A stretch of DNA of 64,000 nt, from the NCBI GenBank assembly GCA_947503575.1, contig CANNDZ010000002.1:682001-746000 (forward strand), written 5' to 3'. The notes under the pieces are model-generated. The model did no database searches and was not told where the DNA came from. It saw only the letters and a list, made by a program, of their open reading frames with translations. The position numbers and the translations under genes were made by a program. This document shows positions 1-64,000 of the stretch, one piece after another (position 1 is the stretch's first letter; every line of letters begins with the position of its first letter). The DNA comes from an uncultured Kordiimonas sp. (lineage in GTDB: Bacteria; Pseudomonadota; Alphaproteobacteria; Sphingomonadales; Kordiimonadaceae).

Positions 1-132
1 CTGATGGCAAACACCGCAATGGGTTTCGTATAAACGCTGCGCGTCTGTATCCTGCGCACCGACCGCCATGCTTGGTGCTAAAGAGGCAGCCCCCGCAAGG
101 GCTGCTGCAAAAACAACTTTAGTCGCCTTCAT
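1..132 (-). CDS. c-type cytochrome, N-terminal part (cut by window edge)
   Basis: The frame opens with ATG at 132 and stays open to base 1 (44 codons). It starts with a Sec-type signal peptide: lysines, then an Ala/Leu/Val-rich core, then a cleavage region ending Val-Gly-Ala-Gln. After about 12 more residues comes a CGVCH haem c attachment motif at residues 39-43. The product is therefore an exported c-type cytochrome. Its start overlaps the stop of the sugar dehydrogenase by 14 bases, so the two are probably translated together. The usual role of such a partner is to take electrons from a PQQ dehydrogenase; that role is inferred. The rest of the gene lies outside the window. Confidence 0.82.
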   Translation of the reverse strand, partial: MKATKVVFAAALAGAASLAPSMAVGAQDTDAQRLYETHCGVCHQ

Positions 133-1405
133 ATGTGACCTTCCATATCCGTCCGCCTGACATCAGGCTCCCGATATAGATAGCGCCATCTGGTCCTTCG
201 GCCAAGCCCATTGGGCGGTGAACAGCATTTCTGGGGCTCATGACAGGGTCAGGTCCGGCAAAACCGTTGGCGAACGTCACCCAGTCCCCTGCAACATTGC
301 CGTCGTCATCGAGCGGCTGATAAACAACGCGGTACCCCTGTTGTGGCAGCGGTGCGCGGTTCCAGGACCCGTGGAAGGCGATGAAAGCACCCTTGCGGAA
401 ATCGGCGGGCAAGGCATCCGTTGACAGGAACATCATGTCATTGGGGGCCCAGTGACCGGGAAAACCAACCAATGGTTTCTGCCCTTCATCCGACACGGTC
501 TCCCCGTCGCCGCCATATTCCGGCATCACCATGCGTTCACCCTTCATATGGTCATAATAACTGTAGGGCCAGCCCACGTCAGACCCGTCTTCGAGGCGGT
601 GAAATTCTTCTGACGGCAGTTCAGCGCTTTCCTCGTTGGTGAACATTTCAGGAAAAAAGCTGGCAAGCTGATCGCGGCCATGCTGCGCCACATAAAGCGC
701 ATCTGCATGCGGGTTCCAGTCCAGCGCCAGGCCGTTGCGGATACCGGTTGCATACAAATACCCATCAGCCATTTGATCCTGATTAGGGGTGTCGGCATCA
801 AACCGCCAGATACCGGCGTATTTTTCCCGTATCGGGCAAGGCCGCATACCGGGGGAGCCCTTTTTGCGCATTTCACGCATGCAGGCGTTAGACGGCGCAC
901 CCACATTCACATACATGTTGCCGTCACCGTCAAACGTGAAGTTTTTGGACGCGTGCTGCGTTTCAGAAACAAACCCTTCTGCAATAATTGTGGCATCACC
1001 GGACGGCGCACCGCTTTCTGGCAGGGGCCAGCGCATCACTGCTGTATCTGTTGAATAATACAAATAACCGCCGTGCACATCCACACCACTGCCCTGGATG
1101 CTTTCGCCAAAATATTCACGCTGGTCGGCAATGCCGTCACCGTCCGTATCGCGCAGAGCTACAGCACCCATACCGCGCATAGAACGCCGCAGCGCGCCGT
1201 ACACCCAGCCATTTTCTGCTGCTACCAGGTGGCGAACCTGACCAACTTCGTCAGCAAAAACTGTGGCTTTAAATCCGGCGGGAAGGCTGATGCCCGTTGC
1301 AGGATCAACGGCGGCATCTTCGGCAACACCCACGGGTGCGGCAGTAACAGCACCGCCCGTTATCGCTGCGGCCAGAAGGCTTGCGCCAAAAATATTTGCT
1401 TTCAT
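119..1405 (-). CDS. PQQ-dependent sugar dehydrogenase (sorbosone dehydrogenase-like beta-propeller)
   Basis: This is a periplasmic quinoprotein of the glucose/sorbosone dehydrogenase family, about 428 residues, that would oxidise a sugar or alcohol. After a signal peptide (MKANIFGASL..., Ala-rich core) come repeated propeller blades: DTDGDGIAD, a calcium-type loop near residue 85; YATGIRNG; AFHGSWNR; and a last blade with HRPMGLA and GPDGAIYIG. I chose the ATG at 1405 rather than the longer frame because GGGAG lies just upstream and the signal peptide begins there. It overlaps the downstream cytochrome gene, a likely electron acceptor. The substrate cannot be read from the sequence. Confidence 0.8.
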   Translation of the reverse strand: MKANIFGASLLAAAITGGAVTAAPVGVAEDAAVDPATGISLPAGFKATVFADEVGQVRHLVAAENGWVYGALRRSMRGMGAVALRDTDGDGIADQREYFGESIQGSGVDVHGGYLYYSTDTAVMRWPLPESGAPSGDATIIAEGFVSETQHASKNFTFDGDGNMYVNVGAPSNACMREMRKKGSPGMRPCPIREKYAGIWRFDADTPNQDQMADGYLYATGIRNGLALDWNPHADALYVAQHGRDQLASFFPEMFTNEESAELPSEEFHRLEDGSDVGWPYSYYDHMKGERMVMPEYGGDGETVSDEGQKPLVGFPGHWAPNDMMFLSTDALPADFRKGAFIAFHGSWNRAPLPQQGYRVVYQPLDDDGNVAGDWVTFANGFAGPDPVMSPRNAVHRPMGLAEGPDGAIYIGSLMSGGRIWKVTYEGD

Positions 1406-1626
1406 GTCTTTTCTCCCTACCCGTTTGGACCCATCTTGGCGGTATGCTATAGCGCTAGCCAAGCGTAAAACGAAACACAATTGTATGTGAAGCGCCTTAA
1501 CGATTTGATGATCGCTTATGTATAGCAAGAGTCAATTCGACAAAATTGTAGAGCGATGCTCGAAAGTGAATTGCCAAGTTGAACCCCAAAAAGCGCCGCC
1601 GCCAGTAACCCCCGAAAGTGAACCAT

Positions 1627-2241
1627 ATGCCCGACATGCCCTTCAATACACCGAACCCCGCGACCTATGACCTTTTGATGCAGCGCCGGTCGGTGAAAGC
1701 CAAAGACATGCAGGGCCCCGGCCCGGACCGGGCAGCAATAGAAAAAATATTGGCAGCGGCGCTGCGCGTGCCAGACCATGGCAAGCTGATGCCGTGGCGG
1801 TTTGTTGTGCTCACGGATGCTGAGCGCGAAAAACTGGGTGACGCCATTTGTGATGCCCTGATCAAAGAACAGGAAACCAGCGAAAAAACCGCCGCACGCA
1901 TGAGCGGCCATGCCACACAAGGCCCCGTGCTGGTGGTGGCGATTTATAACCCCAAGGACCACCCTGCAATCCCGGAATGGGAGCAAACCCTGTCCACGGG
2001 GGCGGCGTGCCAAAACATGCTGGTGGCGGCAACAGCGCTGGGGTATGCGGCGCAGTGGCTGACAGGTTGGGGCAGCTATAGCCCAAGCGTGCGGGATGCC
2101 CTGTGTATGACAGAGCGCGAGCGCATTGCCGGCTTCATGTTTTTTGGCAATCACGGCGACTGTGAATTGACTGAACGCCCAAGGCCGGAATTCGACAATC
2201 ATGTAAGCTGGGGCTGGCCGGCAATCGGGTCAGAAGGCTGA
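1627..2241 (+). CDS. Nitroreductase family protein (YdjA-like)
   Basis: About 204 residues of the small FMN-dependent nitroreductase family, closest in pattern to E. coli YdjA: RRSVKAKD near the start (FMN phosphate contact), then RVPDHGKLMPWRFVVL, and GYAAQWLTGW in the middle. Members reduce nitro compounds or quinones with NAD(P)H; the natural substrate is unknown. The ATG at 1627 is used; a GTG at 1618 is an alternative and no strong ribosome site separates them. The stop overlaps the ATG of the next gene (TGATG), so it is translationally coupled to SelO. Both proteins may serve redox stress, which is inference. Confidence 0.85.
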   Translation: MPDMPFNTPNPATYDLLMQRRSVKAKDMQGPGPDRAAIEKILAAALRVPDHGKLMPWRFVVLTDAEREKLGDAICDALIKEQETSEKTAARMSGHATQGPVLVVAIYNPKDHPAIPEWEQTLSTGAACQNMLVAATALGYAAQWLTGWGSYSPSVRDALCMTERERIAGFMFFGNHGDCELTERPRPEFDNHVSWGWPAIGSEG

Positions 2242-3656
2242 TGCTACTTAGTAAATCATATAAGCCGCAATCAACGTTTCTGGAACTGGGGGATGGTTTC
2301 GCAGACCCGGTTGCTGCTGCCTATTTCCCGGCAACTGTTATCCGGTACCGAAACGACCGCGCGGCCAAAACCATCGGGCTGGACGGGTTGAGCGACGAAG
2401 AATGGGCACAGCACTTTGGGCGGTTTGAACCCCTGCCCGGCACGCTGGAGGAACCCCTCGCGCAGCGGTATCACGGCCATCAATTCCGGCACTATAACCC
2501 CGAAATTGGCGATGGACGCGGCTTTCTGTTTGCGCAGATGACCGATGACCAAGGCCGCCTGATGGACCTTGGCACCAAAGGCAGCGGCACAACCCCTTAT
2601 AGCCGGTCCGGCGACGGGCGACTGACACTGAAGGGCGGTGTACGCGAAATTATGGCGACCGAAATGCTCGAAGCATTGGGCGTTAACACTTCCAAAACCC
2701 TGTCGATCATTGAAACCGGCGAAAGCCTGCACAGGGGCGACGAACCATCACCGACCCGGTCTGCCGTGATGGTGCGGCTGAACCACGGCCATATCCGTAT
2801 TGGCACCTTCCAGCGCCATGCCTTTTATTCTGACAAGGAACGGCTGGAAAAGCTGGTTGATTATTGCCTGACCCATTATTATGGCCGCACGCCGACGGGC
2901 AGCGCACAGGACCGTGCGCTCGAATTTCTGGGCCTTGTTAGCGAAAAAGTCGCGATACAAGCCGGTGAAATTATGGCGGCGGGGTTTGTGCATGGTGTGC
3001 TGAATACCGACAATATCAACATCACTGGTGAAGTCTTTGATTTTGGACCGTGGCGGTTCCTGCCGACAATGGATTTGGCGTTTACCGCCGCTTACTTCGA
3101 CCATAGCGGCCTGTATGCCTTTGGCCGCCAACCCGATGCCCTGCACTGGAATGTGTACCAGCTTGGTGGGTCGCTAGCGGACATTTGCGAAGAAAATGAG
3201 CTGAAGCGCGTACTGTCTGACTTTCCCGCCATTTACCAAAACGCCATGCGCGAAAAACTGTTGAAGCGGCTGGGCGTTAAACCCAAAGGTGATTTGCCGG
3301 ATGACACGCTGTTGACGGACGTGAATGAATTTTTAGCCAAGGAAAACTTCCCGTATGAGCGGTTTTTCTTTGACTGGTACGGTGGCGGCGCAAGCACCGA
3401 GCGCGCGATGGCCGGGCCAGAAGCGCACCGGTACGGTAAAGACAGCTATACAGAGCTGTTTGACAGGCTAAAAACCTACGAACCCACCAATGCGCAGGCG
3501 CTGAATACCAGCTTTTTCCTGGGCGAAGGGCCAGAGACGCTGTTGATTGAAGAAGTGGAAGCCTTGTGGGCCCCAATCGCCGACGACGATAATTGGGACC
3601 CATTTTATAAAAAGATAGACCGTATCCGGGAAATGGGCAACGCGCTGAACGGCTAA
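2241..3656 (+). CDS. selO: Protein adenylyltransferase SelO (YdiU family)
   Basis: A pseudokinase-fold enzyme of 471 residues that transfers AMP from ATP to hydroxyl side chains of proteins; the family acts in oxidative-stress responses. Key motifs are visible: LGTKGSGTTPYSRSGDGR near residue 115 (nucleotide-binding lysine and arginine), the REIMATEMLEALGV helix, and HGVLNTDN near residue 255 with the catalytic Asp/Asn, followed by the metal-binding DFGP. Length is close to bacterial SelO. It starts inside the stop codon of the nitroreductase gene, so the two form one transcription unit. Confidence 0.93.
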   Translation: MLLSKSYKPQSTFLELGDGFADPVAAAYFPATVIRYRNDRAAKTIGLDGLSDEEWAQHFGRFEPLPGTLEEPLAQRYHGHQFRHYNPEIGDGRGFLFAQMTDDQGRLMDLGTKGSGTTPYSRSGDGRLTLKGGVREIMATEMLEALGVNTSKTLSIIETGESLHRGDEPSPTRSAVMVRLNHGHIRIGTFQRHAFYSDKERLEKLVDYCLTHYYGRTPTGSAQDRALEFLGLVSEKVAIQAGEIMAAGFVHGVLNTDNINITGEVFDFGPWRFLPTMDLAFTAAYFDHSGLYAFGRQPDALHWNVYQLGGSLADICEENELKRVLSDFPAIYQNAMREKLLKRLGVKPKGDLPDDTLLTDVNEFLAKENFPYERFFFDWYGGGASTERAMAGPEAHRYGKDSYTELFDRLKTYEPTNAQALNTSFFLGEGPETLLIEEVEALWAPIADDDNWDPFYKKIDRIREMGNALNG

Positions 3657-3746
3657 TATCCCCATAGATTGTATTTTTCGGCTTTCTGCGCTAATTTATC
3701 TACCCTTGGTGGATTTATAAAGTGCTGACTTTAGTTGGGGGCCTCA

Positions 3747-4202
3747 ATGATACGATGTATTGCGCTGATCACTTGCCTATTGTTTTCTGGGCTGTCACAG
3801 CCCGCTCTGGCTCAGGAAGAGCAAGCGGACCAAGTTGCAAAGCAGAAGGAAATTCAAGACCTGCTCAAGCAATTTGATGCTAGTTCATTGAAAGAAATGG
3901 CTAACCTCCTGAAACAAAATCAGAGTTTAACGCCTGATCAACGGGCTAAATTGCCCTTCAGCTTAACTCTTCAAAAGCCTGACGAGCAACTGTTGAAAAC
4001 CTTGCCTATCATTGGCGACCCGATTTTGCCAACCTTACCGGGGGAGCCTACACTTCCTGGGCAGGGCGGGGCATCTTTGCCACAACAGCCAGACTGTGAT
4101 CTGCCACCCTGGTGCAAATTCATCAAAGATAACCCGTTGTGCAAGTGCAAGGAAGACGAAGAAAGCTTTAGAATAGTGCCGTCAGGAGAGGGCAAGCCAT
4201 GA
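3747..4202 (+). CDS. Secreted protein of unknown function
   Basis: About 151 residues, not recognised. It has a clear signal peptide (MIRCIALITCLLFSGLSQ, then PALAQ). The mature part starts with a Gln/Lys/Glu-rich, probably helical stretch, then a proline-rich linker with PTLPGEPTLPG-type repeats, then a short cysteine cluster of four cysteines (CDLPPWC and LCKC) and an acidic-to-basic tail. I use the ATG at 3747, where the signal peptide begins, not the upstream TTG. Its stop overlaps the next ATG (ATGA), so it is coupled to a membrane protein. Base use looks more AT-rich than in neighbouring genes, which could indicate an accessory origin. Confidence 0.7.
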   Translation: MIRCIALITCLLFSGLSQPALAQEEQADQVAKQKEIQDLLKQFDASSLKEMANLLKQNQSLTPDQRAKLPFSLTLQKPDEQLLKTLPIIGDPILPTLPGEPTLPGQGGASLPQQPDCDLPPWCKFIKDNPLCKCKEDEESFRIVPSGEGKP

Positions 4203-4861
4203 AAGCAATTCGTTCCCTGAGCGCGATAATTGCAGTGACAGTCTGCGTTGTTGTTTCTGGTGCTGGCGCGGCACAACCGGATGATCTATCCGCTTTGAGC
4301 AAAGAAGAATTGCTCACCATTGCTAGCAATCAAAGGTTGGCCCTGACCGAATTGGGTGCCCAACTGGAAACGCTAACCGCCGCAAGAACAGAAAACGCGG
4401 TCGATCCTGCGATCGAGGCAGCATTTCTTGAAGTACGGCTATCCTATTATGCGGCGCAGAAACAACAAAATGACACGATTGTCGCCCTTCTGAAAGAACA
4501 GGAAGCTGTCTTTGATTATCAGGACAGGGCATCCTATACCCTACTGGTTCTGGTGGTTGTTATTTGCAGTGCCGGGGTGGTGTTTTCGGGCTACGAGCTT
4601 ACAAAAACTGTCCGAACTGATAGTACAACCGGGCATCCAACAGGAGGTGAAAAACCTGCTGGCGGTGATGTAGGAGCCCAAAGTCCAACCAAACTCTCGA
4701 TTGGAGCATCCGGTATTCAAATTACCTCTGCTCTCACCGGCATTCTGGTTCTTACAATATCGTTGGCTTTTTTGTATCTCTTCTTAAAGGAGGTCTACGC
4801 AATAGATACAGTGCGTGTTCCAACCATAAATGGTAGTCAGGAATCGCAGACAACTTCATAG
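4199..4861 (+). CDS. Membrane protein with periplasmic helical region, unknown function
   Basis: 220 residues, not recognised. It has a signal peptide (residues 1-25 ending GAGAAQP), a Glu/Gln/Ala-rich helical stretch to about residue 105, a first membrane segment (TLLVLVVVICSAGVVFSGY), a Gly/Thr-rich soluble linker, a second membrane segment (GILVLTISLAFLYLFL) and a short tail. It overlaps the preceding secreted protein gene by four bases. The shared layout suggests the two products meet at the inner membrane, but no partner or pathway gene is nearby. Confidence 0.7.
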   Translation: MKAIRSLSAIIAVTVCVVVSGAGAAQPDDLSALSKEELLTIASNQRLALTELGAQLETLTAARTENAVDPAIEAAFLEVRLSYYAAQKQQNDTIVALLKEQEAVFDYQDRASYTLLVLVVVICSAGVVFSGYELTKTVRTDSTTGHPTGGEKPAGGDVGAQSPTKLSIGASGIQITSALTGILVLTISLAFLYLFLKEVYAIDTVRVPTINGSQESQTTS

Positions 4862-4876
4862 CTGATACGGTGTCCC

Positions 4877-5338
4877 TTAACCTCGAGACTTTTCCGCCAG
4901 TTCCAGCGCACTGCCTTTGCCGGTAATCTGACGCAAAAGCAAATACAGCAGCAGGCCAATCGGCCCGGCGAGAAACGTGAAGACAAGGCAGGGTATCACC
5001 ATCAAATGGTTCACACTGCGTGCGATGGCATCACGCCCAATCCATGCGCCGACAAACAGATCAAACACCAGATAATGCGCCCAACCCATCAGCGCCACAT
5101 TAGGGTGGCTAAAAGCCGTCATCACAGTTTCCAGCATTGAAAAACCGCCACCTTCTGCGCTTTCCCCAAACGCCAATGCCCGCACCCACAGCACCAGATA
5201 CAACACCCCAAAAACAATTGGGTAAATGCCGCTGTGAACCAACCGGTTGGTAATTGTGGCCTTGGGCAACAACGCCAGCAGCAACCATGCAGGCATAACC
5301 GCAAGATTGATGGCAGAATATAGTGTTTCATAATTCAT
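4877..5338 (-). CDS. ABA4-like (DUF4281) integral membrane protein
   Basis: About 153 residues with four predicted membrane segments. The pattern WAHYLVFDLFVGAWIGRDA with PCLVFTFLAGPIGLLLYLLLR matches the DUF4281/ABA4-like family, named after the plant protein needed for neoxanthin formation; the bacterial function is unsettled. I start at the ATG at 5338, which has GAGGG upstream, instead of an earlier in-frame codon. It is convergent with the membrane protein before it and stands alone. Confidence 0.78.
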   Translation of the reverse strand: MNYETLYSAINLAVMPAWLLLALLPKATITNRLVHSGIYPIVFGVLYLVLWVRALAFGESAEGGGFSMLETVMTAFSHPNVALMGWAHYLVFDLFVGAWIGRDAIARSVNHLMVIPCLVFTFLAGPIGLLLYLLLRQITGKGSALELAEKSRG

Positions 5339-5419
5339 GGTATGGCCCTCGAAATTTGATTTCCGGGAGCCTACCATCAAACAAAATGATTATCGAAGAC
5401 CGTTTTGGAAAAGCCCGCG

Positions 5420-6808
5420 TCAGCCGACCTTAATGACCGCCATTTTATCCTGCGTCATGTCATGCATGGTGTAACCAATGCCGCCAGTGTTGTAGCCGGA
5501 CTGGCGGCGGCCTGCAAAGGGCATCCAGTCCACACGGAACGCCGTATGATCATTGACCATTACCGCTGTTGCATCCAGATTTTGCACGGCTGACATTGCT
5601 GTATCCAGGTTTTTGGTAAATACCGCCGCCTGGAAAGCGAAAGGCAGGCTGTTGGCCTGCTCCACCGCCGCATCAAACGTGTCATACCCATAGACGCATA
5701 CAACGGGGCCAAACACTTCCTGCGTGCTAACACGCACATGGGCTGGCGGGTCCAACAGCACCGTGGGGGCATAGGTGGTGTCCCCTAGGCGCTTGCCGCC
5801 CGTCATCACGGTTGCCCCGGCATCGACCGCCTCAGCGACCCATTCTTCCACACGGTCCACTTCCGCCGGTCTGATAAGGGGACCGCAGTCTACGGTTTCA
5901 TCTATGGCGTTGCCAACCTGCAAGTCGCTTGCAGCAATCGCCAGCTTTTCCGCGACCTTGCGAGCAATGGCATTTGGCGCAAAAACGCGCTGCACAGACA
6001 CGCAAACCTGACCAGAATGATAAAATCCGCCTTTGGCAAGTGACGGGATCATCGCGTCAATATCTGCGCTTTCATCCACAATAACCGGCGCCACACCACC
6101 GTGCTCTAGTGCACACCGGGCACCGGGGGCCAGCTTTGACTTCAGCATCCAGCCAACACGGGCTGACCCGATGAAGGACAGGAACGCAACACGCTCGTCC
6201 GTGATCATTTTTTCTGCAGTCTGGTTATCGCACGCGACAAACCGGCACCAGCTTTCCGGTAATCCAGCTTCATACAATATGTCAACAAACGTACGGCACG
6301 ACAGCGGTGTGTCACCGGCGGGTTTAACAATCACCGGACAGCCTGTGGCCACCGCCGGGCCAACCTGATGCACGATAAGGTTCAATGGATGATTAAACGC
6401 ACTTGCCGCCACCACAACGCCGATGGGCTCCCGCTGCGTAAAGGCGATGCGCCCTGCGCCCGCTGCCATCAGATCCATCGGTATCTCTTTACCGACCATC
6501 TGGGCAATCTCGTGAACACACAACCCCATGCCATCAATCGCGCGGGTAACCTCCACGCGGGCATCCACCAGAGGTTTGCCGCCTTCGTTAGCGATCAGAT
6601 AAGCTAAATCATCAAATCGGTCCTGCATCATGTCAGCGGCGCGCTTCAGGATGTCTATGCGCTGGTGCGCGGGCAACCAGCTACTGCGGTCGCGGAACAG
6701 GCTGTGTGCTTCGTTCAGATATCGGTCTATTAAGCCCCAGCCAGACATTTCAACAGACCCGATGGTTTCAAGGCTATAAGGGTTAACGACGGTGAGTTTT
6801 TCGGTCAT
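5420..6808 (-). CDS. NAD(P)-dependent aldehyde dehydrogenase
   Basis: About 462 residues of the ALDH superfamily, oxidising an aldehyde to the acid. Visible are the NAD-pocket motif AFNHPLNLIVHQVGPA, the substrate-side KPAGDTPLS, the general-base glutamate in ALEHGG and the nucleophile cysteine in SGQVCVSVQR. The glutamate motif has His where most members have Leu. The ATG at 6808 overlaps the stop of the upstream ThDP enzyme (ATGA) and has AAGGTG upstream, so it is preferred to the GTG at 6817. Coupling suggests it acts on an aldehyde linked to that enzyme; the substrate is not known. Confidence 0.88.
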   Translation of the reverse strand: MTEKLTVVNPYSLETIGSVEMSGWGLIDRYLNEAHSLFRDRSSWLPAHQRIDILKRAADMMQDRFDDLAYLIANEGGKPLVDARVEVTRAIDGMGLCVHEIAQMVGKEIPMDLMAAGAGRIAFTQREPIGVVVAASAFNHPLNLIVHQVGPAVATGCPVIVKPAGDTPLSCRTFVDILYEAGLPESWCRFVACDNQTAEKMITDERVAFLSFIGSARVGWMLKSKLAPGARCALEHGGVAPVIVDESADIDAMIPSLAKGGFYHSGQVCVSVQRVFAPNAIARKVAEKLAIAASDLQVGNAIDETVDCGPLIRPAEVDRVEEWVAEAVDAGATVMTGGKRLGDTTYAPTVLLDPPAHVRVSTQEVFGPVVCVYGYDTFDAAVEQANSLPFAFQAAVFTKNLDTAMSAVQNLDATAVMVNDHTAFRVDWMPFAGRRQSGYNTGGIGYTMHDMTQDKMAVIKVG

Positions 6809-8472
6809 ATCAGGCACACCTTTTCGGCGAGTTCATCAATCAAAACACGCTTGTTTTCACTATAATCCACTGGCACATCCACCAAATGTACACCGCCTGA
6901 TGTAAAGGCAGCCTCCAGCGTCGGCACAAGGTCTTCCGTGCGCTCAATACGATGGCCAGAGGCACCGTAACTCTCCGCATATTTTACGAAGTCAGGGTTG
7001 TTGAACTCCAGGCCATAATCGTCAAAACCAACATGTGCCTGTTTCCAGCGGATCATGCCGTAAGAGCTGTCATCCAGGACCAGTACAACAAGGTTAAGGC
7101 CAAGGCGCACGGCGGTTTCCAGTTCCTGGCTGTTCATCATGAAGCCACCATCGCCAACAATCGCCATAACCCGCCGGTCGGGATACAGCATGGCTGCCAT
7201 CATCGCAGATGGCAGGCCCGCACCCATGGTCGCAAGCGCATTATCTAGCAGCACGGTATTGGGCTGATAGGCTTTATAATTTCGGGCATACCAGATTTTA
7301 TATATGCCGTTATCCAGGGCGATGATGTCATGGTCGCCCATGACTTTGCGCGTGTCGGCAACAACCCTTTGTGGAATCACCGGGTACCGACCATCGTCCG
7401 CCAATTCGGTTATATGCGCCTCGATTTCACCCTGTACCTTGCAGAAGTAGGCATCGTCAAAAGCCACCGGCCCCGCCAGCTTTTCGCCGAGGCGCCTGAT
7501 GGAGCGGGCAAGGTCACCCACCACTTCAACCTGCGGGAAATAAACCTGATCAACCTGCGCAGATTTATAATTCACATGGATCACTTTCTTACCGTCCTCT
7601 TCCATGAAGAAAGGCGGTTTTTCCACCACGTCATGCCCTACATTGATGATCAGGTCCGCCCGGTCTATGGCGCAGTGCAGATAGTCCCCGTCTGATAGTG
7701 CTGCCGTGCCCAAAAACAGGTCCGAGCGTTCGTCAATGACACCCTTGCCCATTTGAGTGTTGAAAAACGGGATGCGCGTAAGGTCAACAAAGTCTGATAA
7801 AGCTTCGCGGGCAGTTTTGCGGTTCGCGCCCGCACCCAAAAGAACCAGTGGCATCTTCGCCGCACGGATCATGGCAGCCGCTTCATCCAGCACGGCATCG
7901 TCCGCGACAGCATAATGCCGGGCGTGCGGCACCAGAATATGCTCATCCGTATCTTCGGCGGCTATATCCTCCGGGAGTTCAAGCAAAACAGCGCCTGGTC
8001 TTTCTTCACCAGCAACACGGAACGCTTCGCGCACCAGCGCTGGTATGGTGTTGCCGTGGACGATCTGCTTCGACATCTTGCAGATCGGATCAAACAGGCC
8101 CACTACGTCAATAATCTGGAACTGGCCTTGTTTTGATTTTTTTATCGGCTTTTGGCCGGTAATCATGATCAACGGCATGCCCCCCAAATGAGCATAGGCC
8201 GCGGGTGTTGTGAGATTGGTCGCGCCTGGCCCCAGGGTTGCCATACACACGCCCGGCTTGCCGGTTAAGCGACCATATGTAGCGGCCATGAAACCTGCGC
8301 CCTGTTCGTGTCGGGTCAGTACCAGTTTTACAGATGACGTGCGGATCGATTCCAGAAGATCAAGATTTTCTTCACCTGGTACTGCGAAAATATGCTCCAC
8401 ACCTTCCGCTTCAAGGGCACTGACGAAAAGATCGGACGCCTTCCTGACCATCTGGGGAGATGATGAATTCAT
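6805..8472 (-). CDS. Acetolactate synthase-like thiamine-diphosphate enzyme
   Basis: 555 residues with the three-domain fold of the acetohydroxyacid synthase/pyruvate oxidase family. The N-terminal domain has HIFAVPGEENLDLLE with the catalytic glutamate in TRHEQGAGF. The C-terminal cofactor domain has GDGGFMMN followed by LDDSSYGMIRWKQ. An AAGGAG site precedes the ATG. No small regulatory subunit gene (ilvH) lies nearby, so a catabolic acetolactate synthase or another 2-oxoacid decarboxylase/ligase is as likely as the isoleucine-valine enzyme. It is coupled to the aldehyde dehydrogenase and follows the FMN glutamate-synthase-like gene on the same strand. Confidence 0.85.
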   Translation of the reverse strand: MNSSSPQMVRKASDLFVSALEAEGVEHIFAVPGEENLDLLESIRTSSVKLVLTRHEQGAGFMAATYGRLTGKPGVCMATLGPGATNLTTPAAYAHLGGMPLIMITGQKPIKKSKQGQFQIIDVVGLFDPICKMSKQIVHGNTIPALVREAFRVAGEERPGAVLLELPEDIAAEDTDEHILVPHARHYAVADDAVLDEAAAMIRAAKMPLVLLGAGANRKTAREALSDFVDLTRIPFFNTQMGKGVIDERSDLFLGTAALSDGDYLHCAIDRADLIINVGHDVVEKPPFFMEEDGKKVIHVNYKSAQVDQVYFPQVEVVGDLARSIRRLGEKLAGPVAFDDAYFCKVQGEIEAHITELADDGRYPVIPQRVVADTRKVMGDHDIIALDNGIYKIWYARNYKAYQPNTVLLDNALATMGAGLPSAMMAAMLYPDRRVMAIVGDGGFMMNSQELETAVRLGLNLVVLVLDDSSYGMIRWKQAHVGFDDYGLEFNNPDFVKYAESYGASGHRIERTEDLVPTLEAAFTSGGVHLVDVPVDYSENKRVLIDELAEKVCLI

Positions 8473-8550
8473 GGCACGCTCCTTATAAACAACTTTGATA
8501 AATGCATGTTTTTAAAGCGCAATCGCGCCTTTTGATATTTTTGGTGCGCG

Positions 8551-10065
8551 CTATTCGGCCGCCTTAAGCTGTTCTGGCTCAGGGAACAGTTCATCCATGG
8601 ATACGCTACGGCCATTATCCAGCACAATACGCGCATGATAGCGTTTCAGCAGGCGTGGTTCGGGCACACCGCAACTGTGCGCTAAGATACCGACTTCCTT
8701 TTTCATGTTTTTAGCGTACGCCGCCACACGCTCTGCCTTATTGGCGGGGTCGAGCCCATATTGCAGCTTCGGGTCATGAGTGGTGATGCCGGTGGGGCAA
8801 GTATTTTTGTTACATTGCAGGGCCTGAATACAGCCGAGCGCAAACATGAAACCCCGCGCGGAGTTTACAAAATCAGCGCCGGCACAAAACGCCCACGCTA
8901 CTTCGGACGGGTTGATCATCTTCCCGCTGGCGCACACTTTCACCCGGTCGCGCAGACCATGTTTTTTCAGTATATCGACCACCAGCGGTAAGCTTTCGCG
9001 TACCGGCATGCCCATATTGTCAATCAGGCTCATGGGCGCGGCACCTGTGCCGCCATCAGCGCTGTCGATGGTGATAAAATCAGGCGCGCTTTCAATGCCG
9101 CGTTCATTGATCAGTTTGCACAGATTTTCAAAAAAGCCGTAAGCGCCAATAACCGCCTTGAAACCAACAGGCTTGCCGGTGACGTCCCTCACATACTGGA
9201 TCATATCCAGCAGGTCATCAACGCTGTCCACTTCCGGGTGCCGGTTGGGGCTGATGGCATCTTGCCCCACCTCAAGACCGCGAATGCGGGCGATTTCTTC
9301 TGTTACTTTCGCGCCCGGCAAAATGCCGCCTTTGCCGGGTTTCGCACCCTGGCTGAGTTTCAACTCAAACATTTTGACGGCATCATGTTCGGCAACAGCG
9401 CGCAATTTATCTTCGTCGAAACCACCTTCGGGTTTGCGCACGCCAAATTTTCCGGTCCCGATCTGGAAGACAATATCCGCGCCGCCTTCCAGGTGATACG
9501 GCGACAGGCCGCCTTCGCCGGTGTTCATCCAGATACCCACTTTTTTCGCCCCCGCCGACAATGCCTTAACCGCCGGGATAGAAATCGCGCCGTAGCTCAT
9601 GCCAGAGATATTGAAGATGGAATCCGTGGTGTAAGGGGTGCGGCTGTAGGGGCCAATGGTGACAGGCTGTGGGTCTTGCGCGTCTTCCTCGAGTGTTGGA
9701 AACGGGCAATTGACAAAATACACCGTGCCAGTTGGACGCAAATCTCGTGTGGATCCAAAGGCTACGGTCGAGTCTACGTTTTTGGCAGCACGATAAACCC
9801 AGGACCGTTCGGCCCGGTTAAACGGCATTTCCTCGCGGTCGAGAGCAAAGAAATACTGACGAAAAAATTCACCCAAATGTTCAAAAAAGTAACGAAAACG
9901 AGCAATAACGGGATAGTTGCGCTTAAGCGTACTTTCGGTTTGGGTTTTGTCATGGACATACAGCACAAGAACCCACAAAAGCCCTGCGCCAACCGCAAAT
10001 ATAAACAGAAAAGACAGTACTTCGAGAACACCGACCAGAAAGTCAGATATTTGACCCATATCCAT
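8551..10065 (-). CDS. FMN-binding glutamate synthase family protein, membrane-anchored
   Basis: About 504 residues corresponding to the FMN/synthase half of glutamate synthase without the glutaminase domain. A membrane segment (VLEVLSFLFIFAVGAGLLWVLV) lies at residues 12-33. The barrel includes GMSYGAISIPAVKALS, TGEGGLSPYH, DGGTGAAP and the [3Fe-4S] ligands in the pattern C-X5-C-X4-C (CIQALQC...C), exactly as in GltB. I start at ATG 10065 (MDMGQ) because AAGGAG lies seven bases upstream. The gene precedes the ThDP enzyme on the same strand with a 78-base gap. The substrate of these stand-alone forms is uncertain. Confidence 0.87.
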   Translation of the reverse strand: MDMGQISDFLVGVLEVLSFLFIFAVGAGLLWVLVLYVHDKTQTESTLKRNYPVIARFRYFFEHLGEFFRQYFFALDREEMPFNRAERSWVYRAAKNVDSTVAFGSTRDLRPTGTVYFVNCPFPTLEEDAQDPQPVTIGPYSRTPYTTDSIFNISGMSYGAISIPAVKALSAGAKKVGIWMNTGEGGLSPYHLEGGADIVFQIGTGKFGVRKPEGGFDEDKLRAVAEHDAVKMFELKLSQGAKPGKGGILPGAKVTEEIARIRGLEVGQDAISPNRHPEVDSVDDLLDMIQYVRDVTGKPVGFKAVIGAYGFFENLCKLINERGIESAPDFITIDSADGGTGAAPMSLIDNMGMPVRESLPLVVDILKKHGLRDRVKVCASGKMINPSEVAWAFCAGADFVNSARGFMFALGCIQALQCNKNTCPTGITTHDPKLQYGLDPANKAERVAAYAKNMKKEVGILAHSCGVPEPRLLKRYHARIVLDNGRSVSMDELFPEPEQLKAAE

Positions 10066-10173
10066 AAACCGCTCCTTCACCCCATGAGTTGCCAACCATA
10101 AACCATCCTGCGGAAAAATGCGCCAATAACAGTTTTTCACACTCTTGCGAAAATGTGTGATTACAGGGGGGGC

Positions 10174-10761
10174 TTATCGAGCGGAGCGCCCCAAATGGGT
10201 CATCTCATCTTTCAGTTTCTGAAACCGCGCAGGGCTAATACTGTCAACAGAACCGACAAGCGTGGTGAAAATCGGACCGACCCCCACAAAACCCAATATA
10301 TTGCGCTGCAAAGACTTCACACTGTGCATGCGATAAAACAAGCGATAAGCAACCGCAGGCATACCCATGGTAACAATGATGCGGGCTGACTTGCCTTTCA
10401 GTAAGCTGGTCAGATGCGCCATCCCTGTATGAGATGATTGCACCATGGAAGGCCGAACCGTTTGTTCCAGAAACGCCTTCAGTAGCGCAGGCATGGTACC
10501 AAGCCACAACGGGTACACAATCACTATATGATCGGCCCGTAATATCTCGGTCTGGGCGTCCTTAAGCGCAGATGGCGCCTGTTCCTGTTTCCAGTTTTCA
10601 GCATCGCGGAGTATCGGGAAGTCAAGCGCCCCAACGTCCAGCGTTTCAACCTTGAAGCCCGCTTCCTGAGCACCGCGGCCATAGGCTTCCGCAAGGGCAT
10701 GACACAGATGGTTACCCCCACTGTGCGGATGGCCCTGAAGGATTAGGATTCGTTTTGACAT
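10174..10761 (-). CDS. NAD(P)H dehydrogenase (quinone)/flavodoxin-fold family protein
   Basis: 195 residues with a flavodoxin-like fold of the KefF/NQO type. The start RILILQGHPHSGG is the FMN phosphate loop; IVIVYPLWLGTMPALLKAF is the family signature around residue 80; IIVTMGMPA follows near 130. It would reduce quinones or other electrophiles with NAD(P)H and FMN. It is divergent from the hydrolase gene at 10958, with two inverted repeats in between. Confidence 0.82.
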   Translation of the reverse strand: MSKRILILQGHPHSGGNHLCHALAEAYGRGAQEAGFKVETLDVGALDFPILRDAENWKQEQAPSALKDAQTEILRADHIVIVYPLWLGTMPALLKAFLEQTVRPSMVQSSHTGMAHLTSLLKGKSARIIVTMGMPAVAYRLFYRMHSVKSLQRNILGFVGVGPIFTTLVGSVDSISPARFQKLKDEMTHLGRSAR

Positions 10762-10823
10762 GGCTCCTTGCTTTCTAAATCAGCTTTTGACTAATTCAGT
10801 GTAGCAGCGTTGCGTTTCATATC

Positions 10824-10877
10824 TTTGACAGCGATCAAATGAGCGTGCCTGACAGGTAACCACAATCTTGTTACCTG
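10824..10877. promoter_or_regulatory. Two inverted repeats between divergent genes
   Basis: Arms TTTGA (10824-10828) and TCAAA (10835-10839) form a short dyad. Further on, CAGGTAAC (10853-10860) and GTTACCTG (10870-10877) form a perfect 8-bp dyad with 9-bp spacing. They lie between the quinone reductase (minus) and the hydrolase (plus), where a shared operator would sit. No T-run follows either repeat, so these are not terminators. The binding protein is unknown. Confidence 0.4.
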
Positions 10878-10957
10878 GCCGTCATCCACGCACACAAGCC
10901 TTGCGCCAAAACCCAGCAAACACCATCATAAAGGCATTCGGGCATAAGGAGCCGCAC

Positions 10958-11716
10958 ATGAAATCTGAAAAAGTTGTCTTTACCGGGTCCCAGGGTTTTG
11001 ATCTGGCCGCACGCTATGATGGCCCGGACGAAACACCCCGTGCCTCTGCGCTGTTTGCGCATTGCTTTACGTGCGGCAAGGACCTGAACGCCATAAACCG
11101 TATCGCTCGCGCCTTGGCAGCAGACGGTATTGGCCTGTTTCGCTTTGACTTTACCGGGCTCGGGTTATCAAACGGCGATTTTGCCAATACCAATTTTTCA
11201 TCCAATGTTGATGACCTGGTCGCGGCAGCAGACCATATGCGCGACACCATGGGCGCACCCACCATCATGATTGGTCACAGCCTTGGCGGTGCAGCAACGC
11301 TGGTTGCCGCAAACCGCGTACCCGAAGTGCGCGCCGTTGCCACCATCGGCGCACCCTTTGACAGTGAAAATGTGCTGAAGCAGTTTAAAAACGATATCGA
11401 CACCATCGAAACCGACGGCGAAGCAGAGGTTATGCTGGCGGGCAGACCGTTCAAAATGAAAAAGCAATTTATCAAAGATGCCCGCAGCCAGAATGTCGCG
11501 GACCATATCGGGCGGCTAAAAAAGCCCCTTTTGGTCATGCATTCCCCGATAGACGAAACCGTGGGCATTGATCACGCCCGCAAGATTTATGAGGCCGCCA
11601 AGCATCCGAAAAGCTATGTCTCGTTAGATAAAGCAGATCATTTGCTGATGAAAAATGCGGCAGACGGGCAGTATGTGGCCCGTGTTCTGTCCGCCTGGGC
11701 CAGCCAGTATATCTAG
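10958..11716 (+). CDS. Alpha/beta hydrolase (the hydrolase half of hydrolase-OsmC proteins)
   Basis: About 252 residues. The order of motifs is HCFTCGKDL near residue 28, FDFTGLGLS, the nucleophile elbow GHSLGGAA (serine), SPIDETV (acid) and KADHLL (histidine), a complete Ser-Asp-His triad. This arrangement is typical of the hydrolase domain fused to OsmC in many proteobacteria, but here the frame stops after the hydrolase. I start at ATG 10958, with AAGGAG six bases upstream. The natural substrate is unknown. Confidence 0.82.
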   Translation: MKSEKVVFTGSQGFDLAARYDGPDETPRASALFAHCFTCGKDLNAINRIARALAADGIGLFRFDFTGLGLSNGDFANTNFSSNVDDLVAAADHMRDTMGAPTIMIGHSLGGAATLVAANRVPEVRAVATIGAPFDSENVLKQFKNDIDTIETDGEAEVMLAGRPFKMKKQFIKDARSQNVADHIGRLKKPLLVMHSPIDETVGIDHARKIYEAAKHPKSYVSLDKADHLLMKNAADGQYVARVLSAWASQYI

Positions 11717-11756
11717 CCTGCCCCCTCAATAAACTGTGGGCGTGGCACCAATCCCA

Positions 11757-12188
11757 TCAGTCAGCTGCATCCTGCGCATCGGCAAAAATCTGTTCCAGCA
11801 CTTCAAAAGGCAGCATCACGCTGCCGTGCCGACCGGGGTGATCCTTCACTGCGGCCAAAAGCCGCAGCTTATGCCATTTATCGGGGAAAGCAGCATCACC
11901 TGTTTTCACCATGGCACGAAAGCGGCCCGCGATATCCAACAGCTCTGGTGCGGTCAGGCCAATAACCTGTTCCCCCACAATCGCAGCAGCAGCCTGCCCC
12001 AGGGCGCAGGCCTTCACTTCCTGCCCGTAGCCAGTGATAACACCGTTCTGCACCACAGCGTCTGCAGTGATGCGGCTACCGCAAATGCGGCTGGTTTTCA
12101 CCGCCGTCCTGTCTGCGTTGTCTAGCCGACCCTGATGAGGGATGCGGGTGGTCAAACGCAAAATTTCTGTGTTGTACAGCTCGGTCAT
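11757..12188 (-). CDS. Iron-sulfur cluster assembly scaffold protein, NifU-like
   Basis: About 143 residues of the NifU/IscU-like scaffold family. Two of the usual cluster cysteines are clear (SRICGSRI near residue 33 and KACALGQAAAA near 60); the third family position appears as histidine in HPGRHGSVMLPF. This variant is common beside folE and hisI in alphaproteobacteria. I start at ATG 12188 (MTELYN), which matches the conserved family start, not the longer frame. It is divergent from folE. Its target proteins are unknown. Confidence 0.82.
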   Translation of the reverse strand: MTELYNTEILRLTTRIPHQGRLDNADRTAVKTSRICGSRITADAVVQNGVITGYGQEVKACALGQAAAAIVGEQVIGLTAPELLDIAGRFRAMVKTGDAAFPDKWHKLRLLAAVKDHPGRHGSVMLPFEVLEQIFADAQDAAD

Positions 12189-12325
12189 GGTGGGAGTATT
12201 CAAGCCTTTTCCTGATCCATCTTCAAGGTTTTGCCGTATTTGTTTTCTGGTGACGCAATAAAGATCACGCAAGGCAAACCCTTGAAGTTTGCTTGATTAA
12301 TCTCTTAAGCTTACCATATCAACAG

Positions 12326-12427
12326 CGTTTGTCGCCTTTGGGAAACAAGTCCCCAAAAGTGTGTTAATCGCGACAAACGTTACATTGGTCCGGGTAAACA
12401 GAACCGGGCCCTATTGGAAAGGAAATC
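12326..12427 (+). promoter_or_regulatory. Structured folE leader; candidate THF-II (folE-motif) riboswitch
   Basis: Two hairpins lie directly upstream of folE. The first has outer arms CGTTTGTCGC (12326-12335) and GCGACAAACG (12370-12379), with a nested TTTGGG/CCCAAA stem. The second pairs GGTCCGG (12387-12393) with CCGGGCC (12404-12410) around a 10-base purine-rich loop. The ribosome site GGAAAGGA follows at once (12416-12423). Tetrahydrofolate class II riboswitches, first described as the folE RNA motif, occur upstream of folE in alphaproteobacteria. I cannot confirm the consensus bases here, so the class assignment is tentative. The outer dyad could instead be a protein-binding site. Confidence 0.4.
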
Positions 12428-12430
12428 CGA

Positions 12431-13060
12431 ATGGATGCCGTACTTGAAAGGCCCGAAAACGGTCCTGAACTGAAGGTAATCCCGCAGGACGCCGCTGAAA
12501 GCCCTACCCGGGCCGAGGCCGAAGCCGCGGTTCGCACCCTGATTAAATGGGCTGGCGATGACCCAACAAGGGAAGGCCTTCTTGATACGCCAAAGCGTGT
12601 TGTGAAAGCCTATGAAGAATTTTTTAATGGCTACAAAAAGGACCCGGCAGAAATTCTGTCGCGCACCTTTGAAGAGGTTGCCGGGTATGACGACATGGTC
12701 GTGTTGCGCGGCATTAAGGTCGAAAGCCACTGCGAGCATCATATGGTGCCTGTGCTTGGTACGGCCCATGTAGCCTACATGCCAAATGGCAGTGTTGTTG
12801 GCATTTCCAAGCTCGCCCGTATTGTGGAAGCTTTTGGTAAACGCCTGCAAACGCAGGAAACGATGACTGCGCAAATTGCCGATGCGCTGGAGGAACACCT
12901 GGACCCCAAAGGGGTTGCTGTGGTGATCGATGCCACGCACAGCTGCATGTCGTGCCGCGGTGTAAAGCATTCTGACGTTTACACCATCACACGTCAGTTC
13001 CGTGGCTGCTTTAAAGAGGCCGATCAGGAACGCCGTTTCTGGGATCTTGTCCGCGGCTAA
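12431..13060 (+). CDS. folE: GTP cyclohydrolase I
   Basis: This enzyme converts GTP to dihydroneopterin triphosphate, the first step of folate synthesis. It is 209 residues long. Zinc ligands are in [10 protein letters not shown] (Cys and His) and in [10 protein letters not shown], and the active-site region [20 protein letters not shown] is intact. This is the canonical FolE1 form with the usual family length. The ATG at 12431 has GGAAAGGA upstream, and a structured leader precedes it. hisI follows on the same strand. Confidence 0.97.
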
Positions 13061-13111
13061 TTGCGGGACAAACAACTAATGCTTGATGAAGCGGCGTGGT
13101 TATCTGACTAT

Positions 13112-13168
13112 GCCGCTTTATTTTTGGGCCGCTTTATTTTTGGGCCGCTTTATTTTTGGGCCGCTTTA
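13112..13168 (+). repeat. 16-bp tandem repeat, about 3.6 copies
   Basis: The unit GCCGCTTTATTTTTGG is repeated three times without change (13112-13127, 13128-13143, 13144-13159), followed by a 9-base partial copy. It fills the gap between the folE stop and hisI. Identical copies suggest recent slippage. Each copy carries a T-run after a GC-rich stretch but does not form a clear hairpin. Confidence 0.9.
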
Positions 13169-13178
13169 GTGTTGGAAA

Positions 13179-13613
13179 ATGCACATGACCAAAATCCAGT
13201 TTGCTGACAGATCAGACCGCGCGGCGGTGGAAACCGGCACCGGCTTTGCGCCCAAGTTTGACGAGCGCGGCCTGATCCCCGTTTTCACCACCTGCGCAAC
13301 AACAGGAAAGGCCCTGATGCAGGCCTGGATGAACGCAGAAGCAATCCAGAAAACTATTGAAACTGGCGAAGCGCACTATTTCAGTCGGTCCCGCCAGGAA
13401 CTGTGGCACAAAGGCGCGACGTCCGGCGAACTTCAGGTGGTCAAAGCGTTCCGCGTTGACTGCGACCAAGACAGCCTGTGGCTGATCGTCGAGCAAAAAG
13501 GCGGTAAATGTTGTCATGTGGGGTATGAAAGCTGCTTTTTTCGCGAAATCCCGGTTGGCATCACCGTTGACGGCGATGTGCCATACCAACTGGTAAAAAA
13601 CAGCAAGGAATAG
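13179..13613 (+). CDS. hisI: Phosphoribosyl-AMP cyclohydrolase
   Basis: Opens the adenine ring of phosphoribosyl-AMP, the third step of histidine synthesis. 144 residues, cyclohydrolase domain only (no HisE fusion). The signature runs [26 protein letters not shown] without breaks, then [18 protein letters not shown] (metal aspartates) and the two conserved cysteines of [16 protein letters not shown]. Start ATG at 13179; another ATG six bases later is possible. Its distance from other his genes is typical of alphaproteobacteria that carry it next to folE. Confidence 0.95.
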
Positions 13614-13671
13614 GTTGGGCTTAACTGCTGGGGTCAGAACCCTGGTTGCATCGATTACAGCTTTACTTAAT

Positions 13672-13686
13672 GTTCACTATCTGTTC
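13672..13686 (+). promoter_or_regulatory. LexA SOS box (GTTC-N7-GTTC)
   Basis: GTTC at 13672-13675 and GTTC at 13683-13686 are separated by exactly seven bases (ACTATCT). This is the direct-repeat LexA operator of alphaproteobacteria, with no mismatch. It lies 35 bases upstream of the ATG of a Y-family polymerase, exactly where an SOS operator would be expected. No other gene starts nearby. Confidence 0.85.
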
Positions 13687-13721
13687 TCATTCTGCAATAC
13701 TGATAAACGGTTTGTAGTATC

Positions 13722-14969
13722 ATGAGAAAACCAACAACAATTGAACGACTGTTTTTAGATTTTGATGGCTTTTTTGCCGGCGTCGAAGAACAGGCGCGCC
13801 CACGCCTGCGGGGTAAGCCTATCGGCGTTACGCCGTTCGAGACCAACACTGGCACCTGTGTTATCGCCGCCAATCAGGCGGCAAAAACCAGAGGTGTCAA
13901 AACCGGCATGTCCGTTACAGAAGCACGCCGTGTGTGCCCCAGTATAGAATTGGTACCGCAGTCTCCTGATTTGTATGAGCGCGCACACCGTAAACTATGC
14001 TTACTGGTAGAACAGGAAATCCCAATTGATGTCATATGCAGCATTGACGAAATGTGCTGCCGGCTGGAGCCAAAAGACATTGCTAATCCGCAAGCCCTGT
14101 CGGACCGCATAAAGGCGCGGATCAAAGCAAATATTGGTGATTACATTACATGTTCCATTGGCATGGCCCCCAATCTGCAGCTTGCGAAAATCGCAGCAGA
14201 AATGGATAAACCCAACGGGTTCACGGTTCTGCATCCACAGGATTTACCGGGCCGCTTGCTTGGTCTGCAAATCAGTGATTTTCCAGGAATTGGCAGCGGC
14301 ATGAAAACCCGGTTGATTGATGCAAATATTACCACTGTTGAAGACTTGTGGAACACCCAGCCAAAACATCTGCGCGCCCTGTGGGGAAATGTAACTGGCG
14401 AAAGATTTTGGTATGCCTTGCACGGGTATGAAATTCAGGCAGAACATACCCAGCGCGCCATGTTCGGGCACGGCCGCGTGTTGCCGCCGGATTGGCGAGA
14501 TTTTGATAATGCGTTTAATGCTGCGCGCCTGCTAACAATAAAAGCTGCCCGCCGCCTGCGCCGCGAGAGTTTTCTGGCCAATACGTTTGGGCTGTGGCTG
14601 CGCCTGAAAGACGACCGCTGGTCTGGCGATATGCATATTGGGGCTGCAAACGATGACCAGGCTGCCATTCGGGCCCTGACAACCTTGTGGCAAAAAGCGC
14701 AATCAGAATTGCCGCAAACAGCCAGGATAAAACGGTTTTATGTTGCGCTGTATCATCTACAGCCTGCCGCGGCAGAACAGTTCGATATGTTCACCAAAAA
14801 TGATGCCCAGCGAAAAAAATGGGCGTCGGTAAGCACCGCAATTGACGAGCTTAACCAACGCAACGCCAAAACACTGGTTAGCATGGGGCCATGGACGCCG
14901 CCGCCCGGTGGGTATGCTGGCGGTAAAATCGCCTTTGGACGGGTGCCCGATATGGAGGATTTCTGGTGA
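13722..14969 (+). CDS. Divergent Y-family (DinB-like) DNA polymerase
   Basis: A translesion polymerase of 415 residues. The palm has LFLDFDGFFAGVEEQ (metal-binding Asp13, probable steric-gate Phe18) and SIDE at 107-110 with catalytic Asp109/Glu110. GMAPNLQLAKIAAEMDKPNG and a helix-hairpin-helix region (FPGIGSGMKTRL) follow, then the little-finger domain. QFDMF near residues 353-357 resembles a beta-clamp binding motif. It differs from standard DinB after SIDE (MCCRL for AFLD) and at the C terminus. Relatives are often mislabelled as type VI secretion protein ImpB. An SOS box sits upstream, and the stop overlaps the next gene. Confidence 0.88.
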   Translation: MRKPTTIERLFLDFDGFFAGVEEQARPRLRGKPIGVTPFETNTGTCVIAANQAAKTRGVKTGMSVTEARRVCPSIELVPQSPDLYERAHRKLCLLVEQEIPIDVICSIDEMCCRLEPKDIANPQALSDRIKARIKANIGDYITCSIGMAPNLQLAKIAAEMDKPNGFTVLHPQDLPGRLLGLQISDFPGIGSGMKTRLIDANITTVEDLWNTQPKHLRALWGNVTGERFWYALHGYEIQAEHTQRAMFGHGRVLPPDWRDFDNAFNAARLLTIKAARRLRRESFLANTFGLWLRLKDDRWSGDMHIGAANDDQAAIRALTTLWQKAQSELPQTARIKRFYVALYHLQPAAAEQFDMFTKNDAQRKKWASVSTAIDELNQRNAKTLVSMGPWTPPPGGYAGGKIAFGRVPDMEDFW

Positions 14970-15211
14970 CTTTGGAGTTACAACTAGCTGACTATTTTAA
15001 TGGGTATCGTTTTCGCCTGCAATGTAGGCAATGCGGCAATGGCTGGCATAAGGACCCGGCTGATTTGTTGCAGCATCCCATGCTACATACTCGTATGTAC
15101 CTGCATGAGGTGGAACAGGCACTGCCATGCCGTGCCTGTCACAAAATTGCGGTTAAAATAACGCCTATCATTATAAAGCCAACCCATCATTTTGTTGGTG
15201 GCCTGGGATAA
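14966..15211 (+). CDS. Small four-cysteine protein coupled to the Y-family polymerase
   Basis: 81 residues starting with GTG inside the stop of the polymerase gene (GTGA), so translation is coupled. Two CxxC pairs (Cys20/Cys23 and Cys55/Cys58) are separated by about 30 residues rich in His, Leu and Met, which suggests a zinc-ribbon-like fold. The C terminus is hydrophobic and basic. I do not recognise the family. Sharing the SOS-controlled transcript implies a role with the polymerase, for example in recruitment or DNA binding; this is inference. Confidence 0.72.
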   Translation: MTLELQLADYFNGYRFRLQCRQCGNGWHKDPADLLQHPMLHTRMYLHEVEQALPCRACHKIAVKITPIIIKPTHHFVGGLG

Positions 15212-15314
15212 AACACATCACATGGGTAGGCGTGCCGCCACCATAAAACATACACACCCGCCCATACAGGAACGGCATGGAAATCACAAAAAAGTTATAC
15301 AATAACATTTCATC

Positions 15315-15482
15315 GCATCCATCCCACGCTTTGGCGCAGCGCTATGGTGCTGCGGGATGCCTGCGGTATTCTGCACTCAAACAAGGCACTAACGACACGA
15401 CAGCGAAGATACCCCAACCTCACGGGTTGGATTTACGATCCTCTTAATAAGCACTCAGGCCACTTCGGTGGCCTGTTTTTTT
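15315..15482 (+). ncRNA. Candidate structured RNA ending in a terminator
   Basis: The 374-base gap 15212-15585 holds no convincing ORF but folds strongly. The first hairpin lies at 15320-15359: CATCCC/GGGATG outside, GCAGCGC-TATG-GTGCTGC inside. The second is CCCAACC-TCAC-GGGTTGG at 15413-15430. A UUCG-loop terminator closes the series at 15456-15482. This could be a small RNA of roughly 170-190 bases or the 3' end of the polymerase transcript. It does not match an RNA family I can name, and no strong promoter is visible. Confidence 0.35.
15456..15482 (+). terminator. Rho-independent terminator with TTCG tetraloop
   Basis: Stem CAGGCCAC (15456-15463), loop TTCG, stem GTGGCCTG (15468-15475), then seven T. 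It works on the plus strand only, since no matching A-run precedes it. It closes either the polymerase operon or the structured RNA upstream. Confidence 0.88.
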
Positions 15483-15585
15483 CCCGGTAACAAACAACAT
15501 TAAAAGTGCAGGGATGACAAAGGGACCGCTGCTGCCCTATTCTGCCAACAGATAGATCACTAGCCCGGTCATTAGAAGGTATCAT

Positions 15586-16434
15586 ATGAAATACTGCTGT
15601 TTGGTGTTGGCACTGTTTATGGGGCTTGCCGTTCAGGTACCCGCAGGCGTTTTAGCGCAGGATAAAATCCGTAAAAACCTGCCACCGCGTGCCTTACCGC
15701 AAAACAACGTTACCAGCTTCCACCGACGCGCAGTCGACAGTAATGCAAAGCCATGGCAATCCATTGGGCGGGTCAACATTGGCGGGCGGGCGCATTGCAG
15801 CGGCACACTGGTCGGCAAGGATGTGGTGCTCACCGCCGCCCACTGCGTATACTCCAAGCGGGATCAGAAAATGGTGGTGCCGGGTATTGTGCATTTTGTC
15901 GCCGGCTATTCAAAAGGCGACTACCTCGGCCATTCCAAAGTGAAGTCCTACATTGTTGGGGACGGGTACCGCGGCGAAGAGGGAGCAAGCCGGTCAAATC
16001 TGGCTCATGACTGGGCCTTATTAACACTGGAAAAACCGCTGGGGGAAACACTGGGGTTCCTAACCGTGCCAACCGGCTGGTTTGACCAACCGGAAACAAC
16101 CGGATTGCCGCGCCCAATGCCCAAGTCTAAGCCACGCAATCTGGAAATCGCCGCCGGTGTAACCACAGCGGGGTATCCCGGCGACCGCAAGCATGTTTTG
16201 TCGCTGGAAGAAAACTGCAACATCATCACCACCGCCAACGCAGGCAGGATTTTATTCACCAGCTGTATCGCCCTCAGCGGTGACAGTGGCGGCCCTATTT
16301 TGCAAAAAACTGATGAGGACTGGAACATTATCGGTGTTCAAACGTCGGCCCTGAAGGCAGGTAATAAAATTTCGGGTGTCGGCATTTCAGCCCTGGTTTA
16401 CCAGCCATACCTCGCCGCCCTTATGGACCCATAA
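15586..16434 (+). CDS. Secreted trypsin-like serine protease (family S1)
   Basis: 282 residues. A signal peptide (CCLVLALFMGLAVQVP, then AGVLAQ) precedes a chymotrypsin-fold domain. The triad is visible: His in LTAAHCV near residue 86, Asp in HDWALL near 143 and Ser in SGDSGGPIL near 230. Two cysteines flank the active serine region (ENCN and TSC). Such proteins are exported peptidases; substrates are unknown. It stands alone, with a terminator upstream and a 131-base gap before gloB. Confidence 0.88.
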   Translation: MKYCCLVLALFMGLAVQVPAGVLAQDKIRKNLPPRALPQNNVTSFHRRAVDSNAKPWQSIGRVNIGGRAHCSGTLVGKDVVLTAAHCVYSKRDQKMVVPGIVHFVAGYSKGDYLGHSKVKSYIVGDGYRGEEGASRSNLAHDWALLTLEKPLGETLGFLTVPTGWFDQPETTGLPRPMPKSKPRNLEIAAGVTTAGYPGDRKHVLSLEENCNIITTANAGRILFTSCIALSGDSGGPILQKTDEDWNIIGVQTSALKAGNKISGVGISALVYQPYLAALMDP

Positions 16435-16565
16435 ACAGCGGTATCACCCCATAAAACAGCGATGCCGCGCGGCAACAACCCTGCTTTCAGACTCGCACAG
16501 CCCCCGCTTGCCCGTTATAGTGCCCGGTACGTAAGAGGCGGCACAGCAATGGGAAGGTGGCATGA

Positions 16566-17342
16566 ATGGGTGAAAACCGGCTGGAAATAGCGCAAGTTCC
16601 TGTACTGAATGATAATTACCTGTTCCTGATCCATGACCCTGTATCGGCTGAAACCGCCATTGTCGACCCGGCGGTAGAGGACGATACCATCGCGGCACTA
16701 GATGCACGCGGTTGGACACCAACGCATATTTTCAATACCCACCATCACTGGGACCATGTGGGCGCAAACCTGGCCCTGAAAGACCGATACGGCCTGACCA
16801 TTATTGGCCCGGCAGCGGACCGGGACCGCATCCCCGGCATCGACATTGCCGTTGGTGAAGGGGACAAGGTTCATCTGGGCGATAATGCTGCCGATGTCAT
16901 ATTTGTACCGGGTCACACCAGCGGCCATATCGCCTATTATTTTGCCCATGACAAAGCCCTGTTTTGCGGCGACACCCTGTTTGCAATGGGCTGCGGGCGT
17001 TTGTTTGAAGGCACACCAGAAGAAATGTGGTCCAGCCTCAATAAATTTATGCTGCTGCCTGATGATACAGCCGTTTACTGCGCGCATGAATATACCATGG
17101 CGAATGGAAAATTTGCGCTGACCGTTGACCCCCACAATGATGACCTGCACGCACGCATGAAGGAAGTGGAACGCCTGCGCGCAGATGGCATCCCAACCGT
17201 GCCGACACATATTGGTATCGAAAAAGCCACCAACCCGTTCCTGCGCCCCATGAACGACAGCATCCAGGAAACAGTGGGCATGATCGGCGCACCAATTCCG
17301 GCTGTATTTGCCGAAGTGCGCAAACGCAAAGATAATTTCTAA
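16566..17342 (+). CDS. gloB: Hydroxyacylglutathione hydrolase (glyoxalase II)
   Basis: Hydrolyses S-lactoylglutathione to lactate and glutathione in methylglyoxal detoxification. 258 residues, the usual length. The metallo-beta-lactamase motif THHHWDHVGAN (residues 58-68) binds two metals, with later ligands in GHTSGHI, FCGDTLFAMGCGRLFEG and CAHEYT. The C-terminal glutathione-binding helices are present (NPFLR). A prolyl oligopeptidase gene follows after 35 bases on the same strand. Confidence 0.95.
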   Translation: MGENRLEIAQVPVLNDNYLFLIHDPVSAETAIVDPAVEDDTIAALDARGWTPTHIFNTHHHWDHVGANLALKDRYGLTIIGPAADRDRIPGIDIAVGEGDKVHLGDNAADVIFVPGHTSGHIAYYFAHDKALFCGDTLFAMGCGRLFEGTPEEMWSSLNKFMLLPDDTAVYCAHEYTMANGKFALTVDPHNDDLHARMKEVERLRADGIPTVPTHIGIEKATNPFLRPMNDSIQETVGMIGAPIPAVFAEVRKRKDNF

Positions 17343-17377
17343 ACCGACCGACGGCACAATGCCCGAAGGAGACAACC

Positions 17378-19465
17378 ATGAAGCATGTTTTGACAGGACT
17401 GGTTATGAGTGCAGCGATAACCGGCGCAGCAACAGCGCAGGATGAAGACCCCTACCTTTGGCTTGAGGAAGTTGAAGGCGAACGCGCCCTCGAGTGGGTG
17501 GCAGAACGCAACAAAAGCTCGCTGGGCATACTGGAGGCCGACGAACGGTTTCAGGCACTTCAAGCCAGCGCGCTGCGGGACTATAACGCGCAGGATAAAA
17601 TCGCTTATGGCCGCTTGCTGGGCGGGTCCGTGCATAATTTTTGGCAGGACGAAAAAAATGTGCGCGGGCTTTGGCGGCGTGCCAGCCTCAGGTCCTACAA
17701 ATCAGGCGAACCCCGCTGGGTGGATCTAATGGACCTCGACGCTGTGGCGGAAGCAGAAGGCGAAAACTGGGTTTTGAAAGGCCGCAAATGCTTGCCGCCT
17801 GATTTTGGCCGCTGCCTTGTGGAACTGTCACGCGGGGGCGGTGACGCAATTGTAACGCGCGAATTTGATGCTGTCATGAAACGCTGGGCAGCCGGCGGTT
17901 TTGTTACCGAAGAATCCAAACAGGAAGTGGTCTGGATTGACCCGGATACCGTGTTGATTGGTACCGAATTTGGCGAGGGAAGCATGACAGAATCAGGCTA
18001 CCCTAATCAGGTGAAAGTGTGGCGTCGGGGCTATCCGTTGAGCTCAGAAAAGATCATGCATGAAGGCAGCATCACTGATGTGGGCAGCTTCCCGTTTGCC
18101 AGCCACCGACCGGATGGAACTTATGTTGGCGTGATCCAGTCACCAGACTTTTTTACCCAGATTATTCACATTTATGATGTTGAAAACGAAGAAATGGAGC
18201 AGCTAAATCTGCCACTTGCGATTGATTTCAAGGGCATTTTTGGCAACGATGTGATCTTGCAACTGCGCCGGAACTGGCGCATTGGCGACAAAAATCTTAC
18301 GTCCGGATCATTGGTTTCCGTCAACATTGCCGATGCAATTGGTGGCTCCACGGGCGCAAACCTGAAGGTGATTTATGCGCCCGGTGAAAAAGGGTCTATT
18401 GATGCGGTAGACATTGGTAAGGACCGCATGTTCATCAGTGTGCTGGAAGACGTGACCGGCACATTATTAACCGCCAAGCCATCCAACCAGGGATGGGACG
18501 TGACAAGAATGGACATGCCCGCCAATGGGTCGCTTAGCATTGTCAGCGCGGACGAGTGGTGGGACGCTGCTTTCTTCAACTATGAAAGCTTCCTGCAGCC
18601 CGATACCCTTTATGCTGTTGAACGCGGTATTGAGCCGCAAGAAGTTCAATCCCTGCCTGCGCGGTTTGACGCCGACGGGCTGGTAACCGAGCAAAAATTT
18701 GCTACCAGCCGCGACGGTACAAAAGTGCCCTATTTCGTAATACGCAAGGCAGACACAGAAATGAACGGCAGCACGCCGACCATGTTGTATGGCTATGGCG
18801 GTTTTGAAATTTCGCTGGTGCCGACATATCTGCAAGGTTTTGGCAAACTGTGGATTGAAAATGGCGGTGCCTATGTGATCGCCAACATACGGGGCGGCGG
18901 TGAATATGGCCCTGCATGGCATCAGGCCGCGCTAAAGGCAAACCGCCAATTGGCTTATGATGACTTCATTGCCGTTGCAGAAAATCTGGTTTCAACCGGG
19001 CTAACATCGCCGCGTCATTTGGGCATTCGGGGTGGGTCCAATGGCGGCCTTCTGGTTGGCGTTATGGCAACCCAGCGCCCAGACCTTTTTAACGCCGTTA
19101 TTTGCGCGGTCCCGCTATTGGATATGATGCGCTATCACACGCTGCTTGCAGGGGCTTCATGGGTCGGCGAATATGGTGACCCGGACATACCAGAGGAACG
19201 CGCCTTTATCCGCGCTTATTCCCCGTACCAGAATGTGAACCCGGAAACCGAGTATCCGGAAATGTTTATCTACACCTCCACGAAAGATGACCGTGTTCAC
19301 CCCGGCCATGCCCGCAAAATGACGGCGCGGTTGATGGAATACGGTAAACCAGTGATCTATTACGAAAACACCGAAGGTGGCCATTCTGCCGCCGCCAACT
19401 TGAAACAGCGCGCCTACACCGATGCTTTGCAGGCTGTGTATGCGCTCAAAAAACTCAGCGACTAA
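17378..19465 (+). CDS. Prolyl oligopeptidase family serine peptidase (S9)
   Basis: 695 residues with a signal peptide (MKHVLTGLVMSAAITGAATAQ), hence probably periplasmic. It starts with DPYLWLEEVEGERALEWV, typical of S9A. A propeller domain follows, then a hydrolase domain with the nucleophile in RGGSNGGLL near residue 552, an Asp in KDDRVHPGHARK and a His in EGGHSAAANL. It cuts short peptides next to proline or similar residues. A ribosome site (AAGGAG) lies upstream of the ATG. Confidence 0.9.
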   Translation: MKHVLTGLVMSAAITGAATAQDEDPYLWLEEVEGERALEWVAERNKSSLGILEADERFQALQASALRDYNAQDKIAYGRLLGGSVHNFWQDEKNVRGLWRRASLRSYKSGEPRWVDLMDLDAVAEAEGENWVLKGRKCLPPDFGRCLVELSRGGGDAIVTREFDAVMKRWAAGGFVTEESKQEVVWIDPDTVLIGTEFGEGSMTESGYPNQVKVWRRGYPLSSEKIMHEGSITDVGSFPFASHRPDGTYVGVIQSPDFFTQIIHIYDVENEEMEQLNLPLAIDFKGIFGNDVILQLRRNWRIGDKNLTSGSLVSVNIADAIGGSTGANLKVIYAPGEKGSIDAVDIGKDRMFISVLEDVTGTLLTAKPSNQGWDVTRMDMPANGSLSIVSADEWWDAAFFNYESFLQPDTLYAVERGIEPQEVQSLPARFDADGLVTEQKFATSRDGTKVPYFVIRKADTEMNGSTPTMLYGYGGFEISLVPTYLQGFGKLWIENGGAYVIANIRGGGEYGPAWHQAALKANRQLAYDDFIAVAENLVSTGLTSPRHLGIRGGSNGGLLVGVMATQRPDLFNAVICAVPLLDMMRYHTLLAGASWVGEYGDPDIPEERAFIRAYSPYQNVNPETEYPEMFIYTSTKDDRVHPGHARKMTARLMEYGKPVIYYENTEGGHSAAANLKQRAYTDALQAVYALKKLSD

Positions 19466-19532
19466 AGACTTTTATGCCATAACACTTTCAAAAAACGCAC
19501 AGCAGAATTGCGATAAGCCATTGACTTATGTA

Positions 19533-19566
19533 TTTACACAATCAATTGTACAATTGATTGTGTAAA
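19533..19566. promoter_or_regulatory. Perfect 34-bp palindrome, probable MarR operator
   Basis: The left half TTTACACAATCAATTGT (19533-19549) is followed at once by its exact reverse complement (19550-19566). It ends eight bases before the ATG of a MarR-type regulator. A -35-like TTGACT (19521-19526) lies just upstream, so the palindrome covers the expected -10 region. This is the usual layout for MarR self-repression. The site is longer than most MarR operators. Confidence 0.78.
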
Positions 19567-19574
19567 GGCCAAAT

Positions 19575-20063
19575 ATGTCATATATAGACCAACACACACG
19601 AAAAGGTGCATTCGCTGCAAACCAGATGTCGCGCTTGGTCGACCTGATAAACGAACAAGGCATGTCGTTACTTGCAGATGCGGGGCTGACCCTACCACCG
19701 CGTGCCGTTTCAACTGTTTTACTGATCGGCGAACGCAGACAAATATCGGCAGCCGATATCGCGCAGGAGTTAGAGCAACCACACCAGTTGGTTACACAGC
19801 GCATCGAATTGCTGATCAGCCTTGGCCTCGTAGAAAGATTGGATGACCCCAACGATGGCCGTCGCAAGATAATTGGCCTTACAGCCAAAGGGAGACAAGA
19901 ATTTAACACCTTGGATACACGGCTGGCAGAAGCTGCGCTGGCGTTTGAAGGTTTATTCGAAGAAATCGAAAACGACCTGTCTGCCACCACGATGCGCGCG
20001 ATAAAGGCCCTCCGAAATAAGTCGCTACTCACAAGAATAAACGACAATAAAAAACAAAAATAA
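19575..20063 (+). CDS. MarR family transcriptional regulator
   Basis: 162 residues with a winged helix-turn-helix: ISAADIAQELEQPHQLVTQRIELLISLGLVERLDDPNDGRRK is the recognition helix plus wing with the DxRxxx signature. Helices at both ends should form the dimer interface. The gene is AT-richer than its neighbours and ends in a Lys/Asn-rich tail. A 34-bp palindrome in its promoter suggests autoregulation. The MBL hydrolase follows after 14 bases, so it is probably the controlled partner. The ligand is unknown. Confidence 0.88.
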   Translation: MSYIDQHTRKGAFAANQMSRLVDLINEQGMSLLADAGLTLPPRAVSTVLLIGERRQISAADIAQELEQPHQLVTQRIELLISLGLVERLDDPNDGRRKIIGLTAKGRQEFNTLDTRLAEAALAFEGLFEEIENDLSATTMRAIKALRNKSLLTRINDNKKQK

Positions 20064-20077
20064 TAACAGGAAAACCC

Positions 20078-21019
20078 ATGAACACTTTACGACAGCTATC
20101 ATTTCTTTTCATTGCCATCTTTGGCTTTAATGCATGTTCCAGGGCCGAATACGTCGATGGTGACACATCATCCATATTTGCTGACCGCTGGAATGCCGGT
20201 GTCGAAAAGAACGAACCACCTTTACAAATTCAGGCCTACGACCCGAACACTTTTGTCATTCGACAATCGCTTAGAACAAATTTTGAAGCGCCATTCATGT
20301 ACCTGCTTTTTGGCAGCGACAGCGCGCTGTTAATTGATACCGGGGCTGGTGGCATTGACCTGCGCGCCTTCATAGACGCACAGATAGCCATGCATGAAAA
20401 AAAGATAGGTAAAACACTTGGCCTAACCGTTATGCATTCGCATGCGCACGGCGATCACGTAGCTGCTGACGACCAGTTCCAAGACAGACCGAATACGCGT
20501 GTTATCGGCACAGAGCCAGAAGCAGTCGCTGCATTCTTCAATATCAGCAATTGGCCGAACGAAATTGCATCATTTAACCTTGGTGATCGCATCCTTGATG
20601 TTATTCCCACGCCCGGACACCACGACAGCCATGTCATGGTATTTGACCATTTCACCGGCATACTGTTTAGCGGCGACGTGATCTATCCTGGTCGCCTGTA
20701 TTTTCGCTGCAACAACATACGGGAATACAAGACGTCAATTGACAGGGTTGCCAATTTTGCAAACACCAACACTATCAATTGGGTGATGGGTGCACACATT
20801 GAACTGGCTCAGACACCCGGCGAATCATACGGCAGTAATGACCGTGTCCGCACGAATGAACGCCTTCTTGAACTCCCTTCATCTGTTATCAGCAACATAC
20901 AAGTGGGCGTAGACAAAATGTTGCACATGCCGCGTGTTGAGACGTACGATAATTTCATTCTTTTCCCCATACCGGAAAATCCACAGGGAAAAACACCACC
21001 AGACTGGTGTGCAAATTAG
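20078..21019 (+). CDS. MBL-fold metallo-hydrolase, probable lipoprotein
   Basis: 313 residues. The N terminus has a lipobox-like ending (FGFNACS), so it is probably a lipoprotein. The metallo-beta-lactamase motif is HSHAHGDHVA near residue 127, with further metal ligands in TPGHHDSHVMVFD and FSGDVIYPGR. The C-terminal part does not match a subfamily I can name. It lies 14 bases after the MarR gene and shares its promoter and palindrome. The substrate is likely to be connected with the inducer of that regulator (inference). Confidence 0.85.
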   Translation: MNTLRQLSFLFIAIFGFNACSRAEYVDGDTSSIFADRWNAGVEKNEPPLQIQAYDPNTFVIRQSLRTNFEAPFMYLLFGSDSALLIDTGAGGIDLRAFIDAQIAMHEKKIGKTLGLTVMHSHAHGDHVAADDQFQDRPNTRVIGTEPEAVAAFFNISNWPNEIASFNLGDRILDVIPTPGHHDSHVMVFDHFTGILFSGDVIYPGRLYFRCNNIREYKTSIDRVANFANTNTINWVMGAHIELAQTPGESYGSNDRVRTNERLLELPSSVISNIQVGVDKMLHMPRVETYDNFILFPIPENPQGKTPPDWCAN

Positions 21020-21075
21020 CAATTGAACCACACACCAACCACGTTACAGTCTCCTCAACGAAAATTTAGGGGTAG

Positions 21076-22488
21076 ATGATGTTTAATAAAATCATAACGG
21101 GTGCGGCAGTTGCCGCGCTTATGCTGACACCGCAAGCGTTCGGCGAAGACGCTCACCCGGATATGCCGTTTGGTGCCAAGGCGCTGGATATTTACCGGAC
21201 ATCCATCAGCATCAAGTCCACAGCCAATCACGGTGAAACACCAAAGCTGGCGCGGTTTCTGGCCACAGAATTTCGCAAAGGCGGGTTCGCCAACGAAGAC
21301 GTTTTCCTGTTTGAAATCGGCAATGCTGCAGGGCTGATTGTGCGCTACCGGGGTGATGGTTCCTCGGGCAAGCGTCCGGTCAGCATCTCCGCCCATATGG
21401 ACGTGGTGGAAGCCGACCCCGCTGACTGGGAACGCGATCCCTTCACGCTGATTGCAGAAGATGGCTATTTCTTTGGACGTGGCAGCGCCGATGACAAATT
21501 GGGCATGACTGCGGTTGCCACCAACTTCCTGCGCTTGAAAGCCGAAGGCTGGGTACCAAACCGTGACCTGATCATCGCTTTTTCCGGGGACGAAGAAACC
21601 GGCATGTTGACCACCCGTGCGCTGGTGCAGGAGCATCTGGCGCTAACCAACAGCGAATTTGTCCTGAATGCAGATGCTGGCGGCGCGCAGTTGGCTGAAG
21701 ATGGCGGACGGCCGTCCAGCTTCAACATGCAGGCAGCAGAAAAAACCTACGCCACCTGGCACGTAACGGTAACCAACCCTGGCGGGCATTCCAGCCGTCC
21801 GCGCGACGACAACGCCATTTATGAACTGGCTGACGCCTTGGTCAAAATACGAGACTTCAAGTTCCCGGTGCGCGCCAATGAACTAACCCGTAAGTTTTTT
21901 GACTTCACCGGCAAACGCACACCCGGCGCGCTGGGCGACGCGATGCAGGCCTTCGCCGCCGATCCGACGGACGCCGCGGCCATAGCCACCTTGCGCGCCA
22001 ACCCCAGCTATGTTGGAACCGTTGGCACAACCTGTGTCGCGACAATGTTGAACGGTGGTCACGCCGAAAATGCGCTGCCACAATCAGCAACCGCGACCGT
22101 TAACTGCCGCATCTTCCCGGGTGAAGGCGTTGCCGCAACGGAAGCAACCTTGCGGGAGGTAGTGGCCAACGATGCCGTGCAGTTCACCATGATTTCTGAC
22201 CCAACAGAGACAGACCCGTCGCCGCTGCGCGATGATGTGCTGGCTGCACTGCAAAAGGCAGTGGATAACAAGTTTCCTGGCCTTGAGATTGTGCCCTATA
22301 TGTCATCGGGCGGTACCGACGGCATGCATTTCCGCGCGGCGGGCATCCCGAGTTACGGCGTCAATGGTGGCTACAGCAAAGCCAATGACACCTTCGCCCA
22401 TGGCCTGAATGAGCGGATTTTGCAGCAGACATTTTATGACAATCTGGCCCACTGGTATGTGTTGCTAAAAGCAATTGCAGGCAGCTGA
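21076..22488 (+). CDS. M20 family metallopeptidase, exported
   Basis: 470 residues with a signal peptide (IITGAAVAALMLTPQAFG). Metal-binding motifs of the M20/M25/M40 family are clear: SAHMDVV near residue 105, GRGSADDKLG near 135, SGDEETGM near 178 with the catalytic glutamate, NADAGG near 200 and the late histidine in FAHGLNE. A dimerisation domain lies between, with PGGHSSRP near 235. It would cleave peptides or deacylate amino acids in the periplasm. It lies 56 bases after the MBL gene and may be in the same transcript. Confidence 0.9.
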   Translation: MMFNKIITGAAVAALMLTPQAFGEDAHPDMPFGAKALDIYRTSISIKSTANHGETPKLARFLATEFRKGGFANEDVFLFEIGNAAGLIVRYRGDGSSGKRPVSISAHMDVVEADPADWERDPFTLIAEDGYFFGRGSADDKLGMTAVATNFLRLKAEGWVPNRDLIIAFSGDEETGMLTTRALVQEHLALTNSEFVLNADAGGAQLAEDGGRPSSFNMQAAEKTYATWHVTVTNPGGHSSRPRDDNAIYELADALVKIRDFKFPVRANELTRKFFDFTGKRTPGALGDAMQAFAADPTDAAAIATLRANPSYVGTVGTTCVATMLNGGHAENALPQSATATVNCRIFPGEGVAATEATLREVVANDAVQFTMISDPTETDPSPLRDDVLAALQKAVDNKFPGLEIVPYMSSGGTDGMHFRAAGIPSYGVNGGYSKANDTFAHGLNERILQQTFYDNLAHWYVLLKAIAGS

Positions 22489-22492
22489 GGCT

Positions 22493-22519
22493 AAAAAAAG
22501 GGGCAGCAAAAGCTGCCCC
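22493..22519 (-). terminator. Rho-independent terminator for the minus-strand XRE module
   Basis: Stem GGGGCAGC (22500-22507), AAAA loop, GCTGCCCC (22512-22519). On the minus strand it is followed by a run of seven T (A-run 22493-22499). It ends the operon whose last gene stops at 22579. Confidence 0.85.
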
Positions 22520-22578
22520 AAAGTGCGTATCACCCGGATAAAGTGACGGGGTCTTTTCCCGATTTATCGGGACGCTGG

Positions 22579-22809
22579 TTACTCGGCCGTTTTCTGAATT
22601 CCGAGTAACTTGCGCCACATCGCGCATTCCTGTTGCATCGCCCCCTTGCCAGAAAGCAGCTGCGCGGAGGCGAACCAGCCTGCAATGAGGATCGGGAACA
22701 TTGCAGCCATCTTATCAGAATCGCCAATCACCAATGACGTCGCAAGGATCATTGCAGCCCAGATGATGGCATTGGCGATCGTTTTCTTTTTTTCAGTTTT
22801 ATCTGACAT
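22579..22809 (-). CDS. Small membrane protein in XRE-regulator module
   Basis: 76 residues, not recognised. A basic N terminus (SDKTEKKK) is followed by one or two membrane segments (AIIWAAMILATSLVIG and MFPILIAGWFASAQLL) and a short soluble tail with one cysteine. It is the last gene of a three-gene minus-strand unit and lies 52 bases after the XRE regulator. A good ribosome site (GGAG) precedes its ATG. Confidence 0.65.
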   Translation of the reverse strand: MSDKTEKKKTIANAIIWAAMILATSLVIGDSDKMAAMFPILIAGWFASAQLLSGKGAMQQECAMWRKLLGIQKTAE

Positions 22810-22861
22810 TTTTGTCTCCTGTCGTGTCTCGGGCCTTAGCCCTTTTGTTAATGCCGGCTTT

Positions 22862-23068
22862 TTATTCCTCAGCCAGCGAAAAAATTTCTTCTACGGGCAC
22901 ATCAAACAAGCCCGCAATCTTGAGTGCGATAACCGTTGAAGGCACAAATTTTCCAACCTCAATCGTGCTGATGGTTTTTCTGGAAACCCCGATTTTGGCG
23001 GCTAACTCGCCTTGGCTCATGCGGTGCTCGGCCCGGTAAACGCGAATTCTGTTATTGAGGCGACTCAC
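22862..23068 (-). CDS. XRE/Cro-CI family small transcriptional regulator
   Basis: 68 residues forming a single helix-turn-helix: NRIRVYRAEHRMSQGELAAKIGVSRKT with the second helix GVSRKTISTIE, then FVPSTVIALKIAGLFDVPVEEIF. This is the YozG-like short form, often encoded next to membrane proteins. It starts with GTG overlapping the stop of the preceding gene (GTGA), so it is translated together with that membrane protein. Two overlapping dyads before the first gene are likely operators. Confidence 0.88.
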   Translation of the reverse strand: MSRLNNRIRVYRAEHRMSQGELAAKIGVSRKTISTIEVGKFVPSTVIALKIAGLFDVPVEEIFSLAEE

Positions 23069-23568
23069 TGCTCGACCTCTGCGCCCAAGTCATCCTCATC
23101 ATCGAAGTCGCTCTCATCATCAGAAAGGTTATCTAAAAAGAAAGAAACGCTGGCCACCATGAGGTTAAAAGCCAATAAAGCAGGCACAAGCACTGCGGCT
23201 GGCCAACTGACCATCTGCTTCTCGAACAAAACATACAAAACCATCAACGCCAGAAAGCCGCCGGTAAATGCGCGGGTCGCCGCTTTTTGGAAAATGGTTG
23301 TAAGAAAGCCTTCAGGTTCGCTGCAACTACCCAGCAGGGACCGCTTGCGCCAATAGACCTTGAATGTAACCGGCGCGACAACGATCACCACAAGAATGGC
23401 AAGCATCTTTTCAGCGTAATTCAAAAAGAGCGGCAGGTTCCCACCCAACACTTGCTCGACCGCTGAATAGGCAAACATCAATGCCACCAGAAACATGCCG
23501 ACCGCTGACCTGTTAAGGAAACGATCATAAAGCTGGGCCATTGGCTCGGCATCTTTTTCATCAGCCAT
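23065..23568 (-). CDS. Membrane protein coupled to XRE regulator
   Basis: 167 residues, not recognised. About four membrane segments are visible (VGMFLVALMFAYSAV; MLAILVVIVVAPVTFKVYW; FTGGFLALMVLYVLF; AAVLVPALLAFNLMVASVSFFL), with a strongly acidic cytoplasmic tail (DDESDFDDEDD). Its last four bases overlap the start of the XRE regulator. Modules of a membrane protein with a short XRE protein are known, but their signal is generally not. Confidence 0.72.
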   Translation of the reverse strand: MADEKDAEPMAQLYDRFLNRSAVGMFLVALMFAYSAVEQVLGGNLPLFLNYAEKMLAILVVIVVAPVTFKVYWRKRSLLGSCSEPEGFLTTIFQKAATRAFTGGFLALMVLYVLFEKQMVSWPAAVLVPALLAFNLMVASVSFFLDNLSDDESDFDDEDDLGAEVEQ

Positions 23569-23948
23569 TGTATACTCCTTCGGTCACACCTCAGTGTGCG
23601 ACACCTAAAATGCTCTTTTTGATACCTTAAGGTTACATTTAGGGATAAATATGTTCCAAGTCAAGGGCCCTTCGTTCTTCACCTTCCAAGACACGCTTCC
23701 AACAGGGGCGAAAATTCTAAAAAAGGCGCACATGAAGTGCTGGTAAGCTAATTATTTTACTGAAAAGAAAAATTTGTCCCTTTTCACGCCTTTGTGTGCT
23801 CTTTTGAAGAAAAATTTTCTACTCTATGCGGTAATTTCTTATCGTTTGTAGGATTTTGCTGCTGAACCTATCTGTAGCAGCGTTGGATTACTCCCTTGTG
23901 AGTGGATGCCCGAGCAGGGTGGCAAGGGGAAGACAAGGAGACAGGGCC
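23569..23948. other. Divergent intergenic region between XRE module and cys operon
   Basis: 380 bases without a supported gene. It must hold the promoter of the XRE module (minus) and that of the cys operon (plus). The middle part is AT-rich. The only clear elements I see are the overlapping dyads next to the XRE module and the AAGGAG site before cysG (about 23935-23940). Confidence 0.6.
23585..23604. promoter_or_regulatory. Overlapping dyads upstream of the XRE module
   Basis: CACAC (23585-23589) and GTGTG (23594-23598) form a dyad with a 4-base centre. The second arm is shared with GTGT-GCG-ACAC (23594-23604). They begin 17 bases before the start of the first gene. This is a plausible autoregulatory operator for the XRE protein. 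Confidence 0.45.
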
Positions 23949-25367
23949 ATGACAAACATTCCCGTATTTCTCACCGCAGAAAAGCATCATTTGTTGCTGG
24001 TTGGCGCAACATCTGCTGCCATAGCAAAGCTTGCTTTGTTTATGCCAACAGGCATGCGCATAACGCTGGTCGGTCATGGCAGCATGGACGCCGCAACCGC
24101 CGCGGGGCTAAGCCCTGCGTTAACGGGTGTTGATACGCTCACTATTCATGATCGCCCCTTTACCGAAGATGACCTGTCCGACAAAACATTGGTTTACATA
24201 GGTGTTGAAGACGACATCACCGAGGAGCGGGTATTGCGGCTGGCAGCCGCGCGCCGCATGCCAGTTAATGTTATCGACAAACCAGCCAAAAGTAATTTCA
24301 TCACACCGGCACAATTTACTCGCGGGCCGCTGCAGGTGGCCTTTTCCTCCGGTGGGTCTGCGCCTGTGTTTGTACGCCGTTTGCGCAGCAGCCTGGAACG
24401 CATCCTGCCGCCATCCCTAGGTGTTTTGGCAGAGGCAGCCGGCAACATGCGCGGCAAAATCAAAGACATTATTCCAGATGGTACACGCCGCCGCCTGTTT
24501 TGGGACCGCCTGTATGACAACGCTGGCCTGTATGCCGATATGGAACAGGAAGAAGTTGAGCACCTGGTTGTTGACGCGGCGCGCAATCACCGAGTTGGTG
24601 CAACAACTGGTCAGGTGCAATTAGTTGGTGCAGGCCCCGGTGACCCGGACCTGCTGACCATAAAAGCGCACCGCGCGCTCCAGCAAGCCGACGTTATTGT
24701 CTACGACCGGTTGGTAAGCCGCGACGTGCTGGCCCTTGCCCGCCGCGATGCGGACCTCGTTTTTGTAGGCAAGCGCGAGGGCGAACATGGTGTTGGCCAG
24801 GACGGCATTCATAAAATTCTTATTGAAGAAGCATTGGCTGGCAAACGTGTTGTGCGCCTGAAAGGCGGCGACCCGATGTTGTTTGCCCGTGCCAGCGAGG
24901 AACTGGATGCCTTGCGCGCTAACGACATTCATGTGGAGGTGGTGCCCGGCATCAGCGCCTTTCAAGGCATCGCAGCCTCAACCCAAATCCCGATGACAGA
25001 CCGCGACCACAGCGCCAGCTTGACCCTGGTCACCGGTCACCTCAAGGACGGCGCCTTCAAGGACTGGGCGCGCCTGTCAGGCCGCGGCCAAACCCTTGCT
25101 GTTTATATGGGCGTACGCGGTGCCCCACAAATTTCGGCGGGGCTGATGGCAGAAGGCGTGAGTGGCTCAACCCCGGTTGCTGTGGTGGAAAACGGCACAC
25201 GCGCCAGCGAACGTCGTTTTTATGGCACGCTCGCAACACTACCCGCACTGGTGACGGAAAATGCGGTCAAAAGCCCTGCCCTGCTGCTGATTGGTGACGT
25301 GGTGCAAAACGCCCGCGATCTGACCATCGACACCTACACACCGCTTCTTCAAGCGCACGCCGGGTAA
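23949..25367 (+). CDS. cysG: Siroheme synthase (multifunctional)
   Basis: About 472 residues joining two enzymes. The N-terminal half (to about residue 215) is the precorrin-2 dehydrogenase/ferrochelatase, starting FLTAEKHHLLLVGATSAAIAKL (NAD loop, with the usual Gly-rich motif altered) and including FSSGGSAPVFVRRLR. The C-terminal half is uroporphyrinogen III methyltransferase: VQLVGAGPGDPDLLTIKA, VIYDRLVS-like VIVYDRLVS, RLKGGDPMLFARASEEL and VVPGISAF. It makes the sirohaem needed by the sulfite reductase in this operon. Start ATG at 23949, with AAGGAG upstream. Confidence 0.93.
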   Translation: MTNIPVFLTAEKHHLLLVGATSAAIAKLALFMPTGMRITLVGHGSMDAATAAGLSPALTGVDTLTIHDRPFTEDDLSDKTLVYIGVEDDITEERVLRLAAARRMPVNVIDKPAKSNFITPAQFTRGPLQVAFSSGGSAPVFVRRLRSSLERILPPSLGVLAEAAGNMRGKIKDIIPDGTRRRLFWDRLYDNAGLYADMEQEEVEHLVVDAARNHRVGATTGQVQLVGAGPGDPDLLTIKAHRALQQADVIVYDRLVSRDVLALARRDADLVFVGKREGEHGVGQDGIHKILIEEALAGKRVVRLKGGDPMLFARASEELDALRANDIHVEVVPGISAFQGIAASTQIPMTDRDHSASLTLVTGHLKDGAFKDWARLSGRGQTLAVYMGVRGAPQISAGLMAEGVSGSTPVAVVENGTRASERRFYGTLATLPALVTENAVKSPALLLIGDVVQNARDLTIDTYTPLLQAHAG

Positions 25368-25378
25368 CGGAGAGGAAA

Positions 25379-25702
25379 ATGGCAAAAAAAATAACAGGAC
25401 CACAGCTTATCATTGCCAACCGGCTGGACGATGGCCGCGCGGTATTTTTAACAATTGCTGGCGATTGGTCACCCGAAGTAGCCAACGCTGCTGTCGCTCA
25501 CTGCGAAGACGAACTCCAGCATCTGTTGGCGGTGGCACAGGCATCTGAAATCGCAAACCATGTGGTCAGCGTAACCGCTGTCGCAGCCGACCTATCGGGG
25601 GAAACACCCAGCCCTGCTCATATCAAATTTGCCATGCAAGCGCGCGGACCAAGCGTGCGCACAGACCTTGGCTATCAAGTTTCTCCGAACTGGGAGCAAT
25701 AA
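25379..25702 (+). CDS. DUF2849 family protein in sulfate-assimilation operon
   Basis: 107 residues. The pattern LIIANRLDDGRAVFLT followed by W and a C-terminal RTDLGYQV fits the DUF2849 family, found between cysG and cysI in alphaproteobacteria. The function is unknown; a small accessory role for sulfite reductase is possible. It lies 11 bases after cysG and 3 bases before cysI. Confidence 0.82.
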   Translation: MAKKITGPQLIIANRLDDGRAVFLTIAGDWSPEVANAAVAHCEDELQHLLAVAQASEIANHVVSVTAVAADLSGETPSPAHIKFAMQARGPSVRTDLGYQVSPNWEQ

Positions 25703-25705
25703 CAG

Positions 25706-27361
25706 ATGTATGCTTACGATACCTATGACCATGCGATGGTAAATGCCCGGGTTGCGGAATTCCGCGACCAGGTAGAACGCCGCGTCAAAGGCGAACTAAC
25801 GGAAGACGAGTTTAAGCCACTCCGGTTAATGAATGGGCTGTATTTGCAGTTGCATGCTTACATGCTGCGGGTCGCCATTCCCTATGGTACTTTGTCTGCA
25901 AACCAGATGCGCACGCTCGCACATATCGCCCGGAAGTATGACAAAGGCTACAGCCATTTCACAACCCGGCAAAACGTCCAGTTCAATTGGCCAAAACTGT
26001 CTGAAACGCCAGACATATTGCAGGAATTGGCAGACGTGGAAATGCATGCCATCCAGACGTCCGGCAACTGCATTCGTAATGTAACCACCGATCAGTTTGC
26101 TGGCGCAACAGCAGACGAAGTGGCAGACCCACGCCCTTACGCAGAACTTATTCGCCAGTGGTCCACATTCCACCCGGAATTTTCATTCCTGCCGCGCAAA
26201 TTTAAAATTGCGATCACGGGCGCAAAACAAGACCGTGCAGCAGTGAAATGGCATGATATCGGCCTTGTGGTGAAAGAAAACGCGGCAGGGGACATCGGGT
26301 TTGAAGTCCTTGCTGGCGGCGGCATGGGGCGCACCCCTCTGATCGCAAAACCCATGCGTGACTTCCTGCCAGTTGAAGACCTGCTGAGTTATTTGGAAGC
26401 GATGCTTCGCGTCTATAACGAGCAAGGCCGCCGCGACAATAAATACAAAGCCCGTATCAAAATTCTGGTCGATGCCATGGGAATTGAGGAGTACACCCGC
26501 CAGGTGGAAGCCGAATGGGAAAAAATCCGCCACATCCCCATTGATGTCCCGGCAGCAGAAGTTGCCCGCATCAAGTCGTTTTTCGCGCCGCCACCACTTG
26601 CTGTTCTTGCGGATGAAGTGCCGGACGTGGATGACCTAGCGCAGAAAAACTTCATTTTCAAATCCTGGCTCGCCAACAACACTGGCAGTCACAAGGTACC
26701 TGGCTATGTGAATGTTACGATTTCCCTGAAGCCACATGGCGGCATACCCGGTGATGCCTCTGACGAACAAATGGATTTGGTGGCTGATTTGGCAGACAGC
26801 TACAGCCAAAGCGAAATCCGCGTAAGCCATGAACAGAACCTGATTTTGCCGCATGTGGCGCGCCGCGACCTGCCTGCGCTTTGGTCCAAACTGGACGCGG
26901 CGGGGTTGGGTTCACCCAACGCCGGGCTCTTGACTGACATTATTGCTTGTCCGGGGTTGGACTATTGCGCGCTGGCTAACACCCGCTCGATCCCGATTGC
27001 GCAGTCTATCACCGAACGGTTCGACGACCTGAAGCGACTAATGGATATTGGCCCGCTGAAGATCAAGATTTCGGGATGCATCAACAGTTGTGGCCATCAC
27101 CACGCCGGGCATATCGGCATTTTGGGTGTGGATCGGAAAGGCACTGAAAACTACCAGTTATTGCTGGGGGGATCAGGCGCTGAAGATGCATCCAAAGCCG
27201 AAATATTGGGACCTGGCCTTGATGAGCACGGCATTGTTGATGCCATTGAAAAAGTGGTCGCTGTCTATTTGGGTGAACGGGAAGACGGCGAAGAATTTTT
27301 GTCCGCTTACCGGCGACTAGGCGCAGATATATTCAAGGAGGCGGTTTATGGCACTCATTAA
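25706..27361 (+). CDS. cysI: Ferredoxin-type sulfite reductase (nitrite/sulfite reductase family)
   Basis: Reduces sulfite to sulfide with sirohaem and a [4Fe-4S] cluster. 551 residues with the two-fold repeat of the family. HFTTRQNVQFNW near residue 90 holds sirohaem-contacting arginines. Cluster cysteines lie in CPGLDYCALA and GCINSCGHHHAGHIG, in the order C-X5-C...C-X3-C. The operon position between cysG and cysH supports sulfite rather than nitrite. The stop overlaps the next gene by 14 bases. Confidence 0.92.
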   Translation: MYAYDTYDHAMVNARVAEFRDQVERRVKGELTEDEFKPLRLMNGLYLQLHAYMLRVAIPYGTLSANQMRTLAHIARKYDKGYSHFTTRQNVQFNWPKLSETPDILQELADVEMHAIQTSGNCIRNVTTDQFAGATADEVADPRPYAELIRQWSTFHPEFSFLPRKFKIAITGAKQDRAAVKWHDIGLVVKENAAGDIGFEVLAGGGMGRTPLIAKPMRDFLPVEDLLSYLEAMLRVYNEQGRRDNKYKARIKILVDAMGIEEYTRQVEAEWEKIRHIPIDVPAAEVARIKSFFAPPPLAVLADEVPDVDDLAQKNFIFKSWLANNTGSHKVPGYVNVTISLKPHGGIPGDASDEQMDLVADLADSYSQSEIRVSHEQNLILPHVARRDLPALWSKLDAAGLGSPNAGLLTDIIACPGLDYCALANTRSIPIAQSITERFDDLKRLMDIGPLKIKISGCINSCGHHHAGHIGILGVDRKGTENYQLLLGGSGAEDASKAEILGPGLDEHGIVDAIEKVVAVYLGEREDGEEFLSAYRRLGADIFKEAVYGTH

Positions 27362-27902
27362 TTTAACGAGCATTCAGCCCACGGGCTATACGGTGCTGGA
27401 CGATGGCGCTGTACCCGGCGAAGGCGAAAATGTCGCCATCGGGGTTGATCGGCTTTTGCATGAAGGCGATGCCTTTTTTGCAACCGCTGGCAGCGTTGGT
27501 GTGATCATCGACACGGAAACGCCATTTGCAAAACTGACGCAGATTGTTGAAAAAATCGGTTTTGCGATTGTTGATTTTCCTGCCTTCGCTGATGGACGTG
27601 GTTTTTCGCTTGCAGTGCGCCTTCGGAAAGACTTTGGCTTCAAGGGTGAAATCCGGGCAACCGGGCCTGTGATACCAGATCAGGCGTTGTTTCTGCTGCG
27701 GGCCGGTTTTGACACCGTCGAGACCACAGATGCCCGCAAACCCGCGTTTGAAGCTGCGCTCGAGCGGTTCCCAGCCTTTTATCAAACTGACTTTGGTGGT
27801 CAGTTGTCTGTCGCCCATGCTCGTCACACACAAGGGGGGCAAATAACGGAAGAGCAGAGACTAAGCAGGAAGGCACCCGAGAGGCAGAGGGAAGCATCGT
27901 GA
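27348..27902 (+). CDS. DUF934 family protein, sulfite-reduction accessory
   Basis: 184 residues. The core matches DUF934: IDTETPFAKL, FPAFADGRGFSLAVRLRKDFGFKGEIRATG, PDQALFLLRAGFDTVE and FPAFYQ. The family is tied to assimilatory sulfite reduction by gene neighbourhood; its biochemical role is not settled. The last ~30 residues are a charged extension, possibly an artefact of the overlap with cysH. It overlaps cysI at its start and cysH by four bases at its end. Confidence 0.85.
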   Translation: MALINLTSIQPTGYTVLDDGAVPGEGENVAIGVDRLLHEGDAFFATAGSVGVIIDTETPFAKLTQIVEKIGFAIVDFPAFADGRGFSLAVRLRKDFGFKGEIRATGPVIPDQALFLLRAGFDTVETTDARKPAFEAALERFPAFYQTDFGGQLSVAHARHTQGGQITEEQRLSRKAPERQREAS

Positions 27903-28651
27903 GCGCCGTCGCCGCCATAGAAAATACCCCCTATTTCGATGTGCTGTCGGCTGTTGATTATCTTGATGCACGATACGCCAGTGTATCGCCCCATGATGTT
28001 ATTGAGGGGGCATTAAAATACTTCGGGCGTCGCTTTGCACTGGTTTCGTCTTTTGGTGCAGAGTCAGCAGTGTTGCTGCATATCGCATCCGAGGTTTCGA
28101 AAGACATTCCGGTTCTGTTTCTGGATACCGGCAAGCTGTTCGGTGAAACCAAACGCTACCGCGACAGATTGATACAGGATTTTGGCCTGACCGATGTGCG
28201 AACCCTGTCACCAGATGTGAACCAAATTAATGCCAAAGACCCCAAAGGGGCCTTATGGGCCAGCGATACCAATGCCTGCTGTTATATCCGCAAGGTGATG
28301 CCGCTCTCAAAAGCGCTAGAAGGTTTTGAAGGCTGGGCCTCAGGTCGCAAACGCTTCCAGGGTGGGGTGCGGTCGCTATTGCCACATTTTGAAGCATCGG
28401 ACGGGCGCGTGAAAGTAAACCCATTGGCGTTTTGGACCAAAGAAGACGTGGTTGAATACCGCGAACAGCATGGCATTCCGCAGCACCCGCTTGTGGCTGA
28501 GGGGTTTGCATCCATTGGCTGCATGCCCTGCACAGACCGGGTTGAAGACGGCGAAAGCGAACGCGCGGGCCGTTGGCGCGGCCAGACAAAAACTGAATGC
28601 GGCATTCACCTGACCATGAGCGAAAACAACAAGATTTTATCATCAAGTTGA
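27899..28651 (+). CDS. cysH: Adenylyl-sulfate (APS) reductase, iron-sulfur type
   Basis: Reduces activated sulfate to sulfite. 250 residues: the ATP-pyrophosphatase-fold loop VSSFGAESAVLL, LDTGKLFGETKRYRD, then the paired cysteines of TNACCYIRKV and the CMPC pair of GCMPCTDR, which together bind a [4Fe-4S] cluster; this pattern marks the APS-using type. The catalytic cysteine is in KTECGIH near the C terminus. It starts with GTG overlapping the DUF934 stop and is the last gene of the operon. Confidence 0.93.
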   Translation: MSAVAAIENTPYFDVLSAVDYLDARYASVSPHDVIEGALKYFGRRFALVSSFGAESAVLLHIASEVSKDIPVLFLDTGKLFGETKRYRDRLIQDFGLTDVRTLSPDVNQINAKDPKGALWASDTNACCYIRKVMPLSKALEGFEGWASGRKRFQGGVRSLLPHFEASDGRVKVNPLAFWTKEDVVEYREQHGIPQHPLVAEGFASIGCMPCTDRVEDGESERAGRWRGQTKTECGIHLTMSENNKILSSS

Positions 28652-28774
28652 TGGTTGGTTGTTCCAGGATACACTGGACTCGTGCAATGGCTATTCATTC
28701 ATGCATGGTCGGCCTCACATAAATTTCATGAACCAAGGGCTTTGCGTTTACGCTGTAAAGACCTAGGATAGTTA

Positions 28775-28791
28775 CGTTAGATTTTCTAACG
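28775..28791. promoter_or_regulatory. Inverted repeat upstream of LysR gene
   Basis: CGTTAGA (28775-28781) and TCTAACG (28785-28791) are perfect inverted arms with a 3-base centre. It lies 43 bases before the LysR-type gene and contains the T-N11-A spacing expected for LysR sites. Autoregulation is likely but not shown. Confidence 0.45.
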
Positions 28792-28834
28792 AACGGCAGA
28801 CGATACCAATCTCGATTTGAAGGGCTTTTGCCTT

Positions 28835-29734
28835 ATGAAACGGTCCCTACTTCCCCTGAATGCGCTGCGCGCTTTTGATGCTGCTGCCCGGCACATGAGT
28901 TTCAAGCTGGCTGCTGATGACTTGTCGGTCACACCTGCCGCCATCAGCCAACAGATAAGGTCCCTGGAGGACTTCTTGGGCGTAGACCTGTTCCGGCGCA
29001 CCAACCGCTCGCTGGTGCTGACCGATGCAGCGCAGTTGTCGCTTGCGCCGCTCAAAGAAGGGTTTGAAAAGCTCGAGGAAGCTGTCGATATCATCACAGA
29101 CTCGATCACTACAAATGTGTTGCGCGTCAGTGTTTCACCATCGTTTGCCAGCAAATGGCTGGTGCCGCGCCTTGCCAGCTATTATGAGCGCCGCCCAGAC
29201 GCCATCGTGAAAATCAGTGCAACCATGCAGGTTACTGATTTCAAATCAGAAGAAGTTGATGTCGCGATCCGCTACGGTCTTGGTAATTATGATGGCCTGT
29301 GTTCCGAGGAACTATTGCGGGAAACCATCTTCCCGGTATGCGCGCCCGGGATGTTTGATGGTGAGGCAGCAACACCGTGCGCTGTGCTCAATCATACGCT
29401 TATTCATGACGACAGCAGTATGGAGGACGAGAGCGCACCAAACTGGGCCATGTGGCTAAAGGCTGCAGGGGTGTCGCCGCCAGAAGGTGTGGCCGCCTTG
29501 CATTTCAACACGAACGCCCTTGCCATTGAAGCGGCGGTCGCCGGGCGGGGTATTGCCCTGGCGCGGTCAACCATCGCAGGTGAGGATATTAAAGCCGGTC
29601 GTCTTATTACGCCTTTCGGTGAAGCTGTTCCAATCGACTTCGCACATTACATCGTATACCCTAAAGAAAAGCTGAAGAATGAAAGGGTGCAAGAATTCAT
29701 AGAATGGCTTCGCGAGGAAACCTCAAAGGACTGA
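28835..29734 (+). CDS. LysR family transcriptional regulator (GcvA-like)
   Basis: About 299 residues. The N-terminal helix-turn-helix is typical: LPLNALRAFDAAARHMSFKLAADDLSV..., AISQQIRSLEDFLGVDLFRR and NRSLVLTDA. The effector-binding domain follows (LRVSVSPSFASKWLVPRL, VDVAIRYG), in the GcvA/AmpR style. I start at ATG 28835 since the upstream codons have no clear ribosome site. Its 3' end overlaps a gene for a periplasmic-binding-type protein. Targets are unknown; the cys operon lies just upstream. Confidence 0.88.
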   Translation: MKRSLLPLNALRAFDAAARHMSFKLAADDLSVTPAAISQQIRSLEDFLGVDLFRRTNRSLVLTDAAQLSLAPLKEGFEKLEEAVDIITDSITTNVLRVSVSPSFASKWLVPRLASYYERRPDAIVKISATMQVTDFKSEEVDVAIRYGLGNYDGLCSEELLRETIFPVCAPGMFDGEAATPCAVLNHTLIHDDSSMEDESAPNWAMWLKAAGVSPPEGVAALHFNTNALAIEAAVAGRGIALARSTIAGEDIKAGRLITPFGEAVPIDFAHYIVYPKEKLKNERVQEFIEWLREETSKD

Positions 29735-30480
29735 AATGCAAAGCCACTATCTTGGCCCTGCCCATAATGCTGTCATTTGCAACAGCGCCGTCAATTTCTG
29801 TTGCTAGCGACACACCTGAACCCTGCCTGAAGCTCGGTGCGGACAAAAGTGTTGTCCGGATGTTTCCTAATCTTGAAACGGTGTTTGCTGACATATACAA
29901 AAGCGCTGGACTTTGTGCCGTATCGCTTTCCATGTCGGCAAAACGGGTTGAACAGATGGCTATGTCAGGCGCGCTTGATGGACATTGGTTGCGAGTTGAA
30001 GGCTATGCAAAGACATTCGATCAGACCATGGTCACCATTCCTGTGCCTTTGCTGCAAGTGGATGCAACCTTTTTGTCAATGGAAGGTACTGACTTTGGCG
30101 GCACAGTGAAAGGCCTGAAAGGACTGCGGGTAGGATACCAGTCAGGATTTCGCTGGCTTGAAAAACGCCTGAGTGGCTCTGGCGCACAGTTAATTGAGAC
30201 CCCCTACGGGGTCCCGATAAAAGACCTGCTACAGCGGGGGCGGTTTGATGTTTTTTCAACAGACAGCGCCCGCGCACAAGGCATTATAGATGACTTTTCC
30301 AACGCACAAGTAGAGGTGCGCATACATCGATGGAAAACAATTTCATTTTACCACCTTCTGGCCCAGCAGCATGCCGACAAGGTGGACGCCTTAAGCGAAG
30401 CTATCACCGCGGCCATCGCAGATGGTGCCTTTGACGAGATTTACGCCTTACCTGGCGTTAACGCCGCCCCTCTCCACTAG
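29704..30480 (+). CDS. Periplasmic substrate-binding-like protein (SBP family 3 type)
   Basis: 258 residues. A signal peptide (ILALPIMLSFATAPSIS, then VAS) is followed by a two-lobe fold resembling amino-acid binding proteins: VKGLKGLRVGYQSGF, where lobe 2 begins, and FDVFSTDSARAQGI. No permease or ATPase gene is nearby, so it may be an orphan sensor or binding protein. The start overlaps the LysR gene by 31 bases, and no better start preserves the signal peptide. Confidence 0.72.
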   Translation: MASRGNLKGLKCKATILALPIMLSFATAPSISVASDTPEPCLKLGADKSVVRMFPNLETVFADIYKSAGLCAVSLSMSAKRVEQMAMSGALDGHWLRVEGYAKTFDQTMVTIPVPLLQVDATFLSMEGTDFGGTVKGLKGLRVGYQSGFRWLEKRLSGSGAQLIETPYGVPIKDLLQRGRFDVFSTDSARAQGIIDDFSNAQVEVRIHRWKTISFYHLLAQQHADKVDALSEAITAAIADGAFDEIYALPGVNAAPLH

Positions 30481-30484
30481 CCTG

Positions 30485-33115
30485 TTATTCTTCAACCGAA
30501 TGTGCGTGGGCTTCCGCGTCCTCGTCCGCTCGGGACCGATCAAATGCAGTTGAGAAAAACAACGCATTCAGGAACATTTTTTCAGCACCGACATAGGTTG
30601 CTCTAAAGTTGGGATTATCGGCAAACAACACTACAGACCCACGTCCCTGGCGGACCGCTGTCATCATCGGTGTCCCCTTAATCTCATTAATCCGGCGCGG
30701 CGAGGCATAGCCGGACAAAAGCGGCTGGTCGGTATAAACCGCAACTTGCGCATACGGGTCTTCCGGCACGGGCAGAATGATACTCGTGTTACGGTTTGTG
30801 GTCACAAGCCTGCGAACATATCCGAAACCAAGCGGGTGCGTTATATCCAGATCACTTTCAAACAAGGCACCACCAATGACGTGCTCGGCATCTTTCTGAC
30901 CCTTGTCCGCATAGGATAAACGCTGCTTTATCGTCTCTTTTTTGTCATCTTTTTTGCCTTTTTTGGCAAACAATGCCCCTACAGCCCAGCTTGCCCCCTG
31001 CCGATGCGCAACAAAAGTGCCCCCAGCCCGCACCCAGCCTTCAACCTTGTCGGTCATAGTTTCTGACAGGCGCGCCCCGCTACCGCCGACCAAAATCATA
31101 TGGGTGTAGCGATCAAGATTAACACGCTCGAGGCGTTCCTTGCGCACCAGTGTAACCGGAATATTCATCCTATGATCAAGCTGGTGCCATACTTCGCCCG
31201 CATCATAGGATGTAAGCCCCGGTCCCGTAACCAGCAGAATTTTCGGGGCTTTCAGGTCAGAAACCGAATTCCGTCCCCCCAGGTCTGCGCCCGCATCTAA
31301 TGTGTGACCGGACGTAGCGGCATGAATGGTTAGACCGTCGCGCCGGGCAAAACGTTCCATCATGGCGTGAATATCTGCGGCAGATACCGTTTGCAGGTCT
31401 TTTTGAACAATGATCGCCCCGCGCTCAAAGGCAACTGTGCCCCGCGTGGTTTGCACCCGGATAGGTTCTTTGGCAACACGCGCCATCACACCGGCCTGCA
31501 ACAGCTCGTTCAGGGCACGCGGCGTATAATAATCCGACCAGCGGAAAACATAGGCATAGGGTGCCTGATCAGGCGCTGCACCAGCTGCAAAGCTTGCAAC
31601 CGCACGCGCCCCTAGCCGGTTTGACGGATTGCTGGTAATCTCGGAGTACTCAAGCCCATACCCCAGCGGCAACGTCCAGCCCGAAACGTCGTAAAACACC
31701 TTGTCCGGAAACTCGGTGATACGGTTAAACATGGCTTTTGCCATGCGGTACTGTGCTTGGTTCAGGCTAACGATGTAACTGTCTTCGCCGTATGTTTTAT
31801 CGCCTGCTTTTATGGTGCCTGACACGCGGTGGGCTTCTACCCGGTGACGAGCGAGCAAATCCAGGAACATATTCAGGCGCACCGTGTCTTCGGGCGCGCG
31901 GAAAACATATCCTTTCACCCGATCAGCGCGCGCAAGGTCTGCTGCTTCGGCGTAAAAATCGCGCTGAAAAGCATGCAATTTTTCCCGCATGGCTGCAGCA
32001 CCTTCAATGGTAGTCAGGCTGGTGCGAAAATGGTTACGGATATTGTTGGCGAAGGTCTTCACACCCTGATTGCTTTCCCGCGCGATGCCCATTTGCGCGC
32101 CCGCTTCAAACAAAATACCCAGCGACCCGTTTACCTGCGGGTAAGTAGATCCTTTACCGATGTAAAAGTTATCAAAGCCTTCCTCAGAAAAATACAGCTT
32201 GCCTTCGCTGTCCATAAACGCGCGGTGATAATCGGCAATTTCAACCAACAGTTCACGCGCCCGGTCAGGCACAAGCGGGTATTTGCGGGTCGGCACGCCA
32301 GGGTGGAAATAATAGGTGCTATTCGGCCCCATTTCATGCATGTCCGCAGAAACCTGCGGGCGCCATTCATGCCACTTTGATAGCCACGCCCGGCTTTCCG
32401 GCTGCGTTTGCAACAGCCACTGACGGTTTAGGTCAAACCAATAGTGATTGGTGCGCCCGCCGGGCCAATATTGATTGTGGATTTCATGCGCCGGATCCGT
32501 GGCCCGCACATCAGACCCATATTGACTGATCCAGCTTATGCGGCGCGAATGTCCATCCGGGTTAAACACTGCCGTAATCAGGATTACGCTGTTTTGCAAT
32601 TGCGCCAGCGTGGCATCATCCTGTGCCGCTGCCAGGTGGTATATGGTCGGCACAGCAGCGTCCATGCCGCTGGCCTCGGCACCATGTACGCCGTAGTTCA
32701 CCCACGTCACAACCGGCAGGTCATCGGACGCTTCGTTTGCGCGCTCAGGGTCTGTCCGCAATACATGCTGCGCCTTGATGGCATCAAGGCGGGCCATGTT
32801 TTCCGGTGCGCTGACCGTAATAAACAGGATCGGTCGGTTTTCATGGCTGTAACCGATGGTTTCCACGCTCATGCGTGGGCTTTTTTCTGCAACAGCGCGA
32901 ATATACTGAACCATAAGATCATGGCGCACCGGCTGGTCGCCAATATCATGCCCGAACATTTCCGCCGGCTTTAAAACCGATTGGTCATAGGTAACGCCGT
33001 CCACCAGAAAATACTCAAGCGGTTCAGCGATCACCTGAGGAACGATAAACTGAGACACAATGTACGCAGGTGCCAATATAGCAGCCGCAATAAGTGAACG
33101 AAGCTTCGTGAGCAT
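30485..33115 (-). CDS. M14 family zinc carboxypeptidase-like metallopeptidase, exported
   Basis: 876 residues with an N-terminal export segment (SLIAAAILAPAYIVSQF). The M14 domain occupies about residues 45-420: zinc ligands in NYGVHGAEASG (HxxE) and the later His in SADMHEMG, with TAVFNPDGH, NRQW and FEAGAQMG. The C-terminal half, including VTGPGLTSYDAGEVW and LVGGSGARL, resembles a class I amidotransferase-like fold used in peptidases of this size. Peptide degradation in the periplasm is likely. Threonine synthase is the next gene upstream on the same strand. Confidence 0.87.
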   Translation of the reverse strand: MLTKLRSLIAAAILAPAYIVSQFIVPQVIAEPLEYFLVDGVTYDQSVLKPAEMFGHDIGDQPVRHDLMVQYIRAVAEKSPRMSVETIGYSHENRPILFITVSAPENMARLDAIKAQHVLRTDPERANEASDDLPVVTWVNYGVHGAEASGMDAAVPTIYHLAAAQDDATLAQLQNSVILITAVFNPDGHSRRISWISQYGSDVRATDPAHEIHNQYWPGGRTNHYWFDLNRQWLLQTQPESRAWLSKWHEWRPQVSADMHEMGPNSTYYFHPGVPTRKYPLVPDRARELLVEIADYHRAFMDSEGKLYFSEEGFDNFYIGKGSTYPQVNGSLGILFEAGAQMGIARESNQGVKTFANNIRNHFRTSLTTIEGAAAMREKLHAFQRDFYAEAADLARADRVKGYVFRAPEDTVRLNMFLDLLARHRVEAHRVSGTIKAGDKTYGEDSYIVSLNQAQYRMAKAMFNRITEFPDKVFYDVSGWTLPLGYGLEYSEITSNPSNRLGARAVASFAAGAAPDQAPYAYVFRWSDYYTPRALNELLQAGVMARVAKEPIRVQTTRGTVAFERGAIIVQKDLQTVSAADIHAMMERFARRDGLTIHAATSGHTLDAGADLGGRNSVSDLKAPKILLVTGPGLTSYDAGEVWHQLDHRMNIPVTLVRKERLERVNLDRYTHMILVGGSGARLSETMTDKVEGWVRAGGTFVAHRQGASWAVGALFAKKGKKDDKKETIKQRLSYADKGQKDAEHVIGGALFESDLDITHPLGFGYVRRLVTTNRNTSIILPVPEDPYAQVAVYTDQPLLSGYASPRRINEIKGTPMMTAVRQGRGSVVLFADNPNFRATYVGAEKMFLNALFFSTAFDRSRADEDAEAHAHSVEE

Positions 33116-33253
33116 AACGTAACCCTTCCCTTTGACAGACCAGATTAGGACTGTCCTTTAGATGCAGGAAGCCAGCTATCCCCGCACCATGTTTGTAGGC
33201 AAGAGTAACCGGTGGCCCTCCTGCACACAAGGGCGCAGAGAAGGCGGCAAACG

Positions 33254-34477
33254 TTAAATCAACGCATCGAAATCAATTGGTTTTGAAATATCAAGCCGGG
33301 CGCCAGAGTCCGGCATTTCATATTTCAAGCCGTTGCCGCTGTTAACAATCATCACCCGGTCCGTTGGGGCGATCCAACCCTCTTGCGCGCCCTGTTGAAG
33401 AGCAACAAAAGCTGCCGCTGCTTCGGGGCAAACAAGGAAACCTTCTGTCGCGCCCACCTCTGCCTGCGCCTGATAAATTTGTGTTTCTTCAATCGCAATG
33501 GCCCGGCCGCCCGAAGACCGTACAGCGTTCAACACAAGGAAATCACCCACCGCCTGTGGCACGCGAATACCGGCGGCTTTGGTGTGGGCATTGTCCCAGC
33601 GCGTAGCAAACTTTTCGCCTGTGTCGTACGCCTTTACAAGCGGGGCGCAGCCGGCAGCCTGTACCGCAATCATTTTAGGGCGTTTGGGGCCAATCCAGCC
33701 CAGCGCTTCCATTTCAGCGAAGGCCTGCCACATGGCAACAACTGCTGTACCACCACCCGTTGGGAAAAACAGAGCGTCCGGCAGCTCCCACCCAAGCTGC
33801 GCGGCAAGTTCAAAACCCATCGTTTTTTTGCCTTGCAAGCGGTACGGTTCTTTCAACGTCGACAGGTCAAACCAACCCATTTTTTCCTTGCCTGCCGCAA
33901 CAATCTTACCGCAGTCGTCAATAAACCCGTTTACCCGCCATATATTGCCGCCCAGCATTTCTGTTTCCTGAATGTTTACATCAGGTGTGTCATCCGGGCA
34001 AAAGGCAAAGCTTTCAAGGCCAGCTCGGCTGGCATAGGCGGCAAGCGCCGCACCCGCGTTGCCGTTGGTCGGCATGGCAAGTCGCTTGAGACCCAGTTCC
34101 CTTGCCATCGACACCGCAACGCTAAGGCCTCTGGCCTTGAAACTGGCTGTTGGCAACCGGCCTTCGTCTTTAACAATTAGCGTGCCCTGATGGCCAAAAT
34201 GTGCGGCGGCTTTTGGCATGTCCACAATCGGTGTCACGTCTTCACCCAGACTGGTGATATTGTCCGCGTGCTGCACCGGCAACAACTCCCGCCATTTCCA
34301 GAAGCCACCGGGTCGAGCCCAAATTTCTTCTTTACTGACGTCATTTTTCAAGCTGTTCAGGTCGTACTGCGCAATCAGCGGCCTGCCTGCTGCAGACAGA
34401 TTATGAACGCTACCTGCAGCGTAACCGGTTTCACCAGTAAGGCTGCATTCCAGGTGTGTGATGTATGAACGGGGCAC
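33254..34477 (-). CDS. thrC: Threonine synthase (PLP-dependent)
   Basis: Converts O-phosphohomoserine to threonine. About 407 residues of the fold-type II family: the PLP lysine in TASFKARGLS near residue 110, the phosphate-binding TNGNAGAALAAYA near 135, FPTGGGTAVVAMWQAF and a C-terminal NSGNGLKY. The start has a cysteine-bearing CSLTGE motif near residue 12, as in this threonine synthase class. I choose GTG at 34477, with GAGGAA just upstream, instead of a much longer frame. The related PLP lyases cannot be excluded. Confidence 0.85.
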   Translation of the reverse strand: MPRSYITHLECSLTGETGYAAGSVHNLSAAGRPLIAQYDLNSLKNDVSKEEIWARPGGFWKWRELLPVQHADNITSLGEDVTPIVDMPKAAAHFGHQGTLIVKDEGRLPTASFKARGLSVAVSMARELGLKRLAMPTNGNAGAALAAYASRAGLESFAFCPDDTPDVNIQETEMLGGNIWRVNGFIDDCGKIVAAGKEKMGWFDLSTLKEPYRLQGKKTMGFELAAQLGWELPDALFFPTGGGTAVVAMWQAFAEMEALGWIGPKRPKMIAVQAAGCAPLVKAYDTGEKFATRWDNAHTKAAGIRVPQAVGDFLVLNAVRSSGGRAIAIEETQIYQAQAEVGATEGFLVCPEAAAAFVALQQGAQEGWIAPTDRVMIVNSGNGLKYEMPDSGARLDISKPIDFDALI

Positions 34478-34563
34478 AGTTTCCTCTTTCTGAGCACATT
34501 CAGTTGGGAGTAGGCTTCTTGTCATCTTGGTTATTCGACACAAGCCCGACCCGCAAGCATTGT

Positions 34564-34890
34564 ATGAAAAGATTACCCGACATACACCCCCATCCGTGGC
34601 AAAAAGATGACTGCACAAAGATAAAATACTGCGATTTGTGCGGCCGCCCGCTGGGAAAAATTACTGAAAAACATCATCTTACGCCAAAATCGCAAGGCGG
34701 CACCCGCACCGTTCCGCTGCATCCGATTTGCCACCGCAATATCCACGCCCTACTTAACGAGAAAGAACTGGCACGCAATTTCAATTCTATCGACGCATTG
34801 CAGGCACATGAAGATATTCAGAAGTTCGTTAAATGGGTTTCAACTAAGGACCCGGACTTCTACCGCAGCACATCGAAGAAAAAACGCTAA
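34564..34890 (+). CDS. Small HNH endonuclease-like protein
   Basis: About 108 residues. A zinc-ribbon/HNH fold is visible: CDLCGRP near residue 22, KHHLTPKSQGG near 35, LHPICHRNIHALL near 55. The paired His and the CxxC with C-H-x-x-I-H agree with HNH nucleases of the small alphaproteobacterial type. The function is unknown; no methylase, toxin or phage gene lies nearby. It is divergent from thrC and starts 86 bases from it. Confidence 0.75.
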   Translation: MKRLPDIHPHPWQKDDCTKIKYCDLCGRPLGKITEKHHLTPKSQGGTRTVPLHPICHRNIHALLNEKELARNFNSIDALQAHEDIQKFVKWVSTKDPDFYRSTSKKKR

Positions 34891-34937
34891 CTGCGCCAGA
34901 CCATGATTGACCAGACGACGAACGAGCGGACACACCT

Positions 34938-35861
34938 ATGTTGGAAACAGCCCCCATTTCTTTCAAGAAATGGAGCCAATGCGGCAAATATTTTGAATGG
35001 GGCGATCATCACGTCTTTTACCAGCGGGGCGGCACCGGCGAGCCCTTGTTGATGATTCACGGCTTCCCAACCGCATCATGGGACTGGTGCTGGATATCCA
35101 AAAATTTCGTCAACCGTTTTCATATGCTGCTGCCAGATTTGCTGGACTATGGCCTATCGCTTAACGCGAGCAAAAAGCCCTGTTCTGTTATGCAGCAGGC
35201 TGACATGATTGAAGCCCTGATGGCGCACCGGAACCTTCCCGATGTTCATATTCTGGCGCATGACCTTGGCGATACCGTTGCGCAGGAGCTGTTGGCGCGC
35301 CACAACGAAAGCACACTGTCTTTCAAAATAAAAAGTGTGATTTTTCTGAATGGGGGGCTAATCCCTGACCTGCACCGCCCACGGTCAGCACAAAAGCTTT
35401 TGGCGGGGCCGTTTGGGCCGATTTTCGCACGCATTGCACCAAAAGCCAAAATGCTGCAAGGCCTTGCCGAGGTTTTTGGTGCCGACACACGCCCCGAAGG
35501 CGAACAACTGGAAGAACTGTGGCCGGTTGTTGTCGGAGCGAACGGGCGTGCAGCCATGGCACGGCGTATCAAATATATGGCAGAGCGCAGGCTGCATGCC
35601 GACCGGTGGGTCAATGCGATCCGCGAGGCCGTGCTGCCTATGATGATGATCAACGGTGTTGATGACCCGGTTTCCGGCGGCCATGCTGCAGATGGCTTTG
35701 CAAAATTGGTCCCCAACGCCAAACTGGCGCGCCTGCCTGGCATTGGGCACTTCCCACAAATTGAAGCACCGGCAGCTGTGTCCGAACTCGTGCTGAAGTT
35801 TCATGACTGCATCGTAGAAAAGCAGGCCAAGGGCAACGCGGAAGAATTCGCAAACGCCTGA
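34938..35861 (+). CDS. Alpha/beta hydrolase with Asp nucleophile (epoxide hydrolase/dehalogenase type)
   Basis: 307 residues. The oxyanion-site motif IHGFPTASWDWCW near residue 40 and the nucleophile elbow AHDLGDT near 110 show an aspartate nucleophile, as in haloalkane dehalogenases and epoxide hydrolases. A late acid (GVDDPV) and the base GIGHFPQIEAP complete the triad. The substrate is unknown. It lies 47 bases downstream of the HNH gene on the same strand. Confidence 0.82.
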   Translation: MLETAPISFKKWSQCGKYFEWGDHHVFYQRGGTGEPLLMIHGFPTASWDWCWISKNFVNRFHMLLPDLLDYGLSLNASKKPCSVMQQADMIEALMAHRNLPDVHILAHDLGDTVAQELLARHNESTLSFKIKSVIFLNGGLIPDLHRPRSAQKLLAGPFGPIFARIAPKAKMLQGLAEVFGADTRPEGEQLEELWPVVVGANGRAAMARRIKYMAERRLHADRWVNAIREAVLPMMMINGVDDPVSGGHAADGFAKLVPNAKLARLPGIGHFPQIEAPAAVSELVLKFHDCIVEKQAKGNAEEFANA

Positions 35862-35957
35862 TATGTTGCATTCAGTCTGGCTTATGCAGTCTATACTTTC
35901 AACCGGCCACGCTTTCAGATATTGCTTCTGCTCCTGGATGAAGAGCGAGCAACACGC

Positions 35958-37196
35958 ATGACTGAAGAAAAGGCATACGCAACGTCGTCCCGCCCTACGC
36001 AGGCCGCTGCGTTGCTGGCATGCACGGTTATCATCAGCGGCACAGTCCTTGGACTGTCGGGGATGGATCTGGTGCTGCCGGCGGTGCCGTCCATGCCCGG
36101 TATTTTTGATACCAGCATCGCCACATCACAGTTGGTGCTTGCGCTGTATGTGGCAGGCAGTGCTGTTGGGCTTCTGCTTTTTGGCAGTCTGGCTGCCTTT
36201 ATTGGCAGAAGGCGTTTGTTTATTCTGTCTTTGTTGTTGTTTGCCGTCGCATCTGCTGCCGGGGCAATGGCGACATCTATTGAAATGCTGAATGTTACGC
36301 GGCTGCTGCAGGGCGCTGCAGCCAGCGGGCCTGCCGTGCTTGCGCCCGGCCTGATCAGAAACCTGTTTTCCGAATTGGGGGCCATCCGCGCCATCGCCGC
36401 GATGGGGAGTATAGAATCGCTCACTCCCGGCCTCGCCCCCATATTGGGTGCATGGTTATTCAATCGTTACGGATGGGAAGCCTCATTCACGCTCACGGCA
36501 TTGCTGACGGCTGTGTTGATATTGGTAATTTTGGTGCGGCCAAGCCTGTTGCCCAGCATTGGTACAAAACAGGCAGGTGGGCCAGGCAGCTATGCCCGGC
36601 TTTTGAAAAACCCAACATACCTGCGCTATTCCCTTGGGCATGCCATGGTGCTGGGTGGATTATTGACCTTCGTTTTCTCCGCGCCCGCCATCATTGTGCA
36701 AACCATGGACGGTACGGTCGATGATTTTATCATTATGCAAATCGTCGGCGTATCCACTTTCATTGTGGCCGCCAATGTTGCGGGCCATCTCGTGGCGCGG
36801 TTTAGCGTTGAACGCGTCATCATGGTTGGAACACTGATCGCCGTTTTTGGCAGCAGTATGCTTTTGCTCTACTCGCTTATTGGGCCAAACGCCCCCCGCC
36901 ATTTGAAGTATTTGTTCTGGATGCTGAATGTAGGCTTGGGTGTGCGCGGTGGCCCAGCGTTTGTGCGCGCCCTATCCGCTGCCGAAGGGGACGATGACCG
37001 TGCGTCTGCCTTGTTGATCTTTTTTGTCACGCTCATCGCTTCTGGCTGCACAGCACTGGTTGCACCTTTCATAACGGTTGGACTGTCAGCCCTTACAATT
37101 GCGGTGTTCCTGATTGTCTTGCCGTCGCTGTTTTTGATGCTATTCATCAAACCATATGAACCGCCTGCTGATACCGAAACTGCAGCAGCGAACTGA
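35958..37196 (+). CDS. MFS transporter, Bcr/CflA drug-efflux type
   Basis: About 412 residues with twelve predicted membrane segments. Motifs of the Bcr/CflA group include SGMDLVLPAVPSM near residue 35, GSLAAFIGRRRLFI (the MFS loop 2-3 signature) and RLLQGAAASGPAVLAPGLIRNLF with the conserved arginine of helix 4. It would export drugs or metabolites using proton motive force. I start at ATG 35958 (MTEEKAY). It ends 10 bases before the next gene. Confidence 0.88.
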   Translation: MTEEKAYATSSRPTQAAALLACTVIISGTVLGLSGMDLVLPAVPSMPGIFDTSIATSQLVLALYVAGSAVGLLLFGSLAAFIGRRRLFILSLLLFAVASAAGAMATSIEMLNVTRLLQGAAASGPAVLAPGLIRNLFSELGAIRAIAAMGSIESLTPGLAPILGAWLFNRYGWEASFTLTALLTAVLILVILVRPSLLPSIGTKQAGGPGSYARLLKNPTYLRYSLGHAMVLGGLLTFVFSAPAIIVQTMDGTVDDFIIMQIVGVSTFIVAANVAGHLVARFSVERVIMVGTLIAVFGSSMLLLYSLIGPNAPRHLKYLFWMLNVGLGVRGGPAFVRALSAAEGDDDRASALLIFFVTLIASGCTALVAPFITVGLSALTIAVFLIVLPSLFLMLFIKPYEPPADTETAAAN

Positions 37197-37206
37197 AGGA
37201 AAAACC

Positions 37207-38058
37207 ATGTCACGTGTCGCCTATGTGAACGGAAGCTATGTCCCCACGGCGGACGCATATGTGCACATCAACGACCGGGGTTACCAGTTCGCGGACGGCG
37301 TCTATGAGGGCATTACGGTCTGCAAAGGCAAAATGATTGATCTGGAACCGCACCTTGACCGGCTGTGGCGTTCCATGCAGGCGTTGGCCATGGACGCGCC
37401 AATGCAACGCGGACCGATGCGTTTGGTGCTGACTGAACTGATCCGCCGCAACAGAGTGTCGGACGGGTTTTTGTATCTACAGGTGACCCGCGGCGAAGCT
37501 GTTCGTGATCACGCCTTCCCGGCGTTCAGCATACCGTCGTTTGTGGCCACGTGCCGCCGCCTGAACCTCAATGCTGTCCGGGCGCGGGCGACCACCGGGA
37601 TTAGCGCATCAACCCAACCCGACATTCGCTGGGGGCGCTGTGATGTGAAAAGCACGTCGCTGCTGCCTAACATTCTGGCGAAACAAGCGGCACGCGAAGC
37701 AGGCGGGTTTGAAGCAGTGTTGGTCGATGCAGATGGGTTTGTCACCGAAGGCAGTAGCACAAACATGTGGATTGTAACAAAGGACGGCGCACTGAAAACC
37801 CGCCCAACAGAAGATAATATTCTGGCGGGTATCACGCGGGCACGCGTGAAAACCATTGCCGAACATCTGCAAATTCCAGTGATTGAGGAAAGCTTTACGG
37901 TTGAAGACGCTCTTGCCGCAAAAGAGATGTTTTTAACCAGCTCGACCAGTTGCGCGCTGCCTATCGTCACGCTTGACGAGAAGAAAATTGGCGACGGAAA
38001 CCCGGGCCCCGTCGCCAAGCGTCTTGTCGACGCCTATTTCGATTTTATGGACGCTTAA
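37207..38058 (+). CDS. D-amino-acid transaminase-type class IV aminotransferase
   Basis: About 283 residues of the PLP class IV family: YVNGSYVPTADAYVHINDRGYQFADGVYEGI at the start is typical of D-alanine aminotransferase. The PLP lysine is in CDVKSTSLLPNILAKQ near residue 147, and the phosphate loop in EGSSTNMW; SSTSCALPI is the other cofactor contact. It exchanges amino groups between D-amino acids and 2-oxoacids; a branched-chain enzyme is the main alternative. It shares a transcript with the MFS transporter (10-base gap), with AAGGA before the ATG. Confidence 0.86.
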   Translation: MSRVAYVNGSYVPTADAYVHINDRGYQFADGVYEGITVCKGKMIDLEPHLDRLWRSMQALAMDAPMQRGPMRLVLTELIRRNRVSDGFLYLQVTRGEAVRDHAFPAFSIPSFVATCRRLNLNAVRARATTGISASTQPDIRWGRCDVKSTSLLPNILAKQAAREAGGFEAVLVDADGFVTEGSSTNMWIVTKDGALKTRPTEDNILAGITRARVKTIAEHLQIPVIEESFTVEDALAAKEMFLTSSTSCALPIVTLDEKKIGDGNPGPVAKRLVDAYFDFMDA

Positions 38059-38067
38059 CAGACCTGG

Positions 38068-38490
38068 TCAGGCTGCGGCCTGATCAGTCGAGCCGCCGAA
38101 ACCATTCAGTTTCGCCAGCGTGAAGCCAATAACCGCACCCACAACCAGATGGATGGCAATAGATACCATCAAAGGTTCTGTCGAGAGCTTCAGGCTATAA
38201 TACATGGCCATGTCGGTTGCCGCGAGATAGCCCCCCATCAACAGACCAAATCGAACGCCGCGACCTGTATCGTTGCCGCCAACCGCCATATTGAACAGCG
38301 CGACCACAACGCAGGTTTGGAAGAAATGACCGACAAAGGCATACATGGCCAACGGGTCATCAGGTGCGCGCATCATATCCGCATTTGTCATAAACAAATC
38401 GCCGAATACCACCATCGTAAACACAATATACAGAACGGCATAAATCACATAGGCGACCAAAACGTGCAAAAAATACTTCCCAATAGACAT
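38068..38490 (-). CDS. Small integral membrane protein, unknown function
   Basis: About 140 residues with four predicted membrane segments: HVLVAYVIYAVLYIVFTMVVF, FVGHFFQTCVVVALFNMA, FGLLMGGYLAATDMAM, and VSIAIHLVVGAVIGFTLA. It carries GRGVRFGLLMGG between segments. I start at ATG 38490 (MSIGKYF), with GGGGAG upstream, rather than a longer frame reaching into the mscS gene. It lies 35 bases after mscS on the same strand. I do not recognise the family with certainty. Confidence 0.72.
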   Translation of the reverse strand: MSIGKYFLHVLVAYVIYAVLYIVFTMVVFGDLFMTNADMMRAPDDPLAMYAFVGHFFQTCVVVALFNMAVGGNDTGRGVRFGLLMGGYLAATDMAMYYSLKLSTEPLMVSIAIHLVVGAVIGFTLAKLNGFGGSTDQAAA

Positions 38491-38525
38491 ACTTCTCCCC
38501 TCAAGTTTCTGTTGGATACTCCTAA

Positions 38526-39818
38526 CTAATCCTGTGTCGGTTGAACCAGATCGTTTTTGACATGCACGACCCGCTGGGGATACGGGAACTCTATGTCGTG
38601 CTCGTGAAATAAATCCCAAATACGGATCATCACATCGCTTGCCACATTGGCAACACCGTGCTGTGGGTCTTCAATCCACATGCGCAATTCAAGGTCTACA
38701 CCGCTTTCACCAAACCCGGTCATTAGCGTTTTAGGTTCCGGCACCTTAAGCACCCGCTGCTGGCCGCTTGCTGCCGTCACCATCAACTCCATTGCCTTTT
38801 TAACGTCGCTTTCATAAGCAACCTGAACCGGAATCTTGCGCCGCACCAACCGGTGAGTGTGGGACCAGTTGGTTACCGGCTGGGTTATCATGTCCTCGTT
38901 CGGGATAAGAAATTCCGTGCCATCGCGCGTGATCACCGAGGTGTAGCGCGCTGCAAGCCGGTTAATCGTGCCATAGGTGCCGCCAGTTTCTATCACATCA
39001 CCCGGCTTGATTGATCGGTCCACCAGCAGAATGATGCCAGAGATGAAGTTACCAACCACCTTCTGCAGACCAAAACCAATACCAACACCCAGCGCACCAC
39101 CAAACACCGCCAGCGCTGTGAGGTCGATACCCGTTGCATTCAGCGAAATCAGGAAGGCAATCGATACCAGTAGAATTTTGCCCAGCTTGCTCAATAGTGC
39201 GCGAATGCTGAGCGGCATACTGTCCAAGCCTTGCAGGCGTTTTTCCAGCAACGAAGACAGCGCAAACGCCAACCACATCAGGAAGCCAAAGCTGATGATG
39301 CCGGTCAGGATATCAAGAACGCTGATCTGCACGTCGCCAAGCGGAAGCTGTGCCTCCCCTAAAACTGTGGTCAGAGGGTCCAGGAGGCCCATGATGTTCA
39401 GGGCCGCCAGCGTCCAGGCACCGCCCGCGATTAACCGCGCGAGTTCACGATTTGCCAGCAACCCTACTGCCAGCCGGATCACCAGCCATGCCGTCAGAAG
39501 GCTGGCTGCAATGTTCAGCAGATAGGTCGTCATAAAGGGTTCAAGGACAAGCCGGGCTGTAAAAATAAGCAGAATGGCAATCGCTGCCGTCAGAACCGGG
39601 TGCAAAAACCGCCGATCTGCTTTCTGCACCAGTGGGTGTTCCCCCACTGCGCGCAAAATACCCTTGTGTATCCATTTACATGCGAAGTGAGATGACAAGC
39701 CCGCGATGGCAATAACCACCAGTTCAACCAGGCGTTCAGGTTCCAGAAAATTGGTCTGAAACCAGGCCCACGCATTCAGGAGGTATAGCTCTGCTTTTTG
39801 AAGAAGTCCTTCATCCAT
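38526..39818 (-). CDS. Small-conductance mechanosensitive channel (MscS family)
   Basis: 430 residues. Several membrane helices precede the MscS core: GGALGVGIGFGLQKVVGNFISGI is the pore helix with its Gly/Ala pattern, followed by the beta domain LVDRSIKPGDVIE, TSVITRDGTEFLIPNEDMI, and a C-terminal cytosolic domain ending FPYPQRVVHV. It relieves hypo-osmotic pressure by opening under membrane tension. The extra N-terminal helices, relative to E. coli MscS, place it in the larger subfamily. tadA is the next gene upstream on the same strand. Confidence 0.93.
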   Translation of the reverse strand: MDEGLLQKAELYLLNAWAWFQTNFLEPERLVELVVIAIAGLSSHFACKWIHKGILRAVGEHPLVQKADRRFLHPVLTAAIAILLIFTARLVLEPFMTTYLLNIAASLLTAWLVIRLAVGLLANRELARLIAGGAWTLAALNIMGLLDPLTTVLGEAQLPLGDVQISVLDILTGIISFGFLMWLAFALSSLLEKRLQGLDSMPLSIRALLSKLGKILLVSIAFLISLNATGIDLTALAVFGGALGVGIGFGLQKVVGNFISGIILLVDRSIKPGDVIETGGTYGTINRLAARYTSVITRDGTEFLIPNEDMITQPVTNWSHTHRLVRRKIPVQVAYESDVKKAMELMVTAASGQQRVLKVPEPKTLMTGFGESGVDLELRMWIEDPQHGVANVASDVMIRIWDLFHEHDIEFPYPQRVVHVKNDLVQPTQD

Positions 39819-39827
39819 AAAACCAGA

Positions 39828-40280
39828 TTAACGTCGTTCTGCGAAAAAGTCTTTAAGCAATTGAGCTGCTTCGACTTCCAGAATACCGCCGTAGATTTCA
39901 GGTTTATGGTGGGTCGTGCTGCGTTCAAAAATCTTGGCACCAACCGTAATACCACCACCTTTGGGGTCTTCTGCGCCAAAATACAGCCGCCTGATACGGG
40001 CAAAAGCAATCGCCTGTGCACACATGGCACATGGTTCCAGCGTGACATACATGTCGCAGCCTTCAAGACGCTCTGACTGAAGAATATCTGCCGCTTTGCG
40101 GATCGCGACAATTTCTGCATGGCCCGTTGGGTCTTTGGGACCAATAACATCGTTACCTGCCGCAGAAATGATCCGGCCTTTGGGGCCAACGATCACTGCG
40201 CCAATTGGCACTTCGCCGCGCGCAGATGCAAACCTAGCTTCCTGAAGCGCCTGACGCATGAAGGGAAAATCATCAATCAT
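39828..40280 (-). CDS. tadA: tRNA-specific adenosine deaminase
   Basis: Deaminates A34 of tRNA-Arg(ACG) to inosine. About 150 residues. The zinc site is GHAEIVAIR (His and catalytic Glu) plus PCAMCAQA (two Cys); EVPIGAVIV and RRLYFGAEDPKGGG complete the family pattern. The start at ATG 40280 is chosen over longer frames, which enter the leader of the divergent pseudouridine synthase. An ATG at 40259 is also possible. Confidence 0.94.
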   Translation of the reverse strand: MIDDFPFMRQALQEARFASARGEVPIGAVIVGPKGRIISAAGNDVIGPKDPTGHAEIVAIRKAADILQSERLEGCDMYVTLEPCAMCAQAIAFARIRRLYFGAEDPKGGGITVGAKIFERSTTHHKPEIYGGILEVEAAQLLKDFFAERR

Positions 40281-40371
40281 GCCCGCAGCTATTAGACAGA
40301 AAACTCTGTACGTCAAGCCCGGCGTCTGTATTCGCTTGTCTCACCACACGGCTGCGCCTATGGTGCGCCGC

Positions 40372-41430
40372 ATGAATGATGGTGATAAAAACCCAGAAGA
40401 AGATCGCGGCGAACGCATTGCAAAAGCGCTCGCACGCGCAGGTGTCGGCTCCCGCCGCGATGTGGAACGCATGATCGGTGAAGGCCGTATTTCGCTGGAT
40501 GGCAAAACGCTGGAAACACCCGCCGTACTGGTCAAAAGCCTAGCGGGCATCCGCGTAGACGGCGAACCGGTTGAACAAGCCTCTGAAACCATGCTTTGGC
40601 GCATGCATAAAACCAAAGGCACGCTGACCACCCACAAAGACCCTGAAGGCCGCCGAACGGTTTTTGACAGGCTACCGCACCACATGGGGCGGGTTATTTC
40701 TGTCGGGCGGCTTGATATGAACACCGAAGGGTTGCTGTTACTGACTAACGATGGTGCACTGGCGCGCTGGATGGAACTACCCTCCAACGAACTGGTGCGC
40801 CGCTATCGTGTACGCGTGTATGGCAGGGTTGATGAAAAAGCCCTGGCCCGCCTGAAGGACGGTGTGACCATCGAGGGTGTGCATTACGGCGAAGTTGACG
40901 CCAAGGTGGAAAGCCGGTCGAAAAAACAATCAGACGAAGACGGCGCGCGCCAGTCGTCGGCCAACACGTGGCTGACTGTCGCAATTCGCGAGGGCAAAAA
41001 CCGCGAGGTCCGCCGCGTAATGGAACATTTGGGCTTGACGGTTAACCGTTTGATCCGCACACATTATGGGCCGTTTTCGCTGGGCACTTTGCCCATTGCA
41101 TCCGTGGCGCAGGTTAACGACAAGCAATTGCATGATGTGTTGAGTGATTTTTTCGGCGATGCACCAGTCAGCGTGGCGGCACCCCGCAAAACGCGCGACC
41201 CCTCCAAATGGGCCAAAGCCAAGAAAGAGACCCGCAAAAAGCCGGGGGATTCACGGCGGCGCAAAGGGTCATCTGGCAAAACAGAACACACACGGTCTGA
41301 CGGGCCCAAAAGCCGCTCGTCTGGTAAAGGTCGTGCAGATAAGACAACTCAAAAAAATCGACCCACCCAAAAAGGCAGACCGTCATCGTCACCTAAAGCT
41401 CGACCTTCCCCTAGAGGCAAACGGTCGTGA
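40372..41430 (+). CDS. rluB: 23S rRNA pseudouridine synthase, RluB/RsuA family
   Basis: About 352 residues. An S4 RNA-binding domain (RIAKALARAGVGSRRDVERMI, ISLDGK) precedes the synthase domain with catalytic aspartate in GRLDMNTEGLLLLTNDG near residue 112, and the REGKNREVRRV signature near 210. The last ~80 residues are a Lys/Arg/Ser/Pro-rich disordered tail, common in alphaproteobacterial RluB. The start is set at ATG 40372; ATG 40360 is an alternative. It overlaps rsmD by four bases (GTGA). Confidence 0.9.
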   Translation: MNDGDKNPEEDRGERIAKALARAGVGSRRDVERMIGEGRISLDGKTLETPAVLVKSLAGIRVDGEPVEQASETMLWRMHKTKGTLTTHKDPEGRRTVFDRLPHHMGRVISVGRLDMNTEGLLLLTNDGALARWMELPSNELVRRYRVRVYGRVDEKALARLKDGVTIEGVHYGEVDAKVESRSKKQSDEDGARQSSANTWLTVAIREGKNREVRRVMEHLGLTVNRLIRTHYGPFSLGTLPIASVAQVNDKQLHDVLSDFFGDAPVSVAAPRKTRDPSKWAKAKKETRKKPGDSRRRKGSSGKTEHTRSDGPKSRSSGKGRADKTTQKNRPTQKGRPSSSPKARPSPRGKRS

Positions 41431-41987
41431 CACGGATCATCGCCGGTCGGTTCAAGGGGCGGCGTCTCACCGTTCCAAAAGGGCGCGACGTGCGGCCAAC
41501 AACAGACCGTATGCGGGAACGCCTGTTTTCCATGCTGGCGCACGGGCGCTACCCACCGCTTGACGGCGCACGGGTCGCCGACTTTTTTGCAGGAACCGGC
41601 GCATTGGGGCTGGAAGCCATGTCACGCGGTGCGGTGCATGCGGTTTTTATCGAACAGGCACGACCTTCGCTGACCAGCTTGCGCGATAATATTCGCACCC
41701 TCGGCGTGGAAAATGAAACCGACGTGCTTGCCGTGTCGGCAACAAAACTGCCCGCTGCCAAAAACACGGTAGACTTCATTTTCATGGACCCGCCCTACCG
41801 GCAAGGTTTGGTGGCGCCTGCCCTTGCCAGCATTCAAGCCAATGGCTGGCTAGCTGATGACAGCATCATCGTTTGCGAACTGGCAAGCGACGAGCCCTTT
41901 GACATACCCCACACTTTGCACGTCATGGATGAGCGCCAGCAAGGACAGCAACGCCTGCTTATCCTGTCACCTACTCCTGCCCCTTAG
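41427..41987 (+). CDS. rsmD: 16S rRNA (guanine966-N2)-methyltransferase
   Basis: 186 residues. RIIAGRFKGRRLTVPKG and RPTTDRMRERLF at the start are RsmD hallmarks; VADFFAGTGALGLEAMSRGA is the AdoMet-binding motif I, and FIFMDPPYRQG is the catalytic motif IV (DPPY). It methylates G966 of 16S rRNA. It starts with GTG overlapping the stop of the rluB-type gene, so two rRNA-modifying enzymes are coupled. Confidence 0.94.
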   Translation: MTRIIAGRFKGRRLTVPKGRDVRPTTDRMRERLFSMLAHGRYPPLDGARVADFFAGTGALGLEAMSRGAVHAVFIEQARPSLTSLRDNIRTLGVENETDVLAVSATKLPAAKNTVDFIFMDPPYRQGLVAPALASIQANGWLADDSIIVCELASDEPFDIPHTLHVMDERQQGQQRLLILSPTPAP

Positions 41988-42100
41988 TAATCGTACTCAC
42001 TATTTTCTTTCGCACGCTCGCCATTCACGGCAAACTACGCCAGCCAAAGCTGGATGACTAAAGCGGCGGCAACAAAAGAAGCAAACAGGAAAAACGACAC

Positions 42101-44443
42101 ATGCGCGAACTGGAAGTTCGCCTGGCACTTGTGTGTTTTGGCGGCGCATCGCTGGCGGTATATATGAACGGTGTTTCGCACGAGATTTTAAAGCTGGTGC
42201 GGGCATCGAAGGTATATCATGCGCTGCCCCCCGGTAAGAAAGCCGACCCCAGTGTGTCGTACCGCGACTGTGCTGGTCCGCTAGACTATGGCACCGACAC
42301 GGAAGCCGACTATTTTGATCTGTTGCGGGCGTTGGGCCATGCGGTTGATTTGCGGGTTGTGGTTGACGTTATATCCGGCGCTTCAGCAGGCGGGATCAAC
42401 GGCATTTTTCTGGCGCGCGCTCTGGCCTTCGATCTGGATTTTGATCCACTAAGAGAAATGTGGATGCGCCACGGTGACATTGAGCAATTGATGGAACAGG
42501 AAACGCTCGCCGAACGCTGGAGCAAAATCTATATGTATCCGCTGATATGGATGTTTGGCGACCGCATATGGAGCGGTGAAAAACCCCACGAAGAAGCCAG
42601 GCGAAAACTGTCACGGTTTCTACGGTCACGGTGGTTCAAGCCACCGTTTTCCGGCACCCGCATGTTGCGTTGGATGATTGATGCAAACCGCAATATGGGC
42701 AAGGCAATACCCGGCAAAAGCTTGCTGCCAACCGGCCATCAATTGGATCTGTTTGTCAGCCTGACAAATTTTTATGGCCAAAAACAAAATGTCACGATGC
42801 ATGACCCAGGGCGCATTACAGAGCAACAGCACAAAGTGACGCTGGCCTTCCATCACCGTCAGGGTCGGACTAAACCGCGTTTCAGTGACTTTGACGACAA
42901 CAACATAGCGGGCCTTGGTTTCGCGGCGCGCGCGACCTCCAGTTTTCCGGGTGCCTTTCCACCAATGCGGTTGAAGGACCTGACGCAGTTCCTGACAGAT
43001 TCAGGCTTAGACTGGGGCCACAAGCGGCGATTTATGGATGCCAATTTCGGAGCACTGGATGAGACTGCCCGTGAAATTGAGGAGATGTGCTTTATTGATG
43101 GCGGCGTCACCAACAACAAGCCGTTCGCCAGCGCTATAAAAGCGATTGCAGAAAAACCTGCCCATCGGGAAGTTGACCGCAGGGTTATTTTTGTGGACCC
43201 GCGCCCAAACACACCAGAAACAACCATTCCAGGGGGAAATTCACCCGAAACCAGACCAATACCCGGCTTTTTCAGAACCATCCTGTCATCGCTGGCGGCG
43301 ATACCCCGCGATGAACCCATACTTGACGACCTGCGCGAAATCGAAGACCGCAACAAAGAAGCCCGGCGTTTTGAAACGGTTATGCGACGGATTGACATTG
43401 ACGTTGCAGCCCTTGTGGACCGCATCATCGTGCTGGAACCCGGTCAAGCCGTGTCAACCGCGATGCTGGCAAGCTGGCGAGAGCGAGCGCATGAACAAGC
43501 TCATCAGGAAGCTGGCTTCGTTTATGGCAGCTACACAGAAACCAAGGCTGTGCAAATGGTGGAACGCCTTGATGACTTTATCAGCCGCATACAAAAGCGA
43601 GACAAAACAGACCCTGAGGTTGATAGGGCGACCAGCCTTCGGGGCTGGGCGAAGGAATTGGGATACATCGAAAGCGGTGATACTAGCAACCGCGCCGCCA
43701 TTCCGTTCTTTCGGGCGTTTGACGTTGATTTTCGGGTGCGGCGGCTACGGTTCGTTATCAAGCAATTGAACCGCTACCTTCAGGGTGCACCGGGTTCAAC
43801 AGATCATTCCTCCTATGTAGCGCTGAAAGCGCAAATCTATGACTTCATCTCCAGATACCGCCAAAGCTGGCAAACCGAGATGTATAGTTCGGTCAATTTT
43901 GACGGTTCGTTGCCTGAGCTTATGCAGGCCATCGCAAACACCATGAACCTTGAAACTGTTGACGTCGATGTGGATAAAATCGTGGCGCAGGAAATCAACG
44001 GCATCACAGATGAAGCCCTCAAAACGATGTTGTTCCGCACCTATGTTGGTTTCGCATTTTATGATGTTCTGACCTTGCCGATGACAGCGCATATGGACTT
44101 GTTGGAAATTGACGAAGTGCGGGTGGACCGCATCAGCCCACTAGACTGCGACATGCTACATAAGGACGGCAAAAGTCCCCTTATGGGTGATAAATTGTAT
44201 AATTTTGGCGCTTTCTTCAGCCGAAAGGCGCGCGAAAACGATTATATTTGGGGTCGTATCCACGCCGCAAACAGACTGGTCGACTTTTTGTGCAGTGCGG
44301 TTGGCATTGAAAACATGAACCCGGACTTTGATGTCGAAGCGCTACGACGACGGCTGATCACGAATATCGCCAACACCGAGGCGAAGCATACCCACCACAG
44401 TGCAGACCTGCTGGAACGCCTGAAAAAGGAATATGGTCCATGA
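42101..44443 (+). CDS. Patatin-like protein with DUF3376-type C-terminal region
   Basis: 780 residues. The patatin lipase domain starts at the N terminus: ALVCFGGASLAVYMNGVSHEILKL (oxyanion Gly-rich loop), the nucleophile GASAGGINGIFLARAL near residue 94 (GxSxG) and the dyad aspartate in CFIDGGVTNNKPF near 334. A long helical region follows, as in the large bacterial patatin-like proteins with DUF3376. It would hydrolyse phospholipids or other acyl esters at the inner face of the membrane. The stop overlaps the next ATG, coupling it to a serine hydrolase. Confidence 0.87.
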   Translation: MRELEVRLALVCFGGASLAVYMNGVSHEILKLVRASKVYHALPPGKKADPSVSYRDCAGPLDYGTDTEADYFDLLRALGHAVDLRVVVDVISGASAGGINGIFLARALAFDLDFDPLREMWMRHGDIEQLMEQETLAERWSKIYMYPLIWMFGDRIWSGEKPHEEARRKLSRFLRSRWFKPPFSGTRMLRWMIDANRNMGKAIPGKSLLPTGHQLDLFVSLTNFYGQKQNVTMHDPGRITEQQHKVTLAFHHRQGRTKPRFSDFDDNNIAGLGFAARATSSFPGAFPPMRLKDLTQFLTDSGLDWGHKRRFMDANFGALDETAREIEEMCFIDGGVTNNKPFASAIKAIAEKPAHREVDRRVIFVDPRPNTPETTIPGGNSPETRPIPGFFRTILSSLAAIPRDEPILDDLREIEDRNKEARRFETVMRRIDIDVAALVDRIIVLEPGQAVSTAMLASWRERAHEQAHQEAGFVYGSYTETKAVQMVERLDDFISRIQKRDKTDPEVDRATSLRGWAKELGYIESGDTSNRAAIPFFRAFDVDFRVRRLRFVIKQLNRYLQGAPGSTDHSSYVALKAQIYDFISRYRQSWQTEMYSSVNFDGSLPELMQAIANTMNLETVDVDVDKIVAQEINGITDEALKTMLFRTYVGFAFYDVLTLPMTAHMDLLEIDEVRVDRISPLDCDMLHKDGKSPLMGDKLYNFGAFFSRKARENDYIWGRIHAANRLVDFLCSAVGIENMNPDFDVEALRRRLITNIANTEAKHTHHSADLLERLKKEYGP

Positions 44444-45762
44444 AAACCCGCACTCTTTTCGCTATATTACTTTTGGCGTTATCGCCATGCTCGAATGCTG
44501 ATGACACGCTACGCGCCATTGCGGCAGGCAACGGTGTCACGGCGGAATTAAGCGGCTTGCAAGTCAGTGTGATGAAAGGCGGTAAAGCAACGGAGCACTT
44601 CGCCTTTGGCTTTTCCATGCGGGACGGCGCGTGGGCCAAACCCTTACGGACCAACCATAAAATACGCATTGCCTCTATCTCTAAACTGGTGGTTGCCATC
44701 GGGGTTATGCAACTGGTTGAACAAGGAAAAATTGACCTGGACGGTGATGTTTCCGTGCTGCTTGGCTGGCCTTTGCGCAACCCGCATTTTCCACAAAGCA
44801 TTATCACTGCCCGGCAATTGCTGGCCCACACCTCATCAATAAGGGATGGTCGCCGATATTGGCTGCCTGCGGGCCAATCGCTCCAGTCATTTTTTACGCC
44901 GGGTGCAGAGCACTATGAAAACGGCGGCCATTTTGCCGCGGGAAACGGCAAAGCGCCCGGTACCTATTTCAATTATTCTAACCTGAATTTCGGCCTATTG
45001 GGTAGTTTGATAGAGATCGCCAGCGGCGAGCGATTTGATCGCTACATGAAAACACACGTACTGGAACCTATGGGGGTAACGGCCAGTTATAACCCGTGCG
45101 ATATCCCCGATGACATGCGCGCGGCGGCTTTTCGCAAACGCGGACCAGACGGTGTTTGGGACCATGAAGGGTCATGGTATGGTCAGGTAGATGATGGACC
45201 ACCACAGTGTTTTTACGGGATGTCTTCCAGCGACAAAGACGCCGCTCGCCGTTTTGAACAAGACTATGAGCTTGGCAGTAATGGCACGCTCTATTCACCG
45301 CAAGGGGGCTTGCGGGCCAGCGCTGATGACCTGATTGTCATCCTGCAAATGCTTGTGGCGGAAGGCCGGCACGGCGACAAACAGATTTTATCGCCTGCAT
45401 CAGTAAAAGCCATGCTCGCGCCGGAGTGGACGCTAGACACGTCTCGCGACAACGGCAATACAACCGGTGAGGACGAACCTGGTGGCCCAACCGAAGGCCT
45501 GATGACGAGCTATGGCTTGTCCGTGCACAGGATCAAGCTGGCTGAATGGGGCATAGAGAACGGCCCTGCCCTGTTATATGGGCATCTGGGTGAAGCCTAT
45601 GGTGTTTTGAGCCACGCGCTGTTTGATCCGGAAACCGGCGACGGTATCGCCACCATTATCACAGGCAGTGCTGACAATCCGGCAAACGCACCGGCAGGCA
45701 GCAGCCCCCTTTACAGAGTGGAGGAAGACATAGTGCGCTGGTGGCTGGGCACGCGCGACTAA
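44440..45762 (+). CDS. Serine hydrolase, beta-lactamase-like fold, exported
   Basis: 440 residues. A short signal peptide (TLFAILLLALSPCSNA) precedes a class C beta-lactamase-like domain: the nucleophile SxxK in ASISKLV near residue 80, LLAHTSSIRDG, and YxN as YSN in YFNYSNLNFG near 182. Members include D-peptidases, esterases and penicillin-binding-type proteins; the substrate is not known. It starts inside the patatin gene stop (ATGA), so the pair is co-translated. Confidence 0.85.
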   Translation: MKTRTLFAILLLALSPCSNADDTLRAIAAGNGVTAELSGLQVSVMKGGKATEHFAFGFSMRDGAWAKPLRTNHKIRIASISKLVVAIGVMQLVEQGKIDLDGDVSVLLGWPLRNPHFPQSIITARQLLAHTSSIRDGRRYWLPAGQSLQSFFTPGAEHYENGGHFAAGNGKAPGTYFNYSNLNFGLLGSLIEIASGERFDRYMKTHVLEPMGVTASYNPCDIPDDMRAAAFRKRGPDGVWDHEGSWYGQVDDGPPQCFYGMSSSDKDAARRFEQDYELGSNGTLYSPQGGLRASADDLIVILQMLVAEGRHGDKQILSPASVKAMLAPEWTLDTSRDNGNTTGEDEPGGPTEGLMTSYGLSVHRIKLAEWGIENGPALLYGHLGEAYGVLSHALFDPETGDGIATIITGSADNPANAPAGSSPLYRVEEDIVRWWLGTRD

Positions 45763-45780
45763 ACGTCTGGAACAATACAG

Positions 45781-47208
45781 TTACAAACCGCCCATCAGCA
45801 TATATTTAATTTCCAGATATTCATCCAGACCATGCCGGGACCCTTCGCGCCCTATGCCAGATTGTTTAACACCGCCAAAGGGTGCAACCTCGGTTGACAA
45901 AATTCCTTCATTCACGCCGACCATACCGTATTCCAACGCTTCGGCGACACGCCACACCCGCCCCAGGTCACGTGCGTAAAAATAGGCCGCCAGGCCATAC
46001 GGCGTGTTGTTCGCCATTTCTATCACATCATCCTCACCCTTGAACCGGAACACCGGCGCAACGGGACCAAAAATTTCAGCGTTTGAAATCTCCATGTCAG
46101 GTGTGGTGTCCGCCAAAACCGTCGGCGTGTAATAATTACCGCCCAACTCAGATGGCGCGCCGCCCACAATTGCCAGCGCCCCGGCATCCACCGCACCGTC
46201 AACAAGATCGGATACTTTTTTAAGCGCCACCGGATTAATCAGCGGGCCGACATCCGTATCATCATCCGCTCCGTTTCCGACGTTAAGGGACGCAACTTTT
46301 TCAGCAAACTTTTCGATGAAAGCGTCGTAGATGCCTTCCTGTACATAAAAGCGATTGGCGCATACGCAGGTTTGACCTGCATTACGATACTTGGACGCCA
46401 TCGCACCATCGATTGCAGCATCAAGGTCTGCATCATCAAAAACAATAAAAGGCGCATTGCCGCCCAGTTCCATGCTGGCACGCTTTATCGTATCTGCCGC
46501 TTGGCGCATCAGGATTTTGCCAACAGCCGTGGACCCGGTGAAAGAAATTTTGCGAATATCGGGGTGTGTCGTCAGCAACTTTCCAGAAGCCGCAGCGTCA
46601 CACGATGTCACCACCTTGAAAACACCTTCCGGTATACCCGCTTCATACGCGAGTGCTTCAATCGCCAATGCTGACAAAGGTGTGGCTTCCGCTGGTTTGA
46701 CAATCATTGGGCACCCTGCCGCTAACGCAGGCGCCGCCTTGCGTGTAATCATCGCGACTGGGAAATTCCACGGCGTAATGGCCGAAACAACTCCAACAGG
46801 CTGCTTGGTGACCACAATACGGGCGCGCGGATTGTGTGTCGGGATCACTTCGCCGTAGGCGCGCTTACCTTCTTCGGCAAACCATTCAACAAAGGATGCG
46901 CCGTAAGCCACCTCGCCGCGCGCTTCGGGCAGCGGCTTACCACACTCTGCGGTGATCAACTGTGCCAGGTCTTCCTGATGCTGCATAATCAGCCCATACC
47001 AGCGCTGTAACACCCCTGCGCGATCTTTTGCTGTGCGTTTGGCCCATGCGGGCATCGCGGTGGTGGCAGCAGCTATGCAGTCTGAAATCTCATCCAGCGA
47101 ATAGTCTTTCACCGTCGCCAGCAATGTGCCCGTAGCTGGGTTGTCGACATCCAGACCGCTGCCCTTAATATGATAGGCGTCCAAAAGGCTGGTGGCTGCT
47201 GCTGTCAT
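45781..47208 (-). CDS. gabD: NAD(P)-dependent succinate-semialdehyde dehydrogenase
   Basis: Oxidises succinate semialdehyde to succinate. About 475 residues with all ALDH motifs: ITPWNFPVAMITRKAAPALAAG (cofactor), KPAEATPLSA, FTGSTAVGKIL, the general base in ELGGNAPFIVFDDADLD and the nucleophile in GQTCVCANRFYV. The paired cysteines of TCVC and the overall pattern are those of GabD. The ATG at 47208 is preferred to a longer upstream frame; GGGAGA lies just before it. No other GABA-pathway gene is in the window. Confidence 0.9.
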   Translation of the reverse strand: MTAAATSLLDAYHIKGSGLDVDNPATGTLLATVKDYSLDEISDCIAAATTAMPAWAKRTAKDRAGVLQRWYGLIMQHQEDLAQLITAECGKPLPEARGEVAYGASFVEWFAEEGKRAYGEVIPTHNPRARIVVTKQPVGVVSAITPWNFPVAMITRKAAPALAAGCPMIVKPAEATPLSALAIEALAYEAGIPEGVFKVVTSCDAAASGKLLTTHPDIRKISFTGSTAVGKILMRQAADTIKRASMELGGNAPFIVFDDADLDAAIDGAMASKYRNAGQTCVCANRFYVQEGIYDAFIEKFAEKVASLNVGNGADDDTDVGPLINPVALKKVSDLVDGAVDAGALAIVGGAPSELGGNYYTPTVLADTTPDMEISNAEIFGPVAPVFRFKGEDDVIEMANNTPYGLAAYFYARDLGRVWRVAEALEYGMVGVNEGILSTEVAPFGGVKQSGIGREGSRHGLDEYLEIKYMLMGGL

Positions 47209-47455
47209 CTGCTGTCTCCCGCTGGCTGTTGAAGGTCGAAAATAGGCGGCATGGCGTAAAACCGCAACACGATTTCCATGCCCGCACCTAACCAAGCTAT
47301 TCAGCAGGCATTCAGCCCGTTTGTGCGAAGCTGGTGCTGCATTTTGGTTACACTGAGCGCAACAAAAGACATGTATTGAACACCTTCATCTTTTGCGCCT
47401 GATATGCGTTGACACCAGGCTGGCAAGCGCTACATGACAGCATGGGAGAGTTTAT

Positions 47456-48733
47456 ATGATAAAAAAGAATATATATGCCGCTTTGGCCCTGTTAGCAGGT
47501 GCCGTGTTTGCGTTCAGTCAGATTGCAACAGCCACTGATTATGCCGCACCTAACGATGTGGGCCTGTCGGCTGATCGGCTGGAAAACCTGAAAAAACACA
47601 TTGCAGATTATGTTGCAAGTGGCCGACTGGTCGGCGCAACGACCCTGGTCGCCAAACAGGGCAAAATCGCGCATTTTGAAACATACGGCCACATCAACAA
47701 AGAAACACAAACACCGATGTCAGAAGACGCGGTGTTTCGCATTTATTCCATGACCAAACCGATCACGGGTGTTGGCCTGATGATGTTGTGGGAAGAAGGC
47801 AAGTTTAAACTGGATGATCCGGTTTCAAAATATCTGCCTGAATTCGCCAACCAGCGGGTGTTTACTGGAGCAGAGGAAGATGGATCGCTGCGCACCGTTC
47901 CGGTGGAGCGTGAGATGACGATCCGCAACCTGTTGACCCATACCTCCGGGCTTACATATGGCGTGTTTGGTAATACGCCCGTGGATCAGCTGTATATTAA
48001 AGCCGGGGTATTTAACCCGGAGCTGTCGCTGGCGGAACAAACCAGAATTCTGGGCGGACTGCCGCTGTTGTACCAACCTGGCGAAGCGTGGGTGTATTCC
48101 CTGTCGGTTGATGTACAAGGCCGCCTGATTGAGGTTTTGTCTGATCAATCCCTGGGTGAATTTTTCCAGAACCGGATTTTTGAGCCTCTTGGTATGAACG
48201 ATACGGGTTTTCAGGTGCGGCCTGATCAATTGGATCGCTTTGTGGAAATTTATGCCCCAAGCGAAGAAGAGAAGCAGCTTGTTGCCTATCGCGGCGACTT
48301 TTATGGCGACTTTACGGTAAAGCCTAATTCAGAGTCAGGCGGTGGCGGGCTGGTGTCCACCACCCTTGATTACTGGAAGTTTGCCCAAATGGTTGCGAAC
48401 GGCGGCGAGCTTAACGGGACGCGGCTGCTGAAAGCATCCACCGTTGAGATAATGCGCCAGGACCACCTGCCGGACAACCTGAACGGCATTGCCGGTGGCC
48501 AGCAAGGCCTTGGTTTTGGGCTTGGATTTGCTGTTGTACAAGATGTTGACAAGCAAGGCGGCAGCACCAATATCGGCGAATATTTCTGGGGCGGCATGGC
48601 AAACACGATCTTCTGGATCGACCCCAAGGAAGACCTGATCGCGATTTTCATGACCAATATTTTACCGTCGGGTATTTACCCGCTGCGTAATGAACTGCGC
48701 GACAAGATTTACGATGCGGTGGACGCCGATTAA
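47456..48733 (+). CDS. Serine hydrolase, class C beta-lactamase-like, exported
   Basis: 425 residues. A signal peptide (MIKKNIYAALALLAGAVFAFS, then QIATAT) precedes the domain. SxxK is SMTK in YSMTKPITGVGLM near residue 98; LLTHTSGLTYG and WVYSLSVDVQGRLIE (Tyr-x-Ser) follow, and the late HxG region is replaced by GGMANTIFWIDP, with FMTN after it. This last group is closest to the EstB-like esterases. The substrate is unknown. A strong terminator follows, and the gene stands alone. Confidence 0.87.
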   Translation: MIKKNIYAALALLAGAVFAFSQIATATDYAAPNDVGLSADRLENLKKHIADYVASGRLVGATTLVAKQGKIAHFETYGHINKETQTPMSEDAVFRIYSMTKPITGVGLMMLWEEGKFKLDDPVSKYLPEFANQRVFTGAEEDGSLRTVPVEREMTIRNLLTHTSGLTYGVFGNTPVDQLYIKAGVFNPELSLAEQTRILGGLPLLYQPGEAWVYSLSVDVQGRLIEVLSDQSLGEFFQNRIFEPLGMNDTGFQVRPDQLDRFVEIYAPSEEEKQLVAYRGDFYGDFTVKPNSESGGGGLVSTTLDYWKFAQMVANGGELNGTRLLKASTVEIMRQDHLPDNLNGIAGGQQGLGFGLGFAVVQDVDKQGGSTNIGEYFWGGMANTIFWIDPKEDLIAIFMTNILPSGIYPLRNELRDKIYDAVDAD

Positions 48734-48762
48734 CTGGCAAGGCATCTTGAGACAACGGTGAA

Positions 48763-48789
48763 GGCGGGCCACAACGGCCCGCCTTTTTT
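48763..48789 (+). terminator. Rho-independent terminator after serine hydrolase
   Basis: Stem GGCGGGCC (48763-48770), loop ACAAC, stem GGCCCGCC (48776-48783), then six T. It separates the plus-strand hydrolase from the convergent tonB gene. Confidence 0.9.
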
Positions 48790-48829
48790 ATTTACAAGAC
48801 CATCATGCTGACGCACTGGAACACAAGCC

Positions 48830-49444
48830 TTACTCGGCCAACGCATAAGTGAACTGGTACCGGATGCCTTTGGCGGCCCTGGCTACACCATCCACAACAA
48901 GTGGCTTGTATTTAAACTTGGCTGCTGCCTTCTTGGCCGAGCGTTCAAAACAACCCGCTGGTTCGGCAGCAACCACTTCGATGCTGTCTGCCGGCACCGA
49001 CCCGTCGGCAGCGACGGTCAGTTCAACCACAACATACCCCTCTATCCCGCGTTCAGCGCAGCGGCGCGGATAGGTTGGCTGCACCACAACAAGGGGAAGT
49101 TGCTGGCCCTCCGCATGGCCGAAACTCGGGCCAGTTGGCGGCAATGGCTTGGCGGGCGTGGGCGGCACACCAATAACGCCAATACCGTCGTCCCCGGTGT
49201 TGATCGTGGTTTTTAGTGTATCCGTTTTGGGTGGTTCGACGGCCTCAATTTTTTCAACATCCCACTGATTTTTAGGTACCTCCGGCTCGAAGGGTTCTTG
49301 CGTAAAATCAATGATGCGCCGCTGCTCCGGCACATCCAGCACGATGTCTCCATCCGACCCTAAAAGCCCATTCATGGCATAAAACAGCGCGGCTGTGGCA
49401 ACAGTAGCCAAAGGTCCGGCAGCATATAGTCTTGGTGATGTCAT
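48830..49444 (-). CDS. TonB family energy transducer (stand-alone)
   Basis: 204 residues. One N-terminal membrane anchor (LATVATAALFYAMNGLLG), a proline-rich spacer (VEPPKTD, PPTPAKPLPPTGP) and a C-terminal TonB domain: VQPTYPRRCAERGIEGYVVVELTVAADGSVP and AAAKFKYKPLVVDGV. TonB couples the inner-membrane proton gradient to outer-membrane receptors. It lacks exbB/exbD neighbours but resembles the TonB of the operon at 50-56 kb; the two share an operator-like dyad. The two extra cysteines (RRC and GCF) may form a disulfide. Confidence 0.88.
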   Translation of the reverse strand: MTSPRLYAAGPLATVATAALFYAMNGLLGSDGDIVLDVPEQRRIIDFTQEPFEPEVPKNQWDVEKIEAVEPPKTDTLKTTINTGDDGIGVIGVPPTPAKPLPPTGPSFGHAEGQQLPLVVVQPTYPRRCAERGIEGYVVVELTVAADGSVPADSIEVVAAEPAGCFERSAKKAAAKFKYKPLVVDGVARAAKGIRYQFTYALAE

Positions 49445-49455
49445 GATCCGCCTCC

Positions 49456-49520
49456 ATATTGTTATAATATTACAATATATAAACGAATTTTATAAGTAAA
49501 GTTATATTATAACAATATGT
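49456..49520. promoter_or_regulatory. Two Zur-like dyads before tonB
   Basis: TGTTATAATATTACA (49460-49474) lies inside a longer dyad with arms ATATTGT and ACAATAT (49456-49478). A second copy on the other strand reads AGTTATATTATAACA (49500-49514). Each differs by one base from TGTTATANTATAACA, the core of the Zur operator known in gammaproteobacteria. They begin about 12 and 56 bases before the tonB start. The same first sequence recurs before the second TonB operon. Assignment to Zur is inferred; no zur gene is in the window. Confidence 0.5.
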
Positions 49521-49623
49521 GAATAAGCCCGGATTATCTCGGTAACAGCGGTCTGTAATGAAAACGGTTTAGGCGACCAATTTGGCCGCCCTTGATCGTA
49601 TAAACGATGCAAATAAAGGTGTG

Positions 49624-49932
49624 TCAGATGGCTTTGGGGCCAGGCAGCAAAAGGCGTATAAGCAGAGCACCCGCTGTCAAAGTGCCACCCCAAACAACCA
49701 CCAGCAGGCCAAACGCCAGCACAGCACGCATCGCCAACAACAGGTAAAAGGAGAACCCCTCTCCTGCGGGTAAGATGTTTTCAAACTGTATGATCAGCCA
49801 ACCGGTGCCATACAAAAGAGGTGTGGTCTGCAGATAATCCCGCCAGCGAAAATATCCGTTGCGGATTTCATCCTGCATCATCACGAGAACACCTACGGCG
49901 ATCAAAACCGCTATGATAGCCACATAAACCAT
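49624..49932 (-). CDS. Small membrane protein, unknown function
   Basis: 102 residues with three predicted membrane segments: VYVAIIAVLIAVGVLVMM, LLYGTGWLIIQF and LLLAMRAVLAFGLLVVVWGGTLTAGALLIRLLL. Codon use fits the chromosome and the long hydrophobic pattern is unlikely in a chance frame, but the ribosome site is weak. It lies upstream of the tonB gene on the same strand, separated by 179 bases that carry the Zur-like dyads. Confidence 0.6.
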   Translation of the reverse strand: MVYVAIIAVLIAVGVLVMMQDEIRNGYFRWRDYLQTTPLLYGTGWLIIQFENILPAGEGFSFYLLLAMRAVLAFGLLVVVWGGTLTAGALLIRLLLPGPKAI

Positions 49933-50103
49933 AGCCTGATGGTAAGACCTGAGTATTTGCTTGCAACCTTTCTTTTCCGTTTAAACCCACTGGTCCATGC
50001 AAGCCCGCCGTTTCATGCGCGCCCATTGGAGATGAAGGGCGCACAGGTGCCGCTACGTAAATCCCTGATGTAAATCCCCGGCGTTAATCCCCCGTGCAAA
50101 AAG

Positions 50104-50136
50104 CAAAAAAAACAGCGCCCCTAAACAGAGGCGCTG
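50104..50136 (-). terminator. Rho-independent terminator of the TonB2-type operon
   Basis: On the minus strand: stem CAGCGCC, loop of ten bases, stem GGCGCTG, then eight T (plus-strand A-run 50105-50112; arms 50113-50119 and 50130-50136). It follows the TPR gene, the last gene of the operon. Confidence 0.88.
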
Positions 50137-50163
50137 CCTAAATTTGGATTGATATGGCTGGAC

Positions 50164-51570
50164 CTAGCGGCCAGTCAGCATTTGCTCGCGCGCTTCTTCA
50201 GCAGCAAGATACTTACGCCAGCTTGCCACAGCACCACGATCCCGCGATGTTTTCGACAACCGCGACGCCTTGGAGAACATGCGTTTTGCGTCGTCAAAGC
50301 GCTTCAGCTCGGTCAGAACCTGACCATGCATCATAACGCCTGCAAGAAGTTTGGCTGCATTTTTGTCAGCGTTCTCTTCATCATCTTCAAAGGCTTTCTG
50401 CATTTTGGTGAAAGACTTTTCTGCGTCTTCGTAGCGATCAACTTGCATCTGAACCTGACCAATTTGCAGCCACAGGTCACCGTCGCTGTCTTTCTCTGCT
50501 GCGGCAGAGAGAGGATCAAGGGCACGACGATAATCGCTTGCCGCCATATAGCATTGACCCAGAAGCTTCTGGTTCTCTGCTGTATCTTCAATCAGCTTTT
50601 CATTAAGAGCGCGATTAAGGATCCAGGCACACTTGATCGGAGCATCCCGGCTAATCTGAATTTGGGCCACGTTTACAAGCTGTGCTGGTTTTTCGTCCAG
50701 AAAGCCTTGTTTGTAAGCCGCTTCCATCAGGGAGTAGAAGGATTCGTCTTCACCCATTTCCTGATAAACACTGGCAAGTTGAACCCAATAATTGGGCGCA
50801 GGCCAATTCACGATCATGGTGATCAACGTATCCCGCACCTGCGGAAACTCAGAGCGTTCATAGTGTGCAGACAGCTTGAGACCGTACCAGTTTTCTTTCA
50901 CTTCGATCGTGTCTACAGCTTCGGCGTCAGCAATGGCGGCGTCAATATACTCGAGGGTCCGCCCGTAGTCTTCTTTCATATAGTATAGCTGACCGATGAA
51001 AATCTTCTGCGTCACCCCGATAAGGGCAGGGTCCACTTCGGATACAGCCGCTTCCCAACGCTGCGCATAATCGATCGCTTTATCCAGTTCCTCGACGGAA
51101 TAATAAAGCTGCGCGAGGTTGTACATGATGCCATGTTCCTGCGCGACCGGAATCGACTCTTTGAACTGCAGAACAGTTTCAAATGCCTCGATCGCTCCGC
51201 GCGTGTCATCACGCTCAAAAGCAACCTGTGCCTTGTACTGATACACGATAGACCGGGCATAATCGTTTACACCGCGGCCTTCCAGCGCATCGTCAAGCAG
51301 CTCTATGGCTCTTGCAAGGCGCTGGGTTTTGGTAGCCTCCAGGTCCGCTTCGGACATTTCTTCCGGCTGAAGCGTCTCTTGAATCTTTTCAAGCTTCTTC
51401 TGAAACGCCAGCGGAATAGCCTGCACTTTGCGGGTTTTCTGCTTTTTCTTCGGCGCTTCATCCTGTGCGAACGCAACCGATGTCAAATTGGCCCCTTCCG
51501 GAACCGGCGTTACTGCCAAAATAGCAGCGGCAGCCAGAGCCATCGGTATGGATTTAACAAACTTAACCAT
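50164..51570 (-). CDS. Periplasmic TPR-repeat protein of TonB2-type operon
   Basis: About 468 residues. A signal peptide (ALAAAAILAVTPVPEG, SVAFAQ) precedes a Lys-rich stretch and at least eight TPR-like helical pairs, for example IMYNLAQLYYSVEELDKAIDYAQRW and LLGQCYMAASDYRRALDPLSAAAE. In the Vibrio TonB2 locus a TPR gene sits in the same last position, and TPR proteins there support energy transduction. The ATG at 51570 has AAAGG eight bases upstream. It follows the TonB gene after 19 bases. Confidence 0.85.
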   Translation of the reverse strand: MVKFVKSIPMALAAAAILAVTPVPEGANLTSVAFAQDEAPKKKQKTRKVQAIPLAFQKKLEKIQETLQPEEMSEADLEATKTQRLARAIELLDDALEGRGVNDYARSIVYQYKAQVAFERDDTRGAIEAFETVLQFKESIPVAQEHGIMYNLAQLYYSVEELDKAIDYAQRWEAAVSEVDPALIGVTQKIFIGQLYYMKEDYGRTLEYIDAAIADAEAVDTIEVKENWYGLKLSAHYERSEFPQVRDTLITMIVNWPAPNYWVQLASVYQEMGEDESFYSLMEAAYKQGFLDEKPAQLVNVAQIQISRDAPIKCAWILNRALNEKLIEDTAENQKLLGQCYMAASDYRRALDPLSAAAEKDSDGDLWLQIGQVQMQVDRYEDAEKSFTKMQKAFEDDEENADKNAAKLLAGVMMHGQVLTELKRFDDAKRMFSKASRLSKTSRDRGAVASWRKYLAAEEAREQMLTGR

Positions 51571-51589
51571 GGTCATACCTTTCTTTGGC

Positions 51590-52210
51590 TTAATTGTCGG
51601 CAAGGTTGAAGCTGAACCGATAGCGAACACCGGTTACTTCCTGACCCTGACCGTTAATGATCTTGGGCTTATACTTGAATTTCGCAGCAGCCTTGATGGC
51701 AGAGCGCTCAAAATAACCCTTTGGCTCGGCTTCAATCACAATGATCGAGTCCGGCGGCACAGTGCCATCTTCGGCAACAGTCAGCTCAACAATGGCGTAC
51801 CCTTCAATACCGCGTTCCTGCGCACGGCGCGGATATTGCGGGCGCACCCGCACCAGCGGCAAATAGTCACCGTCAGTTGCAGCGCCAAGGCTGATAGAGC
51901 CCAAGTCAACATCACCGCCAGCACTGGCACGGCCGATAGACAAGTTCACCTTGTCAGGGCCCTTGATGTCCAGTTGCGGCGTATCAATTTCCGGCGGAGG
52001 TGTTTCTACTTCCGGCGGCTTTTCAATTTCACGTTCCATGCGCTGTGGTGGCTGTTCGTCAATATCCTGAACCACATCCACAAAACGGGCACGCTGATCA
52101 TCATCCAAGTTTACTTCGCCGTCACCCGCAACAAGAAAGTTCATTACGAGAAACAGACCGAAAGTAACGCCAGATGCTGCGGCCAATGAGGTTGCAAACC
52201 GAGCAATCAT
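51590..52210 (-). CDS. tonB: TonB family energy transducer of TonB2-type operon
   Basis: 206 residues. One N-terminal anchor (LAAASGVTFGLFLVMNFLVA), a Pro/Glu-rich spacer (PPEVETPPPEIDTPQL), and a TonB C-terminal domain with VRPQYPRRAQERGIEGYAIVELTVAEDGTVP and AAAKFKYKPKIINGQ. It is more similar in its last 100 residues to the stand-alone TonB at 48.8 kb than to classical E. coli TonB. The ATG shares a base with the ExbD stop (TGATG), so translation is coupled. Confidence 0.92.
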   Translation of the reverse strand: MIARFATSLAAASGVTFGLFLVMNFLVAGDGEVNLDDDQRARFVDVVQDIDEQPPQRMEREIEKPPEVETPPPEIDTPQLDIKGPDKVNLSIGRASAGGDVDLGSISLGAATDGDYLPLVRVRPQYPRRAQERGIEGYAIVELTVAEDGTVPPDSIIVIEAEPKGYFERSAIKAAAKFKYKPKIINGQGQEVTGVRYRFSFNLADN

Positions 52211-52608
52211 CAGTTGGTCTCCGTTGCTATTGCTATTGTTTCGACACCAGCATCGCGAATAGCATCATATACTTTCATCACAAGAACCGCGTCGGCTTCT
52301 TCATCACCCTGAATGGCGACAGACCCTTTCGGGTTCTCCGCATGCAGTTTTTCTACGGCGGTGCGCAGAGCCTCGATTTTCGTGGCTTCGCGATTGATGT
52401 AAATTTCGTCATCTGCGGTCACAGCAATCAAAATACTGACCTGTTTTTGCAGTACAGCGGTTTCCGCGTCTGGCTTCAGAACACTGATGCCTGCTTCTTT
52501 CACAAATACCGCCGTCACGATGAAGAAGATCAGCATGATAAACACGATGTCCAGCATCGGCGTCATGTTGATCTCGGTATCTTCTTCCTGTTGCGAATGG
52601 TTACGCAT
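52210..52608 (-). CDS. exbD: ExbD/TolR family biopolymer transport protein (copy 2)
   Basis: About 132 residues. The conserved start INMTPMLDIVFIMLIFFIVTAVFVKE holds the membrane segment with the proton-path aspartate (MLDIVF). A periplasmic ExbD domain follows. It is the second of two adjacent exbD genes, about half identical to the first near the membrane but different in the periplasmic part. I start at ATG 52608, with GGAG upstream, instead of GTG 52620. It forms the motor with ExbB for TonB. Confidence 0.92.
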   Translation of the reverse strand: MRNHSQQEEDTEINMTPMLDIVFIMLIFFIVTAVFVKEAGISVLKPDAETAVLQKQVSILIAVTADDEIYINREATKIEALRTAVEKLHAENPKGSVAIQGDEEADAVLVMKVYDAIRDAGVETIAIATETN

Positions 52609-52720
52609 TCTATTCTCCACTTCACCCGATACTCGACGGGTGCCTAGCCCCTAAATGGTTACCTGCTTACAGCGACACTGCGCAGGACAATGGCGTCGGG
52701 GCGTGGCGCCCCGTCACCGG

Positions 52721-53140
52721 CTATTTTTTGGGCGTCATCACAATCTGTTCCTGGGCAATCCCGATGTCGCGTGCGGCATCGTAAATTCGGATCGACAAAC
52801 CCAGATGTGAGCCCTCAGCAGCCTGTATAACAACAGGGGCTTTGGGGCGTTCAACGCTTTCCTTCTTGATGATCGACGAGACAGACGAAATATCAACACG
52901 CAGGAAGTCGTGCGTGATGCGATTGTTTTCATCAATGAGGAAAGCAATCGCGCGTTTTTCGTCGTCCGGTGGCGGCGGATCATTTTGGGTATTCTGATCC
53001 TCCGGCTTGTTGATCTCAATCCCGGATTCCTTAACGAAGGACGCAGTCACGATGAAGAAGATCAGCATGATAAACACGATGTCGAGCATCGGCGTCATGT
53101 TGACTTCTGCTTCGTCCTCGCCTTTTGAGAATTTACGCAT
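52721..53140 (-). CDS. exbD: ExbD/TolR family biopolymer transport protein (copy 1)
   Basis: 139 residues. The membrane segment MTPMLDIVFIMLIFFIVTASFVKE with the key Asp is nearly the same as in copy 2. The periplasmic part has a proline/aspartate stretch (NDPPPPDDE) not seen in copy 2, and ends in PKAPVVIQAAEGSHLGLSIRIYDAARDIG. Two paralogues in one operon may form a mixed ExbD dimer (inference). The gene is 22 bases downstream of exbB and 112 bases upstream of copy 2. Confidence 0.92.
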   Translation of the reverse strand: MRKFSKGEDEAEVNMTPMLDIVFIMLIFFIVTASFVKESGIEINKPEDQNTQNDPPPPDDEKRAIAFLIDENNRITHDFLRVDISSVSSIIKKESVERPKAPVVIQAAEGSHLGLSIRIYDAARDIGIAQEQIVMTPKK

Positions 53141-53162
53141 GTGTTAAATCTCCAACCTTCGC

Positions 53163-53687
53163 CTAGTGATCCATCGTCAGGCTGTCTTCAAGGCGCCCTG
53201 CCTCGCGTTTAGCCTTCCGTTCAATGTAGGTGCTCAGGAATACGCCTGATAGCGCCGCAACCATGCCCGCCATTGTCGGGATTGTTGCTTTGGACACCCC
53301 TGCCGCCATGGCACGAGCGTTGGAGCTACCTTGGCTACCCATCACATCAAACACGTCAATCATGCCGGTTACAGTACCCAGCAGACCAACAAGCGGACAG
53401 AGAGCCACAAGCGTCTTGATCAAATTCACGCCCTGGAACAGTTCGTGAGAGACCTCGGATATCATGGCAAGGCGAATTTTGTGCGCATACCATGATTTCC
53501 GTTCTGCTCTGGCTTCCCATGCGCCCACCACGCGGTTCCGGTGCTTTTTATATTCAAGCGAATAGAACCACAGGCGTTCGATGATCAGTACCCACATAAT
53601 GAACGTGACCGCGAGGATCAGGAACAGGACGTCACCGCCCCGCTCCATGAATGCTCTGATCGCGTCAAAGGCCTCAAGCATTCGCAT
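53163..53687 (-). CDS. exbB: ExbB/TolQ family proton channel protein
   Basis: About 174 residues with three membrane segments: VLFLILAVTFIMWVLIIERLWFY, LVALCPLVGLLGTVTGMIDVFDVM and TIPTMAGMVAALSGVFLSTY. GLLGTVTGMI is the family signature of the proton path. With ExbD it forms the motor that drives TonB. It is shorter than E. coli ExbB, like the ExbB2 type. The start overlaps the TtpC-like gene by 14 bases; ATG 53681 is an alternative start. Confidence 0.92.
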   Translation of the reverse strand: MRMLEAFDAIRAFMERGGDVLFLILAVTFIMWVLIIERLWFYSLEYKKHRNRVVGAWEARAERKSWYAHKIRLAMISEVSHELFQGVNLIKTLVALCPLVGLLGTVTGMIDVFDVMGSQGSSNARAMAAGVSKATIPTMAGMVAALSGVFLSTYIERKAKREAGRLEDSLTMDH

Positions 53688-55032
53688 GCTCTTTCTCGGC
53701 GTGAACCGCGATGATGCCAGCCGACTGCTCTTCCAGGATGTGAACCACACCTTTGGAAGACCCGGACACAAAGCTGTGCAACAGCAATGTAGGGATCGCA
53801 ACCACAAGACCTTCCACCGTTGTCATCAGGGCGGCAGAAATACCACCAGCCATCTGAGACGGATCACCTGTACCAAACAGGGTAATCGCCTGGAAGGTTT
53901 CGATCATGCCGGTTACTGTACCCAGCAGACCAAACAGCGGCGCAACAGCCGAAATCAGCTTAACAACCGTCAGGAAGCGCTCCAGTGCGGGCGTTTCTTT
54001 CAGGATTGCTTCATCAAGCTTCAGCTCAAGCGTTTCAACATCGACGTTGCGGTTCTGGTCATAAACGGCCAGGACGCGACCCAGCGGGTTGTTCACGTCA
54101 GCCACTTCAGACTTGACCTGCTTCTTAACTTTGTTGCCAACCATGAAGAGATAGAACCACTGGAAGATCGCAAGGATAACGCCAATAGCGCCCAGAGACA
54201 AAGTCAGATACCCGATGAAGCCACCTTGATCGAGGCGCTCCTGCAGATTTGGTTTTTCAACTTCCAGGTTCAGCAGCTGACCGCGTGTTGGGTCAATACC
54301 GAGGGGCTGTACACCACTCGTAGCGGCCTCAAACGGCGCAATCGTGGACGTAAAGCGACCAGATGGCTGACGCTGAAGCTCAGCGACTTCACCTGTTGCT
54401 GTTAGCTGTAGGAATTTGCCATCGCCAACCAGACCAAAATCACCAACACGAACAATTTCCATTGGTGTCAATGTGCCGTCGTTCATGCGAACGTTGTGGG
54501 TAAATTTCTTCACCTCGCCAGAACCGATCATTTCGATCATCATCTGCGCTGGCCATGCCCGAATTTCCGCCAGTGTTGGCAGTTCGGAAGACTCAGCCGC
54601 TTTTGAAACCAGAATATCGATTTCTTCCATACGGCCTTCATTGTCGATGGTGATGTGCGAGCTGGAGATAATAGAGCGGGCATCACCGGCAGCTTGCTGC
54701 AGAACACCGAACAGCTCTGAAAGCTGACCAAGACGTTCCCGCTGAATTTCTAGCTGGTTAGTGATTTCTTGCTCATTGTCGCGGCGAACACCCTCAAGAC
54801 GGGCACTTTCGCGTTCCAGCACCTGCTGGCGTTGCTCGGCTTGTGCCAGCAACTGCTGCTGCTGGTCACGGCGTGCCATAAAATCTGCTTCGCGCGCTTT
54901 GTGCTCGGCAGATTCAGTGACACGGCCTTCACGGACCTTGTCCAACAGTGAACTCATGTCGGCATCCTGTGCAGAGACGGATGCAGAAAGCCCCAATGCA
55001 AGCAGGGCAGCGGATGTAATAATATTCTTCAT
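53674..55032 (-). CDS. TtpC-like MotA/TolQ/ExbB proton channel protein with periplasmic coiled coil
   Basis: About 452 residues. After a signal peptide (SAALLALGLSASVSAQ) comes a coiled-coil domain rich in Gln, Arg and Glu (residues 20-110), then a periplasmic domain to about 250. The C-terminal half is an ExbB-type channel: FIGYLTLSLGAIGVILAIFQWFYL, LISAVAPLFGLLGTVTGMIETFQAI and ALMTTVEGLVVAIPTLLLHSFV. This is the layout of TtpC, the extra protein of the Vibrio TonB2 complex. It directly follows the DUF3450 gene. Confidence 0.9.
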   Translation of the reverse strand: MKNIITSAALLALGLSASVSAQDADMSSLLDKVREGRVTESAEHKAREADFMARRDQQQQLLAQAEQRQQVLERESARLEGVRRDNEQEITNQLEIQRERLGQLSELFGVLQQAAGDARSIISSSHITIDNEGRMEEIDILVSKAAESSELPTLAEIRAWPAQMMIEMIGSGEVKKFTHNVRMNDGTLTPMEIVRVGDFGLVGDGKFLQLTATGEVAELQRQPSGRFTSTIAPFEAATSGVQPLGIDPTRGQLLNLEVEKPNLQERLDQGGFIGYLTLSLGAIGVILAIFQWFYLFMVGNKVKKQVKSEVADVNNPLGRVLAVYDQNRNVDVETLELKLDEAILKETPALERFLTVVKLISAVAPLFGLLGTVTGMIETFQAITLFGTGDPSQMAGGISAALMTTVEGLVVAIPTLLLHSFVSGSSKGVVHILEEQSAGIIAVHAEKEHANA

Positions 55033-55033
55033 C

Positions 55034-55804
55034 TTAATTCCCCGATGGCGCTGAAATTGGCAGGACAATTACATCAGACTGCGTGCGACGTTGAGCCATA
55101 CGAATCAACTGACGAACCGGCGTTGTAAAATCGCCAGACACATCAACCCACTGGGAACCGTCCCAGGCGCGAGTTTCTGTCGTGTCTTTGGTCTGATAGT
55201 AAAAACCAACGCGACCCAGACGCACGAAGTTTACCGTACGGCCATCTTCAAGCGCGCCTTCATAGGCGAAGAACGTGCGACCATACTGTACCTCCGTTTT
55301 GTATGCTTCCAGTACGATACGGAACCGCTCTGGGTCACTAACGTTCGGGTTATCCATGGCATCCCGAAGGCCTTGCACGCGATCACGGCGCTCTTCCAGA
55401 AGGAAAGGCACATCAGCTTCGATGAACTCTTCGAGATCATTAATCATGTCGAGCATCAAAGGCGTGATCTGCCGCTTGATTTCGTCGATCTGACCAATAG
55501 AAGTTTTGATCTTCTCGATTTCCTCGAGCTGCTTGGTGATTACGCGGTTCTGCTGGGCATTGTATGCTTCCAGACCCGCATTTGTTTTAAGCACAGCGCG
55601 ATAATCGCCAAACAGCTTCTGGGTCGCATCCGCAACACCATCAATTGTTTGTTGCGACTGAACCGCGAGTTTATTGGCTTGATTCACCTCTTTCACGATC
55701 GACTCGAGGCGCTCTTCTTGTGCGTTAGCAACTGTAGCCCCGAGAAGGAACGAGGCGACCGCCGCTGTTGAGACAGCTATCCGTTTCACTTTAGCCTTAT
55801 CCAT
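55034..55804 (-). CDS. DUF3450 family periplasmic protein, first gene of TonB2-type operon
   Basis: About 256 residues. A signal peptide (VSTAAVASFLLGATVANAQ) precedes a long helical coiled-coil region (VNQANKLAVQSQQTIDGVADAT, IEKIKTSIGQIDEIKRQI) and a compact end (VGFYYQTKDTTETRAWDG). The family is DUF3450, encoded before ttpC in Vibrio TonB2 loci. GTG at 55834 has a stronger ribosome site (GGAG) and would add ten residues; I use the ATG because it gives a standard signal peptide. Only one base separates it from the TtpC-like gene. Confidence 0.87.
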   Translation of the reverse strand: MDKAKVKRIAVSTAAVASFLLGATVANAQEERLESIVKEVNQANKLAVQSQQTIDGVADATQKLFGDYRAVLKTNAGLEAYNAQQNRVITKQLEEIEKIKTSIGQIDEIKRQITPLMLDMINDLEEFIEADVPFLLEERRDRVQGLRDAMDNPNVSDPERFRIVLEAYKTEVQYGRTFFAYEGALEDGRTVNFVRLGRVGFYYQTKDTTETRAWDGSQWVDVSGDFTTPVRQLIRMAQRRTQSDVIVLPISAPSGN

Positions 55805-56122
55805 TTTCTGCCCACATGGGTTTAATAATGCCACTTTGGTCTCCAGTAACCTGAATGCCTAGACGGCTGTTTTAACCTTATAAAGATCTGGAGCGTGTTA
55901 CTTACCCCGAACCTTTACCCCTAATACATTGGGTGGCGATCAACACACATTCCTACCCCGACTAACACTTCAGCCTGGTTTAAATGCATGCCCAAATAAT
56001 GGTTTTCCCGTACCTCTCCCAATTGTCCAAGTCATTAGCGAAATGCTTCGCTGTGCTTCTGCCACCGTTATCACGGGTCATTTAAAATGACCTGCGGGTG
56101 ATCTGTTGTATGCCAAAGTTCC

Positions 56123-56239
56123 CTAGTAGACGACCAATGGCAAAAAGCGCTGACCCGGCTCGCGACCTATCATCCAAGAATCTTCCTCGATTCCAAGCAA
56201 AAATTTTACTTTTCTTGTTTTCTTCCATGTGAACAGCAT
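56123..56239 (-). CDS. Possible 38-residue small protein after the Zur-like box
   Basis: ATG at 56239 is preceded by AAAGGA and opens a 38-codon frame to TAG at 56123. The product would be basic at its start (WKKTRK) and end in PLVVY. It begins 42 bases downstream of the Zur-like dyad on the minus strand. It is too short to judge by coding statistics and may be chance. Confidence 0.25.
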   Translation of the reverse strand: MLFTWKKTRKVKFLLGIEEDSWMIGREPGQRFLPLVVY

Positions 56240-56280
56240 GAATTCCTTTGGATTATGGTCATGATATATGACTAATATTA

Positions 56281-56295
56281 TGTAATATTATAACA
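56281..56295. promoter_or_regulatory. Zur-like dyad upstream of the TonB2-type operon
   Basis: TGTAATATTATAACA is the reverse complement of TGTTATAATATTACA, and the surrounding 19 bases (56281-56299) are identical in reverse to 49456-49474 before the stand-alone tonB. A 19-base exact match in two TonB promoters is unlikely by chance even in AT-rich DNA. It lies 477 bases before the DUF3450 start. Confidence 0.5.
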
Positions 56296-56397
56296 ATATA
56301 TAATAGCCATGTCAAAGATTTTCCTGACCAGCAACCATGGGTCAGCAGCCGGGCATCGACTTCGCTGTAGCGGAAGATTTAAGATCTAGGGTATCAG

Positions 56398-56601
56398 TTA
56401 AGGACGCGCACGCTTGGAGTTTTTGCGCATCTCTAACAAGACGGAAACAACCCCATGCCATTGGTTTTCGGTGCTGATCTGGATCGCGGCGTCCAGACCC
56501 ATGTGCCCGGAAAGGCGGCGGGCAAGCGCCCTTGTCTGCTCAGACACACCGTCGGCGGAACTTGTTGTCGGGTCGTCCTGCATCGCTTGGCTGGAATTCA
56601 T
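56398..56601 (-). CDS. Small soluble protein, unknown function
   Basis: 67 residues, not recognised. The centre SEQTRALARRLSGHMGLDAAIQISTENQWHGVV reads like a folded domain, and the C terminus is basic (MRKNSKRARP). A good ribosome site (AGAGAAGAG) precedes the ATG and codon use fits the chromosome, so it is probably real. It lies between the TonB2-type operon and pabB. Confidence 0.6.
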   Translation of the reverse strand: MNSSQAMQDDPTTSSADGVSEQTRALARRLSGHMGLDAAIQISTENQWHGVVSVLLEMRKNSKRARP

Positions 56602-56793
56602 CTACTCTTCTCTGTCGGTCCGGTTAGCGCACTTTGGTCAAGGGCGTCGTTAACCCGACTTTACAATTGAGTTGCAAATAAATGATTAACGACTCGTCGG
56701 GGGCAAAAAAGCGCAAATCCACGAAAAAAGGATAGGAAGCGATTCGCCGCACCACCTGATCAGGCAGTAATTTTCAAAAATACCGTCTTGCCG

Positions 56794-56826
56794 TTACGAC
56801 AGGGATATCCATTACAACAGGGATAT
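56794..56826. repeat. Short direct repeat at the pabB stop
   Basis: TTACGACAGGGATAT (56794-56808) and TTACAACAGGGATAT (56812-56826) differ by one base and are 18 bases apart. The second copy contains the stop codon of the pabB-pabC gene. This may be a local duplication without function. Confidence 0.7.
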
Positions 56827-58671
56827 AATGTCTGGACGCACATCAACCCGCCGCAACCCTCGAAGGGCATTACCCAGATAAACAGTCCATCCCCTGGCCA
56901 GGTCTTCAGGTGTCAGCACCTGCTCTTTCATGGCATAAGCCGGATCATCCATCAGCTCCGCACGCAACACCCCAGGCAGCGCACCACTGGCTAGTGGCGG
57001 TGTCAGCCATCCTTTTCCGGTATCGAGAAACACGGTGCTGATCGCCCCTTCAACAAGCTCGCCGCGTTCGTTTTGAAATACTAAGTCAGCCAGGCCCCGT
57101 TCCTTGGCAATCGATGTGGCTGCATCATACAGGGCTCGGTTACTGGTTTTATGGCGCAACCAAACATCCCCAGAGTTCAGCCTTGGTGCAGCAAAAGCGA
57201 CCGTCAAGCCATCGCCTTCAGGCTCGTCATGAGGTGTTATATCAACGGTGGGTTGCCCAGCTTGATCAACCACCAACCGCACCCGGAAGATACCCGGCGA
57301 TGTCTTTGCCACAGCACCGGCTATATCCCGCTGGATGGCTGCACCGTCCAGCGGAATACCAAAATAGCGGGCACTGGCCGACAGGCGGTCCAAATGACGG
57401 TCCAGCAAACGAATAGCCCCCTTTTCCAAACGCATGGTCTCAATCAGATGAAAAGGCGGCGTTGCAACTTTCTCGGCAAAAGTGGCTTTCAGGTTGCATT
57501 CCCGGTATTCCGCCGCGACCTCGCTATCGGCAACAATGCCGCTGCCCACCGCCAGCCGGCCCGTGCCTTGATCGTCAAAAATGAACGTGCGGATAGGCAC
57601 ACTCAGGGACCAGCGCGTGGGCTTATCATCGGCTGTCGGGCTAAAATGCCCGATTGCCCCACAATAAACGCCGCGCGGCGCTTGTTCCAGCTCAGCAATA
57701 ACCTGCATTGCGCGAATTTTGGGCGCACCCGTCACAGACCCGCATGGAAACAGCGCCTCCAACAGGTCTGTAGGTTTCAAAGACGGGTCGCATGCCGCCT
57801 CGATACCGGATGTCATCTGATGCAGTGTTGGGTATGTCTCTATCGTAAACAGGTCGCTAACACTGACAGTGCCTTTTGTGGCCACGCGGCTAAGATCATT
57901 GCGAATCAGGTCAACAATCATAAGGTTTTCCGCCTGAGACTTCGGATCTGCGGATAAAGCGATTGCCGCCTCCCGGTCCTCCACCACATTCCTATACCGG
58001 TTTGCGGTTCCTTTCATCGGGCGCGCCTGCAACCGGCACCCTCGTCGCTGAACAAAAAGCTCAGGCGAGAAAGATAATACCGTATCCTCGCCAGTATGGA
58101 TGAAAGCACCGTATTCCACCGGCTGTTCGCGCCGTAACTGGCGATAAATGGCAAGGGGCTCGCCGACAAGCTTGCAGGGTCGCGGAAACGTGTAATTCGC
58201 CTGATATATATCCCCAGCCAGAATATAGCGCTGAATGCGATCAAGATGATCTGCATAGGTGTCATATTCTGGGCCATCGTCTGTGAAAGACAAATGAGCA
58301 TGGGTTTCGTCGTGTTGTTCGCTTTCAAAGGCTCTGGAGGATAGCCACGCATCTACTGTTGCTGGCTCCATGTCCGTGCGGTTGCGGGTCGCCAGCATCC
58401 AAATCAGGGGCTCTTTTGGCCAGTGTTGAACAGCGTTCTTAACACGGTCTTCCCACGCCGCTGCCGCTTCATAAGCAATCCAGCCCGCGACATGAAACCC
58501 GTCCGCCACCGCCTGATCCAACTGCGCAAGGGCATGTGGCACATCTGCATGGGTGCGGGCACAGATTATATGGTCCGGATCATAAAACAGCATCGACCGG
58601 CCCGCACAGCCGGCGTCCCGGCTATCATCCAGCAAAACAAAAGGCGGGTTCAAGGTTTCAGGCGGCACCAA
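56812..58671 (-). CDS. pabB: Aminodeoxychorismate synthase component I fused to aminodeoxychorismate lyase
   Basis: 619 residues joining two steps of p-aminobenzoate synthesis. The N-terminal part (to about 390) is PabB: GDIYQANYTF, the catalytic lysine motif ARPMKGTANR, MIVDLIRNDLSRV, PCGSVTGAPKIRAM and GSGIVADS. The C-terminal part is a class IV PLP lyase (PabC-like): LIETMRLEKGAIRLLDRHLDRL, the lysine region LRHKTSNRALYD and a terminal LPGVLRAEL. Fusion puts chorismate amination and pyruvate removal in one chain. The glutaminase PabA is not in the window. folE, elsewhere here, serves the same folate pathway. Confidence 0.92.
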   Translation of the reverse strand: MVPPETLNPPFVLLDDSRDAGCAGRSMLFYDPDHIICARTHADVPHALAQLDQAVADGFHVAGWIAYEAAAAWEDRVKNAVQHWPKEPLIWMLATRNRTDMEPATVDAWLSSRAFESEQHDETHAHLSFTDDGPEYDTYADHLDRIQRYILAGDIYQANYTFPRPCKLVGEPLAIYRQLRREQPVEYGAFIHTGEDTVLSFSPELFVQRRGCRLQARPMKGTANRYRNVVEDREAAIALSADPKSQAENLMIVDLIRNDLSRVATKGTVSVSDLFTIETYPTLHQMTSGIEAACDPSLKPTDLLEALFPCGSVTGAPKIRAMQVIAELEQAPRGVYCGAIGHFSPTADDKPTRWSLSVPIRTFIFDDQGTGRLAVGSGIVADSEVAAEYRECNLKATFAEKVATPPFHLIETMRLEKGAIRLLDRHLDRLSASARYFGIPLDGAAIQRDIAGAVAKTSPGIFRVRLVVDQAGQPTVDITPHDEPEGDGLTVAFAAPRLNSGDVWLRHKTSNRALYDAATSIAKERGLADLVFQNERGELVEGAISTVFLDTGKGWLTPPLASGALPGVLRAELMDDPAYAMKEQVLTPEDLARGWTVYLGNALRGLRRVDVRPDIISLL

Positions 58672-58828
58672 CGCACTCCGGCAACTAATCTGAAGTCAAC
58701 CAATCTGGAGGCACCCAACTTTGGGCCAACCAATCCATATTGGGCCGACCTTATGGAACGCGCGGTGTCTCCCGTCAACCGTCAGTCAGGTGCCACCAAC
58801 CAGCCCGATACGACGCATTGATCTATGC

Positions 58829-60295
58829 CTAATTTTCAAAAGGGTCCGAAAACTTTGGATCAGTCAAGAAAACCTGGTCAGTCAGGGTTTCCAGAAAGGC
58901 CACTAAGTCGGCTTTTTCCCCGTTTGAAAGATTGAGCCTGCGTGGTTGCCCGTTGTCCGCTGTCAGTCTGTTGGACAGGTTGGGGTTGGCCTGCACATCA
59001 TCACTATAGAAATCAACAACCTCCTCCAGCGTTTCAAACCGGCCATCATGCATGAATGGACCGCCAACAGACACATTCCGCAAGGACGGTGACTTGAACC
59101 GCTGATTACCAGCACCCTGGTCACCGGTCGTTCCAATATCCAATCCGTTGTTGTGAACATTGTCGCTCACATGAGCACTTGTTGTATGGCATAGGTCGCA
59201 CCGGCCGCGACCTCGAAAAATACCAAGGCCACGCATTTCAGAGGCATTGAAAACAAGGCCAAAATCATCCGGATCACCGTTTGCAGCAACATAGGCTTCA
59301 TCAAACTTCGATTGATAGGTCACAAGCGAACGAACAAATTGCGCCAACGCCAGCGAAATTCGCTCAGAGGTGATGGCATCATCGCCAAACGCATCGTCAA
59401 ACAGGGGGGCGTAATAATCAATGTCCAGCAGTTTTGCTTCCAGTTGTGTCAGTGTCATGCCCATTTCAACGTCATCCTGGATTGGCTGCAGGACCTGATC
59501 TTCCAGCGTGGCTGCGCGCTCGTCCCAAAAGAACCGACCCCGCTCATAAAAGCGGGCATTGCCCAACCGCATGGAATGACGTCCCGTTAAGCCGCCTTCA
59601 AACCCAACGCTTAAAACCGCAGGGTCACTAAAGCCGTTTGCCTGTATGTGGCAGGACGCACACGCTATCGTGTCATTGGCCGACAGCTTTTTGTCGTAAA
59701 ATAGCACCCTGCCCAACGTAGCCCCCGCGTCTGTAATCTGGTTGTTGCCGGGTGTATTATCCGTGCGGTCAACGTTACCCAGGGCAGCATTGGGCTGTGT
59801 GTAATGAGACGGCAAATCCTGATTGGCGTAATTAAACGGTGTATCGGGCAAACTGGGCCTTTCAGCAGCGGCAGGTCTGATCGTAATTAAAAAACTGTCA
59901 GACGCCGTGCCACTGTTACCGTCATCGGCAGCAATGGTTGCAACAATTGTTGTTGCGGTCGTCGGCGTTCCGGACACCGTTCCATCCGTTGCGGAAAGGC
60001 CAGTGCCATCCACGTCGAACGTCACGCTGTACGCCAGCAAATCACCATCTGCATCCGTGAAGGTCGTGCCATTTTGCGTTGCATCAAAATTGAAGGCAAC
60101 ACCGACAAAGCCTGTCTGATCCGGCACCGCAGCTGCAACACTGGGCGCAGCATTTGTTGTTTGGGTTGGTTGTGTGGTTGTGTCGGTTTGGGTTGCTGTA
60201 CCGCTATCATCACTGCCATTACAGGCCACAAGAAAAAGCGTACAGAAACAGACGACCGTTTTGGCCGCTGCTGCGCGAAAAAGTTCAAAATGCAT
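58829..60295 (-). CDS. Di-haem cytochrome c peroxidase-like lipoprotein with Ig-like domain
   Basis: 488 residues. The signal peptide ends in a lipobox (FLVACNGS), so it is probably lipid-anchored. A Thr/Gln-rich linker leads to a putative-Ig/cadherin-like domain (residues ~45-135: VPDQTGFVGVAFNFDA, DADGDLLAYSV, DGTVSGTPT). The peroxidase part has two haem c motifs, CASCH near 205 and CDLCH near 355, and LGRVLFYDKKLSAND, with FMHDGRFETLEEVVDFY as the distal signature. It would reduce peroxide or act as a MauG-type oxidase. A dyad with CGAAGGG arms lies upstream. Confidence 0.9.
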   Translation of the reverse strand: MHFELFRAAAAKTVVCFCTLFLVACNGSDDSGTATQTDTTTQPTQTTNAAPSVAAAVPDQTGFVGVAFNFDATQNGTTFTDADGDLLAYSVTFDVDGTGLSATDGTVSGTPTTATTIVATIAADDGNSGTASDSFLITIRPAAAERPSLPDTPFNYANQDLPSHYTQPNAALGNVDRTDNTPGNNQITDAGATLGRVLFYDKKLSANDTIACASCHIQANGFSDPAVLSVGFEGGLTGRHSMRLGNARFYERGRFFWDERAATLEDQVLQPIQDDVEMGMTLTQLEAKLLDIDYYAPLFDDAFGDDAITSERISLALAQFVRSLVTYQSKFDEAYVAANGDPDDFGLVFNASEMRGLGIFRGRGRCDLCHTTSAHVSDNVHNNGLDIGTTGDQGAGNQRFKSPSLRNVSVGGPFMHDGRFETLEEVVDFYSDDVQANPNLSNRLTADNGQPRRLNLSNGEKADLVAFLETLTDQVFLTDPKFSDPFEN

Positions 60296-60365
60296 TAATA
60301 AAAGTCCATTCCTCGTCGAACACGGTCCCCTTCAACCGTGAAAACTATTGTAGCCCAAAGTTGTA

Positions 60366-60390
60366 CGAAGGGTATATCTTCATCCCTTCG
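60366..60390. promoter_or_regulatory. Inverted repeat upstream of peroxidase gene
   Basis: CGAAGGG (60366-60372) and CCCTTCG (60384-60390) are perfect arms with an 11-base centre, about 70 bases before the ATG of the di-haem peroxidase. No T-run follows on either strand, so it is not a terminator. An operator for a regulator of the peroxidase is possible. Confidence 0.4.
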
Positions 60391-60416
60391 AAAAAAGTCT
60401 GACGAAAAATTTGCTT

Positions 60417-60447
60417 AAAAAAATCCGCCTGGTTTCCCACGCGGATT
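60417..60447 (-). terminator. Rho-independent terminator after MAPEG gene
   Basis: On the minus strand: stem AATCCGC, 12-base loop, stem GCGGATT followed by a T-run (plus-strand A-run 60417-60423; arms 60422-60428 and 60441-60447). It lies 86 bases after the MAPEG stop. Confidence 0.78.
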
Positions 60448-60532
60448 ATAAGGCATCTACAGGCAGCTCTTTTTCGGCTCGCGCCGGGTCCAAAGCGCCC
60501 GACGAGCTAGGGGTCCCCGGAGGATCAGGGTT

Positions 60533-60922
60533 CTACAGAATACCGTAACCCTTCAACAAGCCTGCTATGCTGGAAACCAGGATAGAAAGCCAAGTCAAAA
60601 GGGTACCGTAAAAACGAAACGGGTTGCGGCCTTCAAATTTACCAAGCGTCAAACCATGCATGTAGCGCCCAACAACCAGCGCAACGGCAACACCCATTAC
60701 CAAATACCAACTCACGCGGGAGTATTCCAACAGACCAATCAGGATCAGTCCTATGGGGGCGTATTCAACCAGGTTGCCCTGCGCCCGACTGGCCGTTAAC
60801 AACCCCTCATCATCCCCTGTTCCCAAACTGACTTCTGCACGCAGCCGATTCTTTGAAACATTGTATGAAAGGTAGACCAAAAGCAGGCCCAAAAAACTTG
60901 CCGATATCAGTGTGATGGTCAT
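60533..60922 (-). CDS. MAPEG family membrane protein
   Basis: About 129 residues with four membrane segments. NRLRAEVSLGTGDDEGLLTASRAQGNLVEYAPIGLILIGLLE is the MAPEG signature (RAQ-N-x-E) near residue 50, with VVGRYMHGLTLG later. The superfamily includes microsomal glutathione transferases; the bacterial members act on glutathione or lipids, the exact role being unknown. The ATG at 60922 has GGGAGAG upstream. Confidence 0.87.
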   Translation of the reverse strand: MTITLISASFLGLLLVYLSYNVSKNRLRAEVSLGTGDDEGLLTASRAQGNLVEYAPIGLILIGLLEYSRVSWYLVMGVAVALVVGRYMHGLTLGKFEGRNPFRFYGTLLTWLSILVSSIAGLLKGYGIL

Positions 60923-61042
60923 AAGGTCTCTCCCGATGATTTTGTTCCCGCGCCACACTGGGCGGGAATACGATCATGGTCAAGGGTCCTGGCCCGGTTG
61001 TATCTGTGCCTTGCCCCACCTTTGCATGTTTGGAATGTTGCC

Positions 61043-61615
61043 ATGAAAGATCGCTTCAGTGATTGGAGCCTGTATCACAAAGCTGTTGCCGCCTTCGTCG
61101 CCGCGCTGGCGTTTGGCGTTATTCTGCGCGCTTTGCTAGTTATAGATACCGCCTTTGAAGTGTCGGCAGATCAAACCCTGACTGCAAGTGCAGATACTGT
61201 GTGGCACCTTATGTCATCAGACGATGAGCGCGACAAATGGCAAGCAGAACTGATGGACCTGGTGGAGTTGACCGGCCCCACGGCCGAAGCGGGGGCGACC
61301 CGCCTTCTTTTCTGGAAGCGCGGCGCACGCCGCTGGCAGTCCGTCGAGCGGACCAGGGATGTTCTTACCGGGCGTGTTTTAGGCTTTCTGCAGTCTTCAG
61401 ACGAAGACACCCGCTGGGTAACACTGTCACTTGATGTTACAGGTGACTGCCAAACCACCCTGCAAATTGAAGAAATTATCAAACCCGCCGGGTACCTGGA
61501 CCGTTTTTGGTTTTTTAATCAGCGTACCAATCATGAAAACCGCCTAGCGGCGTCGCTGGATGCCATAGAGCGCTGGGCCACCATCCAAGATACCAACTGC
61601 TCAGCTGATAAATGA
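61043..61615 (+). CDS. SRPBCC family protein with N-terminal membrane anchor
   Basis: About 190 residues. One membrane segment near residues 13-34 (AVAAFVAALAFGVILRALLVI) precedes a START/SRPBCC lipid-binding-like fold: QTLTASADTVWHLMSSDDERDKW, then GATRLLFW, and a last helix (NRLAASLDAIERWA). The ligand is unknown. I use ATG 61043, not the upstream frame. It is divergent from the MAPEG gene, so the two may share control. Confidence 0.78.
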   Translation: MKDRFSDWSLYHKAVAAFVAALAFGVILRALLVIDTAFEVSADQTLTASADTVWHLMSSDDERDKWQAELMDLVELTGPTAEAGATRLLFWKRGARRWQSVERTRDVLTGRVLGFLQSSDEDTRWVTLSLDVTGDCQTTLQIEEIIKPAGYLDRFWFFNQRTNHENRLAASLDAIERWATIQDTNCSADK

Positions 61616-61664
61616 GCACAATAAAGTCTGGACTCAGGCGATAGCAGCCCTAAGGCAAAAATCC

Positions 61665-61838
61665 TTACGAAACGTCAAAATCAGTAAATTCCCAACCGGA
61701 ACTGCGTTCCATTTCCGCCAGAAACAGGTTTTCGGCGGCCACGACGGCTTCTTCTTCACTGTCGGCATCCACTTCTGCAACCCAGTAAAATTCGCCTCGG
61801 CCCATTGTTGCTTTCAGGGTGACTTTTTTGCGTGCCAT
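61665..61838 (-). CDS. Small conserved protein, unknown function
   Basis: 57 residues. The sequence MARKKVTLKATMGRGEFYWVAEV followed by an acidic helix (DADSEEEAVVAAENLF) and EFTDFDVS suggests a small alpha/beta fold. I do not recognise the family with certainty. It starts at ATG 61838, 106 bases after the GT2 gene on the same strand. The longer frame that runs back into the GT2 gene is not used. Confidence 0.65.
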   Translation of the reverse strand: MARKKVTLKATMGRGEFYWVAEVDADSEEEAVVAAENLFLAEMERSSGWEFTDFDVS

Positions 61839-61944
61839 GTGCCTGTCCTCAGGTGTTGAACGTGTCAGTTTTCTGGAATGGGATTTACAGCGTTTAGCAT
61901 GAGCCTTGAGTAGCTGCAATCGTTTGGGACGGATTGTATCCGGG

Positions 61945-62895
61945 TTACCGAGAGATGGGCTCGCCGCGCCTAAAAGCGGCATTCAGGGCAAGAAAGTCTT
62001 CTAGCGGGCGTCGCTGCACCTTCATAAAATCACGTCGGGCGGTATTTACCAGCGCTTCACGACTTTTATAGACATCGCGCACATTGGCGGCGTTTGGAAC
62101 CGCATCCAGTTTTGCAATGGCATCAGCAAAACCGGCATCATCCATAACTATGCGGGCTGTCGCCAATTTGTTGAAATGAAAGTACCGGATGGTATCGCGC
62201 CAGGGCGCAGGTTTGCCACCCCGATATATGTGTCCGATCTCCACACCATTGATGACCTGACAACTCCCTCCGACAAGCCACGCCTTTATGCTGATCAGAG
62301 GTTCTTCCCCACCGTAGCGATGCAAACCCCGGTATCCTGCGAACGACACCATAAAATCCCGTTGGATCGCGTAACATCCCCCCAAAACACAGGGTACATA
62401 AGTTGTGGGCATGTCGCCGCGCGGCCTTACATTCCAGTCTGCTTTCAGCCAATTTTCAAAGTCGGGTTCATCCATACGGACGCTGGCACCGATACCAACG
62501 GCAGCACCACTTGGGACGCCGCCGGGCCGCAGGGGTTTGCTGCGCGTGCAATACAGCGCCTTGGGGTCGTGCTCGATCGTTTGGTTAACAACATCATGCC
62601 AGCCCTCAGCATAAAACCGCATGTGGGCATCCAGAAAAATGACATTCTGTGTTTTGGCCCACATAAGGCCCTTGTGGCGGCAGTGGGCTGGCCCGACTTG
62701 TGTGTCGTTGGCAAAATACCGGCAGTCATATTGGTTTGCGACAGCTTCATAGTCCCGTCCGTCATCGGATGCATCATTAATCAACATAATGTCCACCGCA
62801 TCGCCGCAGGTATCGCGGATGCCGCGCACGGTATGCGCCACTTCATCGCCTTCGTTGGCAAAACAAATCACTGCGGTTAGTTTGGGGTTGGTCAC
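61945..62895 (-). CDS. Glycosyltransferase family 2 protein
   Basis: 316 residues. A GT-A fold is clear: TAVICFANEGDEVAHTVRGI at the start, INDASDDGRDY near residue 40, GPAHCRHKGLMWA, then FLDAHMRFYAEGW with the metal-binding DxH near 91, and GGCYAIQRDFMVSFAGYRGLHRYGGEEPLISIKAW near 175. It resembles the polypeptide N-acetylgalactosaminyltransferase-like bacterial group. The sugar and acceptor are unknown. No other glycan genes lie nearby. Confidence 0.85.
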   Translation of the reverse strand: MTNPKLTAVICFANEGDEVAHTVRGIRDTCGDAVDIMLINDASDDGRDYEAVANQYDCRYFANDTQVGPAHCRHKGLMWAKTQNVIFLDAHMRFYAEGWHDVVNQTIEHDPKALYCTRSKPLRPGGVPSGAAVGIGASVRMDEPDFENWLKADWNVRPRGDMPTTYVPCVLGGCYAIQRDFMVSFAGYRGLHRYGGEEPLISIKAWLVGGSCQVINGVEIGHIYRGGKPAPWRDTIRYFHFNKLATARIVMDDAGFADAIAKLDAVPNAANVRDVYKSREALVNTARRDFMKVQRRPLEDFLALNAAFRRGEPISR

Positions 62896-63070
62896 AAGGC
62901 ATTCCGGCAGGTGGGACTGTGTTTAACGTCCGCACCACTTAAGCGGAGTAGTTGCGCCGTTGCAACAAAAAGCACTTCTGTTTTCCAAGGCTGCCGCATG
63001 ATCGCTGACCACGCTTGACGAGTACACTGGTTTCACTTAATCAAAAAGGCACCAACAAGTGAGAGACTTA

Positions 63071-63169
63071 ATGATAGTCACATCGACATACAAACCACTG
63101 CTTCAGACTGGCGCCTGCCGCTCAGTTGCTGCAGTGCGTCTATGCTCGAGTGATAGTGATAAAGCCTAG
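63071..63169 (+). CDS. Possible 32-residue leader peptide upstream of MATE gene
   Basis: ATG at 63071, with GAGAG six bases upstream, opens 32 codons ending in TAG at 63167. The stop lies in the loop of a small hairpin (63162-63175). The peptide has no motif I recognise. It may act as a leader ORF controlling the hairpins that follow, but it could be chance. Confidence 0.3.
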   Translation: MIVTSTYKPLLQTGACRSVAAVRLCSSDSDKA

Positions 63170-63265
63170 CGGCTTCTCTTCTTTTCATCCGAGCTTTCTT
63201 CCCCGCTCGGATTTGATGACATCATTCCGTAGCGATTTCCAAAATCCTGATACGGAATTGATAGT
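63162..63265 (+). promoter_or_regulatory. Three-hairpin leader upstream of MATE exporter
   Basis: The 370-base gap 62896-63265 holds three hairpins in its last 100 bases. AAGCC/GGCTT pair at 63162-63175, ATCCGAGC/GCTCGGAT at 63187-63212 and ATTCCGTA/TACGGAAT at 63224-63258. The last would hide the ribosome site (ACGGAA, 63252-63257) before the ATG at 63266. Together with the short ORF upstream, this looks like translational attenuation or a riboswitch of a class I do not recognise. Confidence 0.4.
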
Positions 63266-64000
63266 ATGGCTACCTTAGCCTCAGATAATACACCTCAAAA
63301 AACAGAACTGCCGACAACATGGCAGGGCGAAACACGCATCTTGCTGGCGCTTGGGGTTCCCATGGCGCTCACGCAGTTGATTGCATTTGCAGTTTACACC
63401 ATTGATGTCCTGATGATTGGCAGGATATCGCCAGAAGACCTGGCGGCAGCATCCATTGGCACGGTGATTTACTTTGCCCTTTGGATGGTGGGCTCTGGGC
63501 CCGTGATGGCGGTGTCACCGCTGGTAAGTCAGGCGCTTGGTGCCGACCAGAATGATACGCAGGATGTGCGGCGGTCTGTGCGCATGGCACTGTGGGCGAT
63601 TTTTCTCATGTTCCCGGTTGTGGTCATTGCGCTGGCGCTCACGGAACCGGTTGCGCTGGCTCTTGGCCAGGACCCTGTTGTTTCTGCCAAGGCAGCAGAT
63701 TATGTTTTGGCGCTGGCGTTTGGGTGGCCCTTTGCCCTTGCTACCATGGCGCTTCGGAACTTTTTGGCCGCTCTTGAGAAAACCAAAATACCGCTTTTGC
63801 TCGCGGGTATGACAACCCTTCTGAATGCGGGGCTGAACTATCTATTCATTTTTGGCAAATTTGGTTTTCCCCGGATGGAACTGGTGGGGGCGGGAATTGC
63901 GTCCTCTTTGTCCTACACGGCTGGTTTTTTCCTGTTTGTTGGCTACATTTTGCTCGATAAACGCGCCAAAACCTTTGACCTGTTCCACCGTTTTTGGCGG
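63266..64000 (+). CDS. MATE family efflux transporter, N-terminal part (cut by window edge)
   Basis: The frame opens with ATG at 63266 and runs 245 codons to the window end. It shows six membrane helices of the MATE fold: LLALGVPMALTQLIAFAVYTIDVLMIGRI, VIYFALWMVGSGPVMAVSPLVSQALGA, ALWAIFLMFPVVVIALAL, VLALAFGWPFALATMALRNFLAALE, LLLAGMTTLLNAGLNYLFIFG and AGIASSLSYTAGFFLFVGYIL. NorM-type members export cationic compounds in exchange for sodium or protons. The ribosome site lies in a hairpin, as noted in the leader entry. Confidence 0.9.
   Translation, partial: MATLASDNTPQKTELPTTWQGETRILLALGVPMALTQLIAFAVYTIDVLMIGRISPEDLAAASIGTVIYFALWMVGSGPVMAVSPLVSQALGADQNDTQDVRRSVRMALWAIFLMFPVVVIALALTEPVALALGQDPVVSAKAADYVLALAFGWPFALATMALRNFLAALEKTKIPLLLAGMTTLLNAGLNYLFIFGKFGFPRMELVGAGIASSLSYTAGFFLFVGYILLDKRAKTFDLFHRFWR

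Follow-up and report, generated by a model that had tools for sequence, protein, structure and literature searches.

A mobile alphaproteobacterial cassette encoding a Y-family DNA polymerase and a small four-cysteine protein downstream of a conserved LexA-type box

The window (the whole 64-kb stretch of DNA that was analysed) belongs to an alphaproteobacterial genome of 3.6 Mb, whose closest cassette-bearing relatives were Kordiimonas and kin. It contains a two-gene cassette, in which the gene of a Y-family DNA polymerase is preceded by a LexA-type box and overlaps the gene of a small protein with four cysteines (Cys4). The following features were identified:

13672..13686, + strand: LexA-type operator GTTCACTATCTGTTC, a GTTC-N7-GTTC direct repeat (pattern search; conserved ahead of the polymerases of relatives)
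13722..14969, + strand: Y-family DNA polymerase, 415 aa (Pfam, PDB sequence match, Foldseek, tree)
13758..13760, + strand: catalytic Asp13, in LDFDGFF (alignment, 64/64)
13965..13997, + strand: residues 82-92 on the predicted helix 82-97, with the candidate partner-contact patch D83/L84/R87/A88/L92 (comparison of partnered and partnerless members; helix from the model)
14046..14051, + strand: catalytic Asp109-Glu110, SIDE motif (alignment, 64/64)
14778..14792, + strand: putative beta-clamp-like motif QFDMF, residues 353-357 (Q353 in 64/64)
14820..14888, + strand: putative RecA-NT-like / DUF4113-like segment, residues 367-389 (DUF4113 matched below threshold in 3 of 9 family fragments)
14901..14966, + strand: conserved C-terminal tail of the polymerase, PPGGYAGGKIAFxRxPxxEDFW, residues 394-415 (alignment)
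14966..15211, + strand: 81-aa Cys4 zinc-ribbon-like protein, GTG start, GTGA overlap (ORF list, profile, model)
15023..15034, + strand: first CxxC of the small protein, C20-C23 (both cysteines in 92/92)
15128..15139, + strand: second CxxC of the small protein, C55-C58 (C55 in 92/92, C58 in 90/92)
15191..15202, + strand: tail motif F-V-G-G of the small protein, residues 76-79 (F76 and G79 in 92/92)
15456..15482, + strand: intrinsic-terminator-like hairpin and T run, about 245 nt 3' of the small ORF (weak by itself)

The two reading frames located 5' of the cassette (12431-13060 and 13179-13613) are presumably folE and hisI, as read from their sequences. Five terminator-like sites were detected in the stretch compared to 2.7 in shuffled sequences, and no structured RNA was matched in Rfam around the operon (E 0.5, positions 13000-16000). 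Three proteins of the source genome contained an IMS domain over cut-off: the cassette polymerase, a DinB that grouped with DinB references in the tree, and a third one that we take to be ImuB, adjoining a gene read as imuA.

The first gene encodes a Y-family DNA polymerase, in which both the catalytic triad and the thumb and little-finger domains are present. It matched the Pfam IMS family (4.3e-34 on 13722-14969), with the thumb and C-terminal IMS domains also over cut-off, and the residues D13, D109 and E110, reported as kept in a preliminary description of the locus, were invariant in all 64 aligned sequences. The predicted model (mean pLDDT 88, pTM 0.61, with pLDDT <50 for residues 411-415) matched the structures of Dbh, Dpo4 and DinB over approximately 340-365 alignment columns in Foldseek. 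The same description stated that the polymerase departs from DinB after the SIDE motif; its separate clade agrees with this, but the protein is still Y-family past SIDE, with thumb and little-finger domains and the Dbh/Dpo4/DinB fold. Towards the C-terminus, the invariant Q353 (64/64) belongs to a motif for which the available part of PMC12926913 gives the consensus 'QxxLF'. The segment at residues 367-389 was inspected against DUF4113 and RecA, as RecA-NT-like segments are described as common in Y-family tails (available part of PMC6511836). The sub-threshold DUF4113 matches (best E 0.0022) always involved the N-terminal part of this domain, and E. coli UmuC, the positive control, was matched at 4.1e-23. 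Against 30 RecA N-termini, the segment profile scored 11.9 in the expected register; column shuffles reached 17.9, and elsewhere in the polymerase two stretches scored 12.0 and 12.8, above the putative segment. The RecA-NT motif was not significant in this profile test, which counts against the explanation favoured below.

The polymerase is a member of a known superfamily, within which its position was investigated using a tree built from 68 Y-family proteins. All cassette polymerases formed one clade (97/99), separate from the DinB of the source genome, which grouped with the E. coli and Agrobacterium DinB proteins (100/99). The preliminary description had named a position inside ordinary DinB, combined with a box absent from all relatives, as grounds for refutation; the polymerase is placed outside DinB, and most relatives have the box (see below). 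The nearest outgroup of this clade was a pair of roseobacter plasmid polymerases, followed by a wide range of alphaproteobacterial polymerases that lack the partner and were 34-44% identical to the polymerase of the window. The DinB, UmuC and UvrX-like references were placed elsewhere, and ImuB formed a very long branch of unsure placement. The tree position ruled out an ordinary DinB, and the best NCBIfam DinB model reached 148 bits for a cut-off of 399, the DNA polymerase IV cut-offs being missed. Membership in UmuC / Pol V was rejected as there was no grouping with UmuC, and ImuB identity as the catalytic residues are intact and the genome has a separate imu locus. Concerning annotation, 18 of the 20 best plasmid records were labelled 'type VI secretion protein ImpB', in agreement with the mislabelling suspected at first; seven of these 18 came from an outer group 39-42% identical. 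The families listed for the polymerase (8 in Pfam, 11 in NCBIfam) included no type VI secretion sheath family (ImpB/VipA), nor was any PADLOC defence-system match found for it.

The end of the GTTC-N7-GTTC box is located 35 nt ahead of the polymerase ATG at 13722, as previously noticed. The pattern was observed twice in the 64-kb window (1.66 expected), and its genome-wide matches (57+42) compared with 80+59 for a reversed control pattern. As a single box is at chance level both in the window and in the genome, weight was placed on conservation. Within 120 nt upstream and on either strand, the box was present in 69 of 77 genome loci (57 as GTTC-N7-GTTC, 12 on the other strand, 8 without a box) and in 16/16 viral-contig loci (13 on the other strand), these counts excluding loci with a partial polymerase (L101, L107, L189) or with <120 nt upstream (L167, L184, L188). 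Four control patterns were found in the same upstream zone of 0-1 of the 77 loci, and the box itself occurred in 0/69, 1/71 and 0/72 control windows farther upstream. In the source genome, the same pattern was located 31 nt ahead of lexA (TIGR00498), as well as 27, 101 and 130 nt ahead of genes that we take from their translations to be imuA, uvrA and ssb, respectively. Among 15 box-bearing stretches, out of 16 picked by eye from the 99 genome box matches and a few loci of interest, recognised SOS genes were found in only two (uvrA/ssb; imuA), which counts against reading the cassette as a LexA operon. No perfect box was detected at dinB and recA in the loci of the source genome that were examined.

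According to the available parts of the literature, GTTC-N7-GTTC is the alphaproteobacterial LexA motif (PMC3323433), and there was no evidence of SOS control for dinB in C. crescentus (PMC1839093). In sequence terms, the cassette has a conserved GTTC-N7-GTTC operator near its start, as characterizes a LexA regulon, and LexA would probably place the polymerase under the control of DNA damage.

The TGA of the polymerase overlaps the GTG of the 81-aa protein by 4 nt, as originally described. Among 96 small ORFs (including L175, with a wrongly picked start), the overlap with the polymerase stop was 4 nt in 72 and 1 nt in 16. Conservation of the small ORF beside the polymerase, on which the preliminary description had staked its proposal, was confirmed in 78 of 80 named-genome loci (the best 80 of 381 relatives, hence the closer members of the family) and, in IMG/VR, for 18 of 19 virus-labelled contigs. 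The misses were L097, whose contig is that of L036 and of the G029 locus, and L116 in named genomes, and L189, a cut-off contig, in IMG/VR. In L154 and L158, the small gene was separated from the polymerase by 94 and 246 nt, respectively. All six plasmid loci of the family possessed it. A polymerase at least 50% identical was found in 17 of 59 related genomes, which overlap with the named-genome loci (same assemblies) and do not give independent counts: the small protein was adjacent in 14, one was a contig-end fragment (L048), and two (G025, G029) had no copy beside the polymerase or elsewhere in the genome.

The linkage was also examined using the small protein as query. In a class sample, 14 of 385 genomes matched at E 0.001 (three >70 bits, the rest <30 bits), and the three strong matches, own genome included, were all beside such a polymerase. 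In a phylum sample, 11 of 398 matched at E 1e-4, and all five strong matches (>70 bits; own genome and one relative included) were similarly located. One stand-alone copy of the small gene (L018), in a genome also possessing the full cassette, had its own box GTTCTTATTTTGTTC, 42 nt ahead of the ATG. With L101, L107, L142 and L175 excluded, distance matrices of polymerase and partner agreed (Mantel r = 0.79, 0/2000 shuffles as high) for the 74 representatives kept out of 92 after removal of near-copies.

The sister alphaproteobacterial polymerases (34-44% identical) are the nearest relatives of the cassette polymerase in the tree and share its box in 23 of 31 loci, but they differ in their C-terminus and had no small Cys4 gene beside them (0/35 loci). 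As they are often boxed yet partnerless, such polymerases can do without the small gene, as would be expected if the polymerase acted alone or with RecA (the PolY-RecA type of PMC12926913, in its available part) and the small gene were a hitchhiker or a transcriptional regulator. This explanation is considered very unlikely, as a hitchhiker would not be linked so tightly, with congruent distances, in various alphaproteobacterial groups, on plasmids and on virus-labelled contigs, and the scans of the small protein gave no HTH or other regulator family above cut-off.

The small protein possesses two CxxC pairs (C20, C23, C55 and C58). The first three cysteines were invariant in 92/92 members, whereas C58 was found in 90 and replaced in two, so metal binding may vary among members. 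At the C-terminus of all 92 proteins, F-x-[GA]-G is followed by one to three residues, and this shared ending, together with C20, C23 and C55, ruled out a spurious small ORF. The tail contained 3.06 bits of information per column compared to 1.67-2.18 in the rest of the protein (L101, L107, L142 and L175 excluded). In the predicted model (pLDDT 86, pTM 0.71), a small alpha-beta unit is formed around the Cys pairs, while the tail from about residue 71 is weakly modelled (pLDDT 57 at residues 71-80, 51 at residue 81). High conservation despite predicted disorder makes the tail resemble a docking peptide.

The families most often matched by the 92 members (E up to 0.1) were zinc ribbons, for instance TFIIS in 15 members (best 0.00063) and TFIIB in 10, each match being weak. 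No PDB structure matched the fold of the model at E ≤0.001 (Foldseek, best E 0.17), and a profile search of PDB sequences gave a best E of 0.014. The small protein is predicted to be a zinc ribbon, and would probably bind zinc through its cysteines. A UmuD or peptidase homologue was rejected, with no match in the Pfam, NCBIfam and family scans (in the last, among the 25 of 55 families listed), as was a YolD homologue, which had no match in the same scans, and a defence-system component, the best PADLOC match of the small protein being only E 0.065. A single-sequence search with the small protein returned no plasmid match at E 1e-5 and none in IMG/VR; it missed proteins that were found in both through the polymerase, because the small protein diverges fast.

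Zinc ribbons are often nucleic-acid binders. This habit, as well as the TFIIS and TFIIB families being the top, albeit weak, matches, favours a small zinc ribbon that binds DNA instead of the polymerase and prepares the substrate (gaps or stalled primer ends), hence its co-expression. We regard this as rather unlikely, as the best-conserved part of the protein is a short hydrophobic and glycine tail and not a basic surface. Moreover, one genus of the phylum sample yielded weaker ribbon matches, which scored 26-38 bits and lay in open frames of 74-199 aa; in the seven loci examined, the match always ended ahead of the F-x-G-G tail and no family polymerase was present in the 3-kb locus. The absence of a nearby family polymerase from these tail-less relatives (7/7 loci) suggests that the tail goes with the polymerase, and argues for a tail that docks on it over a ribbon that acts on DNA.

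As a few polymerases of the family were partnerless, their sequences were further inspected for traces of a contact. Two of them (L040 and L097) are early-branching and one (L116) is nested; no copy of the small gene was found elsewhere in the genomes of L040 and L097. These members indicate that the polymerase can persist without the small gene, which counts against the favoured explanation. Of 131 positions conserved in the 98 partnered polymerases, six were changed in both early-branching partnerless members (30, 83, 84, 87, 88 and 92), five of them within one 10-residue stretch, a clustering equalled by none of 20000 random picks. By comparison, 300 random pairs of partnered members shared on average 0.08 changed positions (maximum 7), with at most two per stretch. 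The patch is located on the predicted helix 82-97 of the model, ahead of the SIDE motif. R87 was present in 98/98 partnered polymerases and replaced by D or N in the two early-branching members; the nested L116 retained partnered-type residues, as after a recent loss. The partnered L098 deviated at three of the five patch residues (E83, T84, Y88), and shared ancestry could explain the pattern, as both partnerless sequences branch early, in an order that the tree leaves unresolved. Helix 82-97 is plausibly a candidate partner-contact site, on which the small protein may dock.

The surviving partnerless polymerases would also fit a non-essential brake, in which case the small protein would be a negative modulator (an antimutator or a turnover adaptor) limiting the polymerase; such a brake would also fit the tight linkage and the way in which mobile elements stably maintain an enzyme that may be mutagenic. 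No inhibitor or degradation-tag family was found for the small protein in the family scans, and this role appears distinctly unlikely.

The cassette is mobile. It was present in only 4 of 18 other genomes of the same genus, some of them incomplete. In K. aquimaris, it occupied the same place, with the same upstream genes and extra sequence downstream, while in L092, L093, L095 and L098 the likeness to the window was limited to the cassette. It was found on plasmids of Agrobacterium, Mesorhizobium, Yoonia, Maritalea and Pseudochrobactrum, and also on a conjugative Aeromonas plasmid; in the Agrobacterium plasmid record, the small ORF is there but unannotated. In the virus-labelled contig L178, the seven neighbouring frames that were scanned included an endolysin and two DNA methyltransferases. 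Among deposited phages, the best polymerase identity was 34% (Paracoccus phage Pthi1), without the small gene.

Overall, the explanation that we favour, and consider probable, is that the cassette is one LexA-repressed operon for a two-protein translesion polymerase, whose second subunit is a small zinc ribbon with a docking tail, carried by a mobile cassette. At the sequence level, it is supported by the gene overlap, the linkage, the conservation of the box, the clade and the conservation of the tail. According to this explanation, DNA damage would lead RecA to trigger the cleavage and loss of LexA, releasing the operon, and coupled translation would deliver polymerase and small protein together in matched amounts. 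The polymerase, with its intact active site, would presumably bind the sliding clamp via Q-x-D-[LM]-[LF], and may contact RecA through the segment at residues 367-389. The unstructured tail of the small protein (F-x-[GA]-G) would dock on the polymerase at a site that is plausibly close to helix 82-97, and the docked small protein would license or position the polymerase at the clamp for lesion bypass, with a possible role in mutagenesis. This logic resembles that of UmuD' on UmuC, and that proposed for YqjX/YolD on YqjW/UvrX.

Compared to known systems, the cassette resembles UmuD-UmuC (Pol V) of E. coli as an SOS-type Y-family polymerase with a small partner, encoded in an overlapping operon (1 nt in E. 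coli umuD-umuC) that is often on plasmids. It differs in that the polymerase lies outside the UmuC branch and stays below the DUF4113 cut-off, which E. coli UmuC passes, and in that the partner is a Cys4 protein encoded downstream, whereas UmuD is encoded upstream. With the YqjW-YqjX and UvrX-YolD pairs of Bacillus, it shares a polymerase gene followed by that of a small non-UmuD protein, an arrangement also found on a Priestia plasmid, and an arm of the YqjW-YqjX small protein has been modelled as inserted in the polymerase (available part of PMC12926913). Unlike in these pairs, no YolD match was obtained, two UvrX-like references branch elsewhere, and the conserved arm is C-terminal in the cassette protein instead of N-terminal as in YqjX/YolD. 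DinB (Pol IV) has the Y-family fold, the catalytic residues and the clamp-like motif in common with the cassette polymerase but belongs to a separate clade, and the dinB locus of the source genome is without a perfect GTTC-N7-GTTC box. The ImuA-ImuB-DnaE2 mutasome has the same LexA-type box, at imuA, in the source genome. ImuB is described as catalytically dead (available part of PMC6511836), whereas the catalytic residues of the cassette polymerase are intact, and no ORF in the 10-19 kb region was of dnaE2 size (longest, 695 aa).

The available part of PMC12926913 sets out 11 module types, among which no Cys4 protein was seen, and contains 'zinc' once, in its reference list. Titles and abstract starts yielded no paper on the pairing of such a polymerase with a Cys4 protein, which may be described in supplements or subscription papers. 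Whether the cassette represents a further multi-subunit type of error-prone polymerase, i.e. a mobile alphaproteobacterial counterpart of Pol V that plasmids and phages have spread, with a zinc-ribbon subunit that docks by its C-terminal tail and whose recruitment was independent of UmuD and YolD, seems to us evenly balanced.

Alphaproteobacterial SOS mutagenesis is best known from ImuA-ImuB-DnaE2 of Caulobacter (PMC3901139 and PMC1839093, available parts). The present analysis points to a two-part machine that has attracted little notice and would copy damaged DNA; its genes are disguised by the type VI secretion mislabel and by the name 'hypothetical protein'. The F-x-[GA]-G tail and helix 82-97 of the polymerase offer a concrete, testable contact. 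If the favoured explanation is true, rhizobia and marine bacteria, along with the plasmids and phages of both, would have another route of damage tolerance and mutation in a second SOS polymerase, which is mobile and has a dedicated subunit. This would also suggest that the recruitment of unlike small proteins for the control of Y-family polymerases happened several times.

One family polymerase (L116:3516-4769) was nested in the clade of polymerases accompanied by the small-protein gene, yet lacked this gene itself; the box at this locus contained one mismatch (GTTCATGTTATGTTT), and the absence of the small gene is a natural loss. The small gene was absent at three loci encoding Roseobacter-type polymerases (L023, L024 and L075), of which L023 and L024 were the closest to the cassette family in the tree. 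All three polymerases possessed an additional C-terminal tail with THFVTV or THFCSV as final residues, bearing a faint likeness to the HHFVGG tail of the small protein.

The small Cys4 protein was also encoded apart from the polymerase. Genome G019, which contained a full cassette, harbored a second, stand-alone copy (L018:1444-1749) preceded by its own GTTC-N7-GTTC box, and no family polymerase was found in the 3.2-kb locus around it. A related Cys4 ribbon, devoid of the F-x-G-G tail, occurred in open frames of one large-genome alphaproteobacterial genus (L255-L261). Concerning the source genome, its own DinB (G000:C1:1652191-1652631, L001) possessed two CxxC pairs in an N-terminal segment of the same chain, an arrangement that may be the in-cis counterpart of the small protein in trans; the spacing of the CxxC pairs was not alike in the two proteins. 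In the window, a second perfect GTTC-N7-GTTC (51614-51628, minus strand) preceded a reading frame of 201 residues by 10 nt and may be a chance occurrence.

Outside Alphaproteobacteria, cassettes were present in MAGs labelled Bryobacterales and Nitrospinaceae (L148, L160 and L167), labels that may reflect wrong binning. On two plasmids, the cassette adjoined genes encoding an SOS response-associated peptidase (SRAP; L020:7740-8435 and L219:3110-3853); SRAP-like proteins are described in PMC12926913 as partners of other UmuC-like polymerases. Another cassette (L022:5001-6547) adjoined tet(Y) on pBY3, a conjugative Aeromonas salmonicida plasmid. As the pBY3 polymerase was placed very near that of Paenochrobactrum gallinarii in the tree (end branches of 0.029 and 0.018), this sequence closeness suggests that the cassette has been transferred between classes.
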